A DNA stretch of 38,877 nucleotides from the NCBI GenBank assembly GCA_019923605.1, contig JAHXGM010000004.1, forward strand, positions 1 to 38,877. The letters run 5' to 3'. Under the pieces are notes generated by a model. The model saw only the letters and a list, made by a program, of their open reading frames with translations. It did no database searches and was not told where the DNA came from. This DNA is from Candidatus Nealsonbacteria bacterium (GTDB lineage Bacteria; Patescibacteriota; Minisyncoccia; Minisyncoccales; CSSED10-335). The position numbers and the translations under genes were made by a program. Shown here piece after piece: positions 1 to 38,877 of this stretch. How positions within the stretch are numbered: position 1 is the first letter of the stretch; the number at the start of each line of letters is the position of its first letter.

Positions 1-166
1 TTTCCATTATCTGATCCAAGATCAAGCACTTTTAAACTATCTAGATTAACCCCTTCTTCTTTTCTAAGAAATTAAGATAACACATAAGATCACTTCTTAG
101 CTCATCTCCCATTTTTAATAATTGAGAATTTTGATACTTTTGTTCCCATGCTTTTTCTTGAGGCAT
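1..166 (-). pseudogene. 5' part of a class I SAM-dependent methyltransferase, frameshifted and cut by the window edge
   Basis: Reading leftwards from the ATG at 166, two nt after the ABC-exporter stop, the product begins MPQEKAWEQKYQNSQLLKMG and runs in frame to about residue 34. It then hits a stop at about position 40. In another frame the text continues RKEEGVNLDSLKVLDLGSDN, which contains the VLDLGSxxG motif I (SAM-binding loop) of class I methyltransferases. One missing T in the T-run at about 69-71 explains the break. The gene is probably co-transcribed with the exporter. Whether the indel is biological or an assembly error cannot be told here, and the rest of the gene lies outside the window. 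Confidence 0.6.
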
Positions 167-168
167 AT

Positions 169-1950
169 CTATTTTCTATCACTTAATTCATCGTCTTCTT
201 CTGTTATAAAACCGTGAACCTGACTACTCCATAAATCAAAGTATAGTCCGGATTTTTGGATTAGCTCTTTATGAGTCCCCATTTCAACTATTTCTCCTTC
301 TTTAAATACAATAATTCTATCCATCTTTTGAATGGTTGATAGGCGATGAGCGATAACTATTGTTGTTCTGTCTTTAATTAATTCTTCAAGAGCATTTTGT
401 ATTTTCTTTTCAGCAATAGAATCAAGTGAACTTGTCGCTTCATCTAAAATTACAATGGGAGCATTCTTAATCATGGCACGAGCAATTGCGATTCGTTGTC
501 TTTCCCCGCCCGATAATTTAATTCCACGTTCTCCAACAAGAGAATCGTATTTCATAGGAAGCGCATCTATGAATTCATGGGCATAAGCTCTTTTTGAAAC
601 ATTAACAACTTCTTGAAAAGTTGCACTCGGTCTTGCATAGGCAATATTATCCCGAAGTGATCTATGAAACAATGATGGGTCTTGAGGAACATAAGCTATT
701 TTCTTTCTTAATTCTTCTTGTGAAACCTTAGTTATATCTTGCCCGTCTATTGTGATATTTCCCCCTTGGATATCTACAAATCTTAGAAGTAATTTAATAA
801 TCGTTGTCTTTCCGGCTCCTGAGTAGCCAACTAAAGCAACTTTTTCGCCTGGTTTTATAAATAAGTCTAATTCATTGAAAATAACGTTATTTTGATCGTA
901 AGCAAAAGTAACTTTATTGAATCTAATATCCCCTCTTGTAACAAAAAGTTTTTCTGGTTTTATAGGATCTTTGACTCCCGGTTTTCTGTCAAAAATTTTA
1001 ACCATTTCATCGGCATCGGCTATAGCAGAAGATATTTTTATAATATTCCTACTTATTGACCAAACAATATTAAAGCTTGTTAAAACATAAACTTGTACTA
1101 AAACAATGGTACCGGTAGAAACAGAGCCACTTTTCCATAGATTGATTGCAAACCAAATTATTACAATATTAAATATAGCAATTATGAATCCTTGAATCAT
1201 TCCATCCCAGAATACCTGTTGCATCCATGCAGCATATCTTTTTTCTTGCTGATACGAGGTAGTCTTAGCAAAATTCTTTGATTCTCTTTTTTCAGTTGCA
1301 AACATTTTAACAGTAAAAATATTAGAAACAATATCTGAATAATGACCTGTAGTATAAGAATCAGCCTCAGCATTAGTGAGACTCTTTGGTATTTGCCATC
1401 TCACTAATATTCTAACTATCACTCCATAAAATCCAATCCAAATTAAAAATGCCAAACCAAGTACTGCAGAATGATACCAAAGAACAATAAGTGAACTCAA
1501 AAGAGTAATTCCACTCATCCATATTTGGAAGATAAATTGATCATGTAAAATTTCAAACGCATGTATAAAGCGCTTTGTTTTAGCAACAAGGCCACCCACA
1601 AAAGTGCTTGAGAAAAAAGTGTATGAATGCCTTTGTAGTTTTTCTAGGGAATAATCGTAAAGTTCTTTTAGTATTTTACTTTGAGTTTTAACCAAAAGAT
1701 AATCACCTAAACGATAAAAACAATTATATAATATAACTATGAAAACCAGTGAGATTAATAGAAAATTTAATTGCTGGTGAGCATTGGGTGGATTAACTGA
1801 AACAATATCAACTATCCCCTTGTATATTAAAGGAACAATAACATTTGTTGATATAACTCCTAATCCATATGAAACTAAAATAAGTGCCTGTAACCAAGTG
1901 TACTTTTTTAAAAACTTCCAATAATGACTAAATATAGACTTATAATTCAT
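169..1950 (-). CDS. ABC transporter, fused permease and ATP-binding protein (MsbA-like exporter)
   Basis: A 593-residue half-transporter of the lipid/drug/peptide exporter type, expected to act as a dimer in the cytoplasmic membrane. The N-terminal ~310 residues hold about six hydrophobic membrane segments. The C-terminal ATPase shows, in order, Walker A (GYSGAGKTTI), a Q-loop (YVPQDPSLF), the signature LSGGERQRIAIARAM, Walker B (IVILDEATSSLD) and the H-loop (IAHRLSTI), so it should be active. The substrate cannot be read from sequence. Upstream, TGTTATACT (1965-1973) is an extended -10 box ending 14 nt before the ATG, and no SD is visible. A methyltransferase reading frame follows 2 nt after the stop. 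Confidence 0.9.
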   Translation of the reverse strand: MNYKSIFSHYWKFLKKYTWLQALILVSYGLGVISTNVIVPLIYKGIVDIVSVNPPNAHQQLNFLLISLVFIVILYNCFYRLGDYLLVKTQSKILKELYDYSLEKLQRHSYTFFSSTFVGGLVAKTKRFIHAFEILHDQFIFQIWMSGITLLSSLIVLWYHSAVLGLAFLIWIGFYGVIVRILVRWQIPKSLTNAEADSYTTGHYSDIVSNIFTVKMFATEKRESKNFAKTTSYQQEKRYAAWMQQVFWDGMIQGFIIAIFNIVIIWFAINLWKSGSVSTGTIVLVQVYVLTSFNIVWSISRNIIKISSAIADADEMVKIFDRKPGVKDPIKPEKLFVTRGDIRFNKVTFAYDQNNVIFNELDLFIKPGEKVALVGYSGAGKTTIIKLLLRFVDIQGGNITIDGQDITKVSQEELRKKIAYVPQDPSLFHRSLRDNIAYARPSATFQEVVNVSKRAYAHEFIDALPMKYDSLVGERGIKLSGGERQRIAIARAMIKNAPIVILDEATSSLDSIAEKKIQNALEELIKDRTTIVIAHRLSTIQKMDRIIVFKEGEIVEMGTHKELIQKSGLYFDLWSSQVHGFITEEDDELSDRK

Positions 1951-1964
1951 AGCTTAATGTTTAA

Positions 1965-1973
1965 AGTATAACA
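1965..1973 (-). promoter_or_regulatory. Extended -10 promoter of the ABC exporter
   Basis: The minus strand reads TGTTATACT. A weak -35 candidate, TTGTTG, lies 17 bp further upstream at 1988-1993. The predicted transcript start is about 7-8 nt before the ATG, leaving a very short leader without SD. Confidence 0.4.
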
Positions 1974-2045
1974 AAACATTCCATAAACAACAAAAAACTA
2001 ACGCAAAGCACTAACTATAGACGCATTTGATAGAGGCACCAGCTA

Positions 2046-2205
2046 AGTTTTTCTGCACTAACGAAATTAAGATTTAAAAAAAATATCAGAAAGAAAAAAC
2101 TAACAATGACTTATGATAATGGATCTGCTTTTACTGATTACGAACTCATAAAAAAAGAAAATTGAGAATCAAAATGTTTTACTTTGGAATAGAATCCAGG
2201 TTTAT
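2046..2205 (+). pseudogene. Relic of an IS30-type transposase catalytic domain
   Basis: In the 288-nt gap between trigger factor and the exporter, one plus-strand frame reads ...KKKLTMTYDNGSAFTDYEL... and stops at 2163-2165. The TYDNGxxFxxxELI pattern is the second catalytic Asp region of IS30-family transposases; compare VYDRGPEFALWKMI in the intact element at 24373-25281. After the stop, other frames still carry KCYFGIES-like text, as expected of a frameshifted continuation. No start, first Asp, catalytic Glu or terminal repeats can be recognised. The rest of the gap shows nothing else except the exporter promoter. Confidence 0.5.
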
Positions 2206-2238
2206 CCATAAAAAAGACTTTTGATTACCCCTTTTTTC

Positions 2239-3513
2239 TTACTTAGAGTTTTCTAAAAGTTCAAATACTTTTTCATTTTGTAGAAGGTCCTCAATGTACA
2301 CCTTCAATCTTTCAATGTCTAATTCTTTTTTAGTCTTTGGGTCATGGATTCTATTAAGATATGACTCTGATTCCTTTTGAACTTCTTCTTCAGAAACCTT
2401 AACGCCCTCTTCCTTTGCAATTTTCTGAAGTATGAGAGCTGTCATAATTCTTTTCTTAGCTCTATCTTCCCAGTCCTTCGCAATCTCTTCTTTAGTTTTT
2501 TTGATTTGCTTAAGGTAATCTTCAATTTTCATTCCAGACTGACTTAGTTGATGTTCGAATTCATGAAACATATTATCTATCTCTCTTTCTATCATTATTT
2601 CTGGAATATCAACTGATGATTCTTTGCCTATCTCTTCAATAATCTTTACTCTTAGTCTCTCTTTTTCTTTCTGTTCTTTTTCAAGCTTTACATTTTCTTC
2701 AATCTTTTTATTAAGATCATTAGGATTAGTAAAATCTCCTAAAGATTTTGCAAACTCTTCATTTATTTCCGGAAGTTGTCTTTCGTAAACTTCTAATACT
2801 TTAACATCGAAATCAATGTCTCGCTCATTTCCATCTTGAGGATTTGGCATCTTAACAGTGATGGTCTTCTCTTCTCCCTTTTTCATGCCAATTAATTGTT
2901 CCTCGAAACCTTGAATGAATTTTTTCTCTCCAACTATTATCTTGGCTTTTTCTCCTTTTATACCTTCTTGATCCACACCATCTAATTTGCCAGAAAAATC
3001 GATTTCTACCTCATCACCATCCTTAACCTCTCTATTTACAAGAACAGTTTTAGCTCTAGTTTTTCTTATAGTATCTAATATTTTTTCTACTTCTTTTTTT
3101 TCAACCTTAATTTCCTTTTTATCTTTAAGAGATTTCTTAGCAATGCTTTTATAATCAGGAAGCTTTACTTCCGGTAATACAGAAACAGTTGCTTTGTAAA
3201 CAAAAGGATTATTGGGAGTAGATATAATGATATCTATTTCTGGTTGAGAAATAATAAAGAGCTCACTCTCTTTAATAACCCTAGGATAGGTATCTTCAAT
3301 TGCATCATGAGTTGCTTCGTGCCAAATTTTTTCTTTTCCAACATTCTTTTCCACGATATTTTTAGGCGCTTTCCCAGGTCTAAATCCTTTGATTTCTATT
3401 TTTGAAGATATTTTTTCAACTGCCCTATTGAAATAGTTGCTCATTTCTTCTATTGAAACAGTTACCTCAATTTCTTTTTTAGACTTTTCTTTATCTGAAA
3501 TTTTAAAATCCAT
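2239..3513 (-). CDS. tig: Trigger factor, ribosome-associated chaperone and peptidyl-prolyl isomerase
   Basis: A 424-residue protein of normal trigger-factor length. The ribosome-docking signature GFRPGKAP is at residues 43-50. A central FKBP-type domain follows at about 155-240 (GDEVEIDFSGKLDG near its start), then a long charged helical C-terminal arm ending near ENSK. It binds nascent chains at the exit tunnel. The gene stands alone. A TAGAAT -10 box (3519-3524) ends only 5 nt before the ATG and no SD is seen, so a leaderless message is likely. The downstream side holds the IS30 relic, with no obvious terminator. Confidence 0.95.
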   Translation of the reverse strand: MDFKISDKEKSKKEIEVTVSIEEMSNYFNRAVEKISSKIEIKGFRPGKAPKNIVEKNVGKEKIWHEATHDAIEDTYPRVIKESELFIISQPEIDIIISTPNNPFVYKATVSVLPEVKLPDYKSIAKKSLKDKKEIKVEKKEVEKILDTIRKTRAKTVLVNREVKDGDEVEIDFSGKLDGVDQEGIKGEKAKIIVGEKKFIQGFEEQLIGMKKGEEKTITVKMPNPQDGNERDIDFDVKVLEVYERQLPEINEEFAKSLGDFTNPNDLNKKIEENVKLEKEQKEKERLRVKIIEEIGKESSVDIPEIMIEREIDNMFHEFEHQLSQSGMKIEDYLKQIKKTKEEIAKDWEDRAKKRIMTALILQKIAKEEGVKVSEEEVQKESESYLNRIHDPKTKKELDIERLKVYIEDLLQNEKVFELLENSK

Positions 3514-3595
3514 GAATTATTCTAATTTATTTTTTAATCACATTAGTAATTTAACATATATTGGAGATATTGCAAAAAAATGGCAAGACGGCAGA

Positions 3596-4039
3596 CTACT
3601 CTCCTATAATTTGTACTTGTATATTTCTTGGTCTTGAGCTATCTAGTTCAACTAACATTATGTTTTGCCATTGGCCTAATTGCAGTTTGTTATCAATTAA
3701 GTTTATCGTGGCATTCATCAGTAAGTGTATTGCCTTACAGTGAGAATGTCCATTCATACATTCGCTATCACAAACATTTACTGTTCTCATTGAAAGGTTA
3801 TCGTGTCGATATTCTTTTGACTTCGGAGAACATTCTTCTAAATTATCTTTAATGTCTTCAATTAAAAGAGGTTCATTTTCATTCACCATTAAAGCTGCTG
3901 AGGTATGAAGTATTTGAATATTAACCAGTCCGTTTTTTATTCCTGAATTGTCAACGAAATCTTTAACTTCATTAGTAATATCAATGAAGTCGTATTCTCC
4001 TTTTGTTTGGTAGTTAAATGTTTTGTTTAAAATTTTCAT
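3596..4039 (-). CDS. YjbQ/UPF0047 family protein
   Basis: A 147-residue protein matching the UPF0047 (YjbQ) family over its full length. It has HTSAAL at residues 45-50, a NENEPLL stretch, the NGHSHCKA segment (usually NxHxHLRA), and LGQWQNIMLVELDSSRPR near the end. Family members have been linked to weak thiamine-phosphate synthase activity, but the physiological role is unsettled. The start lies 2 nt after the stop of the polyprenyl synthase, so the two form one operon. The ATG follows an A/T-only stretch (AAATAAAT) without SD. Confidence 0.85.
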   Translation of the reverse strand: MKILNKTFNYQTKGEYDFIDITNEVKDFVDNSGIKNGLVNIQILHTSAALMVNENEPLLIEDIKDNLEECSPKSKEYRHDNLSMRTVNVCDSECMNGHSHCKAIHLLMNATINLIDNKLQLGQWQNIMLVELDSSRPRNIQVQIIGE

Positions 4040-4041
4040 AT

Positions 4042-5076
4042 TTATTTATATCTTTTAATAACAAAATTAGCTAAAAGATTCATTAATTCGTGCCATTCGT
4101 TTTTTGGAAGTGGCTCTAGAAAAGATTTTGATTCTTTAATATATTCCTCTCCCATCTTTTCCGCCATTTCTTTACTATTTGTTTTCTCAATTAATTCTAT
4201 GGCTCTTTTAATGTCTCTCTTGAGTATCTTTTTATTAGATAGAATGTCTAATAGCTCTTTTTTGTCTTTATTTTTTAATTTTTCTATAGCCAGGAGTATT
4301 ACAATATTTCCACCCTTACCTTCAACTATATCTTTACCTATTTGTTTTCCTAATTTTTTTTCATCTCCAAATATATCAAGGATATCATCTTGAATCTGAA
4401 AGGCCATGCCAAGATTCAATCCATAGCCACCTAAAGCATTAACTTCCTCTTTTGATCCGTTAGCTGATATCCCGCCTATTTCACAAGATAATTGAAAAAG
4501 AATTGCAGTCTTTTTCATTATCATTTCAAGATAATCTTTTAAAGATATTTCCTTAAAACGATTTTCTTGAATGTAAGGCTCATTTTCTTTCTCCTTTCGA
4601 TCGTATAAGATATCAAGAATTTCTCCTTCTGTTACTAATTTTAATCCTCTTGCAAACATCTCTGATATTAGAATAGGATTCTTTGATCTTTGAGTAGCCT
4701 GAAAAATTGAAGAAGCATAAATCATAGCTACACATTCTGCTGTAGATTTACCAAGCTTTTTCCATAACGTCGGTTTGCCTCTTCTTAAGTAAGAATTGTC
4801 TATAATATCATCAATTATTAGAGTATAATTATGTAGAATTTCAATTCCTGCTGCAGGATAAATAGCATATTTAGTTTTACCGTTCAATAGATAGCACGCA
4901 GACAATAAAAGAGCCGGCCTTAATCTTTTTCCGCCGGCTGACAACTGATATTTAACTATTTCTGAAAATTTTTCATCAACACTTAACCCCAAAATCTCCT
5001 CTATTACTGGATCCACCACTTCCCCCAGTTCCTCCAGAGTCCTTAATAGATCTTCTGATTGTTTCTTTTCAAACAT
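4042..5076 (-). CDS. Polyprenyl diphosphate synthase (trans-type)
   Basis: A 344-residue all-alpha prenyltransferase that condenses isopentenyl diphosphate onto allylic diphosphates. The first aspartate-rich motif DDIID is at residues 89-93 followed by RRGKPT; the second, DDILD, is at 230-234 with GKQIGKD after it. A Tyr five residues before the first motif is, in this family, associated with shorter (C15-C20) products, but chain length is not certain. It draws on the pathway fed by dxs in this window and may supply quinone-like or lipid-carrier chains. It is first in a two-gene operon. A TATAAT (5098-5103) sits 21 nt upstream of the ATG. Confidence 0.9.
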   Translation of the reverse strand: MFEKKQSEDLLRTLEELGEVVDPVIEEILGLSVDEKFSEIVKYQLSAGGKRLRPALLLSACYLLNGKTKYAIYPAAGIEILHNYTLIIDDIIDNSYLRRGKPTLWKKLGKSTAECVAMIYASSIFQATQRSKNPILISEMFARGLKLVTEGEILDILYDRKEKENEPYIQENRFKEISLKDYLEMIMKKTAILFQLSCEIGGISANGSKEEVNALGGYGLNLGMAFQIQDDILDIFGDEKKLGKQIGKDIVEGKGGNIVILLAIEKLKNKDKKELLDILSNKKILKRDIKRAIELIEKTNSKEMAEKMGEEYIKESKSFLEPLPKNEWHELMNLLANFVIKRYK

Positions 5077-5160
5077 TTAATAATTTATTTAAGTCAAATT
5101 ATACTGATTTTAGATAAAAAGACGAGCCATTATTGTATTAACAAGGACTTGTGAGAATAA

Positions 5161-5343
5161 TTACATCTCTTTTTTTTCTTCTGATTCGGTATTTGTACTG
5201 GTATCTGACTCAGAAAAGAAACTATCTTCTTCCATCTTCTTATGCTCTTCAGCTTTAACCTCTTCCTCTTTCTTTTGATTCATAAGGTAAGCACCAGCAA
5301 GTAATGTAATCAAAACAATTAAACCAATGATTAATATATCCAT
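5161..5343 (-). CDS. Small membrane-anchored acidic protein, unknown function
   Basis: A 60-residue ORF. An N-terminal hydrophobic segment (about residues 3-20, ILIIGLIVLITLLAGAYL) is followed by a highly charged Lys/Glu tail ending in ESEEKKEM. This is a single-pass anchor with a cytoplasmic or extracellular acidic tail. It has no recognised family. Regular spacing between murC and the prenyl synthase and protein-like composition support it as a real gene, but there is no SD to confirm the start. Confidence 0.55.
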   Translation of the reverse strand: MDILIIGLIVLITLLAGAYLMNQKKEEEVKAEEHKKMEEDSFFSESDTSTNTESEEKKEM

Positions 5344-5405
5344 AATATGTTTGAGATTATTTATTTTTTAAAATATCGACTTTACTCTAATGTATTGTCT
5401 TATTA

Positions 5406-6716
5406 TTAACTACTTTTGTCAATAAATTTTTCCTTAAGTCTTAGGAATAATTCATAGATATCGCCTGCTCCCATAACAATTAAAACATCGTCCTTTTGAT
5501 GAGTTTCTGTTGTGTATTTTTCAATAAGGTTAAAGGTTTTTTTACAAATAACATTTTTACTATTTACAGCACGCGCTAATTTCTTTGAATTAACTTTCTT
5601 TTTTATACTTTCCTTTTCTCGACCAGGCACAGTATATATCTCAGACAGTATTATTTCATCAATTGGCATTTCTTTTAATGTTTTCACAAAATCATTAAAA
5701 AGGCTAAATGTTCTTTCATATTGATGAGGCTGGAAAATACATCTTATTCTTTTCTTAGGAAACTTTTCCCTCGCAGCTTTTAATGTCTTTTCAATCTCTG
5801 TGGGATGATGTCCATAGTCAGATACCAGAGTTATATCTTTCCCCTTAAAAATTTCAAAACGACGCCAAGAACCTTTGTATAAAGATAGCCCCTGAAGAAT
5901 GGCGCCTTTTTTAATCCCCAATATTAGGGCTGTTTCAAATGCTGCTAGAGCATTGTATAGATTGTGCTCTCCGGGAACTTTAATGATTTTTTTTATTTCT
6001 TTTGCTTCACTCTGCTTGATTGAATAATATTCAACTCCCCTTCTTTTATCTAGAATTTTATTAATATTTTCATCCTCTTTATTTGCAATAATGTAACCAT
6101 TATGATGAATATTTTCTAAGTATTTAGAAAAAGCTTTTAATATATTGTTGATATTTTTATAGTAGTCAAGATGATCAGCTTCAATATTGGTCAGTGTTAT
6201 TATCCTCGGATGATAATTCAGAAATGATTCCTTGTATTCGTCTGCTTCAATGACTAAATATTTTGATTTCCCCATTCTAAAATTACCATTGTCAAACTCC
6301 TTCATTTTTGTCCCAATAATTACAGTCGGATCTAATCCAGCATTTATTAGAATAAGGGCTATCATTGAAGAAGTTGTACTTTTGCCATGAGTTCCTGAAA
6401 CAGCGATAGTGAAATACTTTTTAGTTATTTCTCCTAGTGCTTCAGGGTAAGTTTGGGTTTTTATTCCAAGACTAATTGCTTTTTTAAGTTCTGGGTTGTT
6501 TGGTTTAACAGCCGGGCTATAAATTACAAGATCAATATCTTTTGATATATTTTTAGCCGAATTATTTATAGATATTTTTACTCCCAACTTTTCAAGCTTT
6601 TCAGTAATCTCAGAAGAATTAAGATCTGATCCGCTAACTGTATTTTCTGTTGCAATAAAATATTGAGCAAGAGAAGAAACTCCGATACCTCCTATTCCAA
6701 TAAAATGAACCTTCAT
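5406..6716 (-). CDS. murC: UDP-N-acetylmuramate--L-alanine ligase
   Basis: A 436-residue Mur ligase that adds L-Ala to UDP-MurNAc in the cytoplasm, the first peptide step of peptidoglycan synthesis. The N-terminal Rossmann-like GIGGIGVSSLA (residues 7-17) is typical of MurC/Mpl. The ATP loop GTHGKSTT is at 108-115, the central metal/ATP region has EADEYKESF, and the C-terminal domain has SDYGHHPTEIEKTL and MGAGDIYEL. Mpl is an alternative, but length and lack of recycling genes favour MurC. Its ATG overlaps the stop of the upstream phosphodiesterase (ATGA at 6713-6716), implying translational coupling. ddl in the same window belongs to the same pathway. Confidence 0.93.
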   Translation of the reverse strand: MKVHFIGIGGIGVSSLAQYFIATENTVSGSDLNSSEITEKLEKLGVKISINNSAKNISKDIDLVIYSPAVKPNNPELKKAISLGIKTQTYPEALGEITKKYFTIAVSGTHGKSTTSSMIALILINAGLDPTVIIGTKMKEFDNGNFRMGKSKYLVIEADEYKESFLNYHPRIITLTNIEADHLDYYKNINNILKAFSKYLENIHHNGYIIANKEDENINKILDKRRGVEYYSIKQSEAKEIKKIIKVPGEHNLYNALAAFETALILGIKKGAILQGLSLYKGSWRRFEIFKGKDITLVSDYGHHPTEIEKTLKAAREKFPKKRIRCIFQPHQYERTFSLFNDFVKTLKEMPIDEIILSEIYTVPGREKESIKKKVNSKKLARAVNSKNVICKKTFNLIEKYTTETHQKDDVLIVMGAGDIYELFLRLKEKFIDKSS

Positions 6717-7279
6717 ATATTTTTTAGTTTAAAAGTTTCGACAACACTATATTCCGAACCCGTTTTTTTTAATATTGATTCCATTAGTTCTATAGAACCT
6801 ATTTTAACATTAATATTAATTTTCTCCTTTATTTCAGGTCTTTCTTCTGGATCAATTTGCCTAAATTCCATTTGATTAATCCTGGCTAAAGTGATGTGAG
6901 GCAGATTTTTTTCCTTTTCAATCTTTATATCATTAATTTTTGTTTTTGCTATTTTTTCTTCTAGTAATTCCCTCAATTCAACCAATTCTTTTGTTTTTTT
7001 TACATTAGCCCATATAAAGCTATAACCATTGGGTGGTCCATAGGATATTTCTTCAATAACTAAATCTAAAGGTTTTGCTTGGTCGGTAATATTTTTAATT
7101 ATCTCCTTACACTCTTCTATTTTTTTATCTGGTAATTGCCCTAAAAAAAGAAGGGTTAAATGAAGATTTTTTCCGTCAATCCATTTTGCAGGAATTTCCG
7201 GCCAATAACTTTGATGTTTTCTAAGATTTTCCTTTAATTCTTTTGGAAGATTTACAGCAATAAAAAAATTAGTTTTCAT
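6713..7279 (-). CDS. thpR: RNA 2',3'-cyclic phosphodiesterase (2H family, LigT/ThpR-like)
   Basis: A 188-residue 2H phosphoesterase. The two catalytic His-x-Thr motifs are visible as HLTLLFLG (about residue 40) and HITLARI (about residue 127). The family hydrolyses 2',3'-cyclic phosphates on RNA ends and shows weak 2'-5' RNA ligase activity. The start at 7279 is chosen because MKTNFFIAVNLP matches the usual first strand and because a TGTTAGAAT extended -10 (7288-7296) ends 8 nt upstream. The promoter is shared head-to-head with the plus-strand gene at 7320. murC follows with a 4-nt overlap. Confidence 0.85.
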   Translation of the reverse strand: MKTNFFIAVNLPKELKENLRKHQSYWPEIPAKWIDGKNLHLTLLFLGQLPDKKIEECKEIIKNITDQAKPLDLVIEEISYGPPNGYSFIWANVKKTKELVELRELLEEKIAKTKINDIKIEKEKNLPHITLARINQMEFRQIDPEERPEIKEKININVKIGSIELMESILKKTGSEYSVVETFKLKNI

Positions 7280-7287
7280 GATATTTC

Positions 7288-7312
7288 ATTCTAACAAAAA
7301 AGGTGTTAGAAT
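7288..7312. promoter_or_regulatory. Symmetric divergent promoter pair in an inverted repeat
   Basis: ATTCTAAC (7288-7295) and GTTAGAAT (7305-7312) form a perfect 8-bp inverted repeat centred on 7300. Read outward, each strand gives the same extended -10, TGTTAGAAT. It ends 8 nt before the thpR ATG (minus, 7279) and 7 nt before the ATG at 7320 (plus). No good -35 is seen on either side. Predicted leaders are 1-2 nt. The palindrome could also bind a dimeric regulator. Confidence 0.6.
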
Positions 7313-7319
7313 AAAAGCG

Positions 7320-7622
7320 ATGAAATTTAGAATAAACCAAGATATAAAAGAAAGTATTGTTAACGAAATGAGAAGAGCTGGTTATAATTGTCTTGGGAGA
7401 GGCCAGAATAAAGAGGAATTTTCTTTTGTTAAGGCTCTGCAACCAGGTGGATATCCTAGGTTTCATCTTTTTGTTCGCTTTGACCAAGGAAAAGAGCCCC
7501 TCTTTAATTTACACTTAGATCAAAAGAAAGCTGTATACAAGGGAACTACTGCCCATTCTGCTGATCACGATGGTCCAGTGATAGACAAGGAAGTAACAAG
7601 GATAATATCTATTTTATCCTAA
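7320..7622 (+). CDS. Conserved hypothetical protein, about 100 residues
   Basis: A small soluble protein starting MKFRINQDIKESIVNEMRRA and containing PRFHLFVRFDQG, NLHLDQKKAVYKGTTAHSAD and a C-terminal helix KEVTRIISILS. The open frame extends upstream to 7278, inside thpR. The ATG at 7320 is preferred because it lies 7 nt after the extended -10 and avoids overlap with the divergent start. The evenly spaced His/Asp residues (HLDQKK, TAHSADHD) suggest a binding or catalytic site, but I recognise no named family. I recall similar proteins from CPR genomes, which is not checkable here. It precedes the orphan gene at 7656. Confidence 0.7.
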   Translation: MKFRINQDIKESIVNEMRRAGYNCLGRGQNKEEFSFVKALQPGGYPRFHLFVRFDQGKEPLFNLHLDQKKAVYKGTTAHSADHDGPVIDKEVTRIISILS

Positions 7623-7642
7623 TTGTAAGTCAAAGAATTTAT

Positions 7643-7651
7643 TGATATAAT
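7643..7651 (+). promoter_or_regulatory. Extended -10 promoter for the 7656 gene
   Basis: TGATATAAT matches the extended -10 consensus exactly. It ends only 4 nt before the ATG at 7656, so transcription would begin at or within the start codon. If used, the message is leaderless. Confidence 0.5.
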
Positions 7652-7655
7652 CACG

Positions 7656-8084
7656 ATGAAATCAGATAATAAAGAAACTTCAATACAAGAAATAGTTAAT
7701 CACTATTTCTACACCAAAGGACTTACTTTGGATGAAATAAAAGAGGACGCAAAGAAGAAAAAGATAATATATTCTCGATTTACTAAACCCGCCAAACAAT
7801 TATTAGATTTAGCCGGTTCGAAGACAAAAGCAAAATCAGCAATAGACACTGTTTCCAAATGGGCCGATTCAAGAAACTTGGACTATACCATAGAAACGGT
7901 AGTAAAAAAGTGGCTAGAGCTAGACCGACTAAAACCTAAGAAAGCAGTAAAAAAACCTTTTTATCGCGGACATCCTATGATATGGTCTGAGGCAAAGAAA
8001 AAATGGTTTGTTGTTGACGAAACCAATACTTGGCTTGAGTTCGCTGATGATGAAGAAAAAATAGAGTGGAAAATTATAAAATAA
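7656..8084 (+). CDS. Hypothetical protein, basic helical N-terminus and Trp-rich C-terminus
   Basis: 142 residues. The first ~95 are Lys-rich and mostly helical (TLDEIKEDAKKKKIIYSRFT, then SAIDTVSKWADSRNLDYTIE). The last 40 contain PFYRGHPMIWSEAKKKWFVV and WLEFADDEEKIEWKI, a Trp-rich beta-like segment. There is no signal peptide or membrane segment. The composition suggests nucleic-acid binding, which is inference only; no family is recognised. Its stop TAA overlaps a possible ATG of fmt (TAATG at 8082-8086), so the two are likely translated from one message. Confidence 0.7.
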   Translation: MKSDNKETSIQEIVNHYFYTKGLTLDEIKEDAKKKKIIYSRFTKPAKQLLDLAGSKTKAKSAIDTVSKWADSRNLDYTIETVVKKWLELDRLKPKKAVKKPFYRGHPMIWSEAKKKWFVVDETNTWLEFADDEEKIEWKIIK

Positions 8085-8095
8085 TGATAAGAAAA

Positions 8096-9043
8096 ATGAA
8101 AATAGTTTTTTTTGGTACACCAGAGTTCGGAGCAGATATTTTAAAAAATTTAATTGGTACTAAATACCAACCATCATTAATAGTGACTAATCCTGATAAG
8201 CCGGCGGGAAGGGATAAGAAAATAACTGAATCCCCTGTTTCAGAACTAGCTAAGGAACATAAAATACCAGTATTAAAACCCAAGCATATTAAAGAAATTC
8301 AAGGAAACCTTGAAAAAATTAAACCGGATCTAATGATAGTTGCGGCTTATGGTAAATTCCTGCCGATTGAAATGATTGAGCTGCCTGGATATAAGACATT
8401 AAATGTTCACCCTTCGCTCTTACCAAAATATAGAGGATCATCCCCTATTCAATACGCCATTCTTAATGGAGACAAAAAGACTGGGGTAACCATTATGTTA
8501 ATTAACGAAGAAATGGATAAGGGAGATATTTTATCCAAAAAAGAAGTAACCCTTAAAAATGAAATCTACCCAGAGCTTTCAAAAAAACTATCTGATGTTG
8601 GATCAGATCTTTTAAAGGAAACCATACCAAAATGGATTAAGGGTGGAATAAAGCCCCAAAAACAAAACGAGAAAGAAGCAGTTTATACCAAAATACTTGA
8701 TAAGTATGATGGTAAAATTGATTGGAAACAACCGGCCAAACAAATTGAAAGACAAGTAAGGGCGTTTAATCCTTGGCCTGGAACTTATGCATATTTTATA
8801 TCTAAAAAAACAAATAAAGAAACTTTGATAAAGGTAATTGAAGCAGATATATTAGAACAGACTGAGGCTGGTCCTTTTGGTCTCCCCGGTAAAGTATATA
8901 TGGCTCCAAACAGTAATTTGGCAGTTCAAACCGGTAAGGACTTTTTGGTGATTAAACGATTACAGATTGAAGGAAAGAATCCCATTGCTACTAAAGATTA
9001 TCTGCAAGGGAATATAGATTTAATAGGAATAATATTAATATAA
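8096..9043 (+). CDS. fmt: Methionyl-tRNA formyltransferase
   Basis: Transfers a formyl group from 10-formyl-tetrahydrofolate to initiator Met-tRNA. The ATG at 8096 gives the usual start MKIVFFGTPEFGADIL and a 316-codon gene of normal length. Upstream in-frame ATGs exist at 8084 (overlapping the previous stop as TAATG) and 8066, and 8084 is a serious alternative. The formyl-folate site reads NVHPSLLPKYRGSSPIQYAI, with the catalytic Asn/His of this family; GVTIMLINEEMDKGDIL follows, then a C-terminal OB-like tRNA-binding domain from about residue 195 (IERQVRAFNPWPGTYAYF). Four nt separate it from efp. Confidence 0.95.
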   Translation: MKIVFFGTPEFGADILKNLIGTKYQPSLIVTNPDKPAGRDKKITESPVSELAKEHKIPVLKPKHIKEIQGNLEKIKPDLMIVAAYGKFLPIEMIELPGYKTLNVHPSLLPKYRGSSPIQYAILNGDKKTGVTIMLINEEMDKGDILSKKEVTLKNEIYPELSKKLSDVGSDLLKETIPKWIKGGIKPQKQNEKEAVYTKILDKYDGKIDWKQPAKQIERQVRAFNPWPGTYAYFISKKTNKETLIKVIEADILEQTEAGPFGLPGKVYMAPNSNLAVQTGKDFLVIKRLQIEGKNPIATKDYLQGNIDLIGIILI

Positions 9044-9047
9044 AGAT

Positions 9048-9611
9048 ATGATATCATCTAACGATTTTGAAAAAGGAATGAGGATAGTAATTGACAGTAT
9101 TCCTTATGAAATAATTGAGACAAATAATATGTTTAAGGGAAGAGGTCAGTCAGTTCTACAAACCAAGCTTAAGAATCTTAAAAATGGAACTGTCCTGTCT
9201 CGAACCTTTCGTTCTTCGGAATCATTTAAAGAGGCCGAAATTGATAAAATGAAGGCTAAGTTCTTGTATAAGAATAAGAGTGGATATTTCTTCTCTAAAG
9301 ATAACGACCCCAAACAAAGATTTAGCTTAACTGAAGATCAGATTGGCCCAGTTGCTAAATTCCTAAAAGAAGGCGAAACGGTTGAGGGTATTATTTTCGG
9401 AGAAGATATTATCAATATTGCTCCACCAATAAAAGTTATATTAAAAGTTACTGAAGCCCCTCCAGGAGTAAAGGGAGACCGAGTTCAGTCGGGAAATAAA
9501 ATGGTAAAGATTGAGACTGGTGTTGAAATATCAGCTCCTCTCTTTATCAAAGAGGGAGATTTAATAGAGGTAAACACTGAGACTGAAGAGTACGTAAGAA
9601 GAATTCAATAA
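9048..9611 (+). CDS. efp: Translation elongation factor P
   Basis: A 187-residue, three-domain EF-P that relieves ribosome stalling at polyproline. The KOW-like domain I is at 1-65, and two OB domains run to the end (IEVNTETEEYVRRIQ). The loop that enters the peptidyl-transferase centre reads NMFKGRGQSVLQTKL, so the tip residue is Arg32 where many EF-Ps carry a modifiable Lys (PGKG). Arg32 is the rhamnosylated residue of EarP-type EF-Ps, but no earP is in this window. It follows fmt by 4 nt and has no SD. The 3' end overlaps the convergent MBL gene by 7 nt. Confidence 0.95.
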   Translation: MISSNDFEKGMRIVIDSIPYEIIETNNMFKGRGQSVLQTKLKNLKNGTVLSRTFRSSESFKEAEIDKMKAKFLYKNKSGYFFSKDNDPKQRFSLTEDQIGPVAKFLKEGETVEGIIFGEDIINIAPPIKVILKVTEAPPGVKGDRVQSGNKMVKIETGVEISAPLFIKEGDLIEVNTETEEYVRRIQ

Positions 9612-10141
9612 ATAAATGACGGACCATGGCCGGGATATATTTTCATACCCGGCTTTATTATTTCCTTTAATTTTTCAAGGGACTTTTTCATCTGGTCATT
9701 TGATCCTCCAGGAAGATCAGTTCTTCCATAACCATTTTCAAAAAGAGTATCTCCGGTAATAATGAAATCATTGGCTATCAGGCAAATACTTCCCTTGCTA
9801 TGCCCGGGTGTATGGACTACTTTCAATTCTCCATCGTCAAGACTTAGTAGTTCTTCATCTTTGATATATCTATCAGGCGTAATTCCAAGAAGATATAATA
9901 GTTCTTTTTCGCTCCCATGAGCCAATACAAGCGCGTTAGTGGCTTTTTTGATCTCATTTAGTACTAAAGTATGGTCAGGATGATAATGGGTTAAAATAAT
10001 GGCTTTAAGATTATAGCCCTCAATTAATTTTAATATCTTTTCATAATCTCCCCCCGGATCAACAATAAAAGCATCCTTTTGGGATGCTATTAAGTAACAA
10101 TTCGTATTTAACTCTCCGACCAGAATAGACCTTACTTTCAT
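9605..10141 (-). CDS. Metallo-beta-lactamase-fold hydrolase (glyoxalase II-like)
   Basis: 178 residues forming a compact MBL fold. The metal motif is HYHPDH (about residue 53-58), with further ligands in HTPGHSKGS, GDTLFENGYGR and YPGHGPS. This arrangement is that of short hydroxyacylglutathione-hydrolase-like or general thioesterase MBL proteins. The substrate is unknown, and glutathione metabolism is not implied. It is the last gene of a pyrH-ybaB-MBL operon, with overlaps of 4 and 8 nt, and it collides with efp at the 3' end. Confidence 0.85.
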   Translation of the reverse strand: MKVRSILVGELNTNCYLIASQKDAFIVDPGGDYEKILKLIEGYNLKAIILTHYHPDHTLVLNEIKKATNALVLAHGSEKELLYLLGITPDRYIKDEELLSLDDGELKVVHTPGHSKGSICLIANDFIITGDTLFENGYGRTDLPGGSNDQMKKSLEKLKEIIKPGMKIYPGHGPSFIY

Positions 10142-10395
10142 GCTCCAAATCCTGAAATACCTGACATTTTTTGAGCAGCTATAACTTGGATTTTTTTAAT
10201 TGCTTCGTTTATAGAATCAACTAATAATTTCTCTTGCTCTTCTTTTGACAGAGAAGGGTTTATTGTGATTTCTTCAACCTCTAGACCACCGTTAATGATA
10301 ACCTGAACCCCTAATCTTTCAACCTCTACTCTTTCCTTCTTTAGACTAGCTTGTAATTCTTTTAACTGTTTTATTTGTTTTAGTTTATCAAACAT
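10138..10395 (-). CDS. YbaB/EbfC-family nucleoid-associated protein
   Basis: 85 residues, slightly shorter than the usual ~105. It has an N-terminal coiled helix (KLKQIKQLKELQASLKKERV), a central sheet (GLGVQVIINGGLEVEEITI-like), and a C-terminal helix with EEQEKLLVDSINEAIKKIQ ending in a Gly/Phe-rich tail. Family members are dimers with a tweezer shape that bind DNA. The usual recR/dnaX neighbours are absent; here it is translationally coupled to pyrH (8-nt overlap). Confidence 0.75.
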   Translation of the reverse strand: MFDKLKQIKQLKELQASLKKERVEVERLGVQVIINGGLEVEEITINPSLSKEEQEKLLVDSINEAIKKIQVIAAQKMSGISGFGA

Positions 10396-11083
10396 GTATT
10401 TTAGTTCCTTTAAATTTTTTATCTCTTAAAATATTCTTTAAATTTTTCAAATCTTTCCCATCAGCTACAATTACTTCTAATTTTTCTTTCTTTGCTAATC
10501 TAGCTGCTACTGGATCTACGGGCATTGATCTTCCCGGCCTCCAACGGGACGGAATAATTTTTAAGTAATCTTTCCACCTTATATCTTTAATCTTTACAGC
10601 ATCCTCATTTTTAGATGGGTCTTTACTATAGACATAATCTGGTTTACCAAGAATCACTATCTTATCAATACCGAAATCTAAGGCGATTTGAACCGCAATG
10701 AAATCGGTTGATCTTCCCGGGTTCCACCCCGAAGCGATAATCACTGAATGTCCGTCAAATTCTTTAATTTTAAATCTTTCATTAAAAATGGAGGGTTCAG
10801 CCTCCTTTTTGAAAATTGCTCTTAAGAGATGAGCATTTAAATATGTTGCATGAATGCCGATCCAGTCTCTTTCTTTATTTGATACTCTGTTGATTAGAAG
10901 AGCTGCGTTTTGAAAATTTCTAGCGACATCACCTCCACCGGTGACAATAATAAACTTGTAACCATTCTTTATTTCTTTTTTTATTGAACGATAGAACTGA
11001 CGAAGAAAAGAAGTATTGATCTCTTTGGGACAAATAATTGATCCCCCTAGCGCTATAACGATTCTTTTTGTTTTTTCCTCCAT
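10388..11083 (-). CDS. pyrH: UMP kinase, archaeal-like amino acid kinase
   Basis: 231 residues. It phosphorylates UMP to UDP in the cytoplasm. The amino acid kinase fold is seen from IVIALGGSIICP (nucleotide loop), IIVTGGGDVARNFQ, GWNPGRSTDFIAVQIA, and GKPDYVYSKDPSKNEDA (uridylate kinase loop). The KPDYVYxKDP form and the short length resemble archaeal UMP kinases rather than the common bacterial enzyme, a feature I associate with CPR genomes. It is the first gene of an operon with ybaB and the MBL hydrolase. There is no SD before the ATG. Confidence 0.88.
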   Translation of the reverse strand: MEEKTKRIVIALGGSIICPKEINTSFLRQFYRSIKKEIKNGYKFIIVTGGGDVARNFQNAALLINRVSNKERDWIGIHATYLNAHLLRAIFKKEAEPSIFNERFKIKEFDGHSVIIASGWNPGRSTDFIAVQIALDFGIDKIVILGKPDYVYSKDPSKNEDAVKIKDIRWKDYLKIIPSRWRPGRSMPVDPVAARLAKKEKLEVIVADGKDLKNLKNILRDKKFKGTKIHV

Positions 11084-11137
11084 AAAAAAACGAGTTAAAT
11101 TTTACTCAATTATGCTTATATCATTACTTAAGTTTCT

Positions 11138-12868
11138 TTACAAGTGACCAAATTTATAATGCTCTTTTTTACTGCTTATTTTCTTCATAAAATTAATATC
11201 TTTTTCTTTTAATAAATGAATACTCTCAAGCTTTGGATCTAAGTTAAATATTTTACCTAAGTATTGACCAGACGAAAGAAGTGGAATAAAGACGTAGTCA
11301 GCACCTTCTTTGTATAGCATCATAGCGTCTTCTTTTGTTTCGGCTCTTAGTATCACTTTTGGTCGTTTGGCTAATTTGCTAATTCCAGCAACCACATTAA
11401 GATTGTCTTCGATATTTGGACTTGTTGATATTACTGTTTTAGCATCTGAAAAATTAACGGTTTCAAATATTAATGGATCAATTACGTCGCCGTAAAGACA
11501 GGAGAATCCTTGTTCAGTTAATTCGGTAATTATATCTGGATTAAAATCAATAATTAATAAATCTTCTTTGGGAATATTATAGGCAATACTTTTTCCGGTT
11601 CTATCATAACCAATCATTATTATAGGCTTAGTAAGGTCAGCAAACGTAACATCTTCTCTTGTCTTACTTTTTTCAAAAAAAGATAGGAATGGTGAGAGGA
11701 AATTATAAATACCATCGGAATACATAATTAAGTAAGTGGAGGTTGTAATTGTTATAATTCCAACTGCGGCAATAAGAGCGACTACACTTTCATTAAGGTG
11801 GCCGATCCTTAATCCGAGGGCGGCTAAAATTAAACTAAACTCTGATATTTGAGCTACAGTAATACCACATAAAAAGCTTGTTCTTTTCCTGTAACCTAAC
11901 CCTAATCCCATAATTATTATTACAATCAATGGATTACCAATCAGAATAAATAATGAGAATATTATTATCGGCAATGTGAGTGCCTGAAAATTATAAAAAA
12001 TAATAGATGAGCCAAGGATAACAAAGAATATTAAGATGAAAAAGTCTCTTAATGGTTTTATTCTATTAGCTATTTGAAAGTGTTCTGATGAATTAGCTAG
12101 GGCTAGTCCGGCCAAGAATCCAGCCACTTCAATTGAAAAACCTATTCCAGTATAAACTCTTAACAAATCTGTAGCGGCTACCAAAGCAAAAACCCAAGCG
12201 AGACTTACTAAAAAGAGAAGTTCTTGTGATCTTGCTATCTTATGAAAAAGGTAAGGAAGGGCATTTCTTCCTAGTATTAACATTATACTAAAAAGAATTA
12301 TTCCCATAAAAAAGGTTTCAATCAGCTGTCTTGGCGCAAAGTTACCGTCACTTCCGATACCAGCAAGGATAATTAACATCAGAATAACCACAAAGTCTTG
12401 AACAAGTAGAAACCCTATGCTTATTTTTCCATAAAGACTATTAAGACTCTTTTTATCTGAAAGAAGCTTAACTATGATAATGGTACTGGAAAAAGTTAAA
12501 CAAACGGCAATATAGGCGGCATGAATAGTAGGAAAGCCCAAAACCATTGCGATAATGAATCCAAATATTGAAGTAAATAATATTTGTCCGAGACCGATAA
12601 ATACTGATGTTGCTCCAACTGTCTTTAAAGATGTGTAATTCATCTCAAGACCAATTAAAAACAACAAAAACATAATACCAAGCTCTGAAAAGAGATGAAA
12701 AGAATCATTGTTTCCGAAACTAAAAAAACCGAACTGCCTTTGAATGAGTCCGATAATTATACCTGTTGCGATATAGGCTAATATCAATGGTTGCTTCAAG
12801 GTCTTTGCGATAATACCTAATAAAGCAGCTAAACAAATAATAATTGCTAGTTCAAATAATCCACCCAT
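11138..12868 (-). CDS. CPA2-family cation:proton antiporter with TrkA-N domain (KefB/KefC-like)
   Basis: 576 residues. Residues 1-390 hold about 12 hydrophobic segments of the Na+/H+ exchanger fold. From about 412 a Rossmann TrkA-N domain follows (PIIMIGYDRTGKSIAYNI, then LLIIDFNPDIITELTEQGF and CLYGDVIDP), which in this family senses nucleotides and gates K+ or Na+ efflux. The dinucleotide loop is GYDRTG rather than GxGxxG. The ATG at 12868 directly follows the stop of a 21-codon upstream ORF that has its own promoter, so translation may depend on reinitiation. The exported ion is not predictable. Confidence 0.9.
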   Translation of the reverse strand: MGGLFELAIIICLAALLGIIAKTLKQPLILAYIATGIIIGLIQRQFGFFSFGNNDSFHLFSELGIMFLLFLIGLEMNYTSLKTVGATSVFIGLGQILFTSIFGFIIAMVLGFPTIHAAYIAVCLTFSSTIIIVKLLSDKKSLNSLYGKISIGFLLVQDFVVILMLIILAGIGSDGNFAPRQLIETFFMGIILFSIMLILGRNALPYLFHKIARSQELLFLVSLAWVFALVAATDLLRVYTGIGFSIEVAGFLAGLALANSSEHFQIANRIKPLRDFFILIFFVILGSSIIFYNFQALTLPIIIFSLFILIGNPLIVIIIMGLGLGYRKRTSFLCGITVAQISEFSLILAALGLRIGHLNESVVALIAAVGIITITTSTYLIMYSDGIYNFLSPFLSFFEKSKTREDVTFADLTKPIIMIGYDRTGKSIAYNIPKEDLLIIDFNPDIITELTEQGFSCLYGDVIDPLIFETVNFSDAKTVISTSPNIEDNLNVVAGISKLAKRPKVILRAETKEDAMMLYKEGADYVFIPLLSSGQYLGKIFNLDPKLESIHLLKEKDINFMKKISSKKEHYKFGHL

Positions 12869-12934
12869 TTATTTATTTTTAGTTAAATTTTGAAGAAGAA
12901 CTGTCTGTGTTGAAAAGGTCATTAATGTAATCAT
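12869..12934 (-). CDS. 21-codon upstream ORF of the antiporter (possible leader peptide)
   Basis: MITLMTFSTQTVLLQNLTKN plus one Lys, stopping with TAA immediately before the antiporter ATG (TAAATG). A promoter ends 10 nt before its ATG, so its start codon is the first one on the predicted message. There is no SD before either start. This order would make antiporter translation depend on ribosomes finishing the small ORF. It could also be chance in A+T-rich DNA. Confidence 0.4.
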   Translation of the reverse strand: MITLMTFSTQTVLLQNLTKNK

Positions 12935-12944
12935 ATAGTTGTTT

Positions 12945-12973
12945 ATTATAGACGGAATATTTTAAAAAATCAA
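12945..12973 (-). promoter_or_regulatory. Sigma-70-type promoter of the antiporter unit
   Basis: TTGATT (12968-12973), a 17-bp spacer, then TATAAT (12945-12950) on the minus strand. The predicted start is about 3 nt before the ATG of the 21-codon ORF. Confidence 0.6.
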
Positions 12974-12980
12974 AATTTAT

Positions 12981-14405
12981 CTATTTTATCGTTGTCAGAG
13001 AAAAAAGATTAATTAATTCTGGTTTTTTAGCATATTTTCCATGAAAAACAGCAACTACTTCATTTTTAGAAAAAACTTTCTTCTTTTTGAGATCTTTTAT
13101 TATTTCTTTCGGTAAACAAAGGTCATTAAAATCTATAGTTGAATAATAGGAAGTTATTCCATATGACAAAGAAAGCTCTTCGGCAATTCTTTTTTGATTA
13201 GTTATAGCGATTGTTCTTATCTTTGTCCTAAATGATGAGAAAACCCTTGCAGTATATCCACTTTCAGCAAAGATTATAGCTGTTTTTATTTTTAGTTTAT
13301 CTAAAATTTTTCGTTGTTCTACCTCTCTGGCAATTGCTCCAACCACAAACTCTGTTGGGCTAAAAATATTACTTTTCAACACAGGCGGGTTACTGTGATC
13401 TTCATTAAATTTTAATATCTTTGACATTTCAATAACTGACCTAACTGGAAATTTACCCATAGCTGTTTCCTCTGAGAGCATCACTGCGTCAGCTCCATCA
13501 AATACCGCATTAGCTACATCGGTTGCCTCTGCTCTAGTCGGTCTTGAGTTATTTATCATAGAATGCAACATTTGAGTTGCTACTATTACTGGCTTTCTGT
13601 TTTGTCTACATTTTTTAATTATTTCTTTCTGCCAAAAAGCTAATTTTTCAATTGGTATCTCTATTCCAAGATCACCGCGCGCTATCATTATCGCATCTGA
13701 AGCTTCAATTATTTCATCTAAATTATCAAGTGATTCTTGGTTTTCAATTTTAGATACTATTAAGGAACCCATCTCTCTTTTCTTAATTTCATTCCTTAGA
13801 GTAAAAATATCTTCTTTTGACGAAACAAAAGATAGCGCGACATAGGTAACATTATTTTTGGCAGCCGAATCTAGATTTTCAATGTCCCGCTTTATTAATG
13901 AAGCCAATTTAATCTTAGTCCCTGGAAAGTTAATACTTTTACGATTCTTGATTAATCCCCCATCAATTACTTTTGCTTTCAAGATACCTGACCTTGATTC
14001 TATTACCTCTAGCTCAATCATTCCATCATCAATTAGTAATGAATCACCAGCCCTAAGGCCCTTTAAGACCTTTTTATCCGATATGGCTATCTTAATATCT
14101 TCGGATATAAAGTCCGAAGCAATTAGAATAACATCTCCTTTTTTAACTTTGATATTCTTTTCTTCTCTAGTTTCAATTCTTATTTCATTTCCTTGCAAAT
14201 CAATCATGATACCAACATTTTCATTCATCTCATTAGCTATCTTTTGAACCCGCTTTATTCTTTCGTTGTGCCAGGCTACATCAGAATGCTTAGTATTGAA
14301 TCTAAAAATATTAACACCAGCTAGCATTAATTCTTTTATCGTAGAATTACTATCTGATGCGGGACCAATGGTCGCAACTATTTTTGTCTTTTTTTCTAAT
14401 TTCAT
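12981..14405 (-). CDS. pyk: Pyruvate kinase
   Basis: 474 residues. It catalyses phosphoenolpyruvate + ADP to pyruvate + ATP, the last glycolytic step. It starts with the phosphate-site region KIVATIGPAS. The catalytic Lys lies in SLIVSKIENQESLDN, metal binding is by IMIARGDLGIEIP, and the signature VATQMLHSMINNSRPTRAEA continues into ANAVFDGADAVMLSEETA. The C-terminal allosteric domain is present though short. An extended -10 TGCTATAAT lies 9 nt before the ATG, suggesting an almost leaderless message. It is the only central-carbon enzyme in the window. Confidence 0.95.
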   Translation of the reverse strand: MKLEKKTKIVATIGPASDSNSTIKELMLAGVNIFRFNTKHSDVAWHNERIKRVQKIANEMNENVGIMIDLQGNEIRIETREEKNIKVKKGDVILIASDFISEDIKIAISDKKVLKGLRAGDSLLIDDGMIELEVIESRSGILKAKVIDGGLIKNRKSINFPGTKIKLASLIKRDIENLDSAAKNNVTYVALSFVSSKEDIFTLRNEIKKREMGSLIVSKIENQESLDNLDEIIEASDAIMIARGDLGIEIPIEKLAFWQKEIIKKCRQNRKPVIVATQMLHSMINNSRPTRAEATDVANAVFDGADAVMLSEETAMGKFPVRSVIEMSKILKFNEDHSNPPVLKSNIFSPTEFVVGAIAREVEQRKILDKLKIKTAIIFAESGYTARVFSSFRTKIRTIAITNQKRIAEELSLSYGITSYYSTIDFNDLCLPKEIIKDLKKKKVFSKNEVVAVFHGKYAKKPELINLFSLTTIK

Positions 14406-14414
14406 TATGTTTTG

Positions 14415-14423
14415 ATTATAGCA
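14415..14423 (-). promoter_or_regulatory. Extended -10 promoter of pyk
   Basis: TGCTATAAT on the minus strand is a perfect extended -10 ending 9 nt before the pyk ATG. It lies between pyk and the 3' end of the UDG gene, and no -35 match is evident. The predicted leader is about 3 nt. Confidence 0.55.
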
Positions 14424-14430
14424 AATTAAT

Positions 14431-15036
14431 TTATAAATTCACATCTTTTAATACCTTTATTTTTTCAAATAAAATATCTCTTTTTTTCCTGTCATATATT
14501 GCAGCTGCTGGATGGAAAAAAGGAACTATTTTAATTGCACCATAGCTTGTTTTAACTACGAACACTTTTCCATGAATAATGGTTATAGGCTTTATTTCAT
14601 TTTCTAGACCGAATTTAGTTAAAATATATTGAGCAGAAAATCTGCCCAAAGCAACTATTATTTTAGGTTGAATTATATCTATTTGGCGATCAAGAAATGG
14701 AGCATATATACTTATTTCTTCCGAGCTAGGATCTCTGTTAGAGGGTGGCCTATCTTTAACAATATTTGTTATGTAAATATTTTCTCTTTTTAATTCAATA
14801 GACTCCAGCAACTCATCTAGCACTTTTCCAGCACTTCCACAGAATGGCTTACCTGTACGTGCCTCGTTTTTTCCTGGAGCCTCCCCGATAAACATAATTT
14901 TAGCGGAATAATCCCCTTCGCCTATTACCGGAAAAGCATTTTGATTAATTCTCTCTTGATATAGGGGTGATTTTTTAAGATTAACCACCTCTTTTTCTAT
15001 TTGATTTAACAAATCAAGTCTATCTTTTTTGTTCAT
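14431..15036 (-). CDS. Family 4-type uracil-DNA glycosylase lacking the Fe-S cysteines
   Basis: 201 residues. It removes uracil from DNA to start base excision repair. Motif A is GEAPGKNEARTGKPFCGSAG (51-70). YITNIVKDRPPSNRDP (88-103) and the C-terminal HPAAAIY (175-181) complete the active site. In family 4 enzymes four cysteines (NCxxCP, KCRPP, and one in the following helix) hold a 4Fe-4S cluster. Here the matching positions are Leu20, Ser23, Asp95 and Tyr111, so the cluster should be absent; the lone Cys66 is in motif A. A TAAAAT (15043-15048) ends 6 nt before the ATG. Confidence 0.88.
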   Translation of the reverse strand: MNKKDRLDLLNQIEKEVVNLKKSPLYQERINQNAFPVIGEGDYSAKIMFIGEAPGKNEARTGKPFCGSAGKVLDELLESIELKRENIYITNIVKDRPPSNRDPSSEEISIYAPFLDRQIDIIQPKIIVALGRFSAQYILTKFGLENEIKPITIIHGKVFVVKTSYGAIKIVPFFHPAAAIYDRKKRDILFEKIKVLKDVNL

Positions 15037-15042
15037 GATAAT

Positions 15043-15048
15043 ATTTTA
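15043..15048 (-). promoter_or_regulatory. -10 box of the UDG gene, leaderless spacing
   Basis: TAAAAT on the minus strand, exactly 6 nt before the ATG, would place +1 on the A of ATG. No TG extension or clear -35 is seen. Confidence 0.35.
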
Positions 15049-15072
15049 CCTAAACCATGTTATTTTTACTAT

Positions 15073-16119
15073 TTAATTTTCTCCCAATCGATTAACAAAA
15101 ACTCTTAATTCTTTATTGGTCAGATTGTTCTTAATTTTTGTTTTTATTTCTTTAACAGATAGTTCAAGCTTCTTTTTGCTTAGACTGACCTCTTCTTGTA
15201 TTTGACTAACGGTTTTCTTGTCTAGCCTCATTTTTAATATAGTTTTCTCATCTTCATTTAAAAACTCTTCATGGTCAATTTTCTTAATAATATCCTTTGT
15301 GTCAATTAGGTAATAAAGGTCTTTTTCTTTTCTTTCATCTAACCCAATATATTCTGCTTGGCCGGATATGACTCCCTCATAACTTCTGCACCAAAAACAT
15401 TTATGATATTTAGAATCACAGGAAAAATTACCAACATCAATTTTATTTTTCATTTCAAAAGCCTTTTTCCTTATCAATAACTCAGAAAACTTGGTTGAAT
15501 TTATTTGATTAGCTCTGGGCTCATTATCTTTATCGAGATACCAATAGCTTAATTTTTTTACTTTTTGATTATAATTTTTTTGAGCTAAAAATTGATAAAT
15601 AGGAAGTTGTAGAGAATTTTTTCCTTCCATACTTCTGCCAGTTTTAAAATCTATAATATGAAAAGTGTTGTCAGGAAGAATTTCAATCCAATCAAAAGCT
15701 CCTACTAGCTCAACCCCATCAAAAAGATTTATTTTCATTAAATCGTCTTCTTTCTTGAATGATTTCTTTTTCAATAACTCTGACCGCTGAACTTTCTTTA
15801 TCATTAACTCCCCTCTTTTCCTAAACTCGATTTCTTGTTTTTCAGAAATAAATCCTCCACGTCGCCCACTATAATTACTCCAAACTTTATCAAATTTCTT
15901 AAGTAAGGATATTTTTGATCTTCTACTTGGAGAAAAATTAACTACCTCATCAATGGTGTCATGAACCACTGAACCCAAAGAAAGATAGGGATTTACTATT
16001 TGAACCCTATTGCCAGTTTTGGGATTTCGATAAATATTCTTGAAATAATAAAGACGAAGGCAATTATTGAAATCAGTTATTGATGAGTGAGATACTCTTA
16101 GGTTTTTTTTAGGATCCAT
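15073..16119 (-). CDS. PD-(D/E)XK nuclease (RecB/Cas4-like) with a C-terminal HTH-like extension
   Basis: 348 residues. The nuclease core has His53 (SVVHDTIDE), Asp143 (GAFDWIEIL), Asp157-x-Lys159 (HIIDFKTGR) and Gln171 (SLQLPIYQF), the order seen in RecB-family exonucleases. Cys20 near the N-terminus and Cys234, Cys241 and Cys244 after the core resemble the 4Fe-4S staple of AddB/Cas4 nucleases. Residues 262-348 form a helical tail in which EDEKTILKMRLDKKTVSQIQ, then EVSLSKKKLELSVKEIKTKI, resembles sigma-70 region 4/LuxR-type HTH. It overlaps the CAP gene by 11 nt. No cas genes are nearby, so DNA repair is the likelier role. Confidence 0.8.
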   Translation of the reverse strand: MDPKKNLRVSHSSITDFNNCLRLYYFKNIYRNPKTGNRVQIVNPYLSLGSVVHDTIDEVVNFSPSRRSKISLLKKFDKVWSNYSGRRGGFISEKQEIEFRKRGELMIKKVQRSELLKKKSFKKEDDLMKINLFDGVELVGAFDWIEILPDNTFHIIDFKTGRSMEGKNSLQLPIYQFLAQKNYNQKVKKLSYWYLDKDNEPRANQINSTKFSELLIRKKAFEMKNKIDVGNFSCDSKYHKCFWCRSYEGVISGQAEYIGLDERKEKDLYYLIDTKDIIKKIDHEEFLNEDEKTILKMRLDKKTVSQIQEEVSLSKKKLELSVKEIKTKIKNNLTNKELRVFVNRLGEN

Positions 16120-16918
16120 ATTCAGCGATACATTTATTCATTACCTCAACTTGACGGTTGTATTCATTAATTAGAGACCTTTGCTGGTTAATCAGTTCAT
16201 TATATTGGTTAATTAAAGAATTATACTCCCCTATCTTTTGATTATTCCTTGGTATTGTACTTTCAATCTCTCTCTTAAGAGTATTCATTTTTTCTTGAAG
16301 TGAGGCTAATTCAGCCTCTTTTTTATTAATACTAACCAAGAGGCTTTCATTAATACTTGGACATATAGACAAGGGGAGTCCAAATATTTGAACTGCAAAC
16401 CATACTTCCCTGTTATTCATTACTCCTCTTTTTACAGCCACTCCCATTTCAATATAATTTGGATTAACTATATTCTCTCTATGACCAGGACTATTCATCC
16501 AGCCGATAACTAGCTCTTTGTCATCAAGAAAGTCCCCCATAGCTAAATTTTCTCCTACGATTATAAATTCATAACCAACTCGTGTGGCCAAATCAGCAAC
16601 TCCTTCGCCCGTAGGAGATTCATGGTCAAAGTACTGGCGGTCAATCATATCGTCTACCTTTATTTCTGCTGCACGGTCTAGCAATTCGTTTGTTAGGAAT
16701 ATATCCAGTTTATGATCTATTCTTTGCTGATTTGTTAAATCAAAAACCCCGGACTTAGTAAGTACCCCGGGATCATTTTCTCCAAACTTAATTAAAGGAG
16801 CAGGATGAACCACATCTCTTCTGAAGTCATCGCTACTACCAAGAATTAAAAAATAGAATCCTCCGATAACGACAGACAAAAATAAAAGACTGACTAGGGT
16901 GTTCTTTAAATTTCTCAT
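16109..16918 (-). CDS. CAP/SCP-domain extracellular protein with coiled-coil tail
   Basis: 269 residues. An N-terminal signal anchor (about 8-27, LVSLLFLSVVIGGFYFLIL) places the rest outside the membrane. The CAP domain spans about 60-180 with RQYFDHESPTGEG, the conserved GENLAMG, and WMNSPGHRENI; the His and Glu residues of the CAP cavity are present. A C-terminal coiled coil (about 195-265) has Asn/Gln-rich heptads such as YNSLINQYNELINQQRSLIN. Bacterial CAP proteins are secreted and mostly of unknown function. It sits between a small membrane protein (6 nt) and the nuclease (11-nt overlap). Confidence 0.85.
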   Translation of the reverse strand: MRNLKNTLVSLLFLSVVIGGFYFLILGSSDDFRRDVVHPAPLIKFGENDPGVLTKSGVFDLTNQQRIDHKLDIFLTNELLDRAAEIKVDDMIDRQYFDHESPTGEGVADLATRVGYEFIIVGENLAMGDFLDDKELVIGWMNSPGHRENIVNPNYIEMGVAVKRGVMNNREVWFAVQIFGLPLSICPSINESLLVSINKKEAELASLQEKMNTLKREIESTIPRNNQKIGEYNSLINQYNELINQQRSLINEYNRQVEVMNKCIAEYGS

Positions 16919-16924
16919 ACAATA

Positions 16925-17161
16925 CTATTCCTCTGGATGTTCTTCTTTTTTTGACTCCTCTTCTTTTGAATCCCCTTTACCCAAGTGCATAGCCCAATAA
17001 ACCATAAATATGGCAAAGATTATTATTAATCCGCTTAAAGGACTAGGAACTCTCCATGTCCCTACTAATATTGGCCACTCAAAAGTAAGTCTTAAAAAAT
17101 GGAAAACGGAAATGAACATGAAAGTTAAGGCCGTGACTATAAAAAAGAATGGTTTGGTCAT
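16925..17161 (-). CDS. Small two-pass membrane protein, unknown
   Basis: 78 residues from the ATG at 17161 (MTKPFFFIVTALTFMFISVF). The open frame continues upstream to a TTG at 17248, but that part is not membrane-like and the ATG is preferred. There are two hydrophobic segments (about 5-25 and 40-62) and an acidic, Glu/Lys-rich cytoplasmic tail (GKGDSKEEESKKEEHPEE). No family is recognised. It is the first gene of the CAP/nuclease operon. The 205-nt gap upstream (17162-17366) shows only a TATAAT and no clear terminator. Confidence 0.6.
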   Translation of the reverse strand: MTKPFFFIVTALTFMFISVFHFLRLTFEWPILVGTWRVPSPLSGLIIIFAIFMVYWAMHLGKGDSKEEESKKEEHPEE

Positions 17162-17366
17162 ATTTATAAAGTTAATTATTAATAAAATATTATCATTATT
17201 AATATTAAATGACAACGAAGAAAATAATCTCCTAACCTTTTGACCCAAAAAAGGCCTGAGATAGATTTTTCTTCCTATTATAATTAAGAGAAATCCATCT
17301 AAATATCATGGGTAATGGAAAAACTTGAAACAAAAACCCCAAAACTAAAAAGACCGATAGGATACA

Positions 17367-18500
17367 CTAAATTAAGTCCTTAAATACTTTCATCAGTCTA
17401 GCTATCATTAGCTCTTTTGTAAAATTAGAGAAAACAAAATCGTTTGCATTCTTAATTATATCCTCTCTTCTTTTCTTGTTATCCAATATATCCATTACTT
17501 CTTTTGCAAATTCTGATTCTTGGTGAATAACAACCGAAGCTTCTTCAGGGTAAACTTCTTTTTGAATTGGTGAATCCAGTGCAATAACAGGAATTCCCGC
17601 TATCATAGCTTCTCCAATAACAAGCCCTTGTGTTTCAGTCTGTGAAGAAAAGACAAAGGCATCACAGGCTCCATAGACTTTCTTTGTATCTTCTTTAGAA
17701 AGAGGTCCAGTAAAAATGACCCTATCTTCTAGTTTTAATCTTCTTGCACTTTCCTTTGCTTCATCAATGTCACCAGGACCAACTAATAGTAATGTAGCGT
17801 TATATTTAACATTTTTTATGTCTTTCATCATGTTGAGCAAGACATCAAGATTCTTTTCCCTTGATATTCGGCCGACATAAAGAAGAATTTTGTTATCTGA
17901 TGGTATACCATAAAGCTTACATAACTCCTCTCTTTTAATTGGTTCCTCGGGCATTTCTATTCCGGTTGGAATTACATTGATTGGCTTAGTTACTCCATAT
18001 GCTTTTAGTTTTGTTTTCATGACTTGGCTCGGAGTAATAATGGCATCCATTTTGTTACAAACTGACTTAGATCTTCTACACATGATAAAAGCACCGAATT
18101 TTCCAGCATAGAGCTTGCCGTATTCTTCTACCATTGTATGGTAAGTTATTACTTTAGCTTTATCACTTTTAAGCATATATCGCTCAAAAGCATTTGTGCC
18201 CCAAGTTAAAGTATGGAGCCAATAAACATCTGGATTAAACTCTTGAGCAATTTTCTTAATTTTAGCATAAACACCAATCCCAAATGTTCGCTCTTCTTTT
18301 CCAATAAGAGCTCCGATGATGCCAATTAAAGCTGATGATGGAATAGGAAAATGTTCAGTTCTAAATTTGCCCACACCATAATCTGGAGAAATAATCCTAA
18401 CTTCCACCCCTTTTTTAATGAGCTCATCGGCAGAAGTATTAATAGATGTAGTTACTCCATTATGCAATGAATAGGTCAACGAACAAATTAATATTTTCAT
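17367..18500 (-). CDS. Glycosyltransferase family 4 (GT-B fold)
   Basis: 377 residues. It starts MKILICSLTYSLHNGVTTSI, typical of GT4 enzymes that transfer sugars from nucleotide donors to lipids or glycans. The donor domain has VGRISREKNLDVLLNMM and the EX7E motif in ETQGLVIGEAMIAGIPVIAL. There is no membrane segment, so it is probably peripheral. The gene resembles diacylglycerol glucosyltransferases in layout, but the acceptor is uncertain. AGAGATG about 5 nt before the start is a weak SD, one of few in this window; a TATAAT lies further upstream. Confidence 0.88.
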   Translation of the reverse strand: MKILICSLTYSLHNGVTTSINTSADELIKKGVEVRIISPDYGVGKFRTEHFPIPSSALIGIIGALIGKEERTFGIGVYAKIKKIAQEFNPDVYWLHTLTWGTNAFERYMLKSDKAKVITYHTMVEEYGKLYAGKFGAFIMCRRSKSVCNKMDAIITPSQVMKTKLKAYGVTKPINVIPTGIEMPEEPIKREELCKLYGIPSDNKILLYVGRISREKNLDVLLNMMKDIKNVKYNATLLLVGPGDIDEAKESARRLKLEDRVIFTGPLSKEDTKKVYGACDAFVFSSQTETQGLVIGEAMIAGIPVIALDSPIQKEVYPEEASVVIHQESEFAKEVMDILDNKKRREDIIKNANDFVFSNFTKELMIARLMKVFKDLI

Positions 18501-18568
18501 TTTTTCATCTCTTTAATAATTTATAAACGTAATTTAATAATTATAATACTAGAAATAAATACTATCGA

Positions 18569-19219
18569 CTAAGTTATTTTCTCTTTAAATTGATCTAAGG
18601 TTAATGAATTTTCAATATTAAAATTTCCTACTCGAATTCTTTTTAGTTCAGTAAGATAGCCCCCTATTTCTAATTCTTTTCCAATATCTCTGGCTAAGGA
18701 TCTTATATATACTCCGGGACCAGTAACAATTTTTAATTTTAGATATGGATACTCATAATCAACTATCTCTATTTCTTTTACAATAACCTTACGAGAGGCT
18801 GGTTCTGGTTTTTCTCCCTTTCTAGCAAGTTTATAGGATCTTTCTCCAGATATCTTAACAGCACTAAAAGTCGGTGGTTTTTGTATTATTTCACCCTTAA
18901 AATCAATGATGATTCTTTTAATTTCTTTTAATTCCGGAGGATTAGCGACTTCAAAGGTAGTCTTTTCCCCTTCCTGATCATCTGTAGAACTTTCTTCTCC
19001 TAATTTAATCGTGGCCAAGTATTCTTTCTCTTTTTTTACCAAAGAAAACAATTTTTTTGTATTATTCTTACCTATCGCAATAACCAAAACACCCTCTGCT
19101 AAAGGATCAAGGGTTCCTGCATGGCCTATTTTTTGGATTCCAGTAATTTCTCGGAATTGATTGATAATATCATGCGAAGTTGGTCCCTTGGGTTTGTAGA
19201 TTCCGAAAATACCTTCCAT
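18569..19219 (-). CDS. truB: tRNA pseudouridine-55 synthase
   Basis: 216 residues. It isomerises U55 in the T-loop of tRNAs. The N-terminal GIYKPKGPTSHDIINQFR and the catalytic-Asp motif GHAGTLDPLAEGVLVIAIG (about 32-50) are diagnostic. ATIKLGEESSTDD, QKPPTFSAVKISGERSY and GPGVYIRSLARDIG follow. The protein ends soon after the core, lacking the C-terminal PUA-like domain of longer TruB enzymes (about 300 residues). It follows the 122-residue membrane protein by 1 nt. Confidence 0.93.
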   Translation of the reverse strand: MEGIFGIYKPKGPTSHDIINQFREITGIQKIGHAGTLDPLAEGVLVIAIGKNNTKKLFSLVKKEKEYLATIKLGEESSTDDQEGEKTTFEVANPPELKEIKRIIIDFKGEIIQKPPTFSAVKISGERSYKLARKGEKPEPASRKVIVKEIEIVDYEYPYLKLKIVTGPGVYIRSLARDIGKELEIGGYLTELKRIRVGNFNIENSLTLDQFKEKIT

Positions 19220-19220
19220 T

Positions 19221-19589
19221 TTATCTAATTGCTAAAAAAAGAATAAAAGCTATAAATAGGGTAAAGAATCCAGTGGATTTTATAGTATTGTCTGGCAGTT
19301 GAGACCATAACTCCAATTTCTTCTTAATCTTTCTTTTTGGCATAAAGATCAAGTAGATTCCTTTTATATATCCAATAATAGCAAAAGTAGATATTATAAA
19401 TGGAACTGAGGCTATTTCACGATACTGCCAAATTAAGGTTGAAACAAATAATGCAATGAATCCCCAAACCCAAAAAGGAGCGAGGTATACTGAAAAGTAA
19501 ACGACCCTTCTGGTTTTTTGTGGTAAATAAAAAGAAAGAACTGAATAGGTTAAAAGAATTAAGCACGAAAGATATAAAAAATATGTCAT
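19221..19589 (-). CDS. Small integral membrane protein, four predicted segments
   Basis: 122 residues with four hydrophobic segments (about 1-20, 30-52, 60-82, 100-121). A basic loop (MPKRKIKKKLELWS) lies before the last one, suggesting it is cytoplasmic. No known family is recognised. It lies in an operon with 1-nt gaps to the WYL-like gene upstream and truB downstream, so the start is well constrained. Confidence 0.65.
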   Translation of the reverse strand: MTYFLYLSCLILLTYSVLSFYLPQKTRRVVYFSVYLAPFWVWGFIALFVSTLIWQYREIASVPFIISTFAIIGYIKGIYLIFMPKRKIKKKLELWSQLPDNTIKSTGFFTLFIAFILFLAIR

Positions 19590-19590
19590 A

Positions 19591-19911
19591 TTAAAATTTT
19601 ATTTTCCAATTTTTATTAGGAATAAATTTCCTACGAGTTATTCTTGCTTTCTGTATTTTTCCAATTATGAAAGAATAGCAACGATTCTTACTACTTCCTA
19701 TAGTATAGGCTCTCAAAATATGTCTAGGACTAATTAAGTCTTTTCCATAAACCAAATCCTCAACATCATCTCCAACATCTATTGTTATGGCATAGGGTCC
19801 TATTTCTCTCCAACCCTTAGAAGAATTTTCGGTGGCTGGGTAATAAATCTCGACCGTTTCTTTTCGCATCGCTGAATGTGCGATAATTTCCAGCAACACT
19901 CGATAGTCCAT
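19591..19911 (-). CDS. Small WYL-domain-like protein
   Basis: 106 residues that look like an isolated WYL-type beta domain: MDYRVLLEIIAHSAMRKETV, then VEIYYPATENSSKGWREIGP and RHILRAYTIGSSKNRCYSFI, fitting the strand order of WYL domains (I.Y....R.I.P..l....y.y.ay), then a basic tail. WYL domains bind ligands or nucleic acid and usually sit behind an HTH, which is missing here. Assignment is by pattern only. A TGCTAAAAT extended -10 lies about 46 nt upstream. Confidence 0.55.
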   Translation of the reverse strand: MDYRVLLEIIAHSAMRKETVEIYYPATENSSKGWREIGPYAITIDVGDDVEDLVYGKDLISPRHILRAYTIGSSKNRCYSFIIGKIQKARITRRKFIPNKNWKIKF

Positions 19912-19982
19912 TATTTCAGATCTATCAAGATTATTATTTTATGACTATATTTTAGCACCAAAACCATATCTTAGACAAGAAG

Positions 19983-20004
19983 AAAGGATCCTTAGGTCCT
20001 TTTT
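19983..20004. terminator. Imperfect stem-loop with T-run, possible bidirectional terminator
   Basis: AAAGGA pairs with TCCTTT, with an inner CC/GG around a TTA loop and one bulged T. Five T follow on the plus strand and TTTCTT on the minus strand. It lies between the 63-residue gene region and the WYL operon. Confidence 0.4.
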
Positions 20005-20034
20005 ATAGGAGGCTTTCTTTTTTCCTTGAATGGT

Positions 20035-20061
20035 TTATGTATAGTTCTTTTTTCTCCCCAT
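20035..20061 (-). other. Tiny ORF behind a perfect SD, perhaps a frameshifted basic peptide
   Basis: AAAGGAGGTG (minus strand, about 20067-20076) is followed 9 nt after GGAGG by ATG and eight codons, MGRKKNYT. If one A is removed from the A-run after GGGGAG, the frame opens to 22 residues, MGRKRTIHKPFKEKRKPP then IKRT, very basic and protein-like, ending just before the stem-loop at 19983-20004. It could be a leader peptide, a broken small gene, or an assembly indel. There is no promoter of its own; it would be read from the 20333-20361 promoter. Confidence 0.3.
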
Positions 20062-20118
20062 CCTATAACACCTCCTTTGATAATAAGGCATCAATAATTG
20101 TAAATATTTTTAAACTAA

Positions 20119-20310
20119 CTAAACTTTAATTTGATCCCAAACAATTTTAAAAATATATACTCCGGGAACAATAAATAGAACCCAAAGAATTAATATTATG
20201 TTTTGGAAAAATATTGGCCAATATTGGGCTATAATTATTCCAAACGAAACTATTGATAATTCATATAAAGACAACTGCCATTCTTTAAAGCTTATTGTTT
20301 TTGATAACAT
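20119..20310 (-). CDS. Small two-pass membrane protein, unknown
   Basis: 63 residues. After MLSKTISFKEWQLSLYEL come two hydrophobic stretches (about 18-35 and 38-56) and a short VWDQIKV tail. No family is recognised. It has its own promoter (20333-20361), and its transcript continues into the region with the SD at about 20070. Confidence 0.5.
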   Translation of the reverse strand: MLSKTISFKEWQLSLYELSIVSFGIIIAQYWPIFFQNIILILWVLFIVPGVYIFKIVWDQIKV

Positions 20311-20332
20311 TTTATTAAAAGTTATTTTCCTT

Positions 20333-20361
20333 ATTATACATTGATGGTGGTTTTAAGGCAA
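20333..20361 (-). promoter_or_regulatory. Promoter of the 63-residue gene
   Basis: TTGCCT (20356-20361), a 17-bp spacer and TATAAT (20333-20338) on the minus strand. The -35 overlaps the end of the T-run of the terminator at 20360-20392, so the two units are packed back to back. Confidence 0.55.
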
Positions 20362-20392
20362 AAAAAAGAGAGGGTTATTTTAAACCCTCTTT
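20360..20392 (-). terminator. Strong intrinsic terminator of the 37-codon gene
   Basis: On the minus strand GAGGGTT and AACCCTC form a perfect stem, extendable to 10 bp, with a 6-nt loop, followed by a run of seven to eight T. The stop codon of the small gene lies inside the hairpin loop. Confidence 0.9.
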
Positions 20393-20493
20393 GAAAACTT
20401 GCGGAGCAACAAAAAAGAAACTGTCGACAGGACGCTAGCTATTCCCGTAGCAGAAAACGCTACGAGAACAGTCCCGTACAAACTTTTTTTCAT
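20380..20493 (-). CDS. 37-residue membrane peptide with consensus expression signals
   Basis: The peptide starts MKKSLYGTVLVAFSATGIAS, continues as a hydrophobic stretch (VLSTVSFLLL) and ends in the basic tail RKFSKRV. It is one predicted membrane segment with positive charge at both ends. GGAGG (20501-20505) lies 7 nt before the ATG inside AAAGGAGGTGAG, an ideal SD in a window where SDs are rare. A perfect promoter lies upstream and a strong terminator overlaps the stop. Codons such as CTC, GTC, CTG, TCG, GCG and CGC are unlike its A+T-rich neighbours. It could be a small toxin-like, bacteriocin-like or regulatory membrane peptide; no known family is recognised. Confidence 0.75.
   Translation of the reverse strand: MKKSLYGTVLVAFSATGIASVLSTVSFLLLRKFSKRV
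20440..20470 (-). other. Strong RNA hairpin inside the 37-codon reading frame
   Basis: In the minus-strand RNA, UGUUCUCGUAGC and GCUACGGGAAUA pair over 12 bp around a 7-nt loop (GUUUUCU). Two of the pairs are G-U, which would be A-C mismatches on the other strand, so the structure belongs to this transcript. Flanking GGAC and GUCC can extend the fold. Confidence 0.6.
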
Positions 20494-20524
20494 CAACTCA
20501 CCTCCTTTCTTTCAAAGATGAGTA

Positions 20525-20553
20525 ATTATAAAATATGTTAACATTTTTGTCAA
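20525..20553 (-). promoter_or_regulatory. Perfect consensus sigma-70 promoter
   Basis: TTGACA (20548-20553), a spacer of exactly 17 bp, and TATAAT (20525-20530) on the minus strand, 12 of 12 consensus bases. The predicted start is near 20518, giving a transcript of about 160 nt to the terminator with a 25-nt leader carrying the SD. Confidence 0.9.
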
Positions 20554-20573
20554 GGCAAAAAGGTAATGTATAC

Positions 20574-20622
20574 ACACATATGGCGGATTCTGCCGAGAAA
20601 AGTATAATCTCGGTATATGTGT
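20574..20622 (+). repeat. Nested inverted repeat over the IS481-type transposase promoter
   Basis: ACACATAT (20574-20581) is repeated inverted as ATATGTGT (20615-20622). Nested inside, CCGAGA (20593-20598) pairs with TCTCGG (20608-20613). The probable transposase -10, TATAAT (20603-20608), lies in the inner loop, so the structure may limit transposase expression or be bound by it. TGTATACACAC (from about 20568) may be the left end of the element, since IS481-family ends usually begin TGT. Confidence 0.5.
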
Positions 20623-20628
20623 ACAAAT

Positions 20629-21564
20629 ATGCCAAAAACAATAAAAGAGGAAAGATTAAGATGGATACTTCCCATCTATAACAAAGAAGTAAGTATTACG
20701 AACGTCGCCAAAATATGTCTCTACGGTAAAAGAACATTGGAAAGGTGGCTGCATGATTACAAGATATACGGAGAGCAAGGATTGGAACCAAAGTCCACCA
20801 GGCCTAAAACAAATCCTAAAGAAACGCCCATCAGGATTAAGGAAAGAATAATTGAATCAAGAAAAGAGAAGAAACAGTGTGCCTTAAAAATAATGTGGGA
20901 CTTGGAGGAAGAAGGCATAAACATCCATTATCAAACAGTACAGAAGATAATTAAGAAAGAAGGATTAACCAGAAGATACCGAATAAGGAAGATTAGATAC
21001 AAGTATGTTAGAATACCTTTAAAGAGGGGCGAGCTGGTAGAGATTGATGTCAAATATGTCCCAGATAAGATAAAGAAACAGAGATATTATCAGTTTACAG
21101 CTATAGATTGCGGCTCGAGGTGGAGGTATCTACAAGCATATGAGGACGTATCCAATCTCAGTGCAATAAAGTTTTTGAAAGAACTAATTTCTATTACTGA
21201 CTTTGAAATTAAAGCAATTAAAACAGATAATGGATCTTGTTTTACCAATCGGTATACAGGCTACAATAAAAGCACAGACCCCCTGAATCCGAGACTGCAT
21301 CCTTTTGATATACTATGCCAGGAATTGGACATACCTCATTATTTGATTGACCCAGGCAAACCTCAACAAAATAGTTTCGTAGAACGTTCTCATAAGACAG
21401 ACCAAGAAAAATTCTATGATGAAACTGAATTTAAGTCTTTTGAGGATCTAAGATATAAGTTAAGGCTGTGGAATATGGAGTACAACGATACAAAACATTG
21501 CGGACTTAATGGAAAAACACCCAATGAAAAGCTTCAATTAAAAGTGTTAAAAGTGGTTAGTTAA
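20629..21564 (+). CDS. IS481-family transposase
   Basis: About 311 residues from the ATG at 20629 (MPKTIKEERLRWILPIYNKE); an ATG four codons upstream is possible. An N-terminal HTH (VAKICLYGKRTLERWLHDYK) is followed by ARPKTNPKE-like linker text and a DDE integrase core: Asp in ELVEIDVKYV, Asp in IKTDNGSCF, Glu in NSFVERSHKT. All three catalytic residues are present, so it may be active. No right-hand inverted repeat is found: the stop overlaps the convergent dxs stop by 4 nt and the dxs coding end looks normal. The element is therefore truncated, very compact, or no longer mobile. Confidence 0.85.
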   Translation: MPKTIKEERLRWILPIYNKEVSITNVAKICLYGKRTLERWLHDYKIYGEQGLEPKSTRPKTNPKETPIRIKERIIESRKEKKQCALKIMWDLEEEGINIHYQTVQKIIKKEGLTRRYRIRKIRYKYVRIPLKRGELVEIDVKYVPDKIKKQRYYQFTAIDCGSRWRYLQAYEDVSNLSAIKFLKELISITDFEIKAIKTDNGSCFTNRYTGYNKSTDPLNPRLHPFDILCQELDIPHYLIDPGKPQQNSFVERSHKTDQEKFYDETEFKSFEDLRYKLRLWNMEYNDTKHCGLNGKTPNEKLQLKVLKVVS

Positions 21565-23399
21565 AACACTAAAAGATCTTCAACAGTCTTAACTATACCA
21601 TCTGCACTGATACCATAATTATCTTTTAGTAAAAACTGGGGACCATGCTCCACAAATTCATCAGGTATTCCAATCATCTTTAAATCAACCTGTATTTTAC
21701 TATTGGATAAATGAGTTAATACAGAGGAACCAAAGCCTCCTCTTAATACTCCTTCTTCCACAGTGACTATCTTGCCAATACTATTTCCAACCTTTTCTAT
21801 TATTTCAAAATCAAGCGGCTTAATAAATCTTGCATTAATCACCATTGAATCAATTCCCTTTTTTTGAAGTATTTCAGCTGCTTTAAGCGAGGGGTAAACT
21901 GTATTGCCAACTGCAAGAATGGCAACATCTTTTCCTTCTCCAAAAGATTCCCATTTCCCAACCTTTATCTCATCTCTTTGGTAGCACATGCTCTCCATTT
22001 TCTCTCTTGGGTATCTTATCGCAACTGGAGAATCACATTTTACAGCAAGTCTCATCATTTCCTTTAACTCTTCGGTATCTTTTGGAGACATGAATATTAA
22101 GTTAGGAATATTGGAAAGAAAAGAAATGTCAAAAACACCGTGATGAGTCGGACCATCTTCTCCAACTAAACCAGCTCTATCTATCGCAAAGATAACTGGA
22201 AGATTTTGAAGACAAACATCATGAATAATTTGATCATATGATCGCTGAAGGAATGTGGAGTAAAGTGCAACAACCGGTTTTATACCTCTAGTTGCTAGTC
22301 CAGCCGCAAAAGTAACTGCATGAGATTCAGCAATACCAACATCATAAAATCTATCGGGAAACTTTTCAGCAAACTCAACAAGACCCGTTCCCTCTTTCAT
22401 GGCTGCTGTTATTGCTACTATATTTTCATCCTTTTCTGCTAACTCAATCATTGAATCACCAAAAGTATCACTAAAAGATACACAACCCTTTTTTGTAGAA
22501 GAACATTGAATACCTGTCTTAACAACAAATGGCCCCATAGCATGATAGGTGCAGGGATCATTTTCAGAGAATTTATATCCCTTTCCTTTCTTAGTTACAA
22601 TATGTACCAAAGTCAGCTTATTACCATCTCTGGCTTTCTTTAAAGTTTCTATTAATAGGGTAATATTGTGACCATCAATTGGTTGAATGTACTCAAAACC
22701 AAGGTCTTCAAACAATCCGCCTGGCATAAAAATATTCTTAGGCGAATCCCTTTTTTTGGTAATTATTTCTATATCCTCTCGTATTTTTAATAATTCTTGT
22801 GAAATGTTTTTATAAAAAGTTCCTGTGATAACTTTACTTAAATAAGAGGAAAGTGCTCCAACATTTTTAGAGATGGACATTTCATTGTTATTCAAAATAA
22901 CAATTAAATCCTTACCGAGATGACCCGCTTGATTTAATCCTTCGAATGCAAGCCCTGAAGTTAATGCCCCATCACCTATAACAGCAATAACCTTTCCCCC
23001 GTCTCCTTTAAGATCTCGTCCTACTAAACTTCCAAGAGCAGCTGATATCGATGTTGAGCTATGACCAGTTCCAAAGGAGTCATGTTCACTCTCTGATATC
23101 TTTGGAAAACCGGATATACCCTTATTTCTTCTTAAAGTATGAAATTTATCGTATCTTCCTGTTAAAAGTTTATGAGGATATGATTGATGACCTACATCCC
23201 AAATTATCTTATCTTTTGGTGAATCAAAAACATAATGTAAGGCAACAGCTAATTCAACCACCCCCAAATTAGAAGCAAGGTGTCCCCCATTTTCAGAAAC
23301 TCTTTTAATAATTACATCTCTTAATTCTTCAGATAGATCTCCCAACTCTTTATTATTTAACAATTTCAAATCATTTGGAGATTTTATTCTTTCAATCAT
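21561..23399 (-). CDS. dxs: 1-deoxy-D-xylulose-5-phosphate synthase
   Basis: About 612 residues. A thiamine-diphosphate enzyme making DXP from pyruvate and glyceraldehyde 3-phosphate, the first MEP-pathway step. It is read from the ATG at 23399 (MIERIKSPNDLKLL); an in-frame TTG four codons upstream is less likely. His40 (GGHLASNLGVVEL), the ThDP motif GDGALTSGLAFEGLN (142-156), the transketolase pyrimidine domain (VALYSTFLQRSYDQIIHDV), DRAGLVGEDGPTHHG and the C-terminal domain are complete. A TATAAT (23419-23424) overlaps the NIF3 stop. Pyruvate is supplied by pyk; the product would feed the prenyl synthase. Confidence 0.95.
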   Translation of the reverse strand: MIERIKSPNDLKLLNNKELGDLSEELRDVIIKRVSENGGHLASNLGVVELAVALHYVFDSPKDKIIWDVGHQSYPHKLLTGRYDKFHTLRRNKGISGFPKISESEHDSFGTGHSSTSISAALGSLVGRDLKGDGGKVIAVIGDGALTSGLAFEGLNQAGHLGKDLIVILNNNEMSISKNVGALSSYLSKVITGTFYKNISQELLKIREDIEIITKKRDSPKNIFMPGGLFEDLGFEYIQPIDGHNITLLIETLKKARDGNKLTLVHIVTKKGKGYKFSENDPCTYHAMGPFVVKTGIQCSSTKKGCVSFSDTFGDSMIELAEKDENIVAITAAMKEGTGLVEFAEKFPDRFYDVGIAESHAVTFAAGLATRGIKPVVALYSTFLQRSYDQIIHDVCLQNLPVIFAIDRAGLVGEDGPTHHGVFDISFLSNIPNLIFMSPKDTEELKEMMRLAVKCDSPVAIRYPREKMESMCYQRDEIKVGKWESFGEGKDVAILAVGNTVYPSLKAAEILQKKGIDSMVINARFIKPLDFEIIEKVGNSIGKIVTVEEGVLRGGFGSSVLTHLSNSKIQVDLKMIGIPDEFVEHGPQFLLKDNYGISADGIVKTVEDLLVF

Positions 23400-23419
23400 A
23401 ATATACCGCAAAAACTAAA

Positions 23420-24172
23420 TTATAGCCCAGTTGGAGCATCAATAAAAAAAGTTTTAACTTTAAATTTTTTCTTAACCACATCTGCAAGAGCTTTTACTCC
23501 AGTTGTCTCGGTAGCATAATGCCCCGCGAATATAACATTAATTTTAGCATCTTTTACTACTTCAAGAATATCAGCTGCATCTCCGGTTATAAAAAGATCT
23601 GCCTCTTTCTTAATTGCTTCAAAAACAAGAAACGGAGCCCCCCCACTAACAATTGCGATTCTCTTTATTTTATTCTTCCCTCTTTTTAATATAATTGGTT
23701 TTGAATCTATTGTCTTTTCTAGTTTTTTAACTATTTCTTCAACGGAAATAGGAGATCTTTCTCCAATCCATCCAATACTTTGTCCTCCATAAGATCCCAT
23801 AGAATCTTTTATTTCTACCCCCAGTATCTTCATTAATTGAGCATTATTACCAGACTTAGGATGAGCATCAAGCGGTAAATGAGAAGTATAAAATGAAATA
23901 TCATTATCAAGTAAAAAAGAAACTCTATCTTTCATCCATCCCTTCATTGATGGATCTGCTTTTTTCCAAAAAATACCATGATGAGCAACAATCATGTCTG
24001 CTCCTTGTTTTTTAGCTTCCTTAAAAACATCCAGCCCTGCCGTTACACAAAAAGCAATCTTCTTTACATTATCTAATCCTTCTATTTGAAGACCATTCCA
24101 AGAATCATCTTCAAATTTAGAGTTATCAAGATATTTATCTAGAAATAAAACTAACTCTTTTAATTTTGCCAT
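23420..24172 (-). CDS. NIF3/YbgI-family dinuclear metal protein
   Basis: 250 residues. It has the family's metal ligands: VAHHGIFWKKADP (His64-His65), TSHLPLDAHP, and FAGHYATETTGVKAL near the C-terminus. Members form toroidal hexamers with two metals per subunit, and some are annotated as GTP cyclohydrolase I type 2, but function is not settled. The message is predicted leaderless: TGGTAAAAT ends exactly 6 nt before the ATG. A terminator at 24219-24249 insulates it from upstream transcription. Confidence 0.9.
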   Translation of the reverse strand: MAKLKELVLFLDKYLDNSKFEDDSWNGLQIEGLDNVKKIAFCVTAGLDVFKEAKKQGADMIVAHHGIFWKKADPSMKGWMKDRVSFLLDNDISFYTSHLPLDAHPKSGNNAQLMKILGVEIKDSMGSYGGQSIGWIGERSPISVEEIVKKLEKTIDSKPIILKRGKNKIKRIAIVSGGAPFLVFEAIKKEADLFITGDAADILEVVKDAKINVIFAGHYATETTGVKALADVVKKKFKVKTFFIDAPTGL

Positions 24173-24178
24173 ACCAGC

Positions 24179-24187
24179 ATTTTACCA
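24179..24187 (-). promoter_or_regulatory. Extended -10 promoter of the NIF3 gene, leaderless spacing
   Basis: TGGTAAAAT on the minus strand ends 6 nt before the ATG at 24172, which places the normal transcription start on the A of the start codon. Confidence 0.55.
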
Positions 24188-24218
24188 TAGCTTCAAAAGA
24201 GATAAAAGCTTTTTGGAC

Positions 24219-24249
24219 AAAAAAAGGCCTGTTATTTTAAACAGGCTTT
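24219..24249 (-). terminator. Intrinsic terminator, originally of the U32 gene
   Basis: GCCTGTT pairs with AACAGGC around a 6-nt loop (10 bp with flanks), followed by seven T on the minus strand. The stem-top and loop sequence (GTTTAAAATAAC) is the same as in the terminator at 20360-20392. It now lies beyond the IS30 insertion from its gene. Confidence 0.85.
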
Positions 24250-24277
24250 AATAATAATTTATTACCTAATGATAAAT

Positions 24278-25289
24278 CTTGAATTCAACACTGAAGTGCA
24301 ACGATAGATTTTGAATAAAACATACCCGTGCGGTACGCTGGAGATAATTATAAACCAGTAACCAACACGAATATGTATACGCATTTTAACAGAGATGACC
24401 GATCTGTCATCTCCAGCTGCTTGAGAATGGGAGAATCGTACTCTTCCATAGGGGAAAGGATAGGTAAAAACAAAGGAGCCATCTTTAGAGAAATTCAACG
24501 GAACAAAGATAAAGATGGTGCATATGATGCTCGCAGGGCAGACAAACGAGCCAGAGAAAGACGAAAACATTCCAAGGTTAAATGCAGGAAAATAGAGAAT
24601 AATAAAGATCTTTCTTTTAAGATAGAAGAAAGGATCGACCCCTTAACTTCTCCCGAAGTCGTAGCATACGAGCTTGGCATATCCCATGAGACTATCTACT
24701 CTTGGATTTACAGGTCTCGTCCCGATTTAAAACAACAGCTTCCTCAAAGAGGTAAAAAAAGAAGGCGTTATGGTTCAAAAAGAAGTAAAAAACAGGGATG
24801 GACACAGAATGTACGCTCTATCGATGAGAAGCCAGAAACAGGAGAATGTTGGGAAGGAGACACTGTAAAGGGTATTACCAAAGAAAGGTTGCTGACCCAC
24901 GTAGAGCAGAAATCCCTCTTTACCAGAGTCGATCTGTTACCTGATGGAACAGCAGATGCAGTCCATGCCATTCTCAAAAAAAAGCCCCTCCCCGAGATTA
25001 TCGTCTATGATAGAGGTCCAGAATTTGCTCTCTGGAAGATGATAGAAAGGGACACCGGAGCAGATATTTACTTTGCATATCCTTATCATCCCTGGGAACG
25101 AGGCAAGAATGAGAATACCAATGGACGATTAAGACGAGTATTTCCAAAGAAGTTTAATTTTAGTAAGATAAATCAAAGAGATGTGGACGGGGTGGTTTGG
25201 GTGATGAATCACACTCCGCGCAAATCTCTTTCCTGGCGTACTCCTTGCACAGTATATGGTAAGTGTTGCACTTCAAGCTAGAATTCAAG
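24278..25289 (+). mobile_element. IS30-family insertion sequence
   Basis: TGAAGTGCAAC (24292-24302) recurs inverted as GTTGCACTTCA (25265-25275), giving the core terminal repeats. Outside them CTTGAATTC (24278-24286) and GAATTCAAG (25281-25289) are also inverted copies. The simplest reading is insertion into the palindrome CTTGAATTCAAG with duplication of part of it (up to GAATTCAA), which fits the family's known preference for symmetric targets. Exact ends are uncertain by a few bases. Confidence 0.75.
24373..25281 (+). CDS. IS30-family transposase
   Basis: About 302 residues from the ATG at 24373 (MYTHFNRDDRSVISSCLRMG); a GTG at 24328 is in frame but adds non-homologous residues. It has an N-terminal HTH (SYSSIGERIGKNKGAIFREI), then a second one (ELGISHETIYSWIYRSRPDL). 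The DDE core is CWEGDTVKG (Asp), IVYDRGPEFALW (Asp) and PWERGKNENTNGRLR (Glu). DNG is changed to DRG, but the Asp itself is kept. The last codons run through the right inverted repeat. The reading frame is intact, so it may be recent. Confidence 0.9.
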   Translation: MYTHFNRDDRSVISSCLRMGESYSSIGERIGKNKGAIFREIQRNKDKDGAYDARRADKRARERRKHSKVKCRKIENNKDLSFKIEERIDPLTSPEVVAYELGISHETIYSWIYRSRPDLKQQLPQRGKKRRRYGSKRSKKQGWTQNVRSIDEKPETGECWEGDTVKGITKERLLTHVEQKSLFTRVDLLPDGTADAVHAILKKKPLPEIIVYDRGPEFALWKMIERDTGADIYFAYPYHPWERGKNENTNGRLRRVFPKKFNFSKINQRDVDGVVWVMNHTPRKSLSWRTPCTVYGKCCTSS

Positions 25290-26490
25290 AACTCCTCTTT
25301 TTTAGCTTATATACCTCCGCACCTCTAGCTACTTTAAAAGGCATCTTAACTCCAATTTCCTGACTCTTTATCCCTTTTACTACTTTCTTGTTATTAATCT
25401 CCATTTCAGAAGCAACCACCTCCTTAATTCCTATATCATCTCCAATTATAATGATTCGATCCCCTTCTTGTAATTCAGAAACTAATTTAATAGTTATAGC
25501 TCCTACTTTAGGATAAAATTTAATAACTTTTCCAACAAAAACTTTTTCAATTTCTGAAGCTGAACTATCGACTTGAGAGAAATCAGATGGAAGTGGTTTC
25601 CCTAAAAAGAAACCGGAAGAAAAGCCCCTATTATAAACACCTTCTAGCTCCTTCATTAATTCTATGGTTCTTTCTTTTGTAAGTTTAGTGTCAATTGCCT
25701 CTCTGTAAACTCTAACAACCGCATCAACATATCTTGAATCCCTATTCCTTCCTTCAATCTTAAATGAATGAACTCCTATTTTCTTCAATTCTTCTACAAA
25801 GGGTAAAACACAAAGATCTTTGGCCGACATCACCTTACTACCTTCTAATGTTAACTCATGACCAAGCCCTTCTTCTTTTATAAAATAACTTCTTCTACAA
25901 GGCTGAAAGCATTCTCCTCTATTGGCAGATTTATTGTACAAAAACTGACTGGTGAAACATCTTCCTGAAACTGAAACACACATCGCACCATGAATAAAGA
26001 CTTCAACTTCAAGTCCTTTTATTTTCATAATCTCTTTTACTTGCTTTAAATTCAATTCTCTAGCAAGAACCACCCTTTTTGCTCCCAGTTTTTTATAAAA
26101 TTTAGCCGATAATGTATTTGCAATTGATGCTTGAGTTGATATAAAAAATGGAACTTTATGCTTTTTACAAAATTCAATAACTGCAAGATCCCAGCAAATT
26201 ATTGCATCAACTTTACCCTTCACTTTTTTAATGGTTGATTCTAATTTCTTCAATTCTTGATCATAGATTATTGTATTCATAACTAAATACATTTTTGGCT
26301 TTCTGGGATAAGAATCGCAAATCTTTTTAATTTTAGGTAAATCAGATATTTTGAAGTTCCTTTTACCAGCTCTCATTGTGAAATCATTGACACCGAAATA
26401 AACGGCATCAGCTCCCGCTTTACAAGCTGCTACCAGCATAGGAATATTTCCAACCGGAGCCATTAATTCAATTTTTTTATTTTTATTCAT
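25285..26490 (-). CDS. Peptidase U32 family protein (RNA hydroxylation-type)
   Basis: 401 residues. It begins IELMAPVGNIPMLVAACKAG with ADAVYFG, a TIM-barrel-like start. The U32 signature is clear: VFIHGAMCVSVSGRCFTSQF and NRGECFQPCRR, with the cysteines that hold a cluster in characterised relatives. Family members such as TrhP, RlhA and UbiU act in tRNA, 23S rRNA or ubiquinone hydroxylation; the specific target here is not clear. The C-terminal ~80 residues form a beta domain (GKVIKFYPKVGAITIKLVSE). The stop lies inside the GAATTCAAG at the IS30 border, so the insertion spared the reading frame. Confidence 0.88.
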   Translation of the reverse strand: MNKNKKIELMAPVGNIPMLVAACKAGADAVYFGVNDFTMRAGKRNFKISDLPKIKKICDSYPRKPKMYLVMNTIIYDQELKKLESTIKKVKGKVDAIICWDLAVIEFCKKHKVPFFISTQASIANTLSAKFYKKLGAKRVVLARELNLKQVKEIMKIKGLEVEVFIHGAMCVSVSGRCFTSQFLYNKSANRGECFQPCRRSYFIKEEGLGHELTLEGSKVMSAKDLCVLPFVEELKKIGVHSFKIEGRNRDSRYVDAVVRVYREAIDTKLTKERTIELMKELEGVYNRGFSSGFFLGKPLPSDFSQVDSSASEIEKVFVGKVIKFYPKVGAITIKLVSELQEGDRIIIIGDDIGIKEVVASEMEINNKKVVKGIKSQEIGVKMPFKVARGAEVYKLKKRSS

Positions 26491-26546
26491 ATTTATTTAC
26501 TGGATTATAGTTAATTGGTATGAGTAAATCCCCTAGCACCTAAGCC

Positions 26547-28568
26547 CTATTTTTGATAAGAATCAAGAATACGATCCAAGATAGACTTTTTATTATAATT
26601 TGGCTCAATACCATCATCGACTGTTATAACAGATTCATTTTCTTGTTTATAATTATTACTATCTATTTTTGAAGAAACATTAAGGGGCTTAATGAACCTA
26701 GAAAGCTCGTTATAGTAACTCTCATTACCTCCTCTCTTGGCCTCAAACGGAAAAGATAGGTATAATTCTTTCCTTGCCCTCGTTAAAGCTACGTAAAATA
26801 GTCTTTGCTCTTCTGCTACTTCTTCAGGAGAATTAAGAGCGAAGCTAATGGGCAGAACTCCTTCCGCTACGTTCATTATAAACACTGCATCCCATTCAAG
26901 ACCCTTAGCAGAATGAATGGTAGTTAAGGTAACCGGCTCTTGATCCTCAAAAGATGATGCGGTATCAAAAATTCCCTTTTCTGGGCGATCAATGGCAAAA
27001 TCAGCGAGAAAAGTATCTAATGAAGAATATCTATTGCTAATTTCTTTAATCACCTCAAGATCATTCAAGCGAATATTCCAATCATCATAATTATCCTTCA
27101 ATAACACTAAATAATATTCCATTATGGTCTCCAACTGTTCAAATACTTTTAATTCATCTTTTGACGCTTTCTTTAATATAAAAGATAATCGCTCTAATTG
27201 TTTTTCATATTTATTGCCCCTATATTGCGATGATAAATGATCAATGATTTCATCAAAAGAAGATATTTGAAAAACATTTACTAAAATATTTTCTGCGGTT
27301 TTGGGACCAACTCCAGGAAGCATCATCAATATTCTACTCCAAGCTAATTCATCTCTACGATTTGAGAGAACTTTTAAGTGGGAAAGGAAATCTTTCACGT
27401 GGGCCATTTCATAAAACTTGCGCCCACCGACCACTTGATAGGGAATCCTCATTTTATCTAACTGAATTTGTAATGATATTGAAATGAAGGCTGATCGGAA
27501 AAGAACTCCTTGGTTTCCCAAATTAACTCCCCCATCTCTTAAATCCCTTATCTTTCTTGCTATCCAATCTGCTTCTTCGTATTGATTTTTAAAATATTGA
27601 AGCTTTGGACTTCGACCAATTTCTTTATTGGCTGAAATTAAAACTTTTGAATATTTGTTTTCCATATTTTCAAGAACCGCATTAGCTACATCTAGGATTG
27701 ATTGAGTGCTACGATAATTCTCTTCTAATGCTACCTTCTTACATTCTTTAAATCTTTCCGGAAAAATCATTATATTGTCATGAGAAGCACCCCGAAAGCT
27801 ATAGATACTTTGAGCATCGTCTCCTACCACCACCACATTTCTATGATCTTTAGCCAATAAATAAGTGATGTCTCCTTGTAATGGATTAGTATCTTGATAC
27901 TCATCTACCATGATATATTCATATTCTCGAGAGATTTTTTTTCTCATATCTTCATCTTCCAACAATATCCTAAGGTATGTAAGCAGGTCATCGTAATCTA
28001 AGTAATTCTTATCTATCTTATATTCGGCATACTTTTTTCTAATTTCTTCTACATCTTCATTATATTGGATGAAATAAGGGTATTGTTTCTTTAAAACTTC
28101 GGCAATTGATACCCCCTTATTTATCGATGAGCTAATAATTGATTTTAAAGTCTCTTTCTTGGGAAATCTTTTCCCTTTCTCAATTAATCCCAATGAATCA
28201 GCGCATCTACGCACTGCTTCTTCTGCATCGCTTTCATCTAGGACTGAAAAAGATTTGGGGAAACCAAAGAATTTAGAATTCCTTTTTAGTGTTTTATAAG
28301 CAAATGAATGAAAGGTTCCTCCATTTATTCTCTGGCATCTTTCATCACGGCTTGATGATCGAGAAAGCATTTCTCTTGCTGCTTTCCTGGTAAAGGTAAG
28401 TAAAAGAATTGATTCCGGCTTTACTCCTTCTTGAATCAAAAAAAGAGCACGGTATTCAATTACTCGTGTTTTTCCTGAGCCTGCTCCAGCCAAAACAAGC
28501 ATAGGTCCATCCTTTGAAGTTACTGCTGTATATTGAGAGGGATTAAGGTCTAATTTAAAGTCAAACAT
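26547..28568 (-). CDS. UvrD/PcrA-family superfamily 1 DNA helicase
   Basis: 673 residues. A 3'-5' helicase of DNA repair and replication. Motifs in order: Walker A LAGAGSGKTRVI (27-38), Ia LLTFTRKAAREML, II VDEYQDTNPLQ, III VVGDDAQSIYSFRGA, IV LEENYRSTQ, V TIHSAKGLEWDAVF, VI EEQRLFYVALTRARKELYLS. The C-terminal tail beyond motif VI is short and lacks a clear Tudor-like end. An 18-bp palindrome (28571-28588) overlaps its putative -10, suggesting repression. It is preceded by a terminator and so is a separate transcription unit. Confidence 0.93.
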   Translation of the reverse strand: MFDFKLDLNPSQYTAVTSKDGPMLVLAGAGSGKTRVIEYRALFLIQEGVKPESILLLTFTRKAAREMLSRSSSRDERCQRINGGTFHSFAYKTLKRNSKFFGFPKSFSVLDESDAEEAVRRCADSLGLIEKGKRFPKKETLKSIISSSINKGVSIAEVLKKQYPYFIQYNEDVEEIRKKYAEYKIDKNYLDYDDLLTYLRILLEDEDMRKKISREYEYIMVDEYQDTNPLQGDITYLLAKDHRNVVVVGDDAQSIYSFRGASHDNIMIFPERFKECKKVALEENYRSTQSILDVANAVLENMENKYSKVLISANKEIGRSPKLQYFKNQYEEADWIARKIRDLRDGGVNLGNQGVLFRSAFISISLQIQLDKMRIPYQVVGGRKFYEMAHVKDFLSHLKVLSNRRDELAWSRILMMLPGVGPKTAENILVNVFQISSFDEIIDHLSSQYRGNKYEKQLERLSFILKKASKDELKVFEQLETIMEYYLVLLKDNYDDWNIRLNDLEVIKEISNRYSSLDTFLADFAIDRPEKGIFDTASSFEDQEPVTLTTIHSAKGLEWDAVFIMNVAEGVLPISFALNSPEEVAEEQRLFYVALTRARKELYLSFPFEAKRGGNESYYNELSRFIKPLNVSSKIDSNNYKQENESVITVDDGIEPNYNKKSILDRILDSYQK

Positions 28569-28570
28569 AT

Positions 28571-28588
28571 TAAACTAGGGCTAGTTTA
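28571..28588 (-). promoter_or_regulatory. 18-bp palindrome at the helicase promoter (candidate operator)
   Basis: TAAACTAG and CTAGTTTA form a perfect inverted repeat with 2 nt between, starting 3 nt upstream of the ATG at 28568. The minus-strand extended -10 candidate TGCTAAACT (28583-28591) overlaps one arm. The sequence is not a known LexA box. Confidence 0.45.
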
Positions 28589-28602
28589 GCATAACAAGAA
28601 AG

Positions 28603-28625
28603 AAAAAAAGGAGCAAATAGCCCCT
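28603..28625 (-). terminator. Intrinsic terminator of the zinc-ribbon/DUF3467 unit
   Basis: On the minus strand AGGGGC pairs with GCTCCT (one G-U) around a 5-nt loop, followed by seven T. The G-U would be a mismatch on the plus strand, so it acts on the minus strand. Confidence 0.75.
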
Positions 28626-28646
28626 ACTTTTTTAACATAAAAAATA

Positions 28647-28925
28647 CTAAAATCCTATTTTAGGACCATCTAAATTACCCGCTTCTTCTATTGAACCAAA
28701 CTGACTCTCATATTTTTGAAGATTAATTTCAAGGGCTTTTATCATTCTCTTTAGATGACCCGGACTAACCACTACTCTTGAAACCATGACTCCGGTAGGA
28801 GGAAATACACTTAAGAAATCCAAGCAAAACTCTTCCTTTGAATGTCTAATTTCTATTACATTTGAATATAGCGCTTTAGCTACTTCGTCTGGAACCCTGA
28901 TTTGAATCTTTTGATCATTATTCAT
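28647..28925 (-). CDS. DUF3467 family protein
   Basis: 92 residues from the ATG at 28925 (MNNDQKIQIRVPDEVAKALY). An upstream in-frame start would overlap the previous gene by 47 nt and is less likely. It contains YSNVIEIRHSKEEFCLDFLS, FPPTGVMVSRVVVSPGHLKR and MIKALEINLQKYESQFG, matching the small DUF3467 family of unknown function. It overlaps the zinc-ribbon gene by 8 nt. The start is preceded by AAATAAAT. Confidence 0.8.
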   Translation of the reverse strand: MNNDQKIQIRVPDEVAKALYSNVIEIRHSKEEFCLDFLSVFPPTGVMVSRVVVSPGHLKRMIKALEINLQKYESQFGSIEEAGNLDGPKIGF

Positions 28926-29385
28926 ATTTATTTTTTTTATTAATTTTTTCTTTTGTAATATCAATTAATCTATCAATCATTGCATCAATTTCCTCTTTAT
29001 CTTTTAAATCCTTTAACTCCTTCCTTAGCACAATTTCCTTGATATTGACCATTTCCTTTTTTTTATTGTTATTATTCTCCCATGCTTTATAATCCATATT
29101 TTTCATTACCTCTTCCCATCTTTTTAAATCTGAAATTTCTGTTGAATATTTAACAAGATCTTCAGATGCCTCGTCTGCATTGGTTAACATTTTCATTAAA
29201 ATATCTTTTGCAGTTCCTATACTCGGAGTTATTTTTCTTTTATACATTGCTCCACAATGTGGACAAGATGGTTTCTCTGGAATTTCCATGCCCGAAAGAG
29301 TGCTATTCCAACTATAAATCATTAAAGCCTCATACTCCTTCCTACAAACATGACAGACTACATTTTCTTTAGTAATTTTTGTCAT
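28918..29385 (-). CDS. Zinc-ribbon protein with charged helical tail, unknown
   Basis: 155 residues. Two Cys pairs, VVCHVCRKEYEAL (residues 11 and 14) and SCPHCGAMYKRK (about 41 and 44), make a four-Cys zinc ribbon. The rest is helical and strongly charged (NNNNKKKEMVNIKEIVLRKE, then KDKEEIDAMIDRLIDITKEK). There is no enzyme motif; it may bind nucleic acid or a protein partner. It is coupled to DUF3467. Confidence 0.65.
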   Translation of the reverse strand: MTKITKENVVCHVCRKEYEALMIYSWNSTLSGMEIPEKPSCPHCGAMYKRKITPSIGTAKDILMKMLTNADEASEDLVKYSTEISDLKRWEEVMKNMDYKAWENNNNKKKEMVNIKEIVLRKELKDLKDKEEIDAMIDRLIDITKEKINKKNKYE

Positions 29386-29402
29386 TTTTTTATAATAAGT
29401 TT

Positions 29403-30491
29403 TTAATCACTATAACTAGTTTTTAATTTATTCTCTTTCTTAAACCTTTCAATAGCTAATTGAATTAGCTTATCTATTAAATCCTTGTATTTAATTCCGC
29501 TTTCTTCAAATAATTTCGGATACATACTTATACTTGTAAATCCAGGAATAGTATTAATCTCATTAATAAATATTGATCCGTCTTTTTTTAAAAAAGAATC
29601 TACTCTTCCCAACCCCTCACATGATAATACCTTAAATGTTTTAATGCTGACCTCTTGGATTTCTTTTGTTTCCTCATCTGACAACTTAGCTGGTATCTCT
29701 AAAACTGCTCCGCTATCATCTGTATACTTGGCTTCGTATGAATAAAAATCATGAGTTGGTATTACTTCTCCAGGAATGGATGCAATTGGATCTTCATTTC
29801 CTAAAACTGAACACTCAATTTCTCTTCCTTCAATAAATTCCTCAATTATTATCTTAAGATCATAATCAAAGGCATATTGAATAGCCTTTAAATATTCCTC
29901 CTTATTACTAACCTTACTCACTCCAACTGATGACCCCATATTTGCTGGTTTAACGAAAAATGGGGATCCCAATTTATTTTCAACTTCTTCGTATTCTAAA
30001 ATGTTTTCCTCGGATTTAAAAACAATAAATTTACCGATAGGAAGTCCGGCATCGCGCAATAAACGCTTCATAATATCTTTATCCATTCCAACCGCAGAGC
30101 CTAACACACTCGGTCCAACAAAAGGAAGATTGGCTAATTTTAAAAGTCCTTGAACCGTTCCATCTTCTCCAAAGGGACCGTGTAAAACTGGAAAAATAAC
30201 ATCTAATTTGACTTCATCCTCTCCCCTAATATTTCTAAGTATCCCATCACTTTGAGGGGCAAGTATTACTGATTCACCAGTCTGATCCAAGCTCTTCAAT
30301 TCTTCTTCTCCCTCAAAGAAGGAAACTAAATTAGGGTCAATGAACCATCTGCCTGATTTATCAATAGGAATCAGGACCGGATTATATTTATCTCGATCTA
30401 TGGCTTTAAAAATGTTTCTTGCCGAACGTAAAGAAACTTCATGTTCAGGTGATTTACCTCCAAATAATATTCCGACATTTATTCTTCCCAT
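29403..30491 (-). CDS. ddl: D-alanine--D-alanine ligase
   Basis: 362 residues, an ATP-grasp ligase making D-Ala-D-Ala for the peptidoglycan stem. It has GILFGGKSPEHEVSLRSARN at the start, PVLHGPFGEDGTVQGLL, the ATP-grasp segment KPANMGSSVGVSKV, EEFIEGREIECSVLG, and the metal-binding EINTIPGFTSISMYPKL. All signatures are intact. The gene is apparently monocistronic, between a terminator at 30536-30566 and the zinc-ribbon gene 17 nt downstream. With murC and the L,D-transpeptidase it shows that the cell builds peptidoglycan. Confidence 0.95.
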   Translation of the reverse strand: MGRINVGILFGGKSPEHEVSLRSARNIFKAIDRDKYNPVLIPIDKSGRWFIDPNLVSFFEGEEELKSLDQTGESVILAPQSDGILRNIRGEDEVKLDVIFPVLHGPFGEDGTVQGLLKLANLPFVGPSVLGSAVGMDKDIMKRLLRDAGLPIGKFIVFKSEENILEYEEVENKLGSPFFVKPANMGSSVGVSKVSNKEEYLKAIQYAFDYDLKIIIEEFIEGREIECSVLGNEDPIASIPGEVIPTHDFYSYEAKYTDDSGAVLEIPAKLSDEETKEIQEVSIKTFKVLSCEGLGRVDSFLKKDGSIFINEINTIPGFTSISMYPKLFEESGIKYKDLIDKLIQLAIERFKKENKLKTSYSD

Positions 30492-30535
30492 AATCTTTAT
30501 TATTAATTTTAGAACTTAATTCATTTTAACATAAA

Positions 30536-30566
30536 ATAAAGGACTCGCAATAATATATTGCGAGTC
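30536..30566 (-). terminator. Intrinsic terminator after the cyclophilin gene
   Basis: GACTCGCAATA and TATTGCGAGTC form a perfect 11-bp stem with a 3-nt loop. The minus-strand tail is CTTTATTTTAT, T-rich but broken, so termination may be moderate. Confidence 0.7.
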
Positions 30567-30587
30567 AAATAATATAAATCTAAATTC

Positions 30588-31229
30588 TTATTTCTCTTTC
30601 TCTAGTATAGAGATGCTTTTAATTACTATGTCTTGATTAGGTCTATCAAATCTATCTCTTTCTACCTTTGATATTGCGTCAGCTACTTCTTGTCCGGATA
30701 CCACTTGTCCAAAAATAGTATAAGCTGGTGGAAGTGAATAATCAGCTACCATAATAAAGAATTGACTTCCCTGAGTGTTTGGCCCCGCATTCGCCATTGC
30801 TACAACACCCTTTCTATATCCATTTTGATATATTTTTGAACTTGGATCTATTTCATCATTAAAGCTATATCCCGGGCCTCCTCTTCCAGTTCCAGTAGGA
30901 TCACCGCCTTGAATCATAAACCCATCTATAACTCGGTGGAATATAACACCATCGTAGAATCCTTTTCTTGCAAGTGTAACAAAGTTTTCAACGGTATTTG
31001 GAGCATCATTAGCATAGGTCTTAAACTGGATGTCTCCCATATTAGTTTTTATGGTAATTAAATAGTCCATATATTTATTATTATTTATTGTTTCTTCCGA
31101 ATCTAATTGATTTGGCTCTTGATTATTTTCAATCAATACTTTTCTACCCGAACCACTTAAATAGAAAAAGATTAGTAGAATAATGCAAGTTGATAGAATA
31201 ACCGATATTATTATTTTATTCTTTTTCAT
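30588..31229 (-). CDS. Membrane-anchored cyclophilin-type peptidyl-prolyl isomerase
   Basis: 213 residues. An N-terminal hydrophobic segment (about 5-24, IIISVILSTCIILLIFFYLS) anchors or exports it. There is no proper lipobox, since Thr precedes the Cys. The cyclophilin domain follows from about 55 with FHRVIDGFMIQGGDPTGTGR and GVVAMANAGPNTQGSQFFIM, including the catalytic Arg and the Gln/Phe pocket. It probably assists folding outside the membrane. It starts 8 nt after the stop of the 66-residue gene and ends at a terminator. Confidence 0.92.
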   Translation of the reverse strand: MKKNKIIISVILSTCIILLIFFYLSGSGRKVLIENNQEPNQLDSEETINNNKYMDYLITIKTNMGDIQFKTYANDAPNTVENFVTLARKGFYDGVIFHRVIDGFMIQGGDPTGTGRGGPGYSFNDEIDPSSKIYQNGYRKGVVAMANAGPNTQGSQFFIMVADYSLPPAYTIFGQVVSGQEVADAISKVERDRFDRPNQDIVIKSISILEKEK

Positions 31230-31237
31230 AGTTAATT

Positions 31238-31438
31238 TTAAATTATTAAATTAATATCACTTAGAACACCCAAAAGCCTGGGGATTATTAATATAAAGAC
31301 AATAATTGGTAATATAACCATGGCTACGGTGGCAATAAAGGTCCAAAGAAGATATTTTTTTATCTTCTCAATAGAGGCATATATTTCTTCAATCCTCTTG
31401 CTCTGTGCTTCAATTTTTTCTAAAATTTCTTTTTCCAT
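31238..31438 (-). CDS. Small coiled-coil membrane protein, unknown
   Basis: 66 residues: an N-terminal charged helix (LEKIEAQSKRIEEIYASIEK) and one or two C-terminal hydrophobic segments (about 31-60, with TVAMVILPIIVFILIIPRLL). No known family is recognised, though helix-plus-anchor proteins of this size are common. It is co-transcribed with the cyclophilin gene. The ATG follows AAATAAAT. Confidence 0.6.
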   Translation of the reverse strand: MEKEILEKIEAQSKRIEEIYASIEKIKKYLLWTFIATVAMVILPIIVFILIIPRLLGVLSDINLII

Positions 31439-31461
31439 ATTTATTTATTAAAATGAAAATA

Positions 31462-31524
31462 TCAAACCAAACCTTTTATATTCATAAGTTCAACGGCCGT
31501 TTTTTGGAATTCTTTTTCAGTCAT
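31462..31524 (-). other. 20-codon ORF upstream of the coiled-coil gene
   Basis: MTEKEFQKTAVELMNIKGLV then stop. The sequence is protein-like, but there is no SD and no clear promoter. It may be a small peptide, the relic of a longer gene, or chance. Confidence 0.25.
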
Positions 31525-31547
31525 AAATTATTAACGATAAGCTAAGA

Positions 31548-32837
31548 TTATTTTTTTAATCCTATATTATCATCAAGCCATAATAAAATATTCTCTAAGT
31601 CCTCTTTAGGATTGGAAGAATTGGCAAAGGAGATGATAATATTTCTATTCACACCATCTGATTTTTCCATCTTATAAATTGCAAAATATGACCCTGTTCC
31701 CCCTTCTCCTGGGCCTTTAATTACTGCATCATTTTGAATAATAAAACCTCGATATTGATGAATATAGCGCAACATCTTGGCAGAATCTATAAGAGTTGTT
31801 CTATTCTCTTTAGAACGGCCGGTTACATCTACAAAACGAGTACCACTCATTCCAATTGATTGTGCTTTAATATTCATGGCATCAACAAAAGCATCCGGAG
31901 TCAAAAAACGACTAAAAACTAAAGCCGCTTCTTGAGAGGACTGCGAGATCATGGCACTGATAAGCTGATGTCCCTGATAAGACCTTCCGGGAACTATTAT
32001 ATTCTCTCCAATTCCGCTAATCATCCAGTCTCTAGCAGTGATTCTTCTTCCCAAGGAAACCATTTCACTACCAGTTAATGCCATCATTCCCAAAGAAATT
32101 GGTCCAGCATATATCTCTGATTCAATGTCTTTAGTTAAAATCATTTCCCCAGTATCAAGGTCAGCCACCAATAAAGACTCACTTTCAATATCTATAAATG
32201 GATTTATTTCTTTGTCACCAACTAAGGCAGGCAGTGGAGGAATTAATTTTTCTTCAAAAATTAAAACTGGCATTCCCCTTTCAGCAAACTGATAAACAAC
32301 TTTAGCATCTACAGTTTGTAATCTCACACAACCACCGGATGATCCTGATGAAAGTGCTCTTCCTGCTCTATCAAAGGGCCATCCATGAATAAAAAAATTC
32401 CCATAAAATTGAATACCATAAGGCATCCAAACCTCAGCAATTGTAGAAAAATGGATAGCTAGTTTTTCTCCTACGAAATAAACTCCAGGGGGTGTCTCCC
32501 AAAAACTTCCAACCTTTCCCTTTGCTTTAACTTCAAAAGATTCATTTATTACCCCTTCTTCATATAGGGTAAGTTTCATTTCTTTAAGATTTACGTAAAT
32601 AAAGCTTCTTCTGTCATTTATTAACTTTTCTTTTTCTGTAGTTATCTTTTCTTTAATGTATTCTTCAAATCCAAACTCTGAAAATTCTTCTGAGCTATAA
32701 ATAAAAGATCTTTCTGGTGGGACGTAATAAAAAACCGGATTCTGTTTCTCTTGAAGAGAAAAGGTATAAACAGAAATGATTACTAGAGCTAAGAAAAGAA
32801 ATGCGATAATTACTTTATATATAGATTCTTTTTTCAT
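31548..32837 (-). CDS. YkuD L,D-transpeptidase fused to a degenerate PBP5-like domain
   Basis: 429 residues. A signal anchor (about 8-27) leads to a YkuD domain (about 78-195) with His151 (FFIHGWPF) and the catalytic Cys170 in SSGSSGGCVRL, so cross-linking of peptidoglycan should be possible. Residues 205-425 follow the layout of D-Ala-D-Ala carboxypeptidases (LLVADLDTGEMIL, then MSGTRFVDVTG), but the active site is lost. SxxK is SLGM (248-251), SxN is SSQ (300-302), and the KTG position reads GTG. The second domain may bind peptide substrates or regulate. TGATATAAT ends 6 nt before the ATG. Confidence 0.85.
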   Translation of the reverse strand: MKKESIYKVIIAFLFLALVIISVYTFSLQEKQNPVFYYVPPERSFIYSSEEFSEFGFEEYIKEKITTEKEKLINDRRSFIYVNLKEMKLTLYEEGVINESFEVKAKGKVGSFWETPPGVYFVGEKLAIHFSTIAEVWMPYGIQFYGNFFIHGWPFDRAGRALSSGSSGGCVRLQTVDAKVVYQFAERGMPVLIFEEKLIPPLPALVGDKEINPFIDIESESLLVADLDTGEMILTKDIESEIYAGPISLGMMALTGSEMVSLGRRITARDWMISGIGENIIVPGRSYQGHQLISAMISQSSQEAALVFSRFLTPDAFVDAMNIKAQSIGMSGTRFVDVTGRSKENRTTLIDSAKMLRYIHQYRGFIIQNDAVIKGPGEGGTGSYFAIYKMEKSDGVNRNIIISFANSSNPKEDLENILLWLDDNIGLKK

Positions 32838-32843
32838 AGAAAC

Positions 32844-32852
32844 ATTATATCA
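32844..32852 (-). promoter_or_regulatory. Perfect extended -10 of the L,D-transpeptidase gene
   Basis: TGATATAAT on the minus strand ends exactly 6 nt before the ATG at 32837, so transcription should start on the first base of the start codon. Confidence 0.6.
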
Positions 32853-32925
32853 CAAAAAAATATTTTATCAAGCAGTTAGAAAAGAAAAAGCGAGATTAAT
32901 TTTCTGCAATGAACGAATTTATTTC

Positions 32926-32983
32926 TGTTTTGGCGTAGAGACAGAAAGGCTGGGGATAAATGTCCCAAAGCCAAGATTTTTTT
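32926..32983 (+). terminator. Tandem stem-loops with T-run on the plus strand (terminator or end of a small RNA)
   Basis: TTTCTGT...ACAGAAA makes a first hairpin. GGCT/AGCC enclosing GGGA/TCCC makes a second (32948-32972), followed by seven T at 32977-32983. No plus-strand gene ends here, so it may end a small RNA or act weakly for guaB on the other strand. The rest of the 256-nt gap (32838-33093) holds a small ATAGTA/TACTAT hairpin and a GC-rich stretch at 33051-33065. Confidence 0.4.
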
Positions 32984-33093
32984 GAAAGCGGTTTTATTTA
33001 ATAAATAATTTTAAACAAGAATTAAAGTGATAGTATATTTTACTATTTATGGGCCGGGTGGCTCATATTCAATACCAAATAAAATAATAGTAA

Positions 33094-34614
33094 TTAGCTA
33101 TTAACTGAATAATTAGGAGGCTCTCTTGTTATCATAATATCATGCGGATGAGATTCTGACTTACCAGAACTACTAACCCTGACAAAATTAGCTTTTTCCC
33201 TTAATTCAGCTATATTTTTTGCTCCAACATATCCCATTCCCCTTCTTAATCCATTAACATATTGAAACATAACGTCAGCCAACTCTCCTTTGTAAAGTTT
33301 AAGTCCTTCAACTCCTTCAGCTACCAATTCCTTTTTCCCTGTTGCGATCTGACTATATCTTTCTCTTGATCCTCTATGTTCTTCCATGGCACCAATAGAT
33401 CCCATTCCACGATAAACCTTCCACTGTCGCCCATCTCTAAATATAACTGAACCTGGAGCTTCTTTAGTTCCTGAGATCATCCCTCCCATCATAACTGATG
33501 AAGCTCCTGCTCCTATTGCTATTGATATATCACCAGAATATCTGAGACCTCCGTCAGCACAAACTGGAATCCCATACTTATCAGCAACCTTAGAACATTT
33601 ATAAATAGCACTTACTTGCGGAGAACCTATTCCAGCTATTATCCTTGTAGTGCAAATTGACCCTGGTCCTTGGCCCACCTTAATACCGTCTGCTCCTGCT
33701 TTAGCAATCCTTTCAACTGATTCAGGTTCTGAAACATTTCCAACAACCACATCAACATCATAGTCTTTCTTAATTTTCTTTAATGTTGTAACCACTGATT
33801 TAGTATCAGCATGAGCAGTATCTATAACAACAACATTAACTTTATTATTAACCAAAAGATTAAGTCTCTCAAAGTCATTTACTCCTATAGCTGCAGCAGC
33901 AAAAAGCTGGCCCGATTTATCGGTATTGTATCCAGCTGGATTTTTCATCATAATCCTTGATACATCTTTAAAAACATACATCCCCATTATCACTCCTCCT
34001 CTATCAATAATTGGTAGAACCTTCTTCTTCTTTGCAATCATGATTTCATAGGCCTCTTTTATCTTTGTCCCCTTGGGTGCGGCTATTACACCTTTTGACA
34101 TCACTTCTTTCGCAGTATCTGAAAGAGATCTACAAAAATCAAAATCGTTTTTACTTAATATTCCAACAACTCTACCGCTTTTATCAATTACTGGGAACGT
34201 ATTAAAAGAAAACTTTTTTTCTTCCTTCATCTTAAGTATCTCTCCAATGCTTGTGTCTTGATTTACACATATCGGTTTATCAATAAAGCCATTAAGATAA
34301 TATTTAACTCTGGTGACTTTTTTTGCTTGTTCCACAGGGCTCATGTTCTTATGAATAACGCCTATCCCTCCAAGCAATGCCATTGCTATTCCCATTTCTT
34401 GTTCAGTAACTGTATCCATAGCCGCACTGACCACAGGTATTTTAAGCGGTGTGTTTTTAGAAAAAGAGGTCTCAAGTGAAACCTCATCAGGCATAATTTC
34501 AGAATAGCCCGTTTTAAGACGAACATCATCATAGGTCAATGCCATTCCAGTACGATCTATTTTTTCAAAGAAAATATCTTTAGGAAATTTTTTATTCTTT
34601 CGAGATGGTTTCAT
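33094..34614 (-). CDS. guaB: Inosine-5'-monophosphate dehydrogenase
   Basis: 506 residues. It oxidises IMP to XMP, the first committed step of GMP synthesis. The TIM barrel is interrupted by two CBS domains at about 112-225, which usually sense purine nucleotides. The catalytic loop is [15 protein letters not shown] with Cys321. NAD/IMP-site text [12 protein letters not shown] and [16 protein letters not shown], and the flap region [11 protein letters not shown], are present. The C-terminus is [20 protein letters not shown]-like, ending normally. A leader of about 130 nt is predicted from a TATAAT at 34753-34758. Confidence 0.95.
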
Positions 34615-34618
34615 ATTT

Positions 34619-34678
34619 TTATAAACTTAGTTTATCTAAAGGATACCTGTTTAAAAACCAAAAAACAAGATGACGCAT
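34619..34678 (-). other. 19-codon upstream ORF in the guaB leader
   Basis: MRHLVFWFLNRYPLDKLSL, ending 4 nt before the guaB ATG. Its ATG lies within a small hairpin (GATGA/TCATC). The arrangement echoes the ORF upstream of the antiporter. It may be chance. Confidence 0.25.
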
Positions 34679-34805
34679 TAAATCATCTAAAATTTGGCTA
34701 TAAGGGTAATGGTTTTGGTATTAATTATTAGTTAGTTTTTCAACCAACTAAAATTATACTAAACCGTTACCAAAGTGGTTAGCAGTTACAAATAAGAGAT
34801 AAAAT
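34679..34805 (-). promoter_or_regulatory. guaB leader and promoter region
   Basis: A minus-strand TATAAT at 34753-34758 with a poor -35 (TAACCA) is the best promoter candidate. Just downstream, TTAGTTGGTT and AACTAACTAA form a stem with one mismatch (about 34729-34750) but no T-run follows. It could be part of a regulatory leader, or a weak terminator for the operon upstream. Confidence 0.3.
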
Positions 34806-36485
34806 TTAACTTACTCCTATTATTCTTATTAATGCACAATATCTTTCTAGCTCCTTTATCGCTTTCTTAGTTTTTATTGATGAATAAGGGCTCTCAAGTT
34901 CAATAAAAAATAAATAATCCCAAACTCCTAATTGTGAAGGAATGGAATGAAGAGATGTCAAGTTTAATTTATTCTCTGAAAAAACATTTAAAATATCTCT
35001 TAATATTCCAACTCTATCATAAACAGTAAAAAGCATGATGGTTTTTTGAGTATTTAATTTTTTCTTAAACTGCTTATAGGTATTATTAGAAATAACATAG
35101 AATTTTGTGAAGTTATTTTTATTATCTTCTATGTTCTCATTTAAAACATTTAAATTATAAATTTCTGATGCGATTTTTGGAGCGATAAAGCCTATGTTTT
35201 CTTCTCTTTTTTCTATAATAGGGGCTATTGTACTAGAAGCGCTCTGCTTTTTAGCATAAGGAAGGTTTTTCTCTAACCAATTCTTACATTGAGAAAAAGC
35301 TTGTTCGTGACTGATAACAAGCTTTATATCTTCTTTCTTTTTGTGTCTACTCAAAAGGCATTGATGAACATGTAAATTAAAAGAACCGTTTACTTTTAAG
35401 GGATAATTAATTAAATTATACATCGTTTCGGAAACAATCCCCGTACTGCTGTTTTCAATAGGCACAACTCCAAAATGAACTTCGTGTTTGTTTACTTTTT
35501 CAAAAACATCTTTTATGGTAGGCAGAGGAATAAATTTGCTTTGTCCAGAAAAAATTCTATTTACTACTTCATTGGAAAAAGTTCCCCGAGGACCCAAGAA
35601 TCCGACTTTTGCACTCTTAAAATTAATCTTAACTCTTTTCTCTTTTATTTTTAAAGGTTGAGATTCAATTATTTGCAAAATTTCACTAGATTTTGTTTCG
35701 GCTATTTTTCTAAAATTATCTAAATGTTTTGATGTTTTGTTAAATTTATTAATAAATGATAGAAAATCTTTATTCTCAACATTTTCAGCTAATTCTAAAA
35801 GCTCTTTTTTAAATTTAAATAGAATTTCTAAAAAATATGGGTTTTCCATTTCTATCTCTGCAAGAAGTTCAGCTTTTTGCCCTAAAATTCTTCCCAATAT
35901 CAAACTTTGAAGTCGGAAAACCGGAGTAAAGAATGCTGGATTTAATTCCCATTTCTCTGAATATATTGTTCTAGCAAGAGAAATATTTAAAAAATGAGGA
36001 AGAGCTTGAATAATTGCAATTTGTTTGTCGTGCTCTTCTGCTGAAATTTTTATTATATTAGCATTTTTAGAATTAAAAAGATCTTCCAAGAAAGTAACCC
36101 ATTTATTATTTTTTACAGGGCAAAAAACAATATTTTGATTTTTTAAACCAGGAGTTAATGGACCAAAAAGGGGATGCATTCCAAGTGCTCCGCTTTTGAC
36201 TTTTTTCATGGCTTCTACTGGTTTTAATTTCAAAGAAGCAACATCGCACAAAAGGGCATCTTTTTTAATAAGCTTTCCTATTTCATCTATAACTTCAACA
36301 GTTTTCTTTATGGGAACAGAAATGATAACTATATCAGCTTTTCTGCTTATTTGCTTATTAGACATTGAAGTTTTAATGTCAGAAACTAAAACTTCAAATC
36401 CATTGCTGGTAAAAAAATCACTGAACCATCTTCCCATTTTTCCCTTTCCTCCGATTATTCCAATAACAGGGTTTTTTTTAGGCAT
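34806..36485 (-). CDS. Bifunctional prephenate dehydrogenase-prephenate dehydratase (TyrA-PheA fusion)
   Basis: 559 residues from the ATG at 36485 (MPKKNPVIGIIGGKGKMG); an ATG five codons upstream would deepen the overlap. Residues 1-270 are prephenate dehydrogenase (NAD loop IGGKGKMG, GMHPLFGPLTPG at 102-113). Residues 293-468 are prephenate dehydratase (GFLGPRGTFSNEV; NFTKF at 458-462, where NxTRF is usual). An ACT domain ends the protein, with GALxxxL replaced by GILRDIL and ESRP by HSIP. No chorismate mutase domain is visible. It should make precursors of Tyr and Phe in the cytoplasm. It overlaps the FAD gene by 8 nt. Confidence 0.88.
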   Translation of the reverse strand: MPKKNPVIGIIGGKGKMGRWFSDFFTSNGFEVLVSDIKTSMSNKQISRKADIVIISVPIKKTVEVIDEIGKLIKKDALLCDVASLKLKPVEAMKKVKSGALGMHPLFGPLTPGLKNQNIVFCPVKNNKWVTFLEDLFNSKNANIIKISAEEHDKQIAIIQALPHFLNISLARTIYSEKWELNPAFFTPVFRLQSLILGRILGQKAELLAEIEMENPYFLEILFKFKKELLELAENVENKDFLSFINKFNKTSKHLDNFRKIAETKSSEILQIIESQPLKIKEKRVKINFKSAKVGFLGPRGTFSNEVVNRIFSGQSKFIPLPTIKDVFEKVNKHEVHFGVVPIENSSTGIVSETMYNLINYPLKVNGSFNLHVHQCLLSRHKKKEDIKLVISHEQAFSQCKNWLEKNLPYAKKQSASSTIAPIIEKREENIGFIAPKIASEIYNLNVLNENIEDNKNNFTKFYVISNNTYKQFKKKLNTQKTIMLFTVYDRVGILRDILNVFSENKLNLTSLHSIPSQLGVWDYLFFIELESPYSSIKTKKAIKELERYCALIRIIGVS

Positions 36486-37899
36486 GTTTTTCAAAAACAA
36501 TCTTTTTATTTATTATAAAAGAAGAGTTAGCTTTTTTAGATTGGGGCAAGTCTTCTCTTAAGAAAACTCCGATAGACTTTTTTCTTAACAGGCAAATTTT
36601 TGTAATTTTTTCTAGTAATTTTTCTTGGGAAGTTGGGTTTTTCTTTTTTTTCAATAAAATCATTAAATTTTCTAAATTCTTTTTGTTTTTCACTGGTCCA
36701 AGAGATTGCCAAACTATTTTTCTCATTTTATTTGAAATTCCTAATTTTCCTATTTTTTCTTTTTCTAGGGAGACTGGTAAATATTCTTTACTTTTTTTAT
36801 TGATATCAAGAGCCGCTATTTTCCCAAAGACTAAGGCGTCAAGTATAGCTAAACCTCCTATTCTATTGCTTCCATGAAGCCCCCCTGCTATTTCTCCTGC
36901 TGCATAAATATTTTTCTGACTTGTTTTAGCATTTTTGTCTATTGCAAGTCCTCCGATTGAAAAATGGAAAGCTGGGTGGAATTGAATTTTTTCAAGGTCT
37001 TTCTTTTTGAATTTTGCAAAGATATAGCCAAATTCATTTTCTTTTTTATATTTCTCAAACCAAGAATCAGAGCAGATTAGTTTACCATAAATTTTTCCTC
37101 TTAGTGATTGCTGATAAAATTCCTTGGTCATTTGGCCAAAAATATAACGGTATTTATCCTCTCTAAGTGCGATAGCAACTTTTTCAGATAAAAATTCATT
37201 CCCTTTTTCATTTTCATATTCCATTTTTGTTAAAAGATCTCCAGAAACTAAAACCCTGGGAAGTCTTTTGTCTGTAATTAAGAATGGGTGAAACATAAAA
37301 AACTCTAAGTTTTTCATCTTTAACCCCGCTTCATAACAAAGAGAAAGTATGCTCCCATCTGAGTCTTTGCTTCCGGTTATAAAATTGAAAAAACCGCCAA
37401 GTCCACCGGAAGCCAGAATTAAATAATTAAAGAAAATTTCAACTTTTTTTTGAGAATTCAGGAAAGACACTTCAACTCCTATAATTTTTTTATTCCCATC
37501 AATTAAAAACTTTTCAACATTGGCTTTTAAGATCTTTTTCTTCTCTATTTTTCTTAAAAAAGCTTTTTTAATCTCCGGTCCAGGGATGCGATAATCAGGG
37601 ACTAAACCAATGTTTGATTTTCTAAATTTAATTCCAATTTTTTTCAAATCTTTAATAATATTTCTAGAATTTTTCAAAAAAACTCTAAGTAAATCAAGGC
37701 TATTCATGTTATTCCCGACAGTTAAAATTTCCTTTTCAAGTTCTTTTTCGGGCTTTACCATTAAGTTCCAAGGAGAAATAACTGAATTTGATCCATGCCT
37801 TTCTAGCAGAATAAATTTTTTAGTTTTAAGGTTTAAGGCAGCATTTAAACCAGCTGCTCCTCCGCCTATAATTAAGACATTAGTTTTAATAGTTTCCAT
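36478..37899 (-). CDS. FAD-dependent oxidoreductase, L-aspartate oxidase/fumarate reductase type
   Basis: 473 residues. FAD binding is by IIGGGAAGLNAAL (about 10-22), ASGGLGGFF and AAGEIAGGLHGSNRIGG (333-349). Active-site-like text includes FMFHPF (His204) and HFSIGGL (His312). The catalytic-Arg motif of NadB/FrdA (EAxRGEG) is replaced by SGDLLTKME, so normal aspartate oxidase or fumarate reductase activity is doubtful. The C-terminal helical domain ends with FLREDLPQSKKANSS, like the family's REDFP. It lies between ilvE (3-nt gap) and tyrA-pheA (8-nt overlap), so a role with keto or amino acids is likely but unknown. Confidence 0.75.
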   Translation of the reverse strand: METIKTNVLIIGGGAAGLNAALNLKTKKFILLERHGSNSVISPWNLMVKPEKELEKEILTVGNNMNSLDLLRVFLKNSRNIIKDLKKIGIKFRKSNIGLVPDYRIPGPEIKKAFLRKIEKKKILKANVEKFLIDGNKKIIGVEVSFLNSQKKVEIFFNYLILASGGLGGFFNFITGSKDSDGSILSLCYEAGLKMKNLEFFMFHPFLITDKRLPRVLVSGDLLTKMEYENEKGNEFLSEKVAIALREDKYRYIFGQMTKEFYQQSLRGKIYGKLICSDSWFEKYKKENEFGYIFAKFKKKDLEKIQFHPAFHFSIGGLAIDKNAKTSQKNIYAAGEIAGGLHGSNRIGGLAILDALVFGKIAALDINKKSKEYLPVSLEKEKIGKLGISNKMRKIVWQSLGPVKNKKNLENLMILLKKKKNPTSQEKLLEKITKICLLRKKSIGVFLREDLPQSKKANSSFIINKKIVFEKHA

Positions 37900-37902
37900 A
37901 TT

Positions 37903-38805
37903 CTAAACAAAAGTTAACCACTCAAGATATTTTTTTTCTTCTCCACAAACAATTTTTTGATAAGTGTTTTTTATTTTTTTTGTTATTTCTCCTATTTCTC
38001 CTTTATTAATAATTGTTTTGTCTATTTTACCAATAGGACATATTTCCACCGCTGTGCCAGTGAAAAAGACTTCATCTGCTGTTTTTATTTCTTGAGTAGT
38101 AATTTTCTTTTCTTCCACACTAATTTTGTAATTTTTGGCAATTTTAATAACGCTGTCTCTGGTAATTCCAGGAAGAATAGTTCCTTTTGGGGGAGTGAAA
38201 ATTTTTCGGTTTTTTACCATGAATATATTTTCTCCGGGACCTTCAGCGATAAATCCTTGAAAATCTAAAAGTATTGCTTCTTCAACCTTTGCTTTTTGAG
38301 CTTCTAAGCTTGCTAAAATTGAATTAGAATAAGTTCCGGAAATCTTAGCATTCATAATTGTTGATTTAGGATGAGGTCTTGTATATTTTGAAATCACGGT
38401 TCTTATTGGTTTTCCCTCTCCAAGATAAGCTCCCCATGGCCAATTAATAATTGCTGTCTTTACAAGAGCACCTTTAGGATTTAGTCCCATTTTTCCATAA
38501 CCAAAAAAAACTAAAGGCCTGATATAGCATTTATCTTCTTTATTGATTTTTACTAATTTTAAAATTGCCTCCCTTATTTCTTCTTTAGAAAAAGGAATTT
38601 TCATCCCCATGCAGGAAGCAGAGTAAAAAAGTCTATCAATATGTTCTGGTAGTCGAAAAATAGCACTTCCTTTTTTTGTTTTATAGGCTCTAATTCCTTC
38701 AAATACAGCCGACCCATAGTGTAAGCTATGATTTAAAATATGAATTTTAGAAGACTGCCAGTTAACAAATTCACCATCAAGCCATATTTTATTTAATTCT
38801 TTCAT
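37903..38805 (-). CDS. ilvE: Branched-chain amino acid aminotransferase (class IV)
   Basis: 300 residues. A PLP enzyme interconverting branched-chain amino acids and 2-keto acids. It has the start IWLDGEFVNW, HYGSAVFEGIRAY, RPLVFFGYG, the PLP lysine Lys154 in MNAKISGTYSNSILA, then AEGPGENIFMVKN and PGITRDSVIKIA. Some members also accept aromatic keto acids, which would connect it with TyrA-PheA in the same operon. It is the first gene of the operon, with TTGACC-17-TAAAAT just upstream and no SD. Confidence 0.93.
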   Translation of the reverse strand: MKELNKIWLDGEFVNWQSSKIHILNHSLHYGSAVFEGIRAYKTKKGSAIFRLPEHIDRLFYSASCMGMKIPFSKEEIREAILKLVKINKEDKCYIRPLVFFGYGKMGLNPKGALVKTAIINWPWGAYLGEGKPIRTVISKYTRPHPKSTIMNAKISGTYSNSILASLEAQKAKVEEAILLDFQGFIAEGPGENIFMVKNRKIFTPPKGTILPGITRDSVIKIAKNYKISVEEKKITTQEIKTADEVFFTGTAVEICPIGKIDKTIINKGEIGEITKKIKNTYQKIVCGEEKKYLEWLTFV

Positions 38806-38816
38806 ATATTGTATGA

Positions 38817-38845
38817 ATTTTAACTTTATACAGTGAAAGGGTCAA
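38817..38845 (-). promoter_or_regulatory. Promoter of the ilvE-FAD-tyrA/pheA operon
   Basis: TTGACC (38840-38845), a 17-bp spacer and TAAAAT (38817-38822) on the minus strand. The -10 ends 11 nt before the ilvE ATG, predicting a leader of about 5 nt. Confidence 0.65.
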
Positions 38846-38877
38846 GTAATTGTATAAAAACTTTCTCTATCATTTTA

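What the first reader, a model, noticed from the sequence alone, without database searches (positions are those of the whole stretch)
20360..20553. Self-contained 37-codon membrane-peptide gene with perfect promoter, SD and terminator
In about 195 bp the minus strand carries a 12/12 consensus promoter (TTGACA-17-TATAAT), an ideal SD 7 nt before ATG, a 37-residue single-pass peptide with basic ends, a 12-bp hairpin inside the coding RNA and a strong terminator overlapping the stop. Neighbouring genes mostly lack SDs and have weak -35 boxes. Codon use is also more GC-rich. Foreign origin or very high expression is likely; the hairpin, with G-U pairs only on this strand, suggests the RNA itself matters. 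Toxin, bacteriocin-like or regulatory peptide roles are speculation.
Basis: partly seen in the sequence, partly recalled or inferred. Interest (0 to 1): 0.8.

Follow-up and report, generated by a model that had tools for sequence, protein, structure and literature searches.

The report
Orphan membrane-peptide gene beside promoter-targeting transposon
A very small bacterium carries a complete miniature gene for a 37-residue membrane peptide with no known relatives, and its unusually perfect promoter is where a transposon has landed that, in dozens of related genomes, sits exactly 8 bases upstream of such promoters.

Summary
The minus strand carries a 12/12 promoter, a 13-nt extended Shine-Dalgarno (SD), a 37-codon ORF and a terminator overlapping the stop. 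The 12/12 17-spaced promoter occurs twice in this 560-kb genome, and AGGAGGTG before ATG only twice, both at this locus. GC3 is 0.49 against 0.24 in neighbouring genes. The peptide is predicted to be one helix and has no relative in 247 same-order genomes, phages, plasmids, Pfam, NCBIfam or PHROGs.

Two additions change the reading. First, the unit belongs to a class: perfect promoter + SD + ATG recurs in 71 of 247 genomes (0 in controls), mostly in small, GC-raised genes, 22 of them membrane proteins of at most 100 aa. Second, the promoter is a transposon landing site. An IS481-type element (20562-21568) ends 8 nt from the -35. Of 68 distinct insertion sites from 39 genomes, 48 have TTGACA (5 of 6 or better) at exactly 8 nt (0.4 expected), and 34 of 37 exact ones have a -10 (23 of 69 background). 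4-bp target duplications and one empty site show that the promoter came first.

The RNA hairpin is not clearly beyond what the codons impose. Toxin function is untested and no antisense RNA was found. Promoter-directed insertion looks new.

The parts
20548..20553 (-). -35 box TTGACA of the peptide gene
   Evidence: one of two 12/12 17-spaced promoters in the genome
20525..20530 (-). -10 box TATAAT (spacing 17)
20498..20510 (-). extended Shine-Dalgarno AGAAAGGAGGTGA (13 nt of the canonical 16S 3'-end complement, from general knowledge)
   Evidence: sequence; AGGAGGTG+ATG occurs only twice in the genome; the 16S 3' end itself was not found in this assembly
20380..20493 (-). 37-codon ORF with stop, single-pass membrane peptide
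   Evidence: predicted single helix residues 6-36, mean pLDDT 84.9; no homologue
20439..20471 (-). hairpin inside the coding RNA
   Evidence: not clearly beyond synonymous-codon controls
20369..20390 (-). intrinsic terminator stem-loop containing the stop codon; U-run 20368-20361
20510..20518 (-). 5' end UCUUUGAAA, perfect 9-nt complement of 20396-20388 near the 3' end (possible 5'-3' closing interaction)
   Evidence: 0.6% of shuffles have 9 nt or more; chosen after inspection
20554..20561 (.). 8-nt spacer between transposon end and -35 box
   Evidence: spacer length fixed, sequence variable
20562..21568 (+). IS481-type insertion sequence, about 1007 bp: left end GGTAATGTATACACACATATGGCGG, right end ..TTAAAACA
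20617..21564 (+). transposase, 315 aa, HTH + rve integrase core
   Evidence: rve 1e-13; NCBIfam NF033577 transpos_IS481 E 3.4e-63, 213.8 bits against cut-off 224
20119..20310 (-). next gene downstream: 63-aa two-helix membrane protein found in other genomes of the order, not part of the unit
   Evidence: 26 of 247 genomes at E <= 0.01; contexts differ

Best explanation
The 195 bp are a complete, orphan micro-gene: a consensus sigma70-type promoter, a short leader with an extended SD, a 37-codon ORF and an intrinsic terminator that starts inside the last codons, giving an mRNA of about 160 nt. The product is most likely a single-pass cytoplasmic-membrane peptide with basic ends, made at high level unless repressed, acting at the membrane as a small effector or modulator. 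It belongs to a recurrent class of small, strong-signal, often GC-raised and often membrane-spanning orphan genes in this order of Patescibacteria-type bacteria. Its promoter stands out partly because an IS481-type element has inserted with its left end exactly 8 bp upstream of the -35; this element does so at promoters across the order. Shown from sequence: the layout, the class, the absence of homologues, and the fixed IS-promoter geometry. Inferred: transcription, translation, membrane location, horizontal origin. Unknown: what the peptide acts on.
For: Layout and rarity in the genome. GC3 outlier. Predicted single helix. Class: TTGACA-17-TATAAT..GGAGG..ATG about 105 sites in 71 of 247 genomes, 0 in reversed-pattern controls; 93 ORFs read, median 107 aa, 44 of at most 100 aa, 22 of those with a strong membrane segment, including 32-, 34-, 37-, 46- and 47-residue peptides; some pairs are conserved proteins (83% and 60% identity), so the class is coding; GC3 above neighbours 20 of 27, p = 8e-5. 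IS geometry: 48 of 68 distinct sites with TTGACA (5/6 or better) at offset 8, expected 0.42, binomial 5e-90; -10 in 34 of 37 against 23 of 69 (p = 3e-9) or 8 of 21 intergenic TTGACA sites (p = 2e-5); 4-bp duplications in five independent copies; empty site in G047.
Against: No homologue, so no conservation test of the frame. No transcript data. The ORF length alone could arise by chance. The class is defined by the same signals that were noticed first, so it shows recurrence, not function. The window's IS copy has no exact 4-bp duplication (AAAA against CTAA).
Confidence: 0.65

Rival explanations
1. Type I-like toxin unit: the peptide depolarises the membrane and is held silent by a folded mRNA and/or an antisense RNA.
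For: Small (<60 aa) hydrophobic membrane peptide with charged end, extended SD and possible 5'-3' closing, features listed for type I toxins in PMC8167048. 9-nt perfect 5'-3' complement, 0.6% in shuffles. Start codon about 90% paired in the full-length fold and open in most shorter nascent folds.
Against: No antisense promoter above background: the only + strand candidate (20301-20328) is 9/12, and such sites are as frequent as in shuffles. Occlusion not unusual against synonymous controls. No homology to known toxins.
Confidence: 0.2
2. The RNA is the product: a structured small RNA whose ORF is incidental.
For: Whole-transcript fold z = -5.5.
Against: Synonymous controls give P 0.036-0.083 for the coding part; no Rfam match, best L20_leader 20.7 bits against 58.7 needed; the SD-ATG-stop layout would be unexplained.
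Confidence: 0.08
3. Leader-peptide attenuator: the terminator overlaps the stop, so ribosome position decides read-through into the 63-aa membrane gene downstream.
For: Terminator stem begins in the last codons; next gene is co-directional and starts about 50 nt after the U-run.
Against: The 63-aa gene has its own 10/12 promoter at 20361-20333 and occurs elsewhere in other contexts; no run of regulatory codons in the peptide.
Confidence: 0.08
4. Secreted cationic peptide: residues 1-19 are a signal peptide (possible cut after TGIA) releasing an 18-residue peptide.
For: N-terminal MKK, hydrophobic core and an A/S junction; sequence inspection only.
Against: Hydrophobicity continues to residue 30, which favours a membrane anchor; predicted as one continuous helix.
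Confidence: 0.1

Closest known systems
Type I toxin peptides (Hok, TisB, BsrG/TxpA, Fst kinds)
   Same: Tiny hydrophobic single-pass peptide, basic end, very strong SD, compact folded mRNA with terminator
   Different: No antisense RNA found, no sequence relation, toxicity unknown
IS481 family insertion sequences
   Same: HTH + DDE transposase, about 1 kb, terminal inverted repeats, short target duplications (family range 2-15 bp, PMC10045372)
   Different: 4-bp duplications (most family members 6 bp) and a fixed landing place 8 bp upstream of host -35 boxes, which no paper found here reports
Ty3 retrotransposon integration upstream of RNA polymerase III genes (PMC8632968)
   Same: Works alike: integration in a narrow window upstream of promoters, sparing the gene
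   Different: Unrelated element and host; whether the bacterial transposase reads DNA or the RNA polymerase complex is unknown

Membership tests
Type I toxin-antitoxin | Hydrophobic membrane peptide under 60 aa | tested here: met
   (37 aa, hydrophobic core); predicted helix 6-36
Type I toxin-antitoxin | Antisense or base-pairing RNA antitoxin | tested here: inconclusive
   Only a 9/12 + strand promoter downstream, no more than chance; no expression data
Type I toxin-antitoxin | mRNA structure that hides the SD/start | tested here: inconclusive
   Start codon paired but not beyond synonymous controls; SD more open than 98% of controls
Type I toxin-antitoxin | Sequence membership of a known toxin family | tested here: not met
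   No Pfam, NCBIfam or PHROGs match at a significant level; PADLOC was not searched
Type I toxin-antitoxin | Toxicity on expression | not testable with these tools
   Needs an expression test
IS481 family | DDE (rve) transposase matching the IS481 model | tested here: inconclusive
   Best NCBIfam model IS481, E 3.4e-63 but 213.8 bits, just under the cut-off of 224; rve 1e-13
IS481 family | Terminal inverted repeats and target duplication of 2-15 bp | tested here: met
   Ends related across copies; 4-bp duplications in five independent copies; family range from PMC10045372
Strong-signal small orphan genes of this order (class defined here) | Perfect promoter, SD within 10-40 nt, short ORF | tested here: met

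The most novel reading that the evidence does not exclude
The IS481-type element recognises bacterial sigma70 promoters (their DNA sequence or the bound RNA polymerase) and integrates at one fixed distance upstream of the -35, a bacterial counterpart of Ty1/Ty3 safe-site integration. Because of this it marks the strongest promoters of these genomes, many of which drive an unrecognised population of orphan membrane micropeptides such as the one here.
Probability: 0.55. Interest if true: 0.8.

Novelty: new variant of a known kind. Interest (0 to 1): 0.6.

Why it matters
A transposon with base-exact promoter targeting would be a new kind of target choice for bacterial insertion sequences, and would give a natural map of strong promoters in bacteria that cannot be cultured. 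The class of small strong-signal orphan genes points to many unannotated membrane micropeptides in these reduced genomes.

Tried and rejected
Peptide homologues: candidates in G175, G204, G228, G137, G193, G139 and G074 were weak (E 0.016-0.5); those inspected did not share the promoter-SD-terminator layout and looked like fragments or antisense of longer frames. DNA search over 384 class genomes gave only short matches of about 20-50 nt, many at the generic SD-start region. The search for related loci refuses proteins under 48 aa. Rfam: nothing at gathering level; best weak hit L20_leader is mostly a poly-U/terminator match. RNA-gene reading rejected after synonymous controls. Idea that the IS carries the promoter in its end: rejected, because the duplications lie between IS and -35, spacer and -10 sequences vary, and an empty site exists. 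Idea that insertion follows the bare TTGACA motif plus selection against gene damage: weakened, not excluded (34/37 against 8/21 intergenic sites with a -10). Anti-SD check: the 16S 3' end was not found in the assembly.

Full report
Observation. The promoter at 20553-20525 (-) is the only 12/12 match among 55 promoter-like sites in 13 kb, and a genome-wide search found just two 17-spaced 12/12 sites in 560 kb. The leader contains AGAAAGGAGGTGA, then ATG at 20493. AGGAGG followed by ATG at SD spacing is barely above control in this genome (28 against 19), and AGGAGGTG before ATG occurs only twice, both here, at 20491 and 20059. The ORF encodes MKKSLYGTVLVAFSATGIASVLSTVSFLLLRKFSKRV. The terminator stem 20390-20369 begins in the last codons. 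GC3 is 0.49 against a mean of 0.24 for 19 neighbouring genes, outside all 1481 windows of 37 codons.

Is the RNA special? The transcript folds well against dinucleotide shuffles (z = -5.5), but that control ignores coding. With the peptide held constant, the coding part is only marginally more stable than its own codons permuted (P = 0.036) or GC3-matched synonymous codons (P = 0.083). Occlusion of the start codon is reached by 12% of permuted versions, and the SD is more open than in 98% of them. A perfect 9-nt complement between the 5' end (20518-20510) and 20396-20388 is rarer (0.6% of shuffles), but it was picked after inspection. An RNA-level function is therefore possible but not shown.

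Homology. The peptide has no relative in 247 genomes of the same order (the weak hits inspected were unconvincing), in phages or plasmids, or in Pfam, PHROGs or NCBIfam. AlphaFold predicts one helix, residues 6-36, mean pLDDT 84.9 from a single sequence.

A class of such genes. The exact layout TTGACA-17-TATAAT, SD and ATG occurs about 105 times in 71 of 247 genomes, with none in the reversed-pattern controls. Reading 93 distinct ORFs at these places gives a median of 107 aa; 44 have at most 100 aa, and 22 of these have a strong membrane segment, among them peptides of 32, 34, 37, 46 and 47 residues. Their GC3 exceeds that of neighbours in 20 of 27 loci (p = 8e-5), and a few pairs are conserved proteins. 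The window gene is thus an extreme but not isolated case. Whether the GC excess means horizontal origin or high expression is not resolved.

The transposon. The gene's promoter abuts an IS481-type element whose transposase lies at 20617-21564 (+). Comparing copies from related genomes fixed the ends: left end GGTAATGT.., right end ..TAAAACA, element length about 1 kb, and exact 4-bp target duplications in five independent copies. In the window the element is 20562-21568 and overlaps the last codons of the dxs gene, supplying its stop. A search for the left end found about 80 places in 39 of 247 genomes. Outside the left end, host DNA shows TTGACA at one position: 48 of 68 distinct sites have at least 5 of 6 matches at offset 8 (37 exact), 55 allowing offsets 7-9, while offsets further away have 0-1. 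The expectation at one offset is 0.42 sites (binomial 5e-90). A -10 box at 16-18 nt follows in 34 of 37 exact cases, against 23 of 69 TTGACA elsewhere in the same flanks and 8 of 21 intergenic ones (p = 3e-9 and 2e-5). The sequence logo shows TATAAT at the right place although sites were not selected for it. In G047, which has no left end by this search, the DNA matching the G153 insertion flank includes the promoter and the 8-nt spacer without a transposon. The promoters therefore pre-existed, and the element either targets them or survives only there. The right end of the G153 copy was not found, because several left ends are clustered there.

Mechanism and confidence. Most likely: strong constitutive or derepressible transcription, efficient initiation, a short message ending at the stop, and insertion of the peptide into the cytoplasmic membrane, where it acts as a small effector or modulator (0.65 for a real membrane-peptide gene of this kind; the target is unknown). 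The toxin reading has anatomical support but lacks the defining antisense RNA and any toxicity data (0.2). Overlap of terminator and stop alone would also fit an attenuator, but the downstream gene has its own promoter-like site and occurs elsewhere in other contexts.

Novelty. Literature searches in the open-access library found IS481 family facts (2-15 bp duplications, mostly 6) and Ty3-type promoter-proximal integration in yeast, but no report of a bacterial insertion sequence with a fixed offset to sigma70 -35 boxes, nor of the small-gene class in Patescibacteria. Subscription papers are not covered, so absence is weak evidence.

Noticed in passing
L059:1620-2420 (-): Two tandem cassettes with similar promoter, leader inverted repeat (CATGGCGGCGAAATGGACATCG) and near-identical terminators but unrelated small ORFs (24 and about 63 aa), next to an IS481 copy.
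   Followed up: partly
window 20059-20076 (-): Second strong SD (CAAAGGAGGTG) before an 8-codon ORF MGRKKNYT; the fold is not significant (z 0.2). It and the gene studied are the genome's only AGGAGGTG+ATG sites.
   Followed up: partly
window 21561-21568: The IS right end overlaps the end of dxs and supplies its stop codon, changing its last codons.
   Followed up: no
L005:1501-1529 (G000:C11:23199-23227 -): The genome's other 12/12 promoter lies just before a short gene whose start looks antitoxin-like (my reading, not searched).
   Followed up: no
window 20390-20369 and 24246-24227 (-): Two terminators, each beside a transposase, share the core GTTTAAAATAAC.
   Followed up: no
L321 (G153:C24:5400-7400): Three left ends of the IS within about 1 kb, possibly shortened non-autonomous copies.
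   Followed up: partly
G000: The canonical 16S 3' end TGGATCACCTCCTTTCT was not found with up to 2 mismatches, so anti-SD pairing could not be checked.
   Followed up: partly
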